Shown here piece after piece: positions 1 to 64,000 of a DNA stretch of 64,000 nt. A model generated the notes under the pieces. It worked only from the letters and a program-made list of their open reading frames with translations. It was not told where the DNA came from and searched no databases. This DNA comes from Polytrichum commune (lineage: Eukaryota > Streptophyta > Polytrichopsida > Polytrichales > Polytrichaceae), in the NCBI GenBank assembly GCA_950295325.1, contig OX485807.1, positions 36,672,440-36,736,439 of the forward strand. Reading direction: 5' to 3'. Each line of letters begins with the position of its first letter. Within the stretch, counting starts at the first letter, position 1. A program made the position numbers and the translations under genes.

Positions 1-1049
1 ATCTCCATCGTAGATTCCCATCCAAAAGTGCGTTAATTAAAGACCAAGGTAGCAGCCAACAAGTCTGCAATTAGGAGTCAATGATTTGGAAATTCCTATA
101 CAACAGATAAGAGATGTGAGAATTAGGGGATTTAACTGAGATACTGGATCATTGAAAAACTTCCTACCAAAACATATCCAGGAGTTAAGGAAAGGAAGAG
201 AGACTTCACCCACAGATGAAGGGATGGATGGACACAAGGCTGATCCGAACAGATCATTCCTCCGGAAACAATGATGATTCTGGCAGACTTCGAACTCCAA
301 TCTTGCAGTTAAGAATGAAAGGTTTCATTCTGTTGGAAGATTGATTAGTTGGTGGCAGCTGTGAAGTGGACGTTGAGAGTGCCCATCACGACCCGTCAAT
401 ATACCGAAGAATGTTGACAGATCGTGATGGACATGCCCATCATCCTCGTCAACCTACGATCGATCCAGACTCCTTCCAATTCCTGCTCCTCCTTCTGCAA
501 CAAGAATGATGTCGATCCTCCTGGTCAAGGTCTCCCTAATTACCGTCATGATCATGAATCACACATGATACGATGAAACAGGAACCAGGTATGTGTCGGT
601 GAAGAAGAAAACTGAAGAGAAGATCATTCAACGACATCAATGACCATCGACAGGAAACTACTAACAAAGTTGTTGATGAATACGGAGGGATAGGATAGGA
701 AACTATGTATCTAATGTCAAGCAATCGTTTTCGGATTCCTCAGATCTCTCCACAGTCATACAGACATGGTGGATATGTAATAGTGCATCATCATGTCCTT
801 ATAAACTCTCCAGACATGTGGAGTAGGACATGCGAATTTGGTCTCAGAAAACTTGAAGGTAAGAAACTTTATGTAGCTGCTTCTAAGTGAAGTTAAGTCA
901 CACTTAAGATGGTAAGACACATGATGTGATGAGTTGCTTCCAAGTGAAGTAAGTCATCAGATCGAAGATGATCATAAGACACATCATGATGAGTTGTTGC
1001 TTCGAAGTGAGAGTAAAGCGATCGACGGAGGAAGTCAAGAAAGGACTAG

Positions 1050-1050
<1 letters not shown>
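1..1050. other. Intergenic, nothing recognised
   Basis: Short open frames on both strands have no recognisable domain or splice-consistent continuation. No repeat structure was noted apart from AT/GA-rich composition near the right edge. Confidence 0.5.

Positions 1051-1051
<1 letters not shown>

Positions 1052-1100
<49 letters not shown>
1052..1100. repeat. (GA)n microsatellite
   Basis: Uninterrupted GA dinucleotide run of about 49 bases. It generates artefactual Arg/Glu and Ser/Leu open frames on both strands. A long perfect run like this is expected to be length-polymorphic. Confidence 0.97.
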
Positions 1101-1103
<3 letters not shown>

Positions 1104-1506
1104 CGATAAAACGACACACACAGCTCACGAATCGGAAACAAAGGGCGGAGTGTGAAGTATAAGACACCGTGATGATGAATTGGCATGATTCTCTTGGCTG
1201 GCTCTTATAATCACCGCAGTCAAACTTGGATACATTTCTCCACACATACATATAGATTTGCAAAAGGAAGAAAAAGAAATAAGAATCGGTAACGACTTTG
1301 GAGTCAGCCCTCAAGACAAAACAAGCTCTTGTGGGAGAAGGAGAAGTTAGTGAGACGATTGAGATGCAAACTTAGTCTCCAGCCAGCCTTCACCATTAGC
1401 CACCTCCACTCCGGCAACCCCGTGTTTCGATACAACATAAAAAGTAGAAAGAAAGAAAGGAAGGAAAAACAACCCAAAAAAGAAATCCAGATCGACAGGC
1501 GACCTG

Positions 1507-1540
1507 TCTATCTATCTATCTATCTATCTATCCATCCATC
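1507..1540. repeat. (TCTA)n microsatellite grading into (TCCA)n
   Basis: About six TCTA units followed by TCCA units. Simple sequence repeat, no gene association seen. Confidence 0.95.
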
Positions 1541-2949
1541 ATCGTCATGCTACATACATCGCCATCTCCCAACAATCGAATCCAAAAAAAGCGGGAACTT
1601 CAAGACCTCATTATTCATTTCTTTTACCTACTCCTCGGCCCGAGCACGAAAGAACACGAACAAAAACTGTAAAGGACTTCAGAAATTAGCATGGGTTTTA
1701 CGGTTAGGGTAGGATAGGTTAGGTTACGAAACTTTGTTGTTTGTTTGTATGTACACACAACAACTGGTGGAGCCATACACAACCAACCACATGATCATGA
1801 TGCGTATACGAGGACCGAGCAAAAGTCGACCGAAGAATTACACAGGGTTCTTGCTTGCACAGGGTTCGAAATCGGAGTACCGAGAACGGGTTTTCTTCCT
1901 TCCTTCCTCATATCACATGCATGATGAATAATAATATGATGCCCTGCCAAAAGTTGCTGAAATTGAGCAAGGGACAACGGAGAGGACATGCACCCATGCT
2001 ACTCAGACAACACACACATCATCAGGACTCATCCTTCAACTTGCACGTCAGATGTCTCTCCTGAGTCCTTCCTTCTTTACCTAGACCAATTCCTCAACCC
2101 TAACTTCTAAACTATATATACCGAGGATCAGAACGAAGGCAGCATCAAGACGGGATTACTACTCAGCGAATACATACGAATTAAGCAGCAGGCGAGCTCG
2201 AAATTGTGATGAGCGACCAAACCAACCCTCGATCTTCCTCCTGCTGGCAAGGATGACTGACCGAAGCAGTTGGAAGCTGGCGGGCGTTGAATGTGTGACC
2301 GAGGTATAACTAGTGCCGTTATCCCTTTTCGGAATCAATGCATATGTCATATATTCTATTGTAAAATATTATGAAGGAATATCTTCTTAAAGTAGTAGTA
2401 CTCATATTACGCAAAAAAGAATTCGGAGAGTCATCATCAGCACAATGAGCATGCTGCATGGGGTATCAGCAGCATTGTACTTGTTGGGGCGGGGGTTGAC
2501 ATCATCAGGGAACCCTTTCCTTGTATCCCCCTTGTATCATTGCAGGCTAATATGTTACAGATTTTTTTGGTTGAATTGTTAGGGTAGGGTGATCATACTT
2601 ACACACGAAATTAGGGTACTATCCGTCCGATACGTGAGAGAAACTCTAAGTAGTTTTACTAAAGATTGGGTTCCATGCTGCAAGTTGAAGATGGCCACTG
2701 TCCTCTTGATCGGGTAATGTAAATTAATTATAGTGTATATGATGAAGGACTGCGGTGGCATCTTTGACTGAGCTTCCCCATGAGTACCGAGTCCGAATGG
2801 AATAGATCTATAGGGAGCTGCACTGATCGATGTACTAACTGACGTCAATAAGGTAACCTTGAGCAGATGCAGCTGCTGGTACTACTAAAGGTCGGACCCC
2901 GGCCATGTAGTAGTAGAAAAAGTGGAGCACATTGCACAAGATGACAACC
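1541..2949. other. Intergenic, one TATA-like site only
   Basis: No coding unit was recognised. A TATA-like string (CTATATATACC) lies near 2,112 on the plus strand, but no coding exon could be found downstream of it, so it is not called as a promoter. Confidence 0.4.
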
Positions 2950-3660
2950 TAACCACAGTGTTCACCCAGATACCACCCTAATATATTTTCTCACTGTGCC
3001 GTATCAACTTACAATCATCCACTTAACTTCACTTAACTAAATCAACCCCTCTAAGATTACATCATCATGACTCATCACCTGGATCGGCAACTTCAAAATT
3101 AAAGCAGAACAAGTGCCACAAAATTCTCATTAATATACCATCATCAAAGAGAATCATACCATACCGTATGAGGTGCTTTAGAATACTGTTACTTAGCCCT
3201 TACATTTTCGGAGGCTCATCGATCGCACAGGTTTACCACAGTACTGTTCACCCACATCCCACCCCAATGACTCAAACCCGGTTACACATCACCTCCGAGG
3301 CAAGATCTAGTGCCATAAAACATCAAATATAGCATGCATCGTCAACCTTTACCCTAACTACAGTGTCCACCCAGTCACCCGTACCCTAAATTTCTTAATC
3401 ATCAACACACATCATTGGCCTCTTGTAATGCAAAGTAAATTAAGCCTGTGACTCAACTCCGGATTACATGACCTCGACAAGCTGATGAAATGCCATAAAA
3501 CATCATTAGATCATCAACAACGTCATAATACCATCAGTGTTCATACACATACATCCTAGATTTCTTACTCATCCTGTAAGTAAGCTAATCAATTTAACCC
3601 CCGATTACATCATCATGACCTCGGCCATAGAACATCAATATATCATTAACACCAAAAAGA
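2950..3660 (+). repeat. Degenerate direct repeats (GTGTTCACCCA ... GTGCCATAAAACATCA)
   Basis: At least four diverged units begin near 2,958, 3,244, 3,361 and 3,536. Each carries, in order, a (GT)GTTCACCCA-like start, a TTACATCATCATGACC-like core and a GCCATAAAACATCA-like end. Spacing is irregular (roughly 120-290 bp), so this is an old tandem array with indels. No coding content was seen in it. Confidence 0.55.
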
Positions 3661-3860
3661 AGATAAGTGATTATACCAGACATCGACTCCCTGAGAAGAA
3701 TATTACCCTCACATTTCCATTTCATCTGATCAGATGCACCCATCCCATCCACCAACCCACCACGATCTACACACAGTATAAATTAGTACTCATTCTCGAT
3801 GTGCTTAAGTTGTCCTCTTCTTCACATCATGGAACGCACAGAAGAAGAAGAAGCACCCAC

Positions 3861-3919
3861 CACAACAACAACAACAACAACACCAATATATACATAGATA
3901 TATATATATTTATATATGA
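3861..3919. repeat. (ACA)n microsatellite and adjacent TA-rich run
   Basis: An ACA trinucleotide run (3,861-3,882) is followed by ATATATACATAGATATATAT-type sequence to about 3,919. Confidence 0.85.
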
Positions 3920-3999
3920 CCTATGCGTACTGTGCTCCAAAACGGATGCAGCAAACAGAAGGAAGGAATTGATCATCATCAGTAGAAACAAAGTTGCCT

Positions 4000-6900
4000 A
4001 ACTTAGCAATGGCCTTTCATGGCTTCGATGTCGCCCTAGCCCGCCCTATACCGTTTCTTTCGATCGAATATATTCCTTTCTTTAGCTTATAGGTTAGCTT
4101 CCTGTCGAGGAATCTGGGTTCTGAGTCATTCGTCACTTCATCCCCTTGCCCATGTCACAAAACCTAGGTTAAAGTCCCAGCAGGCAACTTTGTCCGACTT
4201 GAAACAACAACAAAAACAAAAACTTCAAAACTTCCAAAACATAAACCACCTATAGTTTTTGTCTTTCCTAGGTTTAGGCTGGCAGCATTGAACAAAACAA
4301 AACAGTAGCAGCTATATAGCCCAGTTGTACTACCATAGCCCCGTTGCCCTAGCCCCGTTGCCCTAGCCCCTGTGTCTGAATTCTTCAGCAGGCAGGCAGG
4401 CATGCTGGAGTATGCATGCATCCATACATCGGGCACAAATCCCTGATCCAAATCCACTGACCCAATTCCCTTGTTCATGAGGGAACAACGTACAATTCCA
4501 AAATTCCGTCGTGTATTTTAAACCACGTCTTCCCCCGGTTCATGCGGTTGTGGGTTAACTTCGTTAACGGCTCCAGATCATCTGCTGCTGCTCCCACGCG
4601 TTTATTGAACATACGTCACATGAGTGGGCTGATGATCTCTCATTTCCAATGATGGCCAACTGCATCATTACACGAATACGCAGAAATTTCATCAAAAAGG
4701 TTGTTTTTGTCGATCGATCTTTAACTTCTGTGGCTGATGCACAACTCACCGTCCATCCGCTTACATGTCCTCGTGCATTCTGACAGCACAGGCTGTGTAA
4801 CTTGCTTAGCATACGCTAATGATCAATTATTGATCTACTTAAGAAATACTTCACGTCTGATATGTATGTTTGAATTAGGCTGCCCCATGCACTAATATAT
4901 CGACAATCCAATCTATTGCGAATATTTGCACCATGACAGTAACAAAATACATGAATAATATTTTTACTGTGGTTTCTATACAGATGAATAAATGAAGTTA
5001 TAGTCAGTTTTTGCACTAGGATTTTGACAAAGTAATTTCATGGTAAAGAGGCAATCTATTCGCGAAGGCGACCAAATTGCACTTATCAGTGTACAAGGAT
5101 GAGAGTCCTCGGTAATTGACATGCATCACTACAGAATTGTTTAAGGTAGAGCATGCTTAAACCAACTTTTTGGTTGATTTGAACTATTTATAGCATCCTA
5201 ATTGTATAGGTGTGGTAAATAATAATTTAGGAAATGAAACTTCATTGCCTTTAAATAATAAAATTGAAACTATTATCACCATAAGATGAATATAGTAGGC
5301 AATGTTTTCCACGACATGTACCAAATTTTCAATGTTGTCATGTAGGGGACATGCTTGGTTGGGCCACTAGGTAGTTGCAAAGCAAGTCTTTTATAATATT
5401 ATTTTGTCCCTTCCTAGCCTTTTCCCATCCCATTCTACCCTATAGCCAGCTTCTTATAGCCTCATTCCATCCATCCTACAAACCCCACAAACCAGGGTAT
5501 CATGAGCCTTAATCCGTCTACAAAAGCCCATTGCACTTACTAACTACAATGCATCTAACCCATGTCTCTTGAAGTCCTTACCTTTAGTAGTCTTGACCAC
5601 CAACTCTTTCTAGAGCTTGACACACCCATTGTTAGCCCACCCTCAGCACTCACCATACTAAATGCAACCCTTGAGCAAGGTAGGTAGCATAGGACAACCT
5701 TAGGCTTAACAAGGGTACAATAATGGGAGGTAGCTAAGGTCAAGGCATTTGTAGTCCATTTAACTGCTCAATAGGGTCATGTAATGCCAATGAGATCCAT
5801 ATTTTTAGGCGAACAAAGTTAAAGTTTAATTTGGTAGCAGCTAGTGATTGATTACCCTCATGACAGTTTTGATAATAGTTGGAGCCAAGGAGTAGCGTTG
5901 ACATAATCAGTTATGTAAACCCTAAATTTTATGCTTAGAAATTTGTAGCAATTTCCATATTCATGAATATTTTATAAAATATTTGCATTCTCCTTAGAAT
6001 ATGTTTCCCTTCGCAAGTACAATAATTCTCTGCTATTACTCCTCCAAAACAAATGCAAACTCTCTTATTTTATCGGTTATAGATGCCTCAACTTTATAGG
6101 CAACATAATTAGGTAGGGGTTGGAATCAGTATGATCTACCTTATGTCACTGAAGTATCTAAAAAATTATTACATTGATTGCTAGATTTGCGTATTTTTTC
6201 CAATGACATATGACAATTTTTGTTGAGGACTCATATATTGGTAGTGAGACACTAGTATATAAGTTGTTCGCAGCTACTAACACTAATTCATGTGCAACTA
6301 ATTTATTTTTGTAAATCTACGAACTTTATAAAAAAAATCACACATATTTTTACACATTTGCTTCTTATCAATTGATGGCATTCTTGTGCATCTGATAGGA
6401 TTGGCTAGGTAATTTGTATACCATACATTAGGAATTACCACTATGAGTAGACATTACACAACCATACTAAATAGTCTTATTACCTTGAGATGAGGATGCA
6501 GGGATGGAGAGTGCTATCATGTGAGTGGTGAGAGGGTAAAATACACACACAAATACATCCAATTGTATTCAATGCTCATGGAGTTATGAAAGTTTAGTGG
6601 GAATTCAAAGAGAGAGCTCTTAGCTCAAATCCTAAAACATGCTAGTGTACTTGAATCAAAGAATGAGGGTATACATTTAGAATTTGTGCTTGTAGGCATA
6701 GATTGAGGCAAATGATAAAAACCTACATATAGCTCAATGTCCACTAATTGTGGTTATTGGGAACCAAAAAAAATCAAAACATCAAATCCTAATGAAAGCA
6801 ACAAATGTAATAGCGTTCTCTATGTAGAATTATGTGTTGAAGCTAGCTAAGTCTGAGGAAGATAGCATGCAAGTGGTGGACGCTGCAAGCAATTTGTCCT

Positions 6901-7860
6901 TTCCATTTACATCTCCATGTCCATTTAAATCTACATCTCATGCTCCTCCTAGCGATGAGCCCTCCCCTTAAAAGTCATTGTATTGAAGTATTGTTGAAGA
7001 GCAATCACGATCCAAAATCCTTGTTGTTGATCCTTCATCATCCTTCTCTAATGCCCATATACTAGATGCCCTCAAAATCATAATGTGTCATAGAAGCTCG
7101 ACATCTAATATCACAATTGTAGACTTTGATAACATTGTCATAAAGAATTTGAAGTACATGACGTTTACCTTGGGCAGGGATGCCTTTTTTTTATTTTTCC
7201 ACATGCAGATTTGTGAGTTCTAGATGCTTATGGCAAGGCGATGGATGGCATGGATAAGATTTATGACAATCGTGCTTGGTGCATAATGAAAACTAAAAAT
7301 GTTCAGAATACGTTTGATCTTACTTTCCAGGGGTCCACGTGCACTAGTCATCTCCAATGCCCGATGCCCAATGCCCAAAACTCTTATGCGTATCTTGCCC
7401 AAAAAGGTGGAGACAAAATTGTATCGATTGGGTTGGTATTACATCCACTCTCTTCATGGTTGGTGAACACCCACCTTAATATCTAGGGTCCAATGCAAGA
7501 TTTGTCATTCCCCTCCCATATGTTTTGTTTGCTATGCAAGAATTAAATACGTCCATTCCCAATCTTTGAACATGTACCGTAGTTTAATAGCAGGTTCGAC
7601 ACAAAATAATTCTAAAAATAGATGCCCGAAAACTTTGGAATATTATTGGCATTTTTTGCAGAATATAAAATTAATTATTTTTCAAAATTACCGAAAAGTA
7701 AGAAATTTTTACTTCTCACTAGGATTTTACTTATAATGGAAGCATATGTGAATTTTGAAAGAGAGAAGGTGCTCGTTTTGTAATCAAGCTCACTTACATT
7801 AGTCCACAAAGAATATGGGTTAAGAAGTAGCAAGACTCTAGGTGAGGCTTTTCAAATGTG
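4000..7860. other. Intergenic, nothing recognised
   Basis: AT-rich sequence with only short frames of ordinary random length. No domain, splice-consistent exon chain or array was recognised. Confidence 0.45.
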
Positions 7861-7861
7861 T

Positions 7862-8190
7862 TGTACACAAATTTTTGGAGGCCAATTGAGCATAGAAGAT
7901 GAAGTTTTATAGAATTTTGTCCAACTAATAAAAGTTGAGAAATCAATCCTTCTTCCACCTCCAACAAGTTTTGTGTCAAAATAAGTCTTTATGCAAAAGA
8001 TATGGACAAAACATTGCAGCCGTGTAAAGATCAAAAAAATAAAATGCGTTCATAACAGTTTTTCGGAGCTCATTTGTGCATAGAAGATCAACTTTTTTGG
8101 AATTTTGTTGGTCTAAGAAAAGTTTAGAAATCAAGTAATCTTTCACCTCCAACAAATTTTATGTCCTTTGAAGACTCTATTCAAAAGTTA
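7862..8190. repeat. Diverged direct duplication, about 190-bp period
   Basis: Two copies share the ordered blocks GAGCATAGAAGAT / TGCATAGAAGATCAA, GAATTTTGTnn, AGAAATCAA and CACCTCCAACAA. The first starts near 7,864 and the second near 8,053. The two short minus-strand frames that cover it are repeat artefacts. Confidence 0.6.
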
Positions 8191-8919
8191 TGCGTGTTAT
8201 AAAAATGAAGTCTAACTCGGTGCTTCACCTCAAAGTTTACATATCCCATATGCATTGTTGAACACAACTCCACTCTACTTGCATAAAGCACAGAGCATTC
8301 TCAACTCTTCTTTCACATCTTACTTGTCATTCAATGCAAGAGAGATGTACAAGATATAAGCTTAAATAGAAAATTAAAAATGAATTTAAGCCAAAATTTT
8401 TAAAATTAAAAGAGAAATTGCCGAAAATATGAATATATTGTTTTTAGGTGCCGAACCTACTTTTTGAACTTTAATTAATTATTCGGCTAACATGTGTCGA
8501 ACCAGCTATGAACCTACGGTATCCACCTAGGTGTTCACAACCACCCAATGTCCATAGGTGTGTGTTCAAGGTCAGTGGAGACAACTCACCAATGCATGGC
8601 AAATGAGTCTCTAAAACCCCAACTGCAAAGAACTCAATGAATGTAATGCATGCATTTAAACAATTTGTGGGTGATTTGCTGCTCCAAGGAAAGAAGAACC
8701 ATCTTCATGGATCATCCTTGGAGGTGGTGATGCATAAATTCTCTACTATGGCTTCCCCTAGTTGTAGGAACTTTGTGGTGGTGTCAAATTGGGATCGGGT
8801 TCTTTGAGAATGCATAAGGTGTTGAAAGACCATTCCGGTTCAAGTATGTGCATGATAATAGATTTCCAAGACAATCCAAAGACAAGGTCTTTGTGTTCAT
8901 GATATATGTGGATCTGGCT

Positions 8920-9476
8920 CAGGGGGTGGACCCTTCATGCCATGTACAAACTAACGTGAGTGGAGGAAGGGGTATTATTTGAGGTATACTATTATATCTG
9001 GGAGAGGTACTATTTTCTCTAGTGTGTACATTTAAAAAGGCTATTAAGAAATTCAAACTGAAGGTAGATGTACAAAAAGGGCTCCTAAGATTTAGAAGAA
9101 AAATTGACAATAGATGTGATGATTTCATCCGATTTATCTTAGTTCATCCAAATGATGTGTGGTTTAGGGTCATATTATTATGAGTTATATTATGTGGATT
9201 AAAATACTTTCAATTACTTTCTTGTTGGAAAGTGAAAATGGATTATATAGGTAGTAAAAGCATGTGTATTCCAAGATTCATATTTTGTGTATGTTGTGTA
9301 GGCGACTATCACATTAAAATGAGAATCTTAGTATTAAATACATGAGTCCATTTTTAGCCTATTATTAGTACACATACATTTGTTTTTCTTTATAAGTGTT
9401 CCGTGTATAAGGGTTTTTTTTAAGAGTCACCCACATATGTCATTTAGGTTTCCGATAAAGAGTCCACCCCCCAAGG
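8920..9476 (+). mobile_element. Mutator-like non-autonomous TIR element, copy 1
   Basis: The left end CAGGGGGTGGACCC matches the reverse complement of the right end (CTTGGGGGGTGGACTC). Flanks GATCTGGCT (8,911-8,919) and TATCTAGCT (9,477-9,485) look like a diverged 9-bp target duplication, as is usual for Mutator-superfamily insertions. The interior aligns with the elements at 55,749-56,808 and, inverted, 18,023-18,730. No transposase is encoded. Confidence 0.7.
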
Positions 9477-9485
9477 TATCTAGCT

Positions 9486-12400
9486 AGAAGTGGAATTGAT
9501 CTAGTGAAGCACATGCAGTGTGGAGGTGACATGAAAAATTCTTGGATAATGTTCGACCATGTGCATCATCTGTGAGAGTGGCAACTTGGATATGTTACAT
9601 GTACATTAGCAAACATCGCAAGGCACTCACAATAACATGTTTTAATATGCAATTTGAGGATGCCCAATCACAAACAATGTTTTGAGAGATTTGAATGTTG
9701 TTACGTTGGAGAACAATGTTTTGAATGTCAACTTCAAAGGATTCATGGCAATAGTGCCCAAGCAAATTGGAACATTGTGACAAAAACTTACAGATATAGA
9801 GATCTCATTATTCCTTCGCTAAGTAATCCAGGCTTGGTGGTTGTCATCGGGAGCAACCACAAAGGCGGTCATGTATAATTCATTGGAATCGTAGGGGTCA
9901 TGGCATTATTGATATAGACAATGGGGAGGTCACATGCTCATTTTAAGTTACATCCCATACACATAAACCTTCCCACTGTTAGTATTCAAATGTGAATGAC
10001 ATCCATGCCGTGTGAAAGTGGGTAATGATACATATCACACACTTACTCCAACTTCTAGAGGTGTGAAAAAAGGATCTCATTCAAACAATCACATACCTTT
10101 TGGTATTGCACATATGACAAAAATCATTGTGTGATGCTTATCAAGAAGAAATGGGTGCTTGATTGGCCAACTATTCCTTCAGTGTGGTTGGTTAACTTGG
10201 GTACAAATCTTATATGGGGGAAGGTTTTTGCAATAGGAGACATTGACTTTCAACTACAACAACGAGAGGAAATTTTACTATAGTGTAGATTAAGAATAAC
10301 ATCAAACCACCCCATCCCTTGTTTACATTTCCGTGTACCTCCTAATTGAGATGGCACATTAATACCATGTTTTCCAAGGCAATTTGCTAGAACATGGCAT
10401 TATCATTGCCATTAAACATGATAAAATGGGAGAGTGCACTACATATGGATGGATATTATGTGGTTTTTGTGCACCCATCCCATACCATGGACATGAATGC
10501 ATTATAACTATGATTTCCAAGGAGGGAGAAGACATACCTCATGTCCATTGCAAATATTCCACAATGCACTTGCCTTAACTTTACAAAAATGTTGTCTTTG
10601 GCATTGGGGCAAGTGGATTTCATGCAAGCATTTGTATCATGTGTTTAGGTATTTGTGCAAGATTGATCATGCCACCAATAAATTAACCCATGCATCTACC
10701 TTCCAACACAACAAAGTGATGCATCTTTTTGAGTTGGCGGGTGTGTCGGAACAAGATTAGTACCATATGGGTGAAGGGCATGGACCTTGTTATTTAAAGT
10801 TTTAACACACACACACACATACAAAATAAAATAACATAATACAATAGGGTGTACCCAAATATGTCCACTCAAACTTGAGTCTTATATACTTGTAGGAACT
10901 AAGAGTTCAAGCTCCGCTTAACAAGTCCTCAAGCATATAGCTAAACGGCTCTCCCTCCATGCCTTTGGGGTGAGTAAAGTTATCTTAACTTACAGTCATT
11001 ACTTACAAGGTGAGAACATTGTGTAACACCATAGTCTCAGCTAGTGGGTAACTTCCTTGTACCTTTTAAAACTATTATATCTCCCATGGTGACGTCCTCT
11101 AGTCTTACAAATAATAAAGTCTAATTGGAATTAGAGATAGCAAAGCTAAGTAATAAATAGATACACATTAGAGTTTCCAACAAAACACATATTTAAGTAA
11201 AACAAGACTAAGCCCAAGTCCATAATTATAACATGCTAAATTCTATCATAGGATCTTATGATACGATTTTATGGTAAGATCCTTTGATAAAATATGAAAT
11301 GTATAATGATAATATTATAGAAATGATTTTAATGTATTTTTCACTATTCAACATTTATGTGTGTGTATATATAATTATTTTCATTATATTTTAATAGCAT
11401 AAATTCAAGTACCCACTAAGGATTCACACATCTTCCAAAAACATTAAGTATACCAGAAGTGTATCGCAAGATTCTATGATAAAAATGAAGCAACCAAAAA
11501 GTCTAGATTTTAAAATTATGTCTACATTCACTTCCATGCAAGATATGATGCTATTTTGAAAATAAATAACACAACTTCATTCCAATTATCTCTAGAAAGA
11601 CTAATTCTGGTTATTTTAATCCTCATTGCTCACACATGTCTGCTCACATACTAGCTCCCCTTATTTGGGGATAAAAGCATGGGACACTAGAACCTCCCAT
11701 CCTTTAGTGTAAATATGAAAATGGTGGGAGGTGGATGGGGATAAATATAAATTTTGTCCTCTAAATAGAAAGAGAACATACTTTGAGCCTTGGAGAATGT
11801 CATGTATATGAGATGCTTGCAACTAATTCTGCTACGTCATATGCAAATGAATTTTCACACAATTGAATTGCATGTGGTTGACTAATCGGTTCTTTATTTT
11901 GATGATGGTCATATTGCGTACATTGATCATCATCTTTAACACTACTAATAGACCACTATCCACTCCATTTTTCTAATCCTAGTAAACTTCTCTGAAGATT
12001 GCAAAGCTTCAGCGTTTGACGAAATTACGGTCATAGTTTGATCCTCAGTTGAACCCCGGAGATTCTCAATGTAGAAGCTTAATTCGAGACTTATGGCACG
12101 TGCCATCCTCGTTTTCAGCTTTAATCTTGGCGCCCATGAATCCTCGTGCACTCTAATGTCACATGCCAAGGAACCTTTTGAGAATATACTAGTGATTATA
12201 GTACATAAGTTGTTCAACAACTAACACTATTACCATACGAATCTCATAGCACTATGCTCGCATAAGTTAGCTCAAATTTCTGAAAACCCACGAGTATGAT
12301 AGATTAAAAATTTGGTCCCAATTGAGCAAAGTTAAGGGCGTATGGGACTATGGGAACATCATGTTGCAACAATTACTATTGATGAATGCCTCACAAATGC

Positions 12401-12940
12401 ACCAATTAAGGAGATTAGCCTAGGTGTCTTGCACTACGCTCTACAATTTTGGATTTCATATTCAACGTTGGATATTATATTACATGAGAACAATTACACT
12501 AAGGATGTTCTTGGATATTTGTCTCAATATTAACAAGTTGTTAGAGAACAACTACATTTGGTAAATATTGTCATGGGAACGCATACTTTGCTTAGCATCT
12601 ACTAAGTTGTTGCAACCGGCTTTGTTGAAGGCCCAACCACATATGGGTAGTGGTTTGGCATTCGAGAGGTGCGGCATACCTAGTATATGGAAGCATGAAT
12701 CACCTTGCGTTGGCAAAAGCAACACCTTAAATTCTTCCCTAAGCTCATATCCAAATATTTAACATTGACGTTGCTCATTCCAACATGATCCCAAAAAAGA
12801 AAAGGATAAGGATTCCTTAAGGTAGACGTGCCTTAGATGGATACTTTTCCCCTTTGAAATTTGACTATCATTTGAGCGGAGAGAACTCAAATCTCGTAAA
12901 CATGTTGGTGTGGACCCAAATTTGTTGTTTTCGACACTAA
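9486..12940. other. Intergenic, nothing recognised
   Basis: AT-rich with scattered CA-rich and AT-rich low-complexity stretches, including a short (AC)n near 10,806. No gene, array or paired terminal repeats were recognised. Confidence 0.45.
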
Positions 12941-12947
12941 ACTCTTT

Positions 12948-13562
12948 TCATGATGTCATACTTCTGATTGTTTGAACCTTGCCCAGTGTCTTCATACATT
13001 TTGGATACATTTTCATTTTCCCAGCACATAACAACCCGAGTGCCAGTTCATCTTGCAAGGGCAACCCAATAGGTGGCGTGGACCCATGGATCGATAGCCG
13101 TTGTGAAACTATTTCCCCATTTAAAGTATTGTCACCTGCACGTGCCTCCCACCCCACTTGCCTCGTTGCGCGGTTGTCGGGGACGGCTGACACAGTAGCC
13201 AACACCGAACAATATATCTCGTTGGATTCGTGGGGTCGTGCTAGGAAGCAAGGGTTGATGGCCTTCGTGATGTCATATGATCTCAAGACACGAAGTTCAA
13301 TCAATCCAACCAGGCAACATCCAAAGTGGGTACGCACAAAGACAAATTTGCATGTTGGACAACAAAACAAATTTATTTTGTCATGTATTGGCCTCCCCAC
13401 TTTACACAGAAACGCTTGGCCATCCAGATGCTTGAAGGTCCTTTGAAATCTAATTGCTTCACCGGAATGGCCGGCACAGACACCTACCAAGATGCTCACA
13501 GGCAACTGAAGTTGATCACTAACAGAAGTGCTGGCTTGGCTTGGCTTGGCTTGGCTTTGCAC
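12948..13562. other. GC-richer segment open on both strands, unidentified
   Basis: This roughly 600-bp block is markedly richer in GC than its surroundings. It stays open for 204 codons on the minus strand and 155 on the plus strand, overlapping. Neither translation shows a motif I recognise, and start and stop positions do not suggest a complete gene. A decayed gene or transposon piece or an organelle-derived fragment are possible; I have no positive evidence for any. The right edge contains (TTGGC)n at about 13,534-13,557, which produces the QAKPS-type repeat in the minus frame. Confidence 0.3.
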
Positions 13563-13574
13563 ACTCAGCGCCTA

Positions 13575-13794
13575 TGCCCGGGAAGAACCGGCAGTTAGTT
13601 GCAGATCAACCGGTTGAGTTCAAGAAATAACCAGTTGAAGTTCAAGACTTCAGGAAATTTACCGATCATTTCAGAGGAATCTACAGAATATACCTCAAAC
13701 TGAATAAAGCAACACCGGAAGATGTCAACATGCAACTGGTTGGATTTAGCATCACTAGGATCTTGACCGACTATGCCCAAAAACTTCCCGGGCA
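13575..13794 (+). mobile_element. Small TIR element, family TGCCCGGGAAG, copy 1
   Basis: About 220 bp bounded by TGCCCGGGAAG and its inverse CTTCCCGGGCA. The interior has the family landmarks AACCGG, GAAATAACC, ACTTCAGGA, TTACCGATCATTT, GAGGAATCTA, GAAGATGTCAACATG and CACTAGGATC. Further copies lie at 13,808, 17,338, 22,674 and, inverted, 31,101. It has no coding capacity, so it is a MITE-sized non-autonomous element. Confidence 0.75.
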
Positions 13795-13807
13795 CTGCTC
13801 AGCCTAT

Positions 13808-14030
13808 GATCGGGGATAACCGGTAGTTAGTTACAGATATACCGGTTGAGTTTGAGAAATAACCGGTTGAGGTTCAAGACTGCAGGAAAATTACTAGTCA
13901 TGTAAGAGGAATTTATAAAATATACCCCAATTTTATAAAGGAAAACCGGAGGATGTTATCATGTAACTGGTTGGACTTGCAAACACTAGGATCTCAACCA
14001 ACCGATTATGCCCAGAAATCTCCCTGATCA
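13808..14030 (+). mobile_element. Small TIR element, family TGCCCGGGAAG, copy 2
   Basis: Diverged copy only 13 bp from copy 1 and in the same orientation, with ends TGATCGGGGA / TCCCTGATCA. The same ordered internal blocks are present, including AACCGGTTGAG, AGAGGAATTTATA and CACTAGGATCTC. Confidence 0.7.
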
Positions 14031-14289
14031 CTGTGCTCAGTGCTCAACGAGAACTTTGCAATTGAGCTTTGCACAAGTGGGGTTAATTGGTTCAGTAATT
14101 AATTGCATCAGTTGAACTTGTGGTGACGACTTAGTAGTAATGTGGCCGGTGATCCATCTTGCATCAGTTGCGTACTTGAACGGGGATCAGAGGCCCGTGA
14201 TCTTCTCTATTTCTAAATAAATAAATAAATATATGCATATATAATCTCTCACTCCACTCTCCACTGCTAAGGCCGTACCACGGCGACGA

Positions 14290-14316
14290 AGAAGTAGTAG
14301 TAGTAGTAGTAGTACT
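14290..14316. repeat. (AGT)n microsatellite
   Basis: Seven to eight AGT units. On the minus strand this encodes the poly-Leu stretch of a spurious frame. Confidence 0.9.
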
Positions 14317-14425
14317 GAGGTTGGTCGAGGTGTGAAGCTAAATTGCTTGTCAAGTTCAAGTGAATCAGGCCAACTGCATGACCAGCGAAATGCAAAAGTA
14401 TACCTAAGGGAGGCTGGTCCTTCTG

Positions 14426-15270
14426 CTTGATCATGACTCCTCATAAACATTAAGTTATTACGAACTAGTGAAGATTTTTATGTTTTTGTGGGGTCAAGAA
14501 ATCACGTGGTTTCATTCTCGAACAATTAGCCTTGATTTTTTCGTAAATTCTTTGACCTTCGAAGTTCGATCTGAATATGAGTTAGTGGTCCGGACAATTT
14601 GTGCATTCCCAGTTCTTCTTCTTGATTATGAGTTGTCAAAACTAAGTTGTCTTGATCATGACTCCTCATTAACATTAAGTCATTAAGAACTAGTAAAGAT
14701 TTATTTTTATTTTTGTGGGGTCAAGAAGTCACGTGGTTTCATTCTCGAACAAATAGCCTTGATTTTTTCTTAAATTCTTTGACCTTCAAAGTTCGATCTG
14801 AATATAAGTTGGTGTTCCGGACAATTTGGGCATTCCCAGTTCTTCTTCTTGATTATGAGTTGATAAAACTAAGTTGTCTTGACCATGACTCCTCATAAAC
14901 ATTAAGTCATTAAGAACTAGTAAAGATTTTTTTATTTTTGTGGGGTCAAGAAGTCACGTGGTTTCATTCTCGAACAAATAGCCTTGATTTTTTCTTAAAT
15001 TCTTTGACCTTCAAAGTTCAATATGAATACGAATTGGTGTTCTGAACAATTTGGGCATTCCCAGTTCTTCTTCTTGATTATGAGTTGTTAAAACTAAGTT
15101 GTCTTGATCATGACTCCTCACAAACATTAAGTAATTAAGAACTAGTAAAGATTTTTTTTTTGGTGGGGTCAAGAAATCACATGGTTTCATTCTCGAACAA
15201 ATTCTTTGACCTTTGAAGTTCAATTAGAATATGAGTTAGTGTTCTAGACAATTTGGGCATTCCCAATTAA
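14426..15270 (+). repeat. 225-227-bp tandem array, about 3.7 copies
   Basis: Unit starts at CTTGATCATGACTCCTCA recur near 14,426, 14,651, 14,876 and 15,103. Each unit continues with TTAAGAACTAGTAAAGATTT, GTGGGGTCAAGAA, CACGTGGTTTCATTCTCGAA and GCATTCCCAGTTCTTCTTCT. The last copy is truncated and lacks an internal block. Each unit holds a CACGTG hexamer (lost to CACATG in the last copy). Copies are roughly 90-95% alike by eye, so the expansion is fairly recent. Confidence 0.92.
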
Positions 15271-15665
15271 TAGTATCACTACCCATCAGAGAGATGGAAT
15301 TGTCATATACGAGCTTATCTCTCGTTCATCAAACTTTAAAAAAAATAAAAAATTGCCGCCCTCCCAACATAGGTTTGTGGCATTGTTGTTCCATTGTTGT
15401 TTGTGGTTCCATTGCTGTTTTTTTGACCATCATGCTCTGTAGTTGCTCAACCATTGCAGATTGTTTTTTGGATTTTACCAACTGAAATTTTGGAATTTGA
15501 GGGTTTGTAATATAACATTGGAAAGATGTTGAAAATACCTTTCCAACAGTATATTACATACCCCAAAAAAATTAAAATTGTAGACGCAAACAAAAAAAGA
15601 AAAATCTGTAGTTGTTTTGGCATAGTCTTCTACCAGTGATGTCAGGAGGGGCTGGGGCCCCCCTA

Positions 15666-15678
15666 CCCCCCCCCCCCC
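15666..15678. repeat. Poly-C run (13 C)
   Basis: Homopolymer run following GGGGCCCCCCTA. It is one of several long C/G homopolymers in the window and may be mis-sized in assembly. Confidence 0.9.
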
Positions 15679-16027
15679 TTGGCTCCGCCCTTGATTATTC
15701 GATGGCACTTTCAACTGCACATACAATCTTGACCCTTGAATTGGGGTCAGGGTTGCCTCGTTTGGTTAGCCTTTGTAAAGTTTGAAGATTCTCATTTGAA
15801 GTTTCAGAATCAGGCTTGAAATATAAAAGCCATAACATGCCAAAACAAAGAGTGTCTTTCTCTTTAAGTGAACACATACGCCATGGTCCCATTTGTGTTA
15901 ACTATTAAAACTAGAATGGTGTCTATGCCTTGAGTAGTCCAATCTCATCGTACACATGTGTCAGTTTGGTGTATGTTCGTTGTAAGGTAAGTGGACCCCA
16001 TTGGATGACTTTTTTAAAATGGACATG

Positions 16028-16428
16028 TATACATGAGTGGTGTGTGGTTTAGATTTGGATCAAAAAATGGATACCAAAAATAAGAAATTCCATTACGTGC
16101 CCAAACTTTTGTTAACGTAACCATTCTAGACAACCCAATCATCAAAATAATAGAAATATGTCATAAGAAAGAGGCTCTTGACTTTGATAATGTTTGAAGA
16201 AGAATTAGAGCAAATCCAATGAGAAGTACTCGTGGTTGCAAAGTTGCAAAGTTGTATACATGAGTGGTGTGTGTTTAGGTGTGGATCTAAAAGTGGACAC
16301 CAAAAATAAGAAATATGATTACGTACTCAAAATTTTGTCAACGTAACCATTCTAGACAGCCCAGTCGTCAACATGATAGGAACATGTCATAAGAAAGAGG
16401 CTCTTGACTTTGATAATGGATGAGATGT
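16028..16428 (+). repeat. Direct duplication, about 226-bp period
   Basis: Two copies of a roughly 175-bp segment (16,028-16,203 and 16,254-16,428) share ATACATGAGTGGTGTGTG, CACCAAAAATAAGAAAT, CGTAACCATTCTAGACA and GAAAGAGGCTCTTGACTTTG. Remnants of the following unit (GCAAATCCAACGAGAAGTGC near 17,090) lie beyond the TIR element at 16,463-16,960, so that element interrupted the array. Confidence 0.8.
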
Positions 16429-16462
16429 GTATGCATATGTCAATGTTTGAAGATGAATATGA

Positions 16463-16960
16463 AGGCTGCTCCACACACGAGCCAAGAGCTGTGACCGTGA
16501 AATTTTGAGAGCTCAAAAGAAAGTGTCCAAAGGTTGTCCCAAGACACCTCCAAAATCTTTTAGTGTGTTCATAGATCCTCAAATGTAGTGTGAAGTCATA
16601 TGTGACTGGGCCCTCAACCAAGTGCTATTTCCATGAATTTCTATTCATGCGGGTCCTCGCGCATGATAAAATAGAATAAATCAACAGTTGAGAGCATTCG
16701 GAGTGCCGGGGTCTCCCGGTTTTGTGTTAGGCCTACCTCCAAGAGGTGGTGTTTGAAAATAATCCAAACGACCATGAAACATGATCCATTTGATGCCATG
16801 TAGGAATCCATGTAGACTTTACATCCATCTTGCATTCACATTCTCCATTGGCCCCTCAAGCGTAGTGTGAAGCGAACTTGGACCAGCTCCGCCCTTTCCA
16901 CGAATGAGAGTGCTTAAGTGTAATGGTCACGGGCTCTCAGTCTCCTGTGCGAAGTGGCCC
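16463..16960 (-). mobile_element. PIF/Harbinger-type MITE, family GGGCCACTTCACACACGAG, copy 1
   Basis: About 498 bp. The right end is the inverse of the family terminus (CTCCTGTGCGAAGTGGCCC) followed by TTA. The left end is diverged (GGCTGCTCCACACACGAG). The interior matches the copies at 29,558 and, inverted, 48,255, including the block read as MQDGCKVYMDSYMASNG on the minus strand. That frame recurs only because the DNA is repeated; no transposase is present. Confidence 0.85.
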
Positions 16961-17337
16961 TTAGACCTGCACCTCAACTTATCATAGTCATCCAGGTGAA
17001 CTACATAGTAACAAGTTAGACTCCCCATTGTCAGTTATAAGTAATAAGAGATACATGTACACAGCACTTGCTTTGAAGATGACTGTGTGCAAATCCAACG
17101 AGAAGTGCCGGTGGTTGCAAAAGTTGAAAGCTTCCGTTGAGGCCCGCCCGCTTGCTGGCTTGCTGGCTTGTTTGCCTTATTCCGCTCAGATATTATAGGC
17201 ACGTCGCATTAAGAAGAGTAACTACAGAGAGCGGCCCACACACATTGATTGTTGCGAATGTTTCGAATGGGGCCAAGTGCATGCCAGCAGATGTGTTAAC
17301 TTAAGGCAGGACAATACCCAAGGGAGGCGTCTTCTCA

Positions 17338-17580
17338 TCAGTGACCCAAGGGAGAAGCGGCCGCTAGTCACCGAGGAACTGGTCGAGTGCGAGGAGAAAG
17401 AACCGGTTGAAGTCCAAGACTTCGGGAGATTTTTACCCCACCGCTCTACTAGAGGAATCTATGGAATATAGGCTTCAAATTTATGAAAGAAAAAAAACAA
17501 CCAAAGAGCACAGCATGTAACCAGTTGGACTTGGAAACACATGAGCATCTTGACTGATTATGCCCAAATACCTCCTCGGA
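17338..17580 (+). mobile_element. Small TIR element, family TGCCCGGGAAG, copy 3 (diverged)
   Basis: It keeps AACCGGTTGAAGTCCAAGAC, TTCGGGAGATTTTTACC, AGAGGAATCTATGGAATATA, GTAACCAGTTGGACTTGG and ATTATGCCCAAATACCTCC in family order. Termini are degraded. Confidence 0.6.
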
Positions 17581-18022
17581 CGTTAGAGTTATCTGGAAAG
17601 TAAAGGCCACGGATGACACCATGGGTTTAAGTCTCACAGTCATGTGTTTGTGAGAATCAACAGAAAGTCACCCACGTTTTTTTAATGCTTAGATTATCAT
17701 CCAGAAGGAGTGGTGTCGTCGATCTATTGAAAACCAGCTTTTTGGGTTGTTCTACTAGGATGGGTGGGTCAGGCTAGCTTTGCGTAGGCCACTTCGGGAT
17801 TATGGACAATAGGTTTTCGTGGGCATCATACTTTTTTTGAGGTCCTAATATTCACTCAAAGTTTGAGAGGTGGAATGAGGAGGTCCCAAGATTTGCACCC
17901 AACTTTCAAAATAGGGCTCCAAAACATGATGTGAGCTAACGAGCTCTTGATAGAAAATCTTCTCAAAGAAGGATCAAACCCACGATTTTATCCCTGATTT
18001 TGAGGGACTTTACAGATGAACC

Positions 18023-18730
18023 CTGGGGGCGAGTCTTCATTGGAAACCTACATGACGTGCGTGGGCCACTTTGAAATCAAGCCCCATATATTCAAGAACT
18101 TTATAAAGAGAAACAAGTGTGTATACACTAATGGCATGTTAGAAATGGATTCATGTATTTATACTACGCTTTTTAGTTTGATGTTATGAATGCCTCTACT
18201 ATATATATAGATATATATATATATCATGAATTAAATAGGCCTTTATTACACATAAAATCCACTTTCACTTTCCCATGAAAAAGTCAATTTCATCCATAGC
18301 AGATAACTCAACAGTTCTATTAAACAAACAAAGACAAAAGCATAATAACTTAGCCAACAACTGGAGAGCATAACTCAAGGAAGCCCATGAGTGCTCCAAG
18401 AGCCTCTAGTTTGTAAAACCTAGAACCCAACTCCAAACCCTAGCAAGAACAAACATGATAGTCATTGAGGACTTTGACCATATGACAACAATGGTTGAAA
18501 ACGCAAATTAGATGAACTAACGCATCCATTGTCAAACGGAATTCTTAAAAATCTTAGGGCCCCCTTTTGTACCTCTAACTTCAAAAAAGTTAATAGCCTT
18601 TTTAGATGTACACACTAGAGACAAAATAATACCCCTTCCTTATGTGTACTATGTGTGCTAATGCCTCAAATAATAACCCTTCTCACACGCACGCTAATTC
18701 GCACGTGTTGTGAAGACCCCCCCTCCCCCG
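18023..18730 (-). mobile_element. Mutator-like non-autonomous TIR element, copy 2 (inverted)
   Basis: The reverse complement aligns with the 55,749-56,808 element: TAGGCCTTTATTACAC, CTTTCCCATGAAAAAGTC, CCCATGAGTGCTCCAAGAG and TTAATAGCCTTTTTAGATGTACACACTAGAG match in reverse order. It lacks the CTACACTAA insertion found in that copy. The left end begins CTGGGGGCGAGTC. No target duplication was recognised. Confidence 0.65.
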
Positions 18731-19221
18731 GGTGGATAATTCTATTGCTTCTTCTCCTCCTCTTATGATTACGATTATTATTATTCTACCAAGTTGTTAA
18801 AACTTGGCTTCACTTACCGTGTGTGTTTCTCTGACATGGCTATGGGCATGCAGAATTTGGGGAATAGTTCATGGGATCCTCGTGGGACTAATCGTCTTGA
18901 ATAAGTGTGTGGGAATCACAAGGACACCGGCACGACGGGCCCGGAGCATTATGACCAGTTCTTCGAAGGATCTGAGTGCGTGCGTTCCCTAGTTGTGGAT
19001 GGGCACTTTTCAGATATCAAAAATTTAATATACATTGAAAGGATCATGCTTCATTTTTCACTTTGAAAATTTTGAAGGTTTACATTTGACTCCAAACACC
19101 ATCACAAGGATCAACTTTCTATGTTCTTTGTTTGGAGTTACTAACATGTTCATGTCACAAGGGGAGTGCACCTAGTTTTGGATATTATTTGGATATCGAC
19201 TTGTATGCAGAGATATTATGA

Positions 19222-19745
19222 AAGAAAACTGCATGAGCACATTACCATAAAGAACCCAAACCAAGAACATGAGAGTCGATCTTGCTATGATGTTTGGAGT
19301 TGAGAGGTGAACCTCTTGTGAATTATAAGAAAACCGCATGAATACAGTACCATGAAGAACCCAAACAAGAAACACGAGAGTCGATCTTGTTATGATGTTT
19401 GGAGTTGGGAGGTGAATCTCTTGTGAATTATAAGAAAACCATATGAGCACAGTACCATAAAGAACCCAAGCAAGAAACATGAGAGTCGATCTTGTTATGA
19501 TGTTTGGAGTTGAGAGGTGAACCTCTTGTGAATTATAAGAAAACCACATGAACACAGTACCATGAAGAACCCAAGCAAGAAACATAAGAGTCGATCTTGT
19601 TATGATGTTTGGAGTTGAGAGGTGAACCTCTTGTGAATTATAAGAGAACCATATGAGCACAGTACCATAAAGAACCCAAGCAAGAAACATGAGAGTCGAT
19701 CTTGTTATGATGTTTGGAGTCGAGGTGTGAGCCTCTTGTGCATTA
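19222..19745 (-). repeat. 105-bp tandem array, five copies
   Basis: The unit contains AGAGTCGATCTTG(T/C)TATGATG, TTTGGAGTTGAGAGGTGAA and CTCTTGTGAATTATAAGA. Because 105 is a multiple of three and the units carry no stop in one frame, a minus-strand frame runs through all copies (unit of 35 residues with YNSQEVHLSTPNIITRSTL). I read this as a minisatellite rather than a gene: nothing outside the array extends the frame convincingly. Confidence 0.93.
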
Positions 19746-20504
19746 TTTGAAGTGAGAGTCACAAGTTACCTTTAAATGATGTTTCTTTCATGGAGATATA
19801 TATATCCACACCATTTCAAGACTTGGGCATGTACCCATATGGTTAGAATATATTAGATTAGGTCACGGTTGATGATATGTGTACTCGCCTTAAAGTTGTT
19901 GACCGGATGACATCAGAGTGAGCCCGACACAAAACCTTTTTCACCTCGTTAGTGATGGTGTGTTTGAATGTGCCCACAAAATAATAACATCTGAACAGTG
20001 GCGTTTTTGGTGGAGTCGTTGGAGTGAACTCTGTCGTGTGGGAACTAAAATTCGCCAGCTTTTAAATCAGCTCAGGCCCGTGAGCCTTTTATGCGCAAAG
20101 TAGGTAGCTGGGTACTACTAACTCTTTCAGCCATGTCCTTTCACACTTTAGAGCGAGCAGCATTAATACTGCAGTCGTACCTCTTCAATATAATATGACA
20201 TGTTTGGGAAACAAGGAAACTGTGTCGTATTGTCGAGGTGCCACACATTCAATACTATGATAAAACAGGACCTCTTTGTCATGACAACGAGGTACTTTGT
20301 GAAAACACCACATTAGATACTCACTCTGTCATGTATATACAGTAAATATTCCTTTTTGTCAAACGCCCTCCCAAATGTGCAGATTTCTGTCATGAAATCC
20401 ATGTGGACTTGAAGACGGAAGCAATAGTCCAGTGATGTTGCCACTTCAAAAAAACAAGCAGCATATGTGTATATATCCTACTACGCTTCTCCAATATGGC
20501 CTGC

Positions 20505-20665
20505 AGTTTCGTTACGTTTGCAAGAGTGAACTCTAATGGGTTGTCCGTTAAAGATGTAGCTAATGATCGAGCACGAGGTTGAGCATATGTCAGTTTCACA
20601 ATAGGTGGAAGTCTCTCATCAACGTCTAAAGAGTCCAAGGGCTCTGCATTAAGGTCAACACTGTT
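20505..20665 (-). pseudogene. Exon-like coding fragment, unidentified
   Basis: A minus-strand frame reads VDLNAEPLDSLDVDERLPP, then VKLTYAQPRARSLATSLTD, then a segment ending LANVTKLQAILEK. It looks coding because of hydrophilic balance, few rare residues and a plausible acceptor (TCTTTCGTAACAG) at its upstream edge. No partner exon was recognised within several kb and I do not know the family. It may be an exon of a decayed gene, a transposon-captured exon, or chance. Confidence 0.25.
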
Positions 20666-20869
20666 ACGAAAGAGACAGAAATTGATGAGTCTCTTGATTA
20701 GGTTTTGAGACAGAGAACCTAGTTCCCTTGGGTCCCATATATTAACATCATTTTAAAATAAACCACATTTCATATGTGATAGTTACATGGATTTAATACC
20801 AACTATGTAATTATACATGTGTGGGACCTGTTGTACAAACATTTATCACCTCTATAATACGATTTTTTT

Positions 20870-20901
20870 GGGGGGGCAGGGGGGGGGGGGCAGGGGGGGG
20901 G
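20870..20901. repeat. G-run cluster, G7-CA-G12-CA-G9
   Basis: Three very long G tracts separated by CA. The plus strand can form G-quadruplex structures. Run lengths are liable to sequencing and assembly error. Confidence 0.9.
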
Positions 20902-22227
20902 TCCATGAATGTTGTACTACCTAACGATGGCATTGTCATATTATAGACGTAGATTTGAACTAGAAGATTCGTTTTACAAAATTTACATTACATCGAGGTT
21001 GTTGTACTATCAAGTGGTGTATTAAAGAGGTAGGATTATATAGGTACCTTAATTGTATATATGTGGCCCTATTGTGGGCAACTTGGCTTCCAACTCCACG
21101 AAGCAATTTGTGTCGTTTGCAATTACGAATCACGCATATTGTTGAAAATGGGGTTGCAAAAGTTATCATAACATTCTTGAGCTCATGCAAATAGTTCCCC
21201 TTATTATCTAGGTGCCGAGGTTGTGGTTATAGTCCCCCCGTGTCAATGCGGGTTGAAGCACACGTGTCCTAGCCTGGTTGAAGCTCCAAGGAGGTCGCAT
21301 ATCCAACCAAAGAACCGGGGACCCGAAGCAAATCTCCTTGGAGATCCGGAACCAAACCACCAAGATTTTAGGGCCCACAAAGATGTCAGTCCGGAAGGGC
21401 TTAGTAATGTTATGTTGAGACGTCAAATTGAAGTAGAAAAAAAATCTTTCATCTTTTGATAGGTCAAACACTAGGCTCTCCCAATTGTGGTAAGTATGAA
21501 ATTTAACCCTAGAATGGCGTTGTATATTCAACACATCATCCAATCTCATGGTTATGCCATGTGTCTTTTTCGGTGTCCATTCTTTAAGTACAAGCTGTAC
21601 CATATATCACTGAACTACAGGTGTCTGACTAACAAGAAGGACCACACAAGGCCCACATACCTTAATTCATACAAGATTTCCATCACGTGGCCATCTTACG
21701 ACCCATTCTCAGGGGGGTGACCGGCCGAAAAGTAGAAACCACGTGAGAACAATTGTAGGGTGTTTTTTATTCATTGGCAAGAAAATTTATGGAAATTTTA
21801 GATCTACCATAGCCTAATTAAATTGCGAAACATGTGATTATATATAATTTAGCATAAGGGGAAACCCCCACTTTAGGTTTAAGGTAGAAAGAAATTAGTG
21901 TGACAAAAATAATAGAGAGATTTTTTATAAAATAAATAAAATGAGTATATTTACATATAATACATGCAAAATGGATGAAAATTGAACGATTGGATAATGA
22001 TGTGTACACTCTTCTTTCACCAATATATAGCAACATGGATATACGCCATGCCATATTGGAAACTAAATTTTGCCTTCGTAGGGAACGAGTAAATCAAAAT
22101 TTTATACGTAATTTAGCATCATTTGAAACAGTCTAGGATTTCTTTTATAATTACCTATATGGTGCTGAAGGTTTCGTGAAATTATTTTTTTCTACATAAA
22201 GTGTTCCCTCAAATCCAAATGAGGAGG

Positions 22228-22330
22228 TAAATAGCCCCCATAACAATACCCTTTGTATGCACGTGATTACATAACACACGAGGGAGTGACCCCCCCCCCC
22301 CCCCCCCCCCCGGAGGAACCATTCAAGAGA
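22228..22330. repeat. Dispersed repeat fragment with 22-C homopolymer
   Basis: The blocks GAGGTAAATAGCCCCC, GAGGGAGTGACC and GAGGAAC recur in the same order at 60,346-60,432, so this is one end of a dispersed element. Here the segment contains C22 (22,290-22,311), whereas the 60-kb copy has only CTCCCC at that point. Confidence 0.65.
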
Positions 22331-22673
22331 TGCATGTTCACAACACTTGTGGAGGGAGAAGGCAAAACGGGGGAGGAAGACGGTGAAAATGACAATTACT
22401 ACTATATATCCACGTGATTGTTATTTAAAGCTAAAATAAATTCCAACATTGAGATCGAAGCCCATAATTAGTCTAGTGTAGTTAGTCAGGGAGGAACCAA
22501 CAACCAACCTATAGGAGACAAGTTCTACTATTCACCTCGGGCTCGGTACACGTTAGGAAACCATTCAAGGAGAATGGTTTTTAGTGTGCAAATTAAAATA
22601 GCAACCGGGTTTGTGATCAAATGTTTTGGTGACCAAGCATCTACGATATATCATTTTGTGGAGTTATGAGCAC

Positions 22674-23555
22674 TGCATGGGGAGAACCGGTGGTCAGTTA
22701 CAAATGAACCAGTCGAGTTTGATAAACAACCAGTTGAAGCCCGAGACTTCAGGAGAATTACCGATCATTTTAGAGGAATCTATAGAAGAATATACCTCAC
22801 ATGAATGAAAGCAAAACCCAGAAGATGTCAACATGTGATGGGTTGGAGAATTACCGATCATTTTAGAGGAATCTATAGAAGAATATATACCACATGAATG
22901 AAAGCAGAACCCGGAAGATGTCAACATGTGACCGGTTGGAGAATTACTGATCATTTTAGAGGAATCTATAGAAGAATATACCCCACATGAATGAAAGCAA
23001 AACCCGGAAGATGTCAACATGTGACCGGTTGGAGAATTACCGATCATTTTAGAGGAATCTACAGAAGAATATACCCCACATGAATGAAAGCAAAACCCGG
23101 AAGATGTCAACATGTGACCGGTTGGAGAATTACCGATCATTTTAGATGAATCTATAGAAGAATATACCCCACATGAATGAAAGCAAAACCCGGAAGATGT
23201 CAACATGTGACCGGTTGGAGAATTACCGATCATTTTAGAGGAATCTACAGAAGAATATACCCCACATGAATGAAAGCAAAACCCGGAAGATGTCAACATG
23301 TGACCGGTTGGAGAATTACCGATCATTTTAGATGAATCTATAGAAGAATATACCCCACATGAATGAAAGCAAAACCTGGAAGATGTCAACATGTGATGGG
23401 TTGGAGAATTACCGATCATTTAAGAGGAATCTATAGAAGAATATACCCCACATGAATGAAAGCAAAACCCGGAAGATGTCAGCATGTAAACCGGTTGGAT
23501 TTAGGATCACTAGGATCTTGACCGAAAACTACATATGCCCAAAAACTTCCCAGGC
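22674..23555 (+). mobile_element. Small TIR element, family TGCCCGGGAAG, copy 4, internally amplified
   Basis: Ends TGCATGGGGAG / CTTCCCAGGCA match the family. Unlike the 220-bp copies, this one is about 880 bp because its central part is repeated eight times as a 93-bp unit (see the array entry). The first and last units join smoothly to single-copy family sequence, so the array arose inside the element. Confidence 0.8.
22750..23496 (-). repeat. 93-bp tandem array, eight copies
   Basis: The unit runs from GGAGAATTACCGATCATTTT through AGAAGAATATACC, CCACATGAATGAAAGC and CGGAAGATGTCAACATGTGA to CCGGTT. Copies begin near 22,751, 22,845, 22,938, 23,031, 23,124, 23,217, 23,310 and 23,403, and differ at only a few positions. 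Since 93 is 31 codons, a 241-codon minus-strand frame runs through it with unit MIGNSPTGHMLTSSGFCFHS plus CGVYSSIDSSK. I treat that frame as a by-product. Confidence 0.95.
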
Positions 23556-23559
23556 ATAG

Positions 23560-25130
23560 TCAGCGTGAACGTGAACTTGTTAATCTCAGCACCAGTTATC
23601 TTGAAAATGGTTTGATTACGAATGCTGAATCTGCTTAGCAACCATCACACGAGGATTATATTCAATCATATTTACACGAATTTTGGCCTTATCTAGAGCG
23701 CATGCGATGCGTAGGCGTAACGCACGAGACAATATTCTTGCAACCAAAATACGTTTGCAAATCAACGGGCCACTAGGAGGGGCTGGGGCTTCTTGCTCTT
23801 TGAGCTCGGGCGTCACCAACTCTTCTTTATAATCTTACCGGAAATCACATACGTATTCATTAACAACGGAGGGTTTCATTCTTTAGCTGATTCAACAACG
23901 GAATGAGAATCGGGGACCTCGATCGAGCACCAAGGGACCCAGTTGGAAAATGGATTAACCACAAACCTACGGGGAGCATGCATGCTACTGTCTACATGTC
24001 ACGATGAGTTTTGGTTTTGAAATTGTGTTCAAATAGTACATTCTAACACGAGATCCTATATTTTCAAATTGATTCGACACCGGGACTAGAATTGGAGAGC
24101 CATGAACGATCTCAGGTTCGTCTACATTGTTTGTGGTGCTAAGTGTCACTATTACCCATGTGACAGTTTGTACCTTGTTTTGAGGCATATGCTAGGTTAC
24201 ACTAATGATCGACGTTGATACTGTCACCGGCTCATGACACGTGGGATTCAAGTGTGCTTACTAATACTTTGGCATGTGTATGTTCAATAGTGTTACGAGG
24301 TGTATGTCTATGTTCGACTTTGGTCTACAACGTTGACAAAAAAGTGTACACAAATGACACTTGGCATCAGTGTGCTCAAAAATATCTCCCGCTTGCATGA
24401 TGAAGCGAAAACACAAAACAATTGCAATAATATCTTTCCCGTGCATACTAAGGCGTAAAACTATCAATTAAAGTATCCCAATGTGTTGTATTGGATGTCA
24501 TAATGCACTTTCATTTAAAAAGTTACTCATGTTGATGAATATTGTCATATCGGCAATTAACGAATGAGACGCTTTGAGACCTCTAGGCATGTAGTTTAGG
24601 CCAAATGGCAAATGACAGTAATGCCAACTAATGCCAAATGGCAGTAAAAATGCTAATCTAAGCTAGATTAGAATATAAACAAATTAAATAGCTAATAAGT
24701 AGTGGGAAAAGTTGGTGGGGTCAAGAAAATGTAGTTGTACCTCTTGGAAAGGTTTTCCAAAACCCGCGTTGGAAACATGCTTTTTGACACATTATGTAAG
24801 CTACTATATTTTATTGATTTCCCATTCTTTCACCCTTGCTTTGCTTTGCAAGCATTTTGTTTCTTGTTGAGGTATATTGCGGGTACTCAAAAGGCACCCC
24901 GCTAGCATTGCCACTTAAAGTTATGTCCAATCTTCATTTTAAGGGTCCATTTAATGTGAAGATTGTCAATTAAGTTTGAGAAGGATGACATCAACATGCG
25001 GCTAGCGTGATTGAGCGGAGTTTCAATTTTGACTAAGTTGTAAACCTATACGTAAACCCGGGGTGGGAGTACATACTAAGTAGCCGGTGTTTGAGGGCCA
25101 ATTACCGTGACGAGGCAAGAAATTGATCCC
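23560..25130. other. Intergenic, nothing firmly recognised
   Basis: A 67-codon minus frame at 23,985-24,188 (containing SPILVPVSNQFENI) has a composition reminiscent of non-LTR retroelement polyproteins, but no reverse transcriptase motif was found near it. No other feature is supported. Confidence 0.35.
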
Positions 25131-25139
25131 ACATTAGAG

Positions 25140-26020
25140 TAGAACCACCTATTCCCAATCAGGTCCTCATCAAGAATCTATAAGGTGCCATAATTTCAAT
25201 AAGGTTGGGATTGATTTCGGTAATTCCTTTTCGTGGGTGGTTAGAATAAGGTTCCATGTTTCATGGTTTCTAAGGGTTAGTTTCCATCTAGGCCACTCAC
25301 CCACCGGATTCTAGTGGAAATGCAAATGCCTCAACTATAATAGAGGCACCTATTCATGATCAAGATCCCATCGGCAATCTATAGGGTACTGGGATTTTGA
25401 TAAGGCTAGAATCAATAATGTCATGACACATGTCCTGGTTTTGAGTGCAAAATTAATGAGGAATGATGGCAGACCCTAGATATTGGTAACATGTTCAGGC
25501 CGACTTTTGGCTTCAAAATCTCACGGTAATTACCAAAAGAACTACAATGCTCTTGATTTCTATCTTCCTACACGGGATAGATTTGCACCACCTTATACTT
25601 CTCCAAGTCTGGCTCAAAATCTCTTAAGTGATCGGTTGTGAGTGCCTCTACTCTAAAATCTGGTGGGTGAAGTGGCCTACATGGAAACTAACCCTAAGTC
25701 TCCAACTTCAACTATGGTATCACCAGGGAATCGATAGTGCCATGACACATGTCCCCCAGTTTGAGTGCTAAAGTGAGGAGGAATTCATCTCAAATGAGTA
25801 GCTACAATAACCCCTAGACATTGGTAATGTGTTCGGACCAACTTTTGGCTTCAAAATTCACAATAGTTTCAATCCAAGGAACAAAACTAATGAAAAATTC
25901 ACAATCCTCTTGATTTCTATCTTCCTACACAAGAGAAACTCGCACCACCTCATACTTCTCCGGATATGGTGCAGAAGCTCTTACGTAATCGGCTATGGGT
26001 GCCTCTACTCTCTACATTTG
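25140..26020. repeat. Mixed direct and inverted repeat cluster
   Basis: Inverted arms lie at about 25,265-25,310 and 25,650-25,700: AGGGTTAGTTTCCAT, AGGCCACT and CACCCACC against their complements GGTGGGTG, AGTGGCCT and ATGGAAACTAACCCT. Direct repeats are superimposed: GCCATGACACATGTCC-type sequence, GACTTTTGGCTTCAAAAT, CTCTTGATTTCTATCTTCCT and CGGCTATGGGTGCCTCTACT recur about 310 bp apart. It is probably a scrambled TIR or foldback element; no transposase. Confidence 0.6.
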
Positions 26021-26149
26021 GTAACCATTCCCCAAACACCGAAGACCGAACATAGTCGGCTTTTGGAACCTCGTCGCTCTTGCGTCAACATGTTAGAAAG
26101 GAAAGCGAACAAATACGGCTTAGTTAGAATCTTTGTGCACGTGAACCAC

Positions 26150-26750
26150 TAGGAAACCGACACGTCAACAACACAACTCCAAAACATGGTCGAGGAACCC
26201 CCCAAAAGGCCATTGCCTCATTGTCGGAGGCCACGGTCCCTCTCGATAACCCTATCTTCGCGTCCTCACATACGATGCTTTGACTCGACCACTCCCGTGT
26301 CCTCGTCTCCGAGGAACGGTGGGGACCACCTCCAAGACTCCATGAGCCCCATGGTGGCCCCCCACTCCCTTTGTCGTTGTTGCGAGGGGTGCCCCCCCCC
26401 TCTCGTGGACGGGATCCCTAACCCCGATAATCCCCTCGCTCGCCTCCCCCCCCCCCTTTGAATTCGGCCGTTCCTTAATGTGAGGGTTTCCGAAAGCAAC
26501 CAATAAATCCTTGTCCTTTTAGGGTCCACTTGGCACTGTAGGGGGACCGCTCGGGTGCCACCTTTGATTCCAGCTCGCGCACACCGGCCAATACGACAAC
26601 TGTGGCCGCGACATGTGGATCATATCATTCGACTCCGGAACCAACCGCCCACCTGGAGTCCCGCCTTGACCCGGTCGGCCTTTCGTGGTGAAGGAATTGT
26701 TGGAGATAACTTAGATATATAATGAATTTGGGAGATTATATAGAGGAACC
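26150..26750. other. GC-rich island, no identified gene
   Basis: C-rich/CpG-containing block with several open frames of 80-90 codons on both strands and short poly-C runs (about 26,391-26,400 and 26,448-26,457). The translations are Pro/Arg-rich low-complexity sequence without a recognised domain. Confidence 0.4.
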
Positions 26751-27286
26751 AACTACAACTGATCATATGTATGTGCCCTCATCAGCTTGCCGCTTCCCGC
26801 GTGCACATTAACTTCAATTACGTCATCTTCGTGTCGCAAATCTCATAGCGTTGTTTATTCATCTGTACACTAATCACATTACAAGGGAAAAATATGATGG
26901 AATGTTGATTACGTAGAAACGGGCAACCTAATCGCACATATTAGTGTAGTTTTGCTTCGATCGGTCTTAGGGTTTGTGGAGTGTGTTGTTTGAGGGCAAT
27001 TTTATCTCACTTGAACTCTATTATAGTGATTCGGGGTCTATTCTGTTACTTTTGAAGCCACTCCATCTGATGATAGTCTTTTAGAGGCTGTAGAAGTATA
27101 GTTCACTTCGTTCTCACCTTCTCGATGTATGATTGATGTGCGTTGGGGCGTAGTCCTTGCCAAGGTTGTTGTTGATTCATATCATTTGGGTCCCACTAGA
27201 CGAGTATGGGTTTAGGGTCCAGAATTAGGTTCGTTGTGTCTTAAAAGAGGAAATGTCTGGGATAATATGTTACTTTGCGTTTTCAA

Positions 27287-27304
27287 CCCCCCCCCCCCCC
27301 CCCC
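27287..27304. repeat. Poly-C run (18 C)
   Basis: Homopolymer C tract within otherwise unremarkable sequence. Confidence 0.9.
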
Positions 27305-27554
27305 ATTAGGTGTCACAAAACTATACCCCCAATTTTCAAGCACTAGTGACTATAAAATCACGGGAGGTCGAAGGAATTGTATAGAGACTGAGAGAAATCG
27401 AGATATCATGCACCCAATGGTACACAGTAACTCCTATTCCTAAAACATAGAAATATGCCAGAACGATCATCAACAACATGAAGATTTTGTCATTGACGGT
27501 CAAATTGTTTCACCCAACCACAAGCTAAACTTCATGCTAAAGATCTGGGTGTAG

Positions 27555-28210
27555 TACTCCAAAAATATCTCACTATTAAAATTTCTAACTTGTATTCAAT
27601 AGGTACACCAATCGAATTATTCTCAACAATGACCCAAATCATTCGAAAAGCATTGATTGGGTTGCACCATTTTCCACAAACACACACACACACACAACGC
27701 TTGTGTTTACCCACTACTTGGGGAGGGGAAATCCATTGGATGACTTATCATGCAAAGTGGGGCTCCGGATCTGGGTTCGGAATTCCAAAAATATCTTTCT
27801 ATCGAAATTTCTAGCTTCTCTTCAATGACCCAATCGAAGAAATCTTTGAAAATGGACCAATGAATCAAAAAAAAGCATTGATTCGCTTGCACAACGACCA
27901 CATAGCTTACAATATACCCTTTAATGTGGGACGGAAATTTGTTGGATGACTTATCAAGCCAAGCGGCCTATAGATTCACGTTTAGTGCTCCAAAAATATC
28001 TTACTAGGTATTGACATTTTGAGCTTGAATCTCTTCAATGAACCAATCGAAGTCGGCTCTTTAGAGGAGCTATCAATCAAAAACCATCAATTGGGCAATG
28101 TCATTTTCCACAAACACCACTCTGCTTATCGTTACCTATTTATGTGGGAGGAGAATTTGCTATATGAGTTATCATGCAAAGCGTGCTATATGTTAGATAG
28201 ACCCATTTTC
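27555..28210 (+). repeat. Diverged tandem array, about 210-225-bp period, three copies
   Basis: Units begin at CCAAAAATATCT near 27,560, 27,785 and 27,993. Each continues with CTTCAATG(A/G)ACCAATCGAA-like sequence, GCATTGATT-like sequence, and GGATGACTTATCA or its variant. A fourth isolated unit lies at about 28,830-29,020. The units are strongly diverged, implying an old array. Confidence 0.65.
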
Positions 28211-29468
28211 GATAACCACCCAATCCTAATACATAGAGTCTCCTAAAGTCGTGAAGGTCCAAATTTGCAGCCATCATCTATAATTTGGAATGTTGGAAAT
28301 AAAGAATGATATGGGAGAGAGCAGTCATTACTATTGAGGAGTTCACCATGATGGAAAAAATAAGTTGAAAGGGCATGGACATGGGTTCCTTGAAAAAGGT
28401 ACTGACTGTACTCAAGTTTTCATTTACTAGTTATCAAAAACAAAAGAATCTTGCCTTTGAGAATTTACTACAATTTCAATACCTCAAAAGAAATTGGATT
28501 ATATTTTTTGGTTAAAACGTTGTGACATCAATGTCTAAGTCTGTGAAAAATCATTCCAACATCACACATGTACCACACAAAATTGGATCTATCTACCTTG
28601 GATTTGGGTTTGGTTGGCGGTTCGAAGCATGCTATGAAATCTTCTTTATACTTAACGGAAAAAAATTGGCTAGGTAAATGAGATGCCAAGAGCCCACCCA
28701 CCGCAAAGGTAGGGAGTAAACCCCACCCTACACCAAAAGGATTCTTGAGTAGGGTAGGACCAATGGGCTCATATTCACGTCAGATTGCCCGACGTTGATT
28801 ACTTATTTATTTATTTATGGATTTGGGTTTGGTACCCCAAATATATCTCACTATTGAGATTTTGAACTTCTCTATAATGGATTAATCAATTTATACTTCT
28901 CTTCGATGGACCAATCAATCTCACAACCCTGATTGGATTGCACCACTTTCTGCACCATTTTACCCAATAAGAGGAGGGATTGATCACACCTCAACTTATC
29001 GTGCAAAGTAGCACACACTATATTTGACCACACAAGTCAGCATTAGCATTGGGTTTCTCACTACACTGATTATCTACATTAGTGCATGTCCCTATTCAGA
29101 GTTACGCAGTCCAGTTACGTCTTTATTGGGGATTCAATTTTTGCTAATAAAGAGTTCACTAAGTTGTTCGGACAATATAGAACATAAATGACTTTGCTTG
29201 GTAGAACATTACAATCTCATTAACTAGTTATAGCATTGCGTGGTTCCAAATAATAACACACACTAATTGAGATAATCAATGTATTAAACATAACAAATTA
29301 CATGTCATTGATACCAATGTTGGCATTAACCTAATTTGCACAAAGATTTGAAGTTGCATCATTTATCAAAACCAAGTTCACTCCTGATGTATCGACTATG
29401 ACTCATGTTGTGTAAGCTTACATCGCTGCACATAACACATCGTATGGAAAATAAACCAAACAAGAGAT

Positions 29469-29493
29469 AAACACACACACACACACACACACA
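29469..29493. repeat. (AC)n microsatellite
   Basis: AC dinucleotide run ending in ACAAACACA. It produces the Cys-Val repeat seen in minus-strand frames. Confidence 0.95.
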
Positions 29494-29557
29494 AACACAT
29501 TATAGCTATACAAATATTCACTCCTGATGGGACAAACAAAGCTCCTACTTGGCCTAA

Positions 29558-30052
29558 GGGCCACTTCACACACGAGCCAAGAGCCGTGACCATGAAATTG
29601 TGAGAGCCCAAAAGAAAAGTGTCCAAAGGCCATCCCAAGACACCTCCAAAATCATGTAGTTTAATCATGGATCCTCAAGTATAGTGTGAAGCCATATGTG
29701 ACCGGGCCCTCAATCAAATTGCTATTACAATGAAATTCTATTTATGCAGGTCCTCACACATGATAAATAGAATAAACCAACGGTTGTGAGCATTCGGAGT
29801 GCCATGGTCTCCCGGTTTCGTGTTAGGCCTACCTCCAAGTTGTGGTTCTTGAAAATAGTCCAAGTTACCATGAAACTTGATCCATTCGATGCCATGTAGG
29901 AATCCATGTAGACTTTGCATCCATCTTGCATTCACATACTCCGTTGGTCCCTCAAGCGAAGTGTGAAGCGAACTTGGACCGGCTCTGCCTGTTCCACCTA
30001 TGAGATTGCTTGAAGTGTAATAGTCATGGGCACTTAGTCTCGTGTGTGAAAC
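29558..30052 (-). mobile_element. PIF/Harbinger-type MITE, family GGGCCACTTCACACACGAG, copy 2
   Basis: 495 bp. The left end GGGCCACTTCACACACGAG is preceded by TAA (29,555-29,557). The right end reads CTCGTGTGTGAAAC, lacks the last few terminal bases, and is followed by TAA. The interior is highly similar to the copy at 16,463, including GAATCCATGTAGACTTTGC and GCGAACTTGGACCGGCTC. A 3-bp TAA duplication is the signature of PIF/Harbinger insertions. Confidence 0.9.
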
Positions 30053-30329
30053 TAATCGCATGCCAACTCAATCCAAAAAGGCTAAGTGCAAAGATGTGAT
30101 ATGACCCAACCAACCAACCAACAAGTTCTTTACTAGTTATTTTTATTGGTTACCGGTTACTAAAGTGTTTATTCTTGGCAGAGGAGAGTAGTATTGTTCC
30201 AATGACCCTTTGTCCGGTGGGCATTGGGCCATTAACATTACGAACAGACACTTTATTCATGCCGGCCTTGCAATAAGTCCGGACTATCTATCTATCTATC
30301 TGATATGACCCACGATATAATAAGAAGTT

Positions 30330-30482
30330 GCTGACAAGAGAAGGGTAGGGTTTTTGCCAATGGATGAACTCATCCATCATCCATGACAATATTCATTTAC
30401 TTACTCATAAGAAGCGTCACACGAAAAGTTGCCATAGTGACATAAAATACTGTATGACACTAACTATCTTTAGTGTTGTACT
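30330..30482 (+). mobile_element. Fragment of a CTACACTAA-family MITE
   Basis: It matches the right-hand third of the elements at 47,729 and 55,932: TTTTTGCCAATGGATGAACT, CATCCATGACAATATTC, CATAGTGACATAAAATAC, TATGACACTAAC. The terminus is degraded (CTTTAGTGTTGTA). The left end is missing. Confidence 0.75.
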
Positions 30483-31100
30483 AAGTTATTCTCGATTGGT
30501 CTACAATGAGATCAAACCCAAGACCTAATCCTTGAGCTTTGTGGTGTGTCGGTAAACTCATTCATTTGTGAATGAAGAGGCTCTAGTAAAAACAACTCCC
30601 AAAACAACCACCCTACATGTTGAGAGTTGATTCATTCCATTTGAATCTTGCTAGTATAATTTGGGGATCTTTGACACCACCTCATATTGTCTAAACACTA
30701 AAAACCTCAAATTCCTAGCACCTTATATCTAGTGAGCCCTAATACCCATGATCCACCCAATCATACTGGGGATATCAGGGTGAACCGGATATTTCCAACC
30801 AACCAGGTGAGAACCTAGGGGCTTGCCCTGGTGCCGGCCAACTTTCCTGCGCCCATCGAAGGTGTTCTCCTTCGAAAGGAGGCAACAACCATCAAGGGCC
30901 TTCTCAATTCTCTAAGTGCATGTTTCAGGATTACATATAGATTCAAACAGACTTGAGATGAAGCAACACCATAATTCACACTGGTGGCAGCATCGGTGTC
31001 GTTTTTCTTGTCTTTTCTTGAATGTGAAAACTTCAATCACCATAACGCTTTGTTAAGATTTCAACGTCCCAAGGGAATAAGTTTACCAGGGCAAGAATAA

Positions 31101-31632
31101 TGTCTGGGGAGATTTTTGGGCACAATCGGTCAAAATACTACACTAACTAGGATATTTAGTGTTTGATTATATTTAGTGTTGTTACCACCCTACCCTGCTC
31201 AACACTAATTTTCAATTCCTTGACAATTAGTGTAAGACATAAATGTGCCGCTACCTTGCCTACAGCCACCTCCCTTATTATATCCTTTTATTCATATCCT
31301 TACTAACACTAAATTCAAACATGTAACTTCCACATGTTACGATAGTTGATATTTAGTGTTTGAGTTTAAATTTGATGTTACTTACTTTCATAGGGTTATT
31401 GATATTTAGTGTAAGCATTCGTATTTAGTGTACCAAACACCAAATATCCTATTTAGTGTAGTGTTTCCAAACCAAACCGGTTACATGTTGTGAACTTTCG
31501 GCCTTTCCTTTAGTATTTGGGGTATATTCCACAGATTCCTCTTTTCCTAAACGGCCGATTCTTTTCCTAAATTCTCGAGCTTGAAACGGTTATTTCTCAA
31601 ACTGTAACTAGAGGCCAGTTCTCCCCGTCCAT
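31101..31632 (-). mobile_element. Small TIR element, family TGCCCGGGAAG, copy 5, interrupted
   Basis: Inverted copy beginning TGTCTGGGGAGATTTTTGGG and ending near CTCCCCGTCCA. Family blocks CGGTCAA, CCGGTTACATG, GGGGTATATTCC, AGATTCCTCTT and GTTATTTCTCAAACTG appear in reverse order. It is split by a 324-bp CTACACTAA element at 31,138-31,461. Removing the insert brings the flanking blocks together as in the uninterrupted copies. Confidence 0.75.
31138..31461. mobile_element. CTACACTAA-family TIR element inside another element
   Basis: Left arm CTACACTAACTAGGATATTT and the complement of the right arm (CTACACTAAATAGGATATTT) form inverted ends of about 28 bp, continuing as (A/G)GTGTTTG. Internally it carries several more TATTTAGTGT motifs. 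The first nine terminal bases match the elements at 47,729 and 55,932, though the interiors differ. No coding sequence. Confidence 0.8.
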
Positions 31633-32489
31633 TGGGCCGCCATTTTACCGTTCCCGCGTGATCCTTTATCACAAGGACAATAATTCACAAAGCTCCAAGG
31701 GCCGCTGCTTTAGCATTCCCATCCGTACTTGCAGTCTACCTACAACTAAAAGCTCTCACATGTGTTGAAAGCCTCCACGACAACAGACCTCTAACTAAAA
31801 ATAGAATTTCAATCCATGGATGAACAGGGACGTTCATCCATTATGCAATAGGCGGTTATAATGGATGTACCCCATCTACATTGACGAGATAAGTTATAAA
31901 GGTAGCCCAGTGAGGTGTAAGAAACTAGATTTGTAATTGATTGATGGTACCTATGCATGCACTAAAGGAAGGTCCAATGGGCAGCCGACACGTGGACGTG
32001 TGGAAAATCATAAGGTACGTTGTCATGAGGATGTCAACACCGGCAACGGCATAATTCATCTTGTGTAATATGGTAACTAGGTACACCTATGTAATCATGT
32101 ATCCGTGTAAGGTAGATGGGTCTTGAATGGTTTATGTGAGCACGGAATAAATGGTAATACTTTATATTGATGGTCTAGTGTACATGGGTCTTAATATAGC
32201 CACATTTAACACAATGCGAAGGGATGGGAGCATCATGCACAAGATACTAGGACTTCTAATGGCGTTCTTCCATTTACAAGGTTAACACTAGCTATGTGAA
32301 CGAGTCTTCCATTTGGAGGGTGAACATGTGATGAATTGTTATGTAGTCTACATATTACTTTTCATGGTAATAGATGATCTCCTCAATAGTGTAGGGGAAC
32401 CCATTTGAGATCGAGTAACCATGAACATGTGGGAGGCATGTGTTGTATTACACAAAATCTATGATTTCGTGTGGTATTAATATCATTGT

Positions 32490-32625
32490 GCTATGCTTAT
32501 TAGAGTGGTTTTCTTGATTTGTTATGTAACACTGAGTGAAGTTTGTCACCTTCTTGAGTTGCTAAGAAGACAATTAACATGGGTCGATGATGAATAATGT
32601 GGGGTACACTATATTAGATGCGTTG
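32490..32625 (+). repeat. Dispersed repeat shared with 47,345-47,470
   Basis: Both loci contain TTAGAGTGGT(T/C)TTC, TGTCA, GAAGTTTGTCACCTTCT-like, AGACAATTAACATGGGT-like and GATGATnAATAATGTnGG-like blocks in the same order. Element boundaries were not found. Confidence 0.5.
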
Positions 32626-33107
32626 TGTAGCTACACACCTTGTCCTCTTCACACATGTATTGTTCCAACAAAATTTGCACATAATGTTCAATGATGTGTA
32701 GGAATCGTATGAGGTAGAGGGTGCCTAAACCAACCTTTTGGTTGATTAGCCTGTTTTTGGATTTCATTTGGATTAGTGGAATGCATAAGTGGCTTAGCAA
32801 GTTGGCTTAGACATGGTAGGAACAAAAAGAAAGTAAATTACACATCATATGAATATACTGCAAAAGTTAGAAGTAATGTACCCCTACTTTTTGAATCCAA
32901 CCCGACATCCACCCAAAGCTAACCCCACTTTAAACTAGAGGCATTTGACCAGTTTGAGTTGTGCTTTAATTACGGAATGAGGAGGCGTCCATAAAGATTG
33001 CTTTTAGAAGGGGGTTGAATATTGGCATCATCTACGTTATGGTCTCACATAATGTTCATGAGATAATCAAGTCGTACTAATTGAGGCCTACATCTCTAAT
33101 CATGATC

Positions 33108-33170
33108 ACATTTCCAAAGTGCATGTGATTTGCAAAGTGCATGTGATTTTCCAAAGTGCATGTGATTCAC
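33108..33170 (+). repeat. Short tandem repeat, CAAAGTGCATGTGATT x3
   Basis: Three consecutive units of 18-21 bp (TTTCCAAAGTGCATGTGATT and variants). Confidence 0.9.
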
Positions 33171-34787
33171 ATTTCCAATCCATAAAATAACAAATCAATT
33201 CCATCATATGTCCATACCATAACATAAGTCATCATATATCTTCAATTTGGTGGGCCACATAATCTTAAGAGTACAATCCCAGTACCTTCCAAATTTTTTA
33301 ACTCCATGCTACAATGTCAACCTGACGATGTAGAAGACCCTTACTATGTTAAGTAATGTTATGACAATGAACACATCAAGATTTGAACACGATTCACAGT
33401 CAGTGTCCATAAGTGTGGGTCACTCACCTTGTAGCACTTTCCCATTAAGTATATTACCACCCCTCACGTGTTTTTTTTTGGTGAGATACATGGCTTCAAA
33501 CCTTGGGTTCATGAGCGGCTCACCACAAGACACATATAAGGCATGTGAAACTATGTTTGGAACCGATTCCAATTGTGTAACTACTTACACAGAATGTATA
33601 TAATACATTTTTGTAATGCTTTCAAGGGTGTATTTGAAGATGGCTATTCTTAAAGTTATTGTCTCCTCATGATGTTTCTTGTATGTCACATGGTTTAACC
33701 CCAAAGTATTCACTACATTTTGTCAATTAATCTATAAAACTTGTCATTTGTCTTTGTTCTATGAATTTCTTTGTTTCTAAGCTGGTGTAATAGAATTTCA
33801 CATAATTTGGGTTCAGGCTAGACAACATGTGTCACCCACACATATCTTCTAAACATACAGTATCTCCCATTCAAATGACCTCTCAATTATTCTTTGTCAC
33901 TCTATGTAGAAAATATCAATATCGATGTCTGCAATTGATTCAATATGTGGAAATATCACCAGAATCCATACAAAATCGAGCTCTCATTTGCTTCATGAGT
34001 TTAAAATCAAGATCCCATCCCATGCAAACTTGTTTTCGATGACAAAAAGCTGTTGTTAGTGAGACCTAGGTCCGCCAAGCTTCACCAGTTTAAAACCTCT
34101 CAACTTGAGTATCAAGTCCATCCAAATCATTCACAAAAGTTACTCCAAGAGTTGATTTCACTTCTTTCATTGAACAGCTGCAGATGGAGAGACTTACAAG
34201 TACATTGTGTATGACTAGCATACTAGTGGAAAGAATACAATGTAAACTATGCCGTGAGGTGTATACCTTGATTTTAACAAATCGTTCATACATGCGATTC
34301 ATCATCTCTATTATAGAAACAAGAAGTTTAAACATACACTAATGACCTCTTACCCAGTAATAATAATAACTTAAAATATTTTATTTTAAAGACAACTATG
34401 TGGGTTGGATTGTACCCTGTGACAAGCCTAAGTTTGTTCTGGTAAAATGAGCGACCCACACACCCACCTGCACTACTAATTCCTGTACAAATAAGACTAG
34501 TTACTGGAGTGGTCTTACATAAGGGTGTGGTCTTAATTGACACAAGGTGCTGCCACCAGATGTGAGCTGTAGTTCAAAGTCGTTTGTACATATTGTGTGA
34601 TGTCCAAAGTATCACAAACAATGCGGAGAGTACCTCATATATACAATTTTTTAGTCCCGTCAGAATGCTCCAACCAAGCCAGAATGCACTAGCCTACCAA
34701 AATCACCACCGACCAGTATGTATGTTTTTCAATGGGGAGTCAAGTGAGGACCTTCAGCAAGAGGAGACATCTGTTTAATAGAAGCTA
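33171..34787. other. Downstream flank of the ASG2-like gene
   Basis: This must include the 3' untranslated region of the minus-strand gene ending at 34,788, but its end is not defined. An AT-rich stretch near 34,330-34,390 with TAAAATAAAATATTTT on the minus strand could serve as a polyadenylation region. No coding exon was recognised further left. Confidence 0.35.
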
Positions 34788-37700
34788 TCAACTCTGAGTG
34801 CACTGGAATGGGTGTCCAACACCTTCAGCTCCTTCCTGCACTCTGAAGCGTTGAAGGAATTCCATAGGCCTGTTCCAAATCCATATTGTCAGATGAGTTA
34901 CAATAAATATTTGAGTACAATAGTGGAAGTAACTGCATACTAGAACAGAAACCCAGCAATATTTGGAACTTTCATAAGTATGGAGGTCTGTTTTGAACCA
35001 TGAGTCATTCAAATGTTATAGCACTTTTCTTGCACATCCTGGTCTCAAGTGTTTTAGATTTATTAAACAGCGCCTCGAGCAGTTATCACGCTACCCGGTA
35101 TTAGGGGAAAGTATGTCTTCGCCTGAGAGGCCTGGGAGCCGCCAAGAATTGGTTGTAAGCTTGTATAACCCAACCGTTGGATGAAATCGTGTCATCCAGA
35201 TCGCAGTTCCTCATCACCAGCTCAGGATGAGAAATCGTTGCTTTGATTCCAATATTGTGGATAAAAATGAAAAAATATGGATGAAAACGTGACATTTTGT
35301 CGCGGTGCAGCATGACAGCTGCCTGTGACAATGTGTAATTAATAGATAAACCTTCACTGAAGGAACGAGATCATTATAAGGTTGTAACTCAGAAGACTTC
35401 TAGAAAGAGCTAGCCAAAAAATGAATGAACCAACGACGAAGAGTTTATGTTTCAGGGATGTGTAAATACAACTGATACACTATGGTCGAAATAAAACAAA
35501 TCAACCACACATAAATTTTCCAATGAGCCTAAAAGGGATTGGTATTCAGTTGTGGAATGTAGATCACCTTGAGCATAGAGCGCCCAAAACACATAAACAA
35601 ATGCAGGACCAAACAGTAAAAGGACAGTACTTCACAACAATCAGAAAACAAGGCAGATCAACAAGAACAAACAATTCCTGTGGATACACAAAGAGAATTG
35701 CAGGGTTGGGAACGTGCACCAATCATGACCTTCACAGAAGCCACTTACAATATTTCTCGATGCCTTCTCATTTGTGTTTGGTTGTCAGCCATAACCTGCA
35801 GAGCATCTGATGTATCTGGACCAGCTTGCCCCCCTGCAACTATCGATGGAACTCTTGCACATGGGGTCCATAGCTGTTATTATAATACAACAACATTGAT
35901 TAGTTTGAATCCGAGAATGCCAAATAATTTATGCTAAATGTGAGGCCCATGCAGTATAACAAACTAATACTGCCATAACATAGGTGCTTCTTCTTGAAGC
36001 AACACACTGTGAAGGTTGCAATTGATTCCTTAATATCAACCTGAATAGATTTTTGTGTGCATGCTTCAACTCAACTACAGAACTGGCATATCCATGCAAC
36101 CAATCAAATATGATGTTTGTCTAACAACCGTGATAGAATGACGTCAATGAGATCTACAGCTACCCATCTAGAACTCAGAGGCTTAACCATTCCTTGTTCT
36201 ACATATCCCAAAGATGAAACTGACAAGCTCCTGCACTACCTTGATTGAGTTATCGATACCGCTTGTGGCAATTGCACAATCAAATGGATGGCTCTGCACA
36301 CAATTGACAACTGCAAATATGCCAAGATGTAATCAGATAGATTCAGAAAACTGAAACCACCAAAGAAAATTGATTAAAATCCTGCAGCATAGCCTCAAAT
36401 AAATAACCCCTAGACAACATCGCGTAACTAGGGATAAGATGTGCAACTCTATAGAAAATTACACTTGAGGAATTTTAGGTGAAGAATCCTGTTGGACGAG
36501 CTCTCAGAGATAGGAGGTTGGAATAAAAAGAAAACAAGCATGAAGTCATAGTAAAGAATAGCATGTGAATATCATTATAATGGAATGAGAATGACATCAT
36601 GAGAAGAACTTAAGTATTAGGCAGCCCACCACTCTCATCGCCATTTAGCATTTTGATGAGCCTTCCAGTCTTCTTCAACCATATGAACCAGCGTCCATCG
36701 TCACTTCCACTCGCCACAAATTCTCCTGTTATTGCAGTAAAATTGCAACGTAGGTTGCATACATTACACAAGAAACAAAAGTGTGCTAACACAAATTTAG
36801 GGAACTTATAGTATCAATGTAGCTTTAGATCGTGATTTAACATAATGCAACAGAAGAATGTCTTCCTTCCACACATGGGATAACCTATCTCCCCTGATCT
36901 GATAAGAAACTTGAAACAGTATTCCCAGAAAATTATTGTGAGGAATGCAGCCATGGAAAGACTGAAGTCCACTCTAAACTATCAGACTCAAAATGATACC
37001 TCGTTCACCAAGGAAGCTCGCCTGTTTGATGTCAGTGCCAGTGTTACAATGCCCAACATAACGTTGCCGCATATCCACTGCAACCTCAGACTGCAGGGAG
37101 TAACAAGAATGGTGCACAACCAAATCACTTGAGTCAAGTAAAACGCAGAAAAGTAACAAAGAACCAATAAGAACCATGCACGTCAACATATTCTGGTGGT
37201 TCAATACACCAAGTGAAACATTTTTGTAGAGCATAAGTTCCGTTTAATCATACAAAGATCAATTCAATTGTTTACAAAAATCCAATCTGAAAGGGAAGAA
37301 CTGAAAGTTGAATCCAGAAGAAACATGTGGTATATCAACATCCTGACTGGTATAAGTACCCACCTGCAAGAAGCTGCTGTCACTCGATGAAGATCCATTT
37401 TTCGGGTGAGACTGCACTCTTCCTGCAGTGTCCCCACGATGTTGGAGTCTCAAATCTAAACCAGATCCAGGTGGCATCCCTGCCTCACGAAACCTCAATT
37501 CTTCCTCCTCTGCAACTGACATCTCAATCTCCATATCCATGTCGTCCATATCATCATCAAAATAGTCGGAGTCATCTCTATCTACGGAATGCGAGTCTAG
37601 TGATTCATCAGCCTCTGCCCTGAACAAATATTCACTGATTGACCGGATCCTTGAGGCTCTCCTCTCCACCCTGGCATCACTATCACTGCCTGTCCTTGCC

Positions 37701-40700
37701 TCCTCTATCAAGCACCACAAAATTCTAGGTCAGGGTCCAAATTGTTCTGAAACTCACTGTGCTTTGCCCATGTTTTCTTTAAATACCAAGTACTGAGTCG
37801 CCCTTTGCCGATTTGTATGAAGTGCACAACTATTGATGGTGAGCAGACATATATCTTAGCATTTTCAAATATGTTAGCACACTACTCTCAGAAATACAAC
37901 AATCCTATTATAAAAGTACTATGGAAAGATTTTAAAATCATCGATTGTGGAGTAATTGGAGAAAAATGGAGGATTACCCAAACCTTCTCTCGAAAGAGGA
38001 GACAACCAGAAAGAAAAACGTAAGGAAGTATCCAAAAGACACATGATACATGTAAGTGGGAGTTTTCACACCTGCATCTATCTTGGCACGGAGCTGCGTG
38101 ACATGCTCAGCTAATTTACTATCAGCTGGATCCAAGTTATGGGACTTCATAGCAAAGTCAAATGCTTCCTTGAATCTCCCAAGCTGCCAACATTCCAAGT
38201 TACATCCTTCAGCAACACATACTTGATATGTTTCCAGAATAAACTGCGTGTTCTGTTCATGTCATGCACTGACACATGCTAATTCAACAGAGGCATGATA
38301 GGAAATAACCCCAGGCCCTTTCTTAAGGTTTCAGACTCTACAGAAAGTAATTTATCAAGCATCCCTTCTGCAGGCACAAGTGTAGGTACAAGTTCTGTAA
38401 GCAGGTAGCCAAATCAGGGTCCTGAAGATTGGTTTCTGTTCCTAGGACTTCCTATACACCATGACATTCAAATACTTTATTAAAAAAAGGCTCCACAGCA
38501 TTCCAAGTAGGTCGTAAGTCCTGTACACCAAACGCTGATACTGTGCAAGTTGACTTCTCACAACTGTTGCACAATTGGTTCATGTGAAGATCTAGACTCT
38601 AACAAATATGTGGAGAATGAGACGGAGAGAACCTGTGACAGTGCCTCCGCCATACAGTGGTGAGCACGACTGGACATGGGGTTAATGTGGCGAGCATCAT
38701 TTGCATCCCGAAGTGCCATATGAACATCATTTTTCCACATGCGCTGCAAAGATACCCACCTCATTGTCATGCACCCTGAATGAAACTAAGCACTAAACAC
38801 ATAAATGCATGTAAGACCTATTCTGAGCCATTCAAGTCACACTCATCTATAACTCCAAGCCTTCTGACCATTCTTGGAAACTAAGCCTCATCTTGGAACT
38901 GCCAGATTCATCTTATGCTTGAAGCAATCATAAATATCAAATGATATCCAGGTTTAAACACGTAACTGCACCTAATATTATATTCTTGATGCATTGATGT
39001 ATATCACCAAACATTTTCTTACTTTTACAATGTAATTTATGAACGTTCATTTAAGTTCCTCTACAAAGTTCCAAGTTCCTTCACAGTTCATGATTTAACA
39101 ACAATTATTTGGGCTCAAACTCTCTTAGACTAGGATTTCACAAATGAAAGGGTGACAGAAAGTATCAACCACATGAGATGAATTGAAAACAATCTTTCAT
39201 ATGGGAGATGATTCATAAATTTTATATTTTCCTCAAACCATCACCGCTTAGGCCACTTTTTGTAAAAATAATGACTCCAATTCTGTAAGGTAGCTTTAAC
39301 TAGAACATACATTTCAAATAACAGGAGATTCTCAATGGAAAAACCAATATAAGCATTCATCCTAGGCAGGAGTAGGTACAACATATATTGAGGAATACTT
39401 GGAAACTCTCCACCTGCTCTCCCAATAAATCAAGAACTAGGGGTCCGAACCTTTAGTAATGCTGCAGCTCGCACACAAAGGCAATCATGGCGGAGCGAAC
39501 TGCCCACCACCAAGCCTCCAGCATCCAATACCTCCCCAGTTGCCTCAATTGAATAAGTGATATTCCCTCCTTCAAGGGCCAGTTTTGCTTCATCTAGTAG
39601 CTCCTTGCACTCTTGCAGCTGCAATAACAAACATTGTTAAGGTTTGAGGTACTAACATGAATAAATAGAACAGAACATACCACACACTTAATCAAAGCTA
39701 TGCACCCTCCTTACAATCTGGCAAAGTCAGAACACTTCTCCCTAGGAGGAAACCGTCTGTAGAACTGGCAAGGAAGTTCATAAATAGATACAACAATGAT
39801 TACTCAAAGTAAAACCCTTTCACGAGACAATCCATTTTTGTCAAGGTGGGATAGATATTGCAAATGGTACAAACCCATTTAGAGTCACGTCGGTAACCAT
39901 GCTTCACAACACCTTCAGAAGGTGGTGGATAATTGTTTGTCTCGTTCAAAGTTGGTGTGAGCAATGTTCTCTTCGGCAAATCACTTGCCATGTATGAAAC
40001 AGAATCCTCATTTCCTGCAGTGATGCTATGAGAATCAATGTTTGACTTGTGAAGCAAATAAGTATTCAAAACCTGCATCTTATTCTTACTGTCCCCTTTC
40101 CTCCTTTACATTAAGGCTTTGTTGGAACAAAATTTCCATATGAATTGCATGAAACAGCATGAGAATCCTTGTCGGAAAAATCTCTCATTTTGACCAATGA
40201 GCAGGAAACCTATGAATTAAGGCCAGATTCACCCAGCAAAGTGGAGGCTGAAGGAGCTCTAAGGATCCTCAGAGACTGTACAAGAGACCTCTTGTTCAAA
40301 ATGGAACTTATCCCTGGAAAGAACCAATTCATCTACATAAAAAAAGGCTAGACAGCCAAAGAATGAACTTAACATACATAATTGTAGCAGCCAATATGGT
40401 CAACAGGCGGTGTCATCATACAGAAATGTATAAGAAGAACCAAAGCTGGCAGATATATCATTCCATTTCACTTTGTTCCCTCACTTCAATACCGTTACTT
40501 CAACTTTTTGACGATGGTGGTGGTGTGCAAAATAACGAATCAACTCGACAAGTAGAGGGACTGCTTCACTTTAAGCAACCTTTATCCATTTCATTACAAA
40601 CAAATCAAGAGCATTCCTATGGAATATCTTAGATACATCTGGTCATAGATTATGATGGTATCTATTTTAGGAGTTTCTTACGAAGTGCCTCAAAATGAAT

Positions 40701-43700
40701 GGGCTTGCAACCAAGTTAAACTTCTAGATTAACAACTTCTATTGTGCTGTAATGGATGTAGAAATTAGACTACAATTGTAGGTAGATACTCTGCAAGTAA
40801 AATGCAAGATAAACCAAAAGTTGTTCCTTGCGTAGCATTGCTACCACTAGAACTAATGCAATTGCAATAGCCATATTCATGGGGAAAACTTCATCTGACC
40901 AAAGTTCAACAGTGAGAAACCCACCACAGTTTGTGTCCATGAGGTAAACATGCTCCCCACTGTAGCTCAACAGGACTTCCTGGCCGTTTGGACTGAAGGT
41001 CACGTGTGTCAAATGAAGTCCTGATCGGCTCTGCATTGTGGACAATGAGTGAGACTCTTTGTCTCATATGACCTGAACTACTGAAGTTCATAAGCAGTAG
41101 ATGACAAATAGACTTCAACAATTTGGAGCAATATTAGCCAGAAAGTGAACATATTACATATTCTGATAAATGTGCTGGACAAAAGTAGCTGACGGGCTCG
41201 GGGGGCTTGCAAGGCTGCCTGGCTGATGTAGGAGGAGGAAGCTTGCGCCGATCATACATACGAGCAAATGCATCACTGCAACACCAAGAAATCCAAGTCT
41301 ATTATCTAGATCCGATTGAATTTAACAAGCAGATTTTGTTTCCTTAGAATGGAAGTGGTCTCACATTTATTTCAGAATCACAGTGAACAATGAAATCCTG
41401 CAGATCAATGAAATCCCACAGATCTAATTGACAAATTCAAAGACTTCTATGACCTGATTGTGGCTCACACAAACAAACTATAAACAAACAAGCACTTTGA
41501 AAGAGACAGTCACCAAGACCTTCCATAAACTTAACCAAATTCGTTGAACTCTTTAACCTAATTGAACACAACCGATCATCATAAAAATCTGTCTATCTAC
41601 TAAATTTATTGTCATCACAATTAACTTCAAGGTGATAAAAGTGAAGCACTTCCTTTGTGGTCCTTGCCTTCTTCAGAATGATTGTAATCAACATTGTGGA
41701 TCAACTGGAAGCACATTGGACATAGAGACCTACCATTTTCTACAACCAATAATAGGGAAATTTCCATGTTGTATGCACCTTTTGAGTTGCAGGAACCAAC
41801 AGATCCAACATTGGTCGAATGTATTCCAATGTTAACCTACAGAAATACTCTAGAGGCCAGTCCATGCACAAAGTGACACAAAACATTTACCTGCCTCCAA
41901 TAAGCAGTAGGTGAGGTCGTGTAGGACTAAGAGCACAAGTTTTCAGGACCAAGCACTGCTTTGGAGGATCTGCCAATGATTTCTTTTGGCCACCTCGAAG
42001 GTCCACCTGTCCAAACAAAACCCGTCATATATGTCAGAACTCTTTGTGAAATCTAGACCTCAACAATTGAATTTGCATAGTCCGAGATCAGGGTAGTGGT
42101 GCCTTCACATGCTATAACCATTACTACTGACGAAGTCGTACAAAAATACTCACAAGGATATTTCGACAGTCTTGATCTGCAGTAGATGGACACAGAATGC
42201 CCTGCCGAAAATCATGCTGCCTAAGTGTACCATCTTCACTTGCACTCCACACCACATTTGGATTCCCATCTTCAACCTAAGCAACAAAGAATTGTTCATA
42301 ATGACAACAAATTTAGAAATTTTTAAATAATCAAAAACCACTTGCACAAATGAAGGCTAGATATCTATCACTTTTGGAGAAAGTAGCTAGACTTATGATA
42401 TGATATTATGCTCCCTAGGTAACAAATAAGGGGTAGCAAATAATAAGTGAATGAATGACAATGGCCCATACCACAGTTCTAGCAACTAAGCACAGGCTTA
42501 TCATGAGTACCTACAAGCAAACAAGGTACAAAGTATTTTCACCAGCAAAAGCCACAAATAATTCTCCTCACCGCCAACTTCTTCACCCGTCTTGTGTGGC
42601 AACTAAAAAGTGCTGTTTGCTCTAAATATGAACCCCTTCCAGAGGCTGATGACCTGCTAACCCGATGTACTCTGACCTGAAGAGAGACAAACATAGTTTC
42701 TCATGAACAGAACAGAGAAGAGCAAAATACACAATCGCCCTGTTGAAATAGAAATTGTAGCAAACCCTCACCCTACATTCAACCAACAAGCTTTTGTCCA
42801 AGGGAGCAAATCAGCATTTCCCACAATTTCCAATATTCATGTGCAGGAACTTGACCCTGATCAGATTAAGTGGACTACTTACTGAACCTGGATTTAGCAA
42901 TACACACGTCTGAAAAGGTAAAGACATGATTCTCATCCTATTCAGCTTGTGAATGTTCACTCTAAATGGCATTCCAGTATCTAATGCACTAAGTAGGTTC
43001 ATAATAGTACATCAATACCATTAGCACCTGATTACGATCCAAACACTTCAAGACCAAATAATTGATATATTTGCACAAACCAATTCTAGACTTCCAACTT
43101 CTTATTTCTATGACCTCACCAGCTACCAAATTCTGATAAGTAAGTTTCACAGCACAAAGAATGACCAAATCAGAAAAAGCATATTTGGTTCTAATAGTTC
43201 TCATTATTCCAGCACTCAAACATACCTCTGCATCACCTGCACCAGAAACTACAACATCGTCTCCGGTCTCGGGCATAAATTTTGTACAGAATATATTAGC
43301 AGAATGTCCAGTGTCAATACTATGGAGCAATTGTTGACTTCCATAGTCCCAGATTTTAACCTGCCAGTCCGAACCATTGTATAAAATCACTACTCATACA
43401 TGTGATGCTCTACACAACCAATGATGAAAATTTGAAGATGAAGTTTGGTAACAAGCATGTCAGCAAATCACACTGGTGCAAATGCATACATCTGTAGATG
43501 AGTAAATTAAAAGAGGCCATTTAGAATGAGGTATGTCACGGGACAACTCACAGAAACAAGAGCGATTGAACCTACAATGTAACCAATTCTTCACAATTTA
43601 CCAGAAGCAGCATAGTTCATTGATTTCTGCTTGAGTGTAAGAACAAACCCTAGTATCATCAGATCCTGATATAAGGAGTGAGCCTTTCGCATTCCAAGCA

Positions 43701-45630
43701 AGAGAATTAACACAACCCTCGTGACTCTGCACAACACACACATAATTCTTGATTTAGGCATCCATAGGCATCTACCAAGAAACCAATCTGTCCAATTCAA
43801 ATCAGAACTACAAAGATAGATAATTTTGCAACTGACACTTCTATATCATAATATACATGATGTACCTTCCACTTATTTCAATTAAGATTTAAAAGCACAT
43901 ACAATCCTTTGTGAAAAGCTACAGTTAATATAATGGGTACACCTCAGATGCGTACAGAGTTTAGAAACTCAATGTGGCCCTAAACTACCAAGACACCAAA
44001 CGACAATGTAGGTGAAATGATCACTTGGGGTAGGCAATGAGAGATTTCTTCCCAGACCTAATAAATTCTCTAGCCTCGTTCACACAATCTTGTCGGTATG
44101 CACGGAGGCAAAAATAAATAAATAAATTGCATGCAAAATTGCATGAAGCATATATTTAGGGATTACAAGATAACTGATTATCTTCAGCTTCAACATGTCC
44201 AAGACGAGATATTATGAGAAACAGTCATACCTCCAGAATCTTCTCAAGATCCAATCGCTGCACTAACGAAGAATGCATTTGCAATGCTCGCCTTGAATAT
44301 GGGAGCATGACTGGGTACGGCAGCTGTTCTCAACGCCCACATAAAAATTTCGAGAATCAGCTTGCTGTCAAATAGAGAAGAGGGAAAATATAACAACACT
44401 GCGCCTTCAGCTACTGATGACCCCACTGACGTGCGAAAAAAAAGTGATTCAAGGGAATATGAAGATAAGATTCCTATAAACTGTATCATGGTGTAAAACT
44501 TGAGAAAACTCCCAAAAGCATCATCAGCAGTCCATTGTGAGACAGTTCCAGGAATGCAGACAGGCTCAATGCAAATAGCTCGTTGTCTTTGCAGTCAAAC
44601 GAAATGTCTTACAAGTACAGATTCCTCAAATTAAATCTCAAGAGCAGTAACAATTCATGGACGTAACAATTCATGCACAGACGTGCCCCAAATGAACATC
44701 GCAAGACGTCCTAATTTGGAGCGATATGGTATCTAGCGTACTCGTTAGTGTAGTCCAACATACAACGACAACAAAGGCTTCACTGCATCAAGACGTCTTG
44801 ATCTCCTAAGCGAAACACAACATATTCGGACATTTACTACGAGCTGCACTCGAAACTGGCTCCCGTATTTTGCTTTTTAAGTGCAAGATGCAATAGCTGC
44901 TTTAGGATGTCTCCAAATCAGAATGAACAGATTCAACCAAAACTCTCTCAACTTCACTCTAGTAAAGAATGTACCCTACTCACCAGCATCCAGTACAGAA
45001 CTCGGCCAGTTCCTTCATTGAATAACCGGGTTCCTAATTACTGCAACTTTCACATATAGGTTACAAATAACGACGATAAGGTTCACGGCAGCACTGGCAT
45101 AAATGCAGGACATCATTCCAGGTTCCCTCATCGAGAAATTACCCACATCGAGGAGCTCCATCAACTTGCTGCTAAGCTTGGCGGATGAGTGTGAATAGAT
45201 AAAATGGCAAAACCAAAAAAGAAATCTACGTTTATTTGTGGCCTGCTCCGCTACACACACGTTGTTTAGGTGATGCATAGTCCCTCCAAAAACCGCAAGT
45301 TGTGAACCCTTGAGGATGTAGGGAACATAGAATAATGTAAAATAATACTAACGATAATAAGGAGATAATGTATGCGAATGCTATTGATTGAGCAGCAGGA
45401 TCCCATCCACGAATGCAACCATTTATGATGTATGCTCTGCCTCCTTCAACCTCCCCCTCTGATGACTTCCATCTTCGCCGTGCTAGAAAAGTTCATCCAA
45501 ATTCTGTAGCCTAATTGGTGCATTGGACGAGAGGGAGGAAACGAGCGATCGCACAAACCTGAGGGGAATTGAGCGATCGGCCGACGATGTGGCCGGACAA
45601 GTTGCCATCCGGGCTCGTGAACTTCTTCAT
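34788..45630 (-). CDS. ASG2: WD40/TPR protein of the ASG2 / WDTC1 (DCAF9) family
   Basis: Substrate-receptor-type WD40 protein; Arabidopsis ASG2 binds DDB1 of CUL4 ligases, is farnesylated, and affects germination and ABA response. Model of 19 exons: 45630-45559, 44323-44231, 43726-43649, 43360-43226, 42676-42572, 42276-42154, 42006-41891, 41275-41158, 41030-40921, 40088-39875, 39618-39451, 38743-38633, 38183-38072, 37704-37364, 37090-37000, 36725-36630, 36310-36240, 35873-35749, 34869-34788. Total 2,361 nt, 786 residues, phases consistent, GT-AG throughout. N-terminal WD40 repeats span about residues 56-310 (SHEGCVNSLAWN, LLISGSDDT, VVSGAGDAE, LTHVTFSPNG). WSASEDGTLRQHDFR (about 171-185) fits a DDB1-binding DWD box. 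TPRs span about 389-518, an acidic Ser/Asp/Glu linker 519-632, and two further WD40 repeats 640-722 (FVASGSDDGRWFIW, IATSGIDNSIK). The C-terminal CTQS is a CaaX prenylation box. The exon 2 acceptor and the exon 9/10 junction are the least certain. Arabidopsis protein is about 757 residues. Confidence 0.93.
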
Positions 45631-45644
45631 GCTTCTTCCGATAT

Positions 45645-46025
45645 ACTGCAGTCATAAAATTAAAAAATGGCACCAAAAGCCTCAATTCAAAATCCAAATC
45701 CTGCACAGCATCCACAACCTCATCCCTTCCCGAATTTCACACACCAAGCCTCCACTTCCACGCTGCTGGTCATAACTCCGGCCGATCCTCCTCCACTACT
45801 ACCAACCTTCCGGGCTAGGTCATCGTAGGTTGCGCTGCACCGCTTGCTTAATAATAAATAAACTTGTAGCAATTGCTTAACCATGTCGCCATTCCTCCCT
45901 CCGACGCCAAAGAGCAGAAGCTCGGCTCCCTCCCCCCCCCGCCCCGCAACTCCTCCTCCTCCTCTTCTCCAATTGAAGAAGAGTGAGAGAGGACGCGGCA
46001 AGCGATACGGAAGGAAGGCAACAAA

Positions 46026-46060
<35 letters not shown>

Positions 46061-46262
46061 TCCTCTCTCCTCCTCTCTCCCCCAAACTTGGAAGCGTAGA
46101 CGAAGAGAAAACAGCAACAAAACAACAACTCCAGCAAATCCCGACGACCATCCGTGCCTTCCTTCCTTCCATGCCCTTGCCAAGCGGACGGGCTGGGCTG
46201 GGCTGGCCTGGCGAGTCCTCAACGGAAGCAGCAGCGACGCACTATTTTCTTCCCCTCGTCCC
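45645..46262 (-). other. Probable 5' leader of the ASG2-like gene, with leader intron and alternative start
   Basis: Between the TATA box and the chosen start lies a Ser/Arg/Glu-rich open stretch. A donor (CGGAAG|GTTGG, exon ending 45,807) and an acceptor (GACTGCAG, exon resuming at 45,645) suggest a leader intron. An ATG at 45,884 in good context (GCGACATGG) is in frame across that splice: 26 codons, then YIGRS, then the chosen Met. Using it would give 817 residues. I prefer 45,630 because family resemblance starts there (DGN...GR...), but transcript data must decide. Confidence 0.5.
46030..46057. repeat. (TC)n microsatellite in the ASG2-like leader
   Basis: CT run on the plus strand, read as (GA)n in the minus-strand transcript, continuing into CT-rich imperfect repeats to about 46,080. 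GA/CT tracts in plant leaders are common and can act as GAGA-type elements. Confidence 0.92.
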
Positions 46263-46287
46263 ACGCGCAGAAGCCCACGGCCGTCCG

Positions 46288-46398
46288 ATATATAGATCAA
46301 CGGCGCATGAGCTGCCACGAGGGTCCGCAAGGTTCATTCCGCCAGGCTCCGGTTGAGTTACAGGGCGCCTGTTGTTTCTGCCCTTTGTGTACCACGTG
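46288..46398 (-). promoter_or_regulatory. ASG2-like promoter: TATA box and G-box
   Basis: On the minus strand CTATATAT (46,295-46,288) lies about 660 bp upstream of the chosen start codon and just upstream of the GA-rich leader. A CACGTG G-box (46,393-46,398) reads ACACGTGG on the minus strand, the ABRE core recognised by bZIP factors, about 100 bp further upstream. A GTGGGCTT site-II-like motif lies near 46,277. Placement is consistent with a core promoter; ABA control is inference from the motif and from the ABA phenotype of the Arabidopsis orthologue. Confidence 0.55.
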
Positions 46399-46774
46399 TC
46401 AACCCGTACTGCGGCGATAGGTCCAACTAGGCCTAGTCTAGTCACTGCGTGCTCGCCATGGTGTCGCAGCAGCAGCCGCCTCCTCGATGGGGTTAAACAT
46501 CGAGGTCCGCAAAGCCTGCTCGCCCGGCGACACTCTTTGCAGATGGTGTGTAATAATACTACATTAAGGTAGATGGGTCTTAATAAATAGTTTGTTCTTA
46601 CCAGCGTCGCTTAACCCACTGCTCCTAGGCTATGGAACATGTGGTTAGTAAGTTAGATCAAGATGGTTAGCAAATCCAAATCAAAGCCGTCCCCAACTTC
46701 CTTGTAATTTTGGTAGCCCGTATGTGTATCTCGTTCATTATCAAAGTGAAGATTTGTGAGCTCATTAAATGGTC

Positions 46775-47018
46775 ATATGAACCTTACAGCGGGACACTAG
46801 TGTCCCAAATGAAACAAAGCCTCCTTGATGATTGGTTTTGTGGTTGTAAGTGATCCAAAACAGAAATCGACTTCGAACATCAGAGTGTGTACAAGACGTC
46901 AAGATAATCTCAACGCCGCTTTGATCGCCTTCAAATGACCATATTTGACGTCCACACGGGCTTTAAGGTTTAACCGGTGCATTATGGGACACTAGTGTCC
47001 CGCCATAAGGTTCATATA
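46775..47018. mobile_element. TIR element with palindromic arms (GGGACACTAGTGTCCC)
   Basis: Left arm ATATGAACCTTACAGC plus GGGACACTAGTGTCCC; right arm GGGACACTAGTGTCCC plus GCCATAAGGTTCATAT. The arms are inverted copies of about 32 bp, 2-3 mismatches, and each carries the same perfect 16-bp palindrome. The roughly 175-bp interior has no coding capacity. No target duplication was identified. It sits about 500 bp upstream of the ASG2-like TATA box. Confidence 0.75.
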
Positions 47019-47728
47019 TGTAGGTCTCCCCCCTCCCACCGATCATGTTAATTGTTAAACCTATACATTTGGTTATCATGTTTAAGCTTGAATGTTGATC
47101 TCTCAAACATATTTGTCAAGATCTGGCAAGAGAGTGATGCCACATTAACACAACTTCACCTTTTTCACACCTTGGACCCAAACCCTACTATAAACTCCTT
47201 GGGTCCAAAACTTTTGCTCTCAACCTATAGGGTCACTCTATTTTGGAGTTTCTTTGATCTTGGATCTTAGTGTAAACCCACTCTAAGCGCAACCCTCTAC
47301 AATAAGAACATATGATTTAGCATGGCATTGAATTTGGGGTGTCATGTTAATTAGAGTGGTCTTCATGACTTGTCAAGTAGCATCAAGTTTCATGTGACAC
47401 CTTCTCTCGTTGCCACCCGGTGATTGAAAGACGATTAATGTGGGTTGATGATAATTAGTGTAGGTCACACTAGATCAGAATTTTTTTGTGTATTTTCCTT
47501 AAACGCGCTACTATGGAAGCATCCCCCAATTCTTATAGTAGAAAGAATTCTGTCCATAATATGTTGGAGTTATCTGTTCACAAAAATAAGTGAGAATTGA
47601 CCACTTCCAAATGTCATCCTCAAACAACCGATGAATAAGTTATGACCATCTAGTAATATGTGAACCATGTTGTTTCACTTGATGTGGGGAGCGCCATGAA
47701 TCTTTAGATAGAGAAACAACTAGGAACA
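47019..47728. other. Intergenic, one dispersed-repeat fragment
   Basis: The segment 47,345-47,470 resembles 32,490-32,625. Nothing else was recognised. Confidence 0.45.
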
Positions 47729-48123
47729 CTACACTAAATATTATATTTGTGTCACCAATTCTAATTGTTTTGCTCAACACTAATTGTAAACCGCAGTATA
47801 GTGTCACCAACACTAAATGTTAACCCAATGTTATTTGTCATTCCTTGTAACTTTTTTTTGTTTTTGTCTTTTTTGGGGGGGGGGGATTACAAATTTACAG
47901 TGTTGCAATGATTGTCACTTACTAAGTGGTTTTTCATCCAACTCTCAATCATCCATGACAATGTTTCATCACAAGTTGATGACAAGGCGGGGTTTTTGCC
48001 AATGGATGAACTCATCCATCATCCATGACAATATTTGTTCACTTATTCATAAGAAGTGTCATCCGAAAAGTTATCATAGTGACATTAAATACCATATGAC
48101 ACTAAATATCATATTTAGTGTAG
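47729..48123 (+). mobile_element. CTACACTAA-family MITE, 395 bp
   Basis: Left end CTACACTAAATATTATATTT and right end AAATATCATATTTAGTGTAG are inverted repeats of about 20 bp. The interior matches the element at 55,932-56,308 throughout (CACCAATTCTAATTGT, TTTGCCAATGGATGAACT, CATCCATGACAATATTTG). It contains an 11-G run (47,875-47,885) absent from the other copy. No transposase. Target duplication not resolved. Confidence 0.88.
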
Positions 48124-48254
48124 CTCCAACATGAGCAAGCATGAATAAAAAGCATCTTTATTGGGCACACTATTACTCCCTTTCAGAGTTGAGTTTTATT
48201 CTAAGTATCAATTTGTCAAATTTCGGAAGGCCTCAATTGGAATCCCTATTGTAA

Positions 48255-48753
48255 GGGCCACTTCACACACGAGACTGAGAGCCCATGACCATTACACATC
48301 AAGCACTCTCATTGGTGGAAAAGGCAGAGTTGTTCCAAGTTCGCTTCATACTACGCTTGAGGGACCAACGGAGTATGTGAATGAAAGATGGATGCAAAGT
48401 CTACATGCATTCCTACATGTCATCGTATGGATCACGTTTTATGGTCACTTGGACTATTTACAGAAACCACCTCTTGGAGGTAGGTCTAACACAAAACATG
48501 GAGACCATGGTACTCCGAACATTCACAACCGTTGATTTATTTTATTTAATCATGTATGAGGACCCACATGGATAAAAATCCATTAAAATAGCATTTGGCT
48601 GAGGGCCCGGTTACATATGACTTCGCACTACACTTAAGGATATGTGACCACACTACATGATTTTGAAGGTGTCTTCAAACGGCCTTTGGAGACTTTCTTT
48701 TGGGCTCTCATAATTTCATGGCCATGGCTCTTGGCTCGTGTGTGAAGTGGCCC
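48255..48753 (+). mobile_element. PIF/Harbinger-type MITE, family GGGCCACTTCACACACGAG, copy 3 (intact)
   Basis: 499 bp with near-perfect ends GGGCCACTTCACACACGAG / CTCGTGTGTGAAGTGGCCC, flanked by TAA on both sides (48,252-48,254 and 48,754-48,756). It is inverted relative to the copies at 16,463 and 29,558. It lies about 280 bp from the Harbinger element whose ends resemble it. Confidence 0.95.
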
Positions 48754-49483
48754 TAAGTTGCATTGCATCCCACACCCTCAATAGGACATCAAGTGAAATA
48801 CTATTAACGATTATCAATGCATTATTGCAGTTTTGGTATGCTATGTGTTCAAGTCAATTCAGACTCTCCAATTCTTTTGTTAAGTATGAATGTGGAAAGG
48901 GATTTTAATGGTCGTGCCGAATAGTTGTTATTGTAGTGCTTGGATTTTGAATATGGAGAGTTTGAGTTTGTTAAATGGTATGTTGGTATTATTTAAATTC
49001 ATGTCCCCACATCAACATGTGGTGGAGGGTTAGGGCCATGCCACACGACCGGCAGGAAAAACTAACAGGGAGCTGCGATTGGCCAAAACGAACCCCTAAT
49101 TACCACACAAGAGGACGTTTGAAGGGAGGCAACATGACGTGGCAAGGAATCTTTGTTAAGTGAACTACCAGGCGAGGTGCACTGGAAACCCGTGGATTGT
49201 GGGAGAAGCACCCCTAGGCCCACAGTCTTGGACCTTTTCCTCCAGGTCCAGCTACCCTCACAGAGCCGAGCCCTGCACCCTCCCTCGCGTGACATGTGTG
49301 AGCGCCTGCAGAACCTCCCCCTGCACTCTCGCCTCACGGAGCTCTCCGCGCACGCCATCCCGGCCGCCCTCCCTGCCACAACGCCTTCGCATCCTAGCTG
49401 CAATCACACCGTGCACCGATTTTTTTTTTGTCGCAACCCTCTCTCCTCTCCAAAATGTTGTTGGTTTCCTGGTTCTGAATTGC

Positions 49484-51178
49484 ATGGATTCGCAAAGGCC
49501 TCTGCGAGACGTGGGTAGTAGCAATCCGAATGACATCTCTACTACCAATCCTCCTGCCGAGGGCAGCGAATTCCGTATACAACGAGGTAGCATTCCTCCT
49601 GCACCATTTTTCCAGGGTTTTCCACCTGTTGGGAGTCAAATGCCATTTCTATTTCCGCACTCCTTCATGCCTCCAATTCCAGGGGTGGGGTTTGCACCTC
49701 CGACTCAAGGCGGACCTAGCGCCACCATCGACCTCATGGCAGGGTCTCAAAAGCGAGGTTCCCAGGAATGTGTCACGGACCCATCCAAGTCCAGTTAGAA
49801 ACGGAGAGGTCCTCGGAAAAAACCATAATTTGTTGAACTGGATGACATGAAGGACGAAGTGGAGATCTTGAAGACTGGTGGGCATTGGAAGGATCACTGG
49901 GTCATCCAGTTGATTACCATTCGGGGAGAGATGTAGAGTACTTTCTCTGCACCACCAAAGCAAGGTAATGTTCGTTTTTATTTTATTTTATTTTTAGGCC
50001 ACATTCGACATCTCCAACCTCGCATGTGCAATGTTATCATCTTGGTCGTCCACATTGCATTCAGAGGGTAGTAGTTCTATGAGACAGGTTCTTCAAATGT
50101 CCGAAATGTGGAATTTTTTCGCAGTTTGTGAATGCCAGCTTCAGCTTGAGCTTCAATTTTTTTTGTTGTCCGGCTTCTTCTCAATTTGGGCACTTCCCCT
50201 GTAATCTGCTACCTCTCATTTTCGGTGACCGTCACATTTTGTCGACGTCGGGAATGCCTTGTTGTACTTTCTGAAATACAGAGACTTCCTGTTTCGGCTG
50301 CTCTGGAATTTAATCATATTCTGCAGCAGTTAGCGATTTTGTTTGATTTTCGGCATTGCTCCGGGGCACATGGTCTTTTGTCTCGGTTGTTCTCAATTTT
50401 TAGAAGTTTCTGCACTGCTAGGCGATTACCTTTGAATTTGGTGGTTGGTCTAAAGCACAGGGGCTTTTTGTTTCAGTTGTGTTCGATTTTGACCAGTTCT
50501 TGTAGTACTTAGCGTTTTCATTTGAATTTCGGCCCTGCTCTGGAGTAATTTTTTTCCGGTTGTTGTTGGTTGTGATCATTTTTTGCACTACTTAGCGATT
50601 TTCTTATAATTTTGGCAACGTGCAGTGGAAGCAATTTGCAGGCAACATATATTGTGCAGTCATTAGTGAATTCCAATTCCATCTCACATTTTGCAGTGGT
50701 GTTCAAGTGTGGACAACTGGTCGCGGGTACACACGAAACTTGTGTCTCTATGCCCGGATTTCACGAAGGACAGTGAGGCTTGCAGGAAAAATGGAGTGCC
50801 ATCTACAACGACTACAAGGAGGACAAGGCCATGAACATGAAGTCTGGCTCCCAACGATCCAAGAAATGTCACTGGTATCAGTTGGTGGATGAGTTCATGT
50901 TTGATGGAGCCAATGTTGTCTCACATGTTCACGCAAGCGCCATGAATGCAGATGGACTGAAGTCCACAACCACGTCGAATACCAACACTACGGAGCAGAG
51001 GAATGGGGAGAGCACATAAAAATCTCCAAAACCAAAGCGGAAGGAGGACATTTTCATGGAATGTTGCATAGGTGAGATTAGAGAGAGTAGTAAGAGTCTC
51101 ATGGAAAATTTGAAGGTTAGTGATGACATGAAGACGGCTTACTCAAGAGCATGCAACAAACCATGCAGAAATTGGTAG
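49484..51178 (+). pseudogene. Harbinger ORF1, Myb/SANT (trihelix)-like DNA-binding protein, decayed
   Basis: In PIF/Harbinger elements this second protein binds DNA and helps the transposase reach the nucleus. A likely start is MDSQRPLRDVG at 49,484, followed by a Pro-rich N-terminus. Then DDMKDEVEILKTGGHWKDHW and FSAPPKQ to about 49,965, an apparent intron with a GTAATG donor, and VDNWSRVHTKLVSLCPDFTK, KWSAIYNDYKEDKAMNMKSG, WYQLVDEFMFD. This is the typical SANT-like region. The tail includes SPKPKRKEDIF and SKSLMENLKVSDDMK. Damage: in-frame stops at 49,796 and shortly after, another near 49,935, a one-base loss in the A-run near 50,787, and a TAA at 51,017. Confidence 0.85.
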
Positions 51179-51215
51179 AAAAGCTCTAGCCAACTATACA
51201 GTAGTTGGTGGATGG

Positions 51216-52467
51216 TCAATCACTATCCATAGGAAACGTCTGTGCAATGCACGCCTTTGTCTTTGTCATCCATAGACTTTTGGCAATGTCATTTCTCCTT
51301 GCACATTTTTCTCTGTAGGTTTTGCTTCTTATACTCATTGCAATATGAAATTCTATGGCAGCTTCATGTTTGATGTATTCCAAGGTCTCTCTCGAGTTCT
51401 CTTTGATGTCAGCTAAGCTATGCAAAGCATGGTTTGCTACTGCAAGTCTCTCTTTTGTTGATGCCTTCGGAATTTTTCTGAGTATGAGGCCGTTATGGAC
51501 TTCATCTGAACCTTATTGCATCCACTCGTTTTTCCAAAAGTTGTCCCCGAAAATGATGCAAATATTGTGCAAAACCAAGCACGTGCTGACCAATTCGGGC
51601 ATAATCTTCAAATGCACGTCAATCCTCTTCAAGAGAATCCGCCATCTGCCTTTGAGCATACCGAATGTTCGCTCGATGTACATGCGTGTTGAGACCTGGA
51701 CAAAGTTCCAGTGGTACTCCTCTCGTGATAATCCGTCTTTGTGTCCCTTGAACGGAGCCAACATCCAGGGACGACATGGGTATGTAGCATCGCCAACCAA
51801 AGCATATGGCGAGAGTTTTCCAGCCTTACAGAATTATCCGATCGTGGTCCGTCCCCACAGATTGGCATCAATGCATTGATCTCGCCCAGCCTATGTCAAA
51901 ATCCCAAAACAAACATTTGCTTGATACCATTCCTTGCAAGAAGATTGAATGGACTCCTTTGCGGTTGTAATAATCAACAACATGCAGCCAAGGTGCGACG
52001 ATCGGTATGTGCGATCCATCAAACGTCCCCACCACATATGGTATTTAATGTAGATTTTGAAATTTCCGTACAAATTTGTTCATCACGGTGGTAGAAAGCC
52101 ATCTGATAAATTTCTTGAGTATAATTGTTTTTATGGGAATATTGAATTAAGAGATTGCTAGTTGACTTGTTGAGAGGCCAATCCTATATAAATCTGCAAT
52201 GCTCTGCATGGAATTACATGTGGCCAATCTTGAGATCGAGATAACTACCTTAATTTGAACTGGAATGATTGACCGCATGTTCGTATTTTGTTTCTGCAAG
52301 AAACGTGCGAGAGTGGAACACAAATATTCAAATGTCGAGACGTTCATACGCATGCATCCTTTGAACTCCCTCGTATTAAATGATCCGAACAGGTTTTGAT
52401 AAAAAAAACCATGTTGTCGCAACCCTCTCTCGTGAGCCCACAGTCGTTGTGGCCGCCTCCCATGCAC
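51216..52467 (-). pseudogene. Harbinger transposase (DDE_Tnp_4 / HARBI1-like), decayed
   Basis: RNase H-fold transposase that cuts and pastes the element. The N-terminal half starts at 52,467 (MHGRRPQRLWAHERG, then FKGCMRMNVSTFEYLC and LARFLQKQNTNMRS). The catalytic core is split over frames. TFDGSHI carries the first Asp, followed by VDYYNRKGVHSIFLQG. LVGDATYPCRPWML carries the second Asp. YIERTFGMLKGRWRILLKR carries the Glu, followed by VSTCLVLHNIC. The C-terminal tail continues past a stop at about 51,513 (KERLAVANHALHSLADIKEN). Frame breaks between 52,147 and 51,800 and internal stops show it is inactive, but all three acidic residues remain visible. Confidence 0.88.
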
Positions 52468-52956
52468 TCGCCTGAATCCCTACACTGCAAGCGTCATAGA
52501 ACAGAGTTGTTGCCAATGTCATACAAAAATCACCCCTTCATCTCTTGACAAAATTTCCAACGTACAGAACAATGAGAGCTGAAAGATAAGTAGAATTATG
52601 AGCTTCTGGACCTCGATGTCCATCTTGACAGAGTGTGTGGTTTCCTAAACAAGCAATTGCCTTGAAACCGGAGCAGACAGAAATGAATGCTAATTATGAG
52701 GTTCTGGAGAGGTCATCTTCCTGCTAGGTCGAAGTACGTTGGTCTCTCCCACAAAAGTGGCTTCGAAGGTCTTGCTTTTCCCAGTGGCCCTTTGCCTCTT
52801 GTGTCGTAACTCTATGCTGGATTTGGTGACCTGGCTCTATCTACCCTACAGACCTTCGTAGCCTCTGCTGGCAAATTTCCTGCCGTTTGTGTGGCATCCA
52901 CCTTAGTGTGAGGGCAACCTTCACTATGTCCAAAGTTCGTGAATATGAAATTGTAA

Positions 52957-53426
52957 GGGCCCTTCACAATCACCTGAAGGCCATACCATGTGACATTTAG
53001 ATTAAATTTTGTGTGGTCACATGCCTTCGAGTATACGAGAACAACATACACAACTCGAGTCTCAACCAAATGCTATTTCATTATCACCCTATTCACGTGG
53101 GCATTTTCAACACATTGAATGCATGAGACTGATTTAGAAACCCTGGATGTCAAAAGTTTCAATATGTCATAATAAATAAAGGGTTGTAAGATTTTGAGTT
53201 GCCATGGTCTTCCAATGTTGTGTTAGACCCATCTCTTTGAGGCAAGCTTGGTAAAAAAAATTGATAGAGGATAAAACATTAGCCATTGCATGTCATGTAG
53301 GAGTTTGTGTAGATTGTTCATCCATTCAAATCTCTTTGGTCCTTTGGCCCTCAAGTTGTGGTGTGAATTGATGTGGATGGTCTGAACACTTTCCACCGAA
53401 GAGAGAGTTTTCAATGATCACCGTCC
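52957..53426 (-). mobile_element. PIF/Harbinger-type MITE, family GGGCCACTTCACACACGAG, copy 4 (old, diverged)
   Basis: It starts TAA|GGGCCCTTCACAATCACC and follows the family layout at lower identity: CATGTGACATT, CAACCAAATGCTATTTC, GCCATGGTCTTCC, TGTTGTGTTAGACC, GGAGTTTGTGTAGATTGT, TTTGGCCCTCAAG. Its left end is only 54 bp beyond the right end of the Harbinger element. The right terminus is degraded. Confidence 0.65.
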
Positions 53427-53918
53427 CTCAAGCTCTAGTGGCAAGTTGGCTGCAATTGTTAATGCCAAATGGGGAAACATGGAGGTGCATGTCCACAAAA
53501 GAATTCATCACATGGGACCGTGTATTTGAAGGAGAAGAGAGGAAAGAAATTGCCACTTGTGAAGCATTTCTATCTAGTAAGGCGGTGATTGAGTTAATAT
53601 TTTTGCTCACCAAAGGTTAGTGACAAGTGGAGCTTACCAATGTTATGTCTCATGGTTTTGGTTTTGTCAATTGCAATGATGAAGTCTCTCATAGAACATG
53701 AAGTTGATTTGGAATGAAAATAAAAATCAATTTTGGCAAAAGTATGATTCAATAAAGTGACTATATTATGCACATATGAAGAATCTAACATGTATTGGGG
53801 TTTGAATCTTTATCCCTCCCGCTTGGAGCAATTGCATCCTTCATGAAAAAACTTATTTCCACACTAGCAACACTAACAAAATTAGTTGTGTTTCAAAACA
53901 AAAGATTGAATAAAACAA

Positions 53919-53941
53919 AATAATAATAATAATAATAATAA
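53919..53941. repeat. (AAT)n microsatellite
   Basis: AAT trinucleotide run just downstream of the IFT46 stop codon, within or near its 3' untranslated region. Confidence 0.9.
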
Positions 53942-54048
53942 GTAATGCCCGTATCTTGGTACCGGCATGAATGTGAGCCCGTTAACCGTATGTTGACCAA
54001 GTTACATAAGTTTGTATTACCAATGTAACTTTAACCTCACCATCGGGC

Positions 54049-57000
54049 CTAGACTTCCAACTTTCCAACACCAAAGGAAGACTTGGTATCACATTTGAGC
54101 TCAAGGTACAACGAGAAGAACAAATGTAACGACTCCACCCGGCTCTCGTACCTACATAATGAAATGTGGAAAAGAAAAGAAAAAGCACAATGTTAAACCG
54201 ACACAATATAATATTGATCGACTTCATTTACCTGCATACGTAATTTCACGACATTGTCAATGGTTGAAAGAGGGTGTGAATATAGTATGCAATCAATGGG
54301 ATGGGTCAATAGACTTACACCGGGATATCAAAGATCAAACAACAAATGTCAACGAAAGTTGCGAGATCCACATCCAACGTAGCCGAAGGAAGCTCAATCT
54401 CATTCAAAGTTTTCTCGATTGTTGGCGGCCACTCCTATTCAAATCATACATGAATGCGAATGCGTTGTGAGTGCTTTCGATTTATGCAAGGAAAATGCAA
54501 GGTTCAACTCTTACTAGGCTTTGTTACTAGACCACTTATGATCGAACTTCACATTGTAATAATGAACATCGCGTACTCCAATACGGCTTTGATGTTTGGG
54601 GTACTACAAATGAAAACATTCAATACATGTTATTGCTTGATGATAATGTTAGGCAAGAGATTAACAATTCACCGTGTTTGTGTGACAATGTCACAATTGC
54701 CAATTTAGGGTCTAGAGTGGCCATGAATTTTTTGAATGGTCATATTTTATTGTGGTTCTTTTAGGTTTTATAGACTTTCAAGGACCAGTGACCAATGACG
54801 ATGACCACCATTTTTTAAATGCTCTCATTGGTCACATGGTGGTCTCGCTTTGAATTATACAAGGTCAATGAAAATTGAAGTGACCATGGGCAAGCATGTC
54901 AAAAAAATGAATGAGAAAGTGGCATGGAATCCTACAGGTTCAAAAGTGGATAATGTTTGATGATCACCCAAATTTTGTGATGAGAGAATCCAAATAAGTT
55001 GTCTCAGTGGGAAATGAAGGTGGCCATGTCTAAATATAAAAATAGAAGAAAATTCATTTCTAGCATTATATAGTATAAACAACAACAACAACAAAAACAC
55101 TACATTTGGGTCTAAGTTTACACTACGTCTCGTGACCAAAGCTTTGAGAAAATTGACGTGGATTTCTCTTGGTCATGGTCTTTGGACCACCAACCATCAC
55201 CGTTGAAATCCTAACTCCATTTTTCATCACTCCCTTGGTCACATGTGTACAACAACCCTCATGTGTGACCTAGAGAATTAGATACTTGGCACAAAACTCA
55301 CTTGCTTAAGCACCTCCATTTTGGGCATAGGCTTTGAGAAATTAACAGTGGGTGGTGGTTCATTGCAATGTAGTTCTTTAATGCTCTTAATCCACGCATC
55401 CAACTTTTGAGGATTCTTTTCAACAAGATCAATAGATGGGACCTGCATACATTCCCACTTACACATCCGTAAATGATCGCTCATCCAAGAGTAGAAGGTT
55501 ATCATAACTCATAACATTTTTGCATACATGGCGCACGAGATCGTTCATTTTATTTTTTCCATGAGTTAACTGGTTTCAACTAATAACCAACTCAAGTAGG
55601 TAGATGACTCGCCACTTGCAGTTGGTCATTCGCTCTCTGCTTGTTGGTTATGCAACGCATAATGACAAGAGAACAATGCATTTGCTAGTTATGTTATGCA
55701 AGGACCAAGATAACATGCATAAACTCTCCAACCAGGCAAGTTTGAACCCTTGGGGAGTGGATCTTTCATATAACGTACAAATTAACGTGAGTGTAACAAG
55801 GAGTACCTAGGAGAGAGAATTTTTTTCTTTTCAAGTGTGTACATTTAGAAAGGCAATTAAGAATGTTGAAGTGAATGTAAATGTAGAAAAGGGAGCCCTC
55901 AGGTTTAGAGAAAATTTTGATAATTGATGTGCTACACTAAATATAATATTTAGTGTCACCAATTCTAATTGTCTTGCTCAATACCAATTGTAAACCGCGG
56001 TATAATGTCACCACCACCAAATGTTAACCCAACATTATTTGTCATTCCTTGTAACTTTTTGGGAATCAAAGTTTTACAATGTTGCGATTATTGTCACTTA
56101 CCAAGTGATTTTCATCCAAATTTCAATCATCACTGACAATCTTTCATCACAAGTTGTTGACCAAATAAGGTAAGTTTTTTGGCCAATGGATGAACTCATC
56201 CATCATCCATGACAATATTTGTTTACTTAATCATAAGAATTGTCATCCAAACAAATTACCATAGTGACATAAAATATCATATGACACTAAATTTCATATT
56301 TAGTGTAGTTTCATCCAAATCATGTTTTCATTCATTATTGTCATATGGTAATACTCCTTAATGACTACCTTGTTCACTCTTGTTAGGGATTGCATTTGGG
56401 TTCTAGGTATTATAAGCTGAAGACTCTTGGAGCACTCATGGGCTCCCTTGAATTTCGCTCTTTGGATTATGGCTAGTTTATTGTGTTGTTGTCTTTGTTT
56501 GTTTGATGCAATCAATGAGTTACATGCTATGCATGAGAAAAAAGTTCAACATTTGACTTTCTCATTGGAAAGCTACAATGGATTCTATTAGAAGTAAAGG
56601 CCTAATTAATCCACAATTTTGTATATGTAATGAAGGCAATTATCACATTAAATTGAAAACCTTACTTTAAATACATGACTTCATTTTCTAGCATGCCGTT
56701 AGTACATATACATTTGATTTTCTCTGCAAACTTTTTGTATATAAGAGGTTCAATTTCAAAGTGACCCATGCATGTCATTTAGGTCTCCAATAAAGAGTCC
56801 ACCCCCTGGTTTGAACCTTACTCACTGTAAGATGAAAAACCTTGTGTGAAAAAATACTTTATTAACATGTTGTCATGTTAGACGCCTTGCATGTCCAATC
56901 ATAATTAATGTATAGAGTTTGCACTTCAATGGACAAATCTTATGACAGAAATGACATAAACAACTTTTAGATATGAACTAAATTTCTTGTTGTTGACATG

Positions 57001-58771
57001 CTTTAGTTGCATGCACAAAACTTGATTATTTGACCACATTGCTTCTCAAAATATGTATAATTAGGATTTCCATCATATTCTTTTGACATCTTCTTCCAAA
57101 TATTTTTTTGTAGAGCAAAGTTTTTTGTCCACGCTTACTAAAATGAGAATGTCACGTATATGTAAAGTACGACAGGCCAATTTTTTCAAATGTAACACTT
57201 TCACTTTAAAAATGAAAGAATCACTCTTGAATAACCTAATTTAGGTCTACATGCGTATGGTAGTGTCTAGTGGGCAAGAAAATTGCATGCTCAGACTTTG
57301 AGCACAAGTGTTGGACCTTGCACTTGACAATTGTGAAAACACACATAACATTGTTGAGTAGAACATTGATGTTCCTTTCGGAATTGATTATTATAGATAC
57401 CATCTTGGAGAATTTTCAGTGTTAAATTGAATAAATGATATGTGTGAAGGCTTCAAGTCTTAAGATGGGCTCACAATGGGTTGAGGAAAGGTTATATTAT
57501 GCATAATGTAGCATGAGCCAAAAGTAAGGTTTAGGTTGATATAATAACTGCACATATAATTTAGTAAGTAATTCTCTCAGAAAGAGGACGAAACAACTTC
57601 AAATGTTAACAACTTGTTTTTAATTCACAACATGTCCTTCCAAGTTCAACATTTGTATAAATCATCTCTAGAATAGGACATGGATGTGGTAACAATCATA
57701 ACATTATTCATCTCCATAACAATGTTATGGAGATGAAAATGTGAAGAATATTTCACGGAATAATGTCAGTCCCACATAATCTTGTTATGGATTTGAATAA
57801 TGTTATGATAGCCTCAACGAGTTCATAATTCATTCTATATATTGAGCACCTGGACCGGATGGAGATTAGGTTGCGAACACGCCGACCGGAGTTGCAACAT
57901 CAACACTTGTGCGTCACTTTGCTTTGGTCCATCCTCGTCCAATACCTACACCAACCCAATATTTTAGTTAGTTCTGTTATCCCCAAATGTTAATGGCTTC
58001 AGTTTTTTCTTGGTTTGTTTGAAAACGGTTTGTGGGTAACATGTGCACACGACAATAATATGAAGAAGAATAAAATTGTTATTGACACGCCATTATGAAA
58101 TGTAGATATGTATTCACCCAAAGTTGAACAACTTTTTGTTTGGGCCATTTGATCATGGACACGTCTTGTAAGTTCATGCAAGGCCCAAACCACTTATGAA
58201 CTCTAGAAACTTCTCAAGACCTTACCTTCAATCCAAGATTATCACAATGATCATCTGGACGTGGGACCTTGATGAACTCGTCAACAAGACCTAAGGCAGG
58301 AATGAACTCGGGAAGAAATGGCTTGAGAGTGGTCCCGATTTCTATATCACGTGGCTTGTATTGGTCTATGTATTGAAACAATTCACTTATCTCATTGTCC
58401 TGCATTCAAAATTGTAAACGTTTTGTTTGAAATTGGTTAAAAGGCTTGATGTAGCACATGTATTGGATTCATGGTATATTTAATCTTTCCAATTTCTTGC
58501 AATTGTTGAATATATGCATAATTTGAAAATATGATCATGTAGCTTTTTGATGAGACTATTGAAATGAACATATTGTTACCGGGAATGAATCAATACGGTG
58601 AGAGTACAAAGTATCATGAGAAGGGGCCCTCATCAAAGCGGAGGATGGCTGATGCCTCCCGATCGAAGGAGACATGACAAATTCATCAAAGTTGCTATGA
58701 AGTAATGAATCTTGATATCGAAGACATTGAGAGGTATTTTCAGTAACTAATGGTGTTCCAATTGCATCCAT
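54049..58771 (-). CDS. IFT46: Intraflagellar transport protein 46 (IFT-B subunit)
   Basis: IFT46 is an IFT-B core/periphery subunit needed for cilium assembly and, in Chlamydomonas, for carrying outer dynein arms. Exons: 58771-58580, 58399-58226, 57945-57850, 55442-55302, 54434-54319, 54151-54049. They sum to 822 nt, 273 residues plus TAG, all GT-AG and phase-consistent. Residues 1-64 are Ser-rich and variable, as in the family. Then comes the conserved domain: SELFQYIDQYKPRDIEIGTT, LKPFLPEFIPALG, EFIKVPRPDD, NLGLK (65-122); VLDEDGPKQSD (123-154); KLDAWIKSIKELH and NFSKPMPKMEVL (155-201); EWPPTIEKTL and FDIPV (202-240); VESLHLFFSLYLELK (241-273). The C-terminal tail after the last helix is short. 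The start (58,771) is the first Met of exon 1 after a possible acceptor, so an upstream leader exon or a longer N-terminus is possible. The exon-free third intron is about 2.4 kb and full of transposons. Confidence 0.92.
55749..56808 (+). mobile_element. Mutator-like non-autonomous TIR element, copy 3, in IFT46 intron 3
   Basis: The left end CTTGGGGAGTGGATC and the complement of the right end (CAGGGGGTGGACTC) match. A perfect 9-bp duplication GTTTGAACC flanks it (55,740-55,748 and 56,809-56,817), which supports the Mutator assignment. It is interrupted by a CTACACTAA MITE at 55,932-56,308. It lies in the long IFT46 intron between exons ending 57,850 and starting 55,442... on the exon-distal side; part of it begins about 300 bp upstream of exon 4 in transcript direction. 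Confidence 0.85.
55932..56308 (+). mobile_element. CTACACTAA-family MITE, 377 bp, nested
   Basis: Left end CTACACTAAATATAATATTT, right end ATTTCATATTTAGTGTAG. It aligns with the element at 47,729 across its length. The host element reads GATGTG before and TTTCATCC after the insert; the uninterrupted copy at 8,920 reads GATGTGATGATTTCATCC at that point, giving a direct empty-site comparison. Confidence 0.9.
57698..57806. repeat. Foldback element in IFT46 intron 3
   Basis: Arms of about 33 bp at 57,698-57,730 (CATAACATTATTCA ... ATAACAATGTTATG) and 57,774-57,806 (inverse, about 30 of 33 paired), with a loop of about 43 bp. The loop and right arm resemble the foldback at 61,981-62,133 (GTCAGTCCCACATAA, TTGAATAATGTTATG). 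It lies 44 bp inside the intron from the exon 3 donor. Confidence 0.75.
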
Positions 58772-58839
58772 GAAACCTAGATTACTAAAACTCACATAAA
58801 TCTCATGCGAGTATTGTTCAATAACAAAACACAAAACAT

Positions 58840-61800
58840 AATTTCATCGAGCAATGTCTGTAGAATCAACGAGAAATATAATATCCTAAGAATTCCATTA
58901 GTGGTCTATTTATGGACAAGGAGTTAATACAAGTCATATGACTAGTAGGCATTGATATTGACATAAAACTATCATAAGCTCTAGTCTATATATCATGGAT
59001 AGTGCACCCAACATGGTCAATTGAAAAACAAGTGTACATGAAAACAAAATGAAGGATGAAGACGTGTGTGTGTGTTTATTATTTTAATTGCAATAATCAA
59101 TCTTATCTACCTCTATAATACTAATTTTCAAACATGATATAATCTTTGTTGACAATAGAGTTCAAAACATTGTGAAGCCCTTTTGGCAAAGTGAAAAGAC
59201 TATTGATTTTTTGAGCAACCATGTAATCTTCTTCTTTTTCATCTTTTTAGCACTATTGTCAATAAATAACTTTGAGACAATGAGGACTTTGGAACATACT
59301 TGATTGAATTCGCACTTATTGAATTCAATCTTCCCGTCTGTAGAATGCACCACAAGTACTTGAGATTAATTCAAAGCCACATTATAGGATTGAAGTATGT
59401 CTTTTAAAGTGCCCCATGATACATAGACATTGTGTACTACAACACAAGTCTAATTTGGCATCTATATGTATGCATTTGACAACATTTACTGCATTTAGGA
59501 CCTGGTAAACCTTTTGGCTAACATCAAATGCCTTAGTAACCATGGTTCCAAGGTACTTCTCACACTCCATGAAGAATGTCATCTTAGAGCTATTATCAAC
59601 ATCTACAAAGGCTACATTTGACAACATTTACTACATTTATGTCTACCTAACCATGGTTCCATGGTATTTTTCAAACTCCATGAAGAATATCATCTTAGAG
59701 ATATTATTAACATGTACAAGGGCTACACACAATGACTTTGTAGCGATGGTTGTCTATGTACATGATTATTGGTGAAAAATGAATGATGGGAACCTCTCTT
59801 GAGGAGGTCGCTAGCGAAAATCGTAGAAACAAAGTGCGATAAAAAACATGGTCTAATGTATTCATTGTGGATAAATTTTGCAAAAAACATACATGTAATA
59901 TAGGGAGTTTTTAAATAATGAAACATGTTTACATGTAAAACACCATCACATACAATGGCCTTTTTTTAATCTAGTCATTACATATGAAATAATGTGGAAA
60001 CAATTACTAGGGGTGGCTAGTCTAGGGTAAGGTTTGTGCTAGTGGATGAAAAGAAGTAATTTTCTAACCAAAAAGCTTGGATGGATGACTTCGCAGGCTG
60101 ATTGGCTTGAACGTTACTGAACCAACGTATCCAATGTGGAGTTAATGTTCTCTGCCTACGTGCCGGGAGGGAAAATTCCAGCGCGTTGTTTAAATTACAC
60201 TCTTCTTTCTAAAATTCTTTGGCAATATAAGTAAATAGGGGTATTTTAAAATGAGTTCCCAAAAATTTATAAAAATTGATAGGGTGTATTAAAATAAAAG
60301 CATTTACCTTTATTTTCAAAGATATCATACCTTATAATCTTTTCTACAAGGTAAATAGCCCCCCGATAAATAACTCATGAGCGCACATGTATGCATTAAT
60401 ATAAGAGGGAGTGACCTCCCCGAGGAACTTGTCTACATACAATGGAGCTCATGGTGGTGGTTGTGGGACTATGGGAGCCTACAAAAGATGGACACATGTC
60501 CAACTAGCTCTTCAAAGGAAAAAGGATGCATGTTAAAGATTCTTTCTGAAAACAAATTGTTGACAATAGAAGGAGGACACAAATGTGGAAAGGTGGGATT
60601 ACAAGTGCAAAAGGTGGGTATGGTGGGGAAACTTGGGGGAGTTGGAGGGAATGGACCCAAGGTGGTGAGATGGCACGGGCGGGGGGCATGGGGGCGTATG
60701 AGCATGTGCATGGACATACATACATATGACATGTACACACATGCATAGGGTTGCATGTATGCATGACCGTATGTTTGCAAGTGTATGGGGTTGTGATGAC
60801 CCATGATAATAATTCTTATTTACAAGTGCAACAGGCTGGAATGGCATGGGTCAAACTAGTAAGCTTACATGTGGACTATGTGTTGAAGATGGTCGTGCAA
60901 AATCCGAGCTTGAGATTGGTTGCATCGATCTTCTACTCATGAGATGATCCCCAATAATTCTTGATAAATGTTACATGGATAGACAAATTGATTCTATTGT
61001 AATGGAACCTACTTACCAATGCTAGGCATATGTAGAGAGCCTTAATCAAGTGCAATGTTATGGTCATTAGCTTCATGATTGCATCACCTTCTATTGAAGA
61101 TGTAATTTTTATAATTACACCTCACAATGGTCAATTATCATATCCATTGTTAATAAATATAATGAAGAAACAAAAGATGATATTATGATGCAACCTACTT
61201 ACCAAAGTTAGGCATATGTACGTAGCGAGCCTTCGTCATGTGCATTGTCATGGTTGTTAGTTACATGTTCCGATTATGGGATCAAAATGCCATCATCGAT
61301 AGACTGTAGTTTCATGCCAATGCACCAAAACTTGATTGAACAAGATCAAACAATATCTCACAATGCAATTACTATAACAAATAATTCAATAAATCTACAA
61401 ACTTGTAAGGTACATTTTCAACCGGACATCACCAACATTTGTAAGGCAATGCACCGACCCCAAAGCCCTTTCACGGGCCTTCCACAAGTTCAAAAGTAAC
61501 TCCCAAGATAGCAAGCTTAGGGAGCTTGTGTGTTCTTACGTGTAAAAAATGGTAGGACTAGTACATTACATTGCATAATGCATCAAAATTAAACTTGCAT
61601 TCCACATAAAAGAATCGTTGACACATTTCAATTGTGAGTTGTAAGAGTGACTTAAATGAATGGAAGCCACTTTGCATGTACCTAGTTTAATCATTTTACT
61701 GTGGGACCATTTCGAGAGAGTTATATAAGTTGATGTGGATTAGACAAGGATTACAACATTATTCAACATGCATATTCCGATTTATTCTATCAATATCCTT

Positions 61801-61975
61801 GGTTGATGCATGGAGGGGGTAGATTTCGACCATAACAATAATGATAGTGGACATCATTGAACATGAATAGTACAATAAAATAGAATAAATAATTGTCGAC
61901 TAATCTTATGAGAACACACAATGTACAAACTGTCGATATGGGTTAGTATGATTACTAAAGAATTCTCCTCATCAT
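58840..61975. other. Between IFT46 start and the 62-kb foldback: no gene recognised
   Basis: It contains a tandem duplication at 59,535-59,735 (ACCATGGTTCCA(A/T)GGTA, CTCCATGAAGAAT(G/A)TCATCTTAGAG, two copies about 114 bp apart) and a dispersed-repeat fragment at 60,346-60,432 shared with 22,228-22,330. A leader exon of IFT46 may lie here; none could be placed. Confidence 0.45.
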
Positions 61976-61980
61976 CATTG

Positions 61981-62133
61981 CATAAAATTATTCAAATCTA
62001 TAACAATGTTATGTGGGACTGACAATATTCCACGGAATACTCCCCCTACATCCACTCTGAACGTAGGGGAATGTTCCGTTGAATATTGTCAATCCCAAAT
62101 AACATTGTTATTGATCTAGATAATGTTATGTGT
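61981..62133. repeat. Foldback element, arms about 69 bp
   Basis: Left arm from ATAAAATTATTCAAATCTAT through ATAACAATGTTATGTGGGAC and GACAATATTCCACGGAAT to CCCCTAC; right arm GTAGGGGAATGTTCCGTTGA, ATATTGTCAATCCCAAATAA, CATTGTTATTGATCTAGATA, ATGTTATG. The loop is only about a dozen bases. Pairing is roughly 80-85% by eye. Related sequence lies at 57,698. If transcribed it would form a long hairpin RNA. Confidence 0.85.
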
Positions 62134-62234
62134 CACCACCTTCACCTTCTTGCATTTTGTATGAGTTTGCACTAGAGGTTGGTCTTGAGTTAGGACTTGC
62201 CTCTATGCTCTCTCCTTTTGGGGACTTCTTGCCT
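62126..62234 (-). other. Possible terminal exon of an unidentified gene
   Basis: A good acceptor (CATTGTTTTAG) precedes two usable readings: a short one ending RQEVPKRREHRGKS, or a Ser/Pro/Lys-rich one beginning GKKSPKGESIEASPNSRPTS and stopping at about 62,126. Either could end the gene whose exon-like segments lie at 62,495-62,985. The frame cannot be settled from sequence alone. Confidence 0.35.
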
Positions 62235-62494
62235 CTAAAACAATGCAATGACGTTCATATCAATGATATTGTGACCAACTAGGAACTCAAGGAATGCCCA
62301 TGACATGTTTCCATAAACAAAATTATGTTGTTCGCTTGAATGGAGTTGTGAGGACCACAAAGTTGTGGCAACCATGTAAGTTGAAACTTAAACACTTACA
62401 CATATAATCTCAAAATTAGCATGAGAAATTCCAAATTAGTCTCGGGAGATTAAGATAAAATGAACCAACCACAAATCTATAAAGGACAACTTAC

Positions 62495-62985
62495 TACAAT
62501 GCTCTTTAACATGGGCACCTTGTATCCTAAGCTAAATGTAAAGGTTGCTTGCGGGTTTGAAGACAAAACCCATTCTCCACTTCCTTTGGTGTTGTAGTCA
62601 GTAATTGTTTTATTTTTGATCTCCCAAAACATGCGCCCACCACTCCAAGTCTTGATATCTTCAAACGTGTTTGATGAGCACGTATCAAGTTAGAACTTCA
62701 TGATCACACCTTGGGTTGAAGTTCTAGCCGAAGAAAGACAAACACATTATTGATCACGAATATTGCACCATCATCACAATGTTTTGGGAGTTGTTAAATT
62801 TGTAGAGCATTTATGCCATGTACTCTCATGCGAAATCACCTCCACTGAAAAAACAAGTTTTCCACTACAATTGTACTAGAGGACATCATGTTAAAGTCTT
62901 TTGCTACACTTTCCAAATCTTTGTCCATATGGTTCCCAATGTGAGATAGGGTTTTTGGCCATAAAGGCGGAGAAAACGACAATCT
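62495..62985 (-). other. Two exon-like coding segments, unidentified gene
   Basis: Segment 62,650-62,495 (52 codons) reads TWSGGRMFWEIKNKTITDYN, TKGSGEWVLSSNPQ, ATFTFSLGYKVPMLKSIV, with a CTAAC branch-point-like site and AAG acceptor upstream and a GTAAGT donor. Segment 62,985-62,840 reads NEPASNERLSFSPPLWPKTL, SHIGNHMDKDLESVAKDFN, MMSSSTIVVENLFFQWR, ending at an AG|GTGATT donor. Amino-acid usage and splice sites look genuine. I do not recognise the family. The phases of the two segments do not join directly, so a boundary is wrong or an exon is missing. The gene would lie upstream of IFT46 on the same strand. Confidence 0.45.
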
Positions 62986-62999
62986 TTCATTAGATGCCG

Positions 63000-64000
63000 G
63001 TTCATTCAGTCATGTGAATTGTGGGGAGGAAGCGACACTTGATGAACATACATGTGCATAGTTGTTTATAGCAAGTACCTAGGGAAAATGACTCTCAAGT
63101 AGGTTATGTAGTCATCACAACACTAACATGCTTGAGAAATGAAAGGCGCTTATATGCACTCAAGTTAAAGAACAATCTTCTTCATGAGATGAACCCTTTT
63201 TTTCGTTGTTTTTGTTTTTTGCACTAGTGTAACCACAAGTTTGGGATAAGTTTGCTTACTTGTCCCATGTGGCTGAGAAATATTATACGATTGTAATGAC
63301 AACGTGGATATCTATATCTATTAATACGTATACCTTTCGATGAACCATTTTGGCGTGGGATAGGGGTACCGAATGCTTCGATAGTGGACCTAATATATAA
63401 CAGAGTATACTATGGTTTAGTTTAAGATACACCCTCAAAGACATGAGCATCCCAAATTGCAACTTTCCATTTCACAAGTTGGATCTTGCTCAAATTTAAG
63501 GTTTATTTTGTAAGGTTGATTCACTTTTATTTTGGTATTGACACAACGAGCCAAGTCCATCAAATGGTCATTGATACAATGTAATTTATGTTGGAAGGTT
63601 ATTATGCATGTTATTGTAGAGACTTTGTAAAAAAAATGTTAGACTACATGGCAAATTTTGAATGAGGTGAATGTGTTTGAATGTGCGTGTCACCCTAAGA
63701 AAGATTGGGTGGAGGATAGAATCTTTTCCCAATAGAAATTACATCCAAGGTAAACATGCTTGCTTAATGACTATCTTACTCACACACCTATTTTGGAGTG
63801 GTGCATGTTTACAAGATGTGTATCCAAGATGAGCACCAATAATATTTGCATTTAATAAAAATTAGGAATAACCCCGGGGCGATCACACCCCCTTACGTTT
63901 CATAATCACGTGCGATAAAAGTTTGCTAGCCTATATTAAATGCAATAGATAATTTTTAAAATTATGATACATATACATAATTATTGATAATATCTTTTGT
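63000..64000. other. Right edge, nothing recognised
   Basis: AT-rich; only short frames. Upstream exons of the unidentified minus-strand gene may lie here or beyond the window. Confidence 0.4.

Follow-up and report, generated by a model that had tools for sequence, protein, structure and literature searches.

An important question raised by this locus is whether the genome of a moss, Polytrichum commune, carries an intact gene for IFT46, and what such a gene would be kept for. Within the window, by which we mean the whole stretch of 64,000 nucleotides that was analysed, a minus-strand join of six exons (58771-54049) rebuilt from the sequence gives 822 bases, that is 273 codons and a stop codon, with no internal stop. 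The five introns measure 180, 280, 2407, 867 and 167 bases in order, GT-AG borders are found in all five and the phases fit, and the GC content of every exon (0.40-0.53) exceeds that of every intron (0.28-0.37). Exon 1 (58580..58771, residues 1-64) supplies the predicted ATG and an N-terminal tail and ends at the donor gtaaca. It is followed, likewise on the minus strand, by exon 2 (58226..58399; DNEISELFQYIDQYKP, then EFIKVPRPDD and finally LGLK), exon 3 (57850..57945; VLDEDGPKQSDAQVLMLQLR to PVQ), exon 4 (55302..55442; VPSIDLVEKNPQKLDAWIKSIKELH to MEVLKQ), exon 5 (54319..54434; EWPP to LDVDLATFVDICCLIFDIP) and exon 6 (54049..54151; VYESRVESLHLFFSLYLELK to KLEV and the stop). These exon borders, as well as the activity of the gene, are predicted from the DNA.

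The identity of the gene as IFT46 is decisive. Pfam family PF12317 (IFT46_B_C) matched the 273-residue protein with E = 1e-74 and 251.2 bits (cut-off 22.2), aligning residues 65-259 to profile positions 13-208 of 211, and was the sole family above its cut-off, the other row, DUF1232, falling below its own. A PDB search returned 8bd7_D (IFT46) as the best row (E = 1.7e-58, residues 66-260), the IFT46 carboxy-terminal domain 4uzz_A as the second (E = 3e-21) and a designed protein as the third and last (E = 0.78). We take 8bd7 chain D to be Chlamydomonas reinhardtii IFT46, and 4uzz to be an IFT52/46 complex in which the C-terminal domain of IFT46 pairs with IFT52. The conserved region of chain D (344 residues) aligns throughout, with 94 of 195 aligned residues identical and with IKVPRPD, LGLKVLDE, KQSD, EWPP, DIPVY and VESLH as common blocks, whereas 65 residues precede the aligned region in the moss model versus 113 in 8bd7_D; 4uzz chain A comprises the C-terminal part of IFT46 only, and it is this domain that the moss protein matches.

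Exon by exon, the support is distributed as follows. Exon 2 lies within the Pfam match, exon 3 within both the Pfam and the PDB matches, and exon 6 aligns to the end of the conserved region in the PDB match. In a genome-wide search with the PF12317 profile (407.8 Mb, 64 contigs; four of four candidates scored), all three matches fell within this locus, in exons 2, 4 and 5, with no separate match for exon 3, and matches were found in none of 14 control genomes. The family blocks occupy exon 2 (SELFQYIDQYKPRDIEIG and EFIKVPRPDD), exon 5 (EWPP and FDIPV, the codon for the V of the latter being begun in exon 5 and finished by exon 6) and exon 6 (VESLHLFFSLYLELK). The original prediction of an intact IFT46 gene was thus reproduced in its coordinates, strand, six exons, 273 residues, uninterrupted frame and GT-AG introns, and the comparison with the IFT46 profile that it proposed returned a significant match rather than none. 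Its broader statement, of family blocks in every one of the six exons, stands for exons 2, 5 and 6, where the listed blocks are present, and does not extend to exon 1, which is outside the Pfam and PDB matches.

We are therefore highly confident in a reading of the locus as an intact nuclear IFT46 gene, the only copy seen, that would act as an IFT-B scaffold for sperm flagella; that outer-arm docking is unused is a weaker part of this reading. Contamination from an alga or other ciliated organism, in favour of which we found nothing, is so improbable as to be negligible: the window is embedded in a 52.9 Mb contig (C5, 36672440-36736439), and the same 64 kb as IFT46 includes a MIR1033 precursor (367-447, minus strand), which scores 85.8 bits across the full model and alone in the window reaches the Rfam gathering score. 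MIR1033 is presumably a moss miRNA family and the strongest pointer to a moss origin of the window. With a moss as the source, an IFT46 gene is expected, and finding one in a plant with flagellate sperm amounts to finding the expected orthologue. Moss IFT46 may well already be in published data, as the excerpted text of PMC9632326 counts IFT46 as one of its phylogenomic markers and lists the Physcomitrium genome as a source; within the excerpts of the literature on IFT46 with moss or Physcomitrella, no description of moss IFT46 was found.

If the gene is genuine, does it tell us that the plant has swimming sperm? Excerpts of PMC11149776 report a complete loss of IFT in Spermatophyta among the genomes of that study, so the logic leading from IFT46 to flagellate sperm stands. 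The original prediction drew just this inference, and it is now backed by IFT52, IFT140, a radial-spoke gene and eight dynein heavy-chain loci in the same genome, such that swimming sperm in this plant are well supported; put differently, DNA alone supports the production of swimming sperm, now or in the recent past. As for the mechanism, IFT46 is a subunit of the IFT-B complex, and its C-terminal domain pairs with the C-terminus of IFT52. From what is established about IFT, this conserved domain of the moss protein would engage the IFT52 C-terminus in the same way and hold IFT-B together, and the assembled IFT-B would let motor-driven trains build the flagella of antheridial sperm cells.

The partner genes were identified by genome profile searches. 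IFT52 is found on contig C3, with four GIFT matches at 25053644-25057214 (matches in none of the 14 control genomes) and an IFT52_central exon above the cut-off. For its C-terminal domain, single exons scored 14.0 and 23.4 bits, under the cut-off of 27, and two exons joined at a guessed splice scored 45.4 bits, above it. The genome search for this domain (PF21178) had given no usable match, with no control genome matching either; given that the C-terminal exons are visible on C3, this negative is very probably false, with introns as the cause, which in turn weakens the other short-domain negatives. IFT140, of IFT-A, is represented at C1:52.43 Mb by an open exon of 950 residues with an IFT140-specific propeller and a C-terminal match in Pfam and with IFT140 as its best PDB row (E = 7.2e-193); one of 14 control genomes matched in this search, below the cut-off. 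The radial-spoke gene at C1:21.99 Mb has four matches, and none of the 14 control genomes matched.

The full IFT-B set is only partly seen. Searches for the IFT81 CH domain and for BBS5 gave no usable match in the genome, and no control genome matched either; like those for PF21178, the DYNC2H1 AAA domain and the dynein light intermediate chain (LIC), they are negatives without a positive control and no proof of absence. IFT57, though conceivable there, was not accepted at C2:59299937-59300906, where six overlapping, coiled-coil-like matches cover only profile positions 222-354; these pass the cut-off with their neighbours, and three archaeal control genomes match the profile too, below the cut-off. 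The region itself forms one long open frame in which coiled-coil-like matches to the IFT57 profile recur. Two further fragments were noted in passing: a fifth GIFT match, on C1, belongs to a partial IFT52 copy (C1:46949095-46952256) that is 88% identical to the C3 gene over ~1.46 kb, with one GIFT exon within the 3.2 kb examined, and a fifth radial-spoke match, on C5, is weak and contains a stop.

The dynein heavy chains bear both on the presence of flagella and on what IFT46 may carry. Of 37 genome-wide matches to the AAA_6 profile (40 of 40 candidates scored; three of 14 control genomes matched, all below the cut-off), 36 fall in eight multi-exon loci and one is weak. The AAA_lid_11 profile gave 18 matches (20 of 20 candidates scored), each of them ~18-48 kb downstream of one of the eight AAA_6 loci and on its strand, with none elsewhere in the genome and none of the 14 control genomes matching; neither profile revealed a ninth dynein heavy-chain gene genome-wide. 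In the PDB, the best row was DNAH3 for the locus at C3:44.18, 8glv_Fm followed by DNAH6 for the one on C7, 8glv_Mm for C1:51.31, 8glv_JG for both C6:10.03 and C1:15.14, 8glv_Lc for C6:24.08, 8glv_Cn followed by DNAH10 for C1:55.64, and 8glv_Co, labelled as inner arm (I1 1-beta), for C2:14.60. An inner-arm label on the best row is thus carried by one of the eight loci, several rows being named just 'Dynein heavy chain, putative'; we take 8glv to be a Chlamydomonas axoneme and the unlabelled best-matching chains to belong to inner arms, just as we take DNAH9 and DNAH17 to be outer-arm heavy chains. In all eight loci, the best row leads the best row read as outer-arm (DNAH9 or DNAH17) by 127-257 bits among the best 60 rows each, in a comparison of rows read as inner-arm with rows read as outer-arm. 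We read the eight loci as probably of inner-arm type, and no outer-arm heavy chain was recognised among them in the two genome searches and the best 60 PDB rows of each.

Two observations concern the dynein loci themselves. Those at C1:15.14 and C6:10.03 Mb form a duplicated pair with 93% identity in the AAA1 region. The weak AAA_6 match, at C2:18.74 Mb (L045:4810-5004), is a one-exon piece that is 60-63% identical over 65 residues to these same two loci; it is most like them and not a cytoplasmic dynein, and, with no further dynein exons matching within 10 kb, it looks like a pseudogene piece.

Such pieces are also what one might cite for a quite different reading, in which flagella were once present and IFT46 is a decaying relic, an unexpressed pseudogene. 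Pieces of other ciliary genes do occur in the genome (the partial IFT52 on C1 and the one-exon dynein piece at C2:18.74 Mb), and expression of IFT46 is a prediction from sequence. Against this, however, the 273 codons run without a stop or frameshift across five intact introns, the protein shares 94 of 195 aligned residues with an IFT46 of solved structure (8bd7_D), and partner and axoneme genes are present in the same genome, all of which makes a relic very unlikely.

What, then, of the cargo role of IFT46? Excerpts of PMC11879689 report that Chlamydomonas IFT46 binds ODA16 through the N-terminal motif Nxxx(D/E)E, which mammalian IFT46 does not have. In contrast to the Chlamydomonas protein with this docking site, the moss model contains no match to the motif in its 273 residues, of which those of exon 1 are without homology. 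The motif is not universal in the IFT46 family. Mammals have outer arms even though their IFT46 is without it, and its absence is therefore no proof of a lost cargo role. As to the outer arms of mosses, the text seen of PMC4361367 describes ODA8 as absent from organisms whose outer arms have been lost secondarily, with Physcomitrella as a named case and a similar pattern for ODA16, and that of PMC3936282 describes outer dynein homologues as absent from Physcomitrella. The simplest reading, albeit a weaker one, is that IFT46 is retained in this moss for assembling IFT-B and has ceased to serve the delivery of outer arms: since the searches showed no recognisable outer-arm heavy chain and the published motif is missing from the predicted N-terminal tail, the docking of ODA16 and outer-arm dynein through the IFT46 N-terminus, best known from Chlamydomonas, would not be exercised here, and IFT46 would owe its retention solely to its role as a scaffold. 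Moss IFT46 would in that case be a natural comparison for how IFT46 acts once outer-arm dynein is gone.

This brings us to an important caveat, namely exon 1. Residues 1-64 have no family homology in the Pfam or PDB matches, which start at residue 65 and 66, and the exon is supported only by its ATG, by an uninterrupted reading frame and by a GT donor in the right phase. It is conceivable that IFT46 is real and its N-terminus mis-modelled, with another upstream exon providing the true N-terminus, perhaps together with the ODA16 motif; the lack of homology in exon 1 and a 5' start that is a prediction from sequence would fit such an error, and if exon 1 were wrong the motif argument would fall. 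On the other hand, the frame of exon 1 is open, in phase and equipped with a GT donor, and a putative upstream IFT46 motif, looked for in two versions on the minus strand between 58200 and 64000, is absent there in both. We consider a mis-modelled N-terminus unlikely, though deserving of serious attention, and it is compatible with an intact IFT46 gene in all but the scaffold-only part.

A more far-reaching idea concerns the IFT machinery as a whole. Genome-wide, there was no usable match to either the DYNC2H1 AAA domain or dynein LIC, and no control genome matched either of these; IFT140 is thus kept while no IFT-dynein heavy chain is seen, in profile searches without a positive control. One possibility, which we put forward tentatively and regard as rather doubtful, is that moss sperm flagella might be built by a stripped form of IFT, with a scaffold-only IFT46, the docking tail and outer arms lost, and IFT-A (IFT140) trains running without the usual retrograde motor, the latter being proposed because the searches turned up no heavy chain of cytoplasmic dynein 2 and no dynein light intermediate chain. 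That seedless plants have a reduced IFT system is in part already published, given that excerpts of PMC4092220 report several IFT-B and BBSome components as absent from non-seed land plants and those of PMC4736243 describe Physcomitrella as being without RABL2. Should the absences of outer-arm and IFT dynein hold, mosses would offer a case in which the scaffold role of IFT46 stands apart from its cargo role, and the absence of IFT dynein would in itself raise the question of how IFT-A operates without a motor.

The remainder of the window offers a few minor observations. Pfam searches on 19 different stop-free stretches identified WD40-like pieces and otherwise weak matches only. Two long open frames on the minus strand, at 22694-23419 and 19172-19765, consist of tandem repeats (beginning MIGNSPTGHMLTSSGFCFHSCGVYSS and STPNIITRSTLMFLAWVL), no single stretch of which passes in Pfam by itself. 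Finally, the minus strand of 36600-43850 probably holds a gene of several exons that encodes WD40 repeats (43598-43753, PF00400 E = 5e-7) and, by eye, TPR-like stretches, a combination in which we see a presumable resemblance to proteins of the WDTC1/DCAF type.
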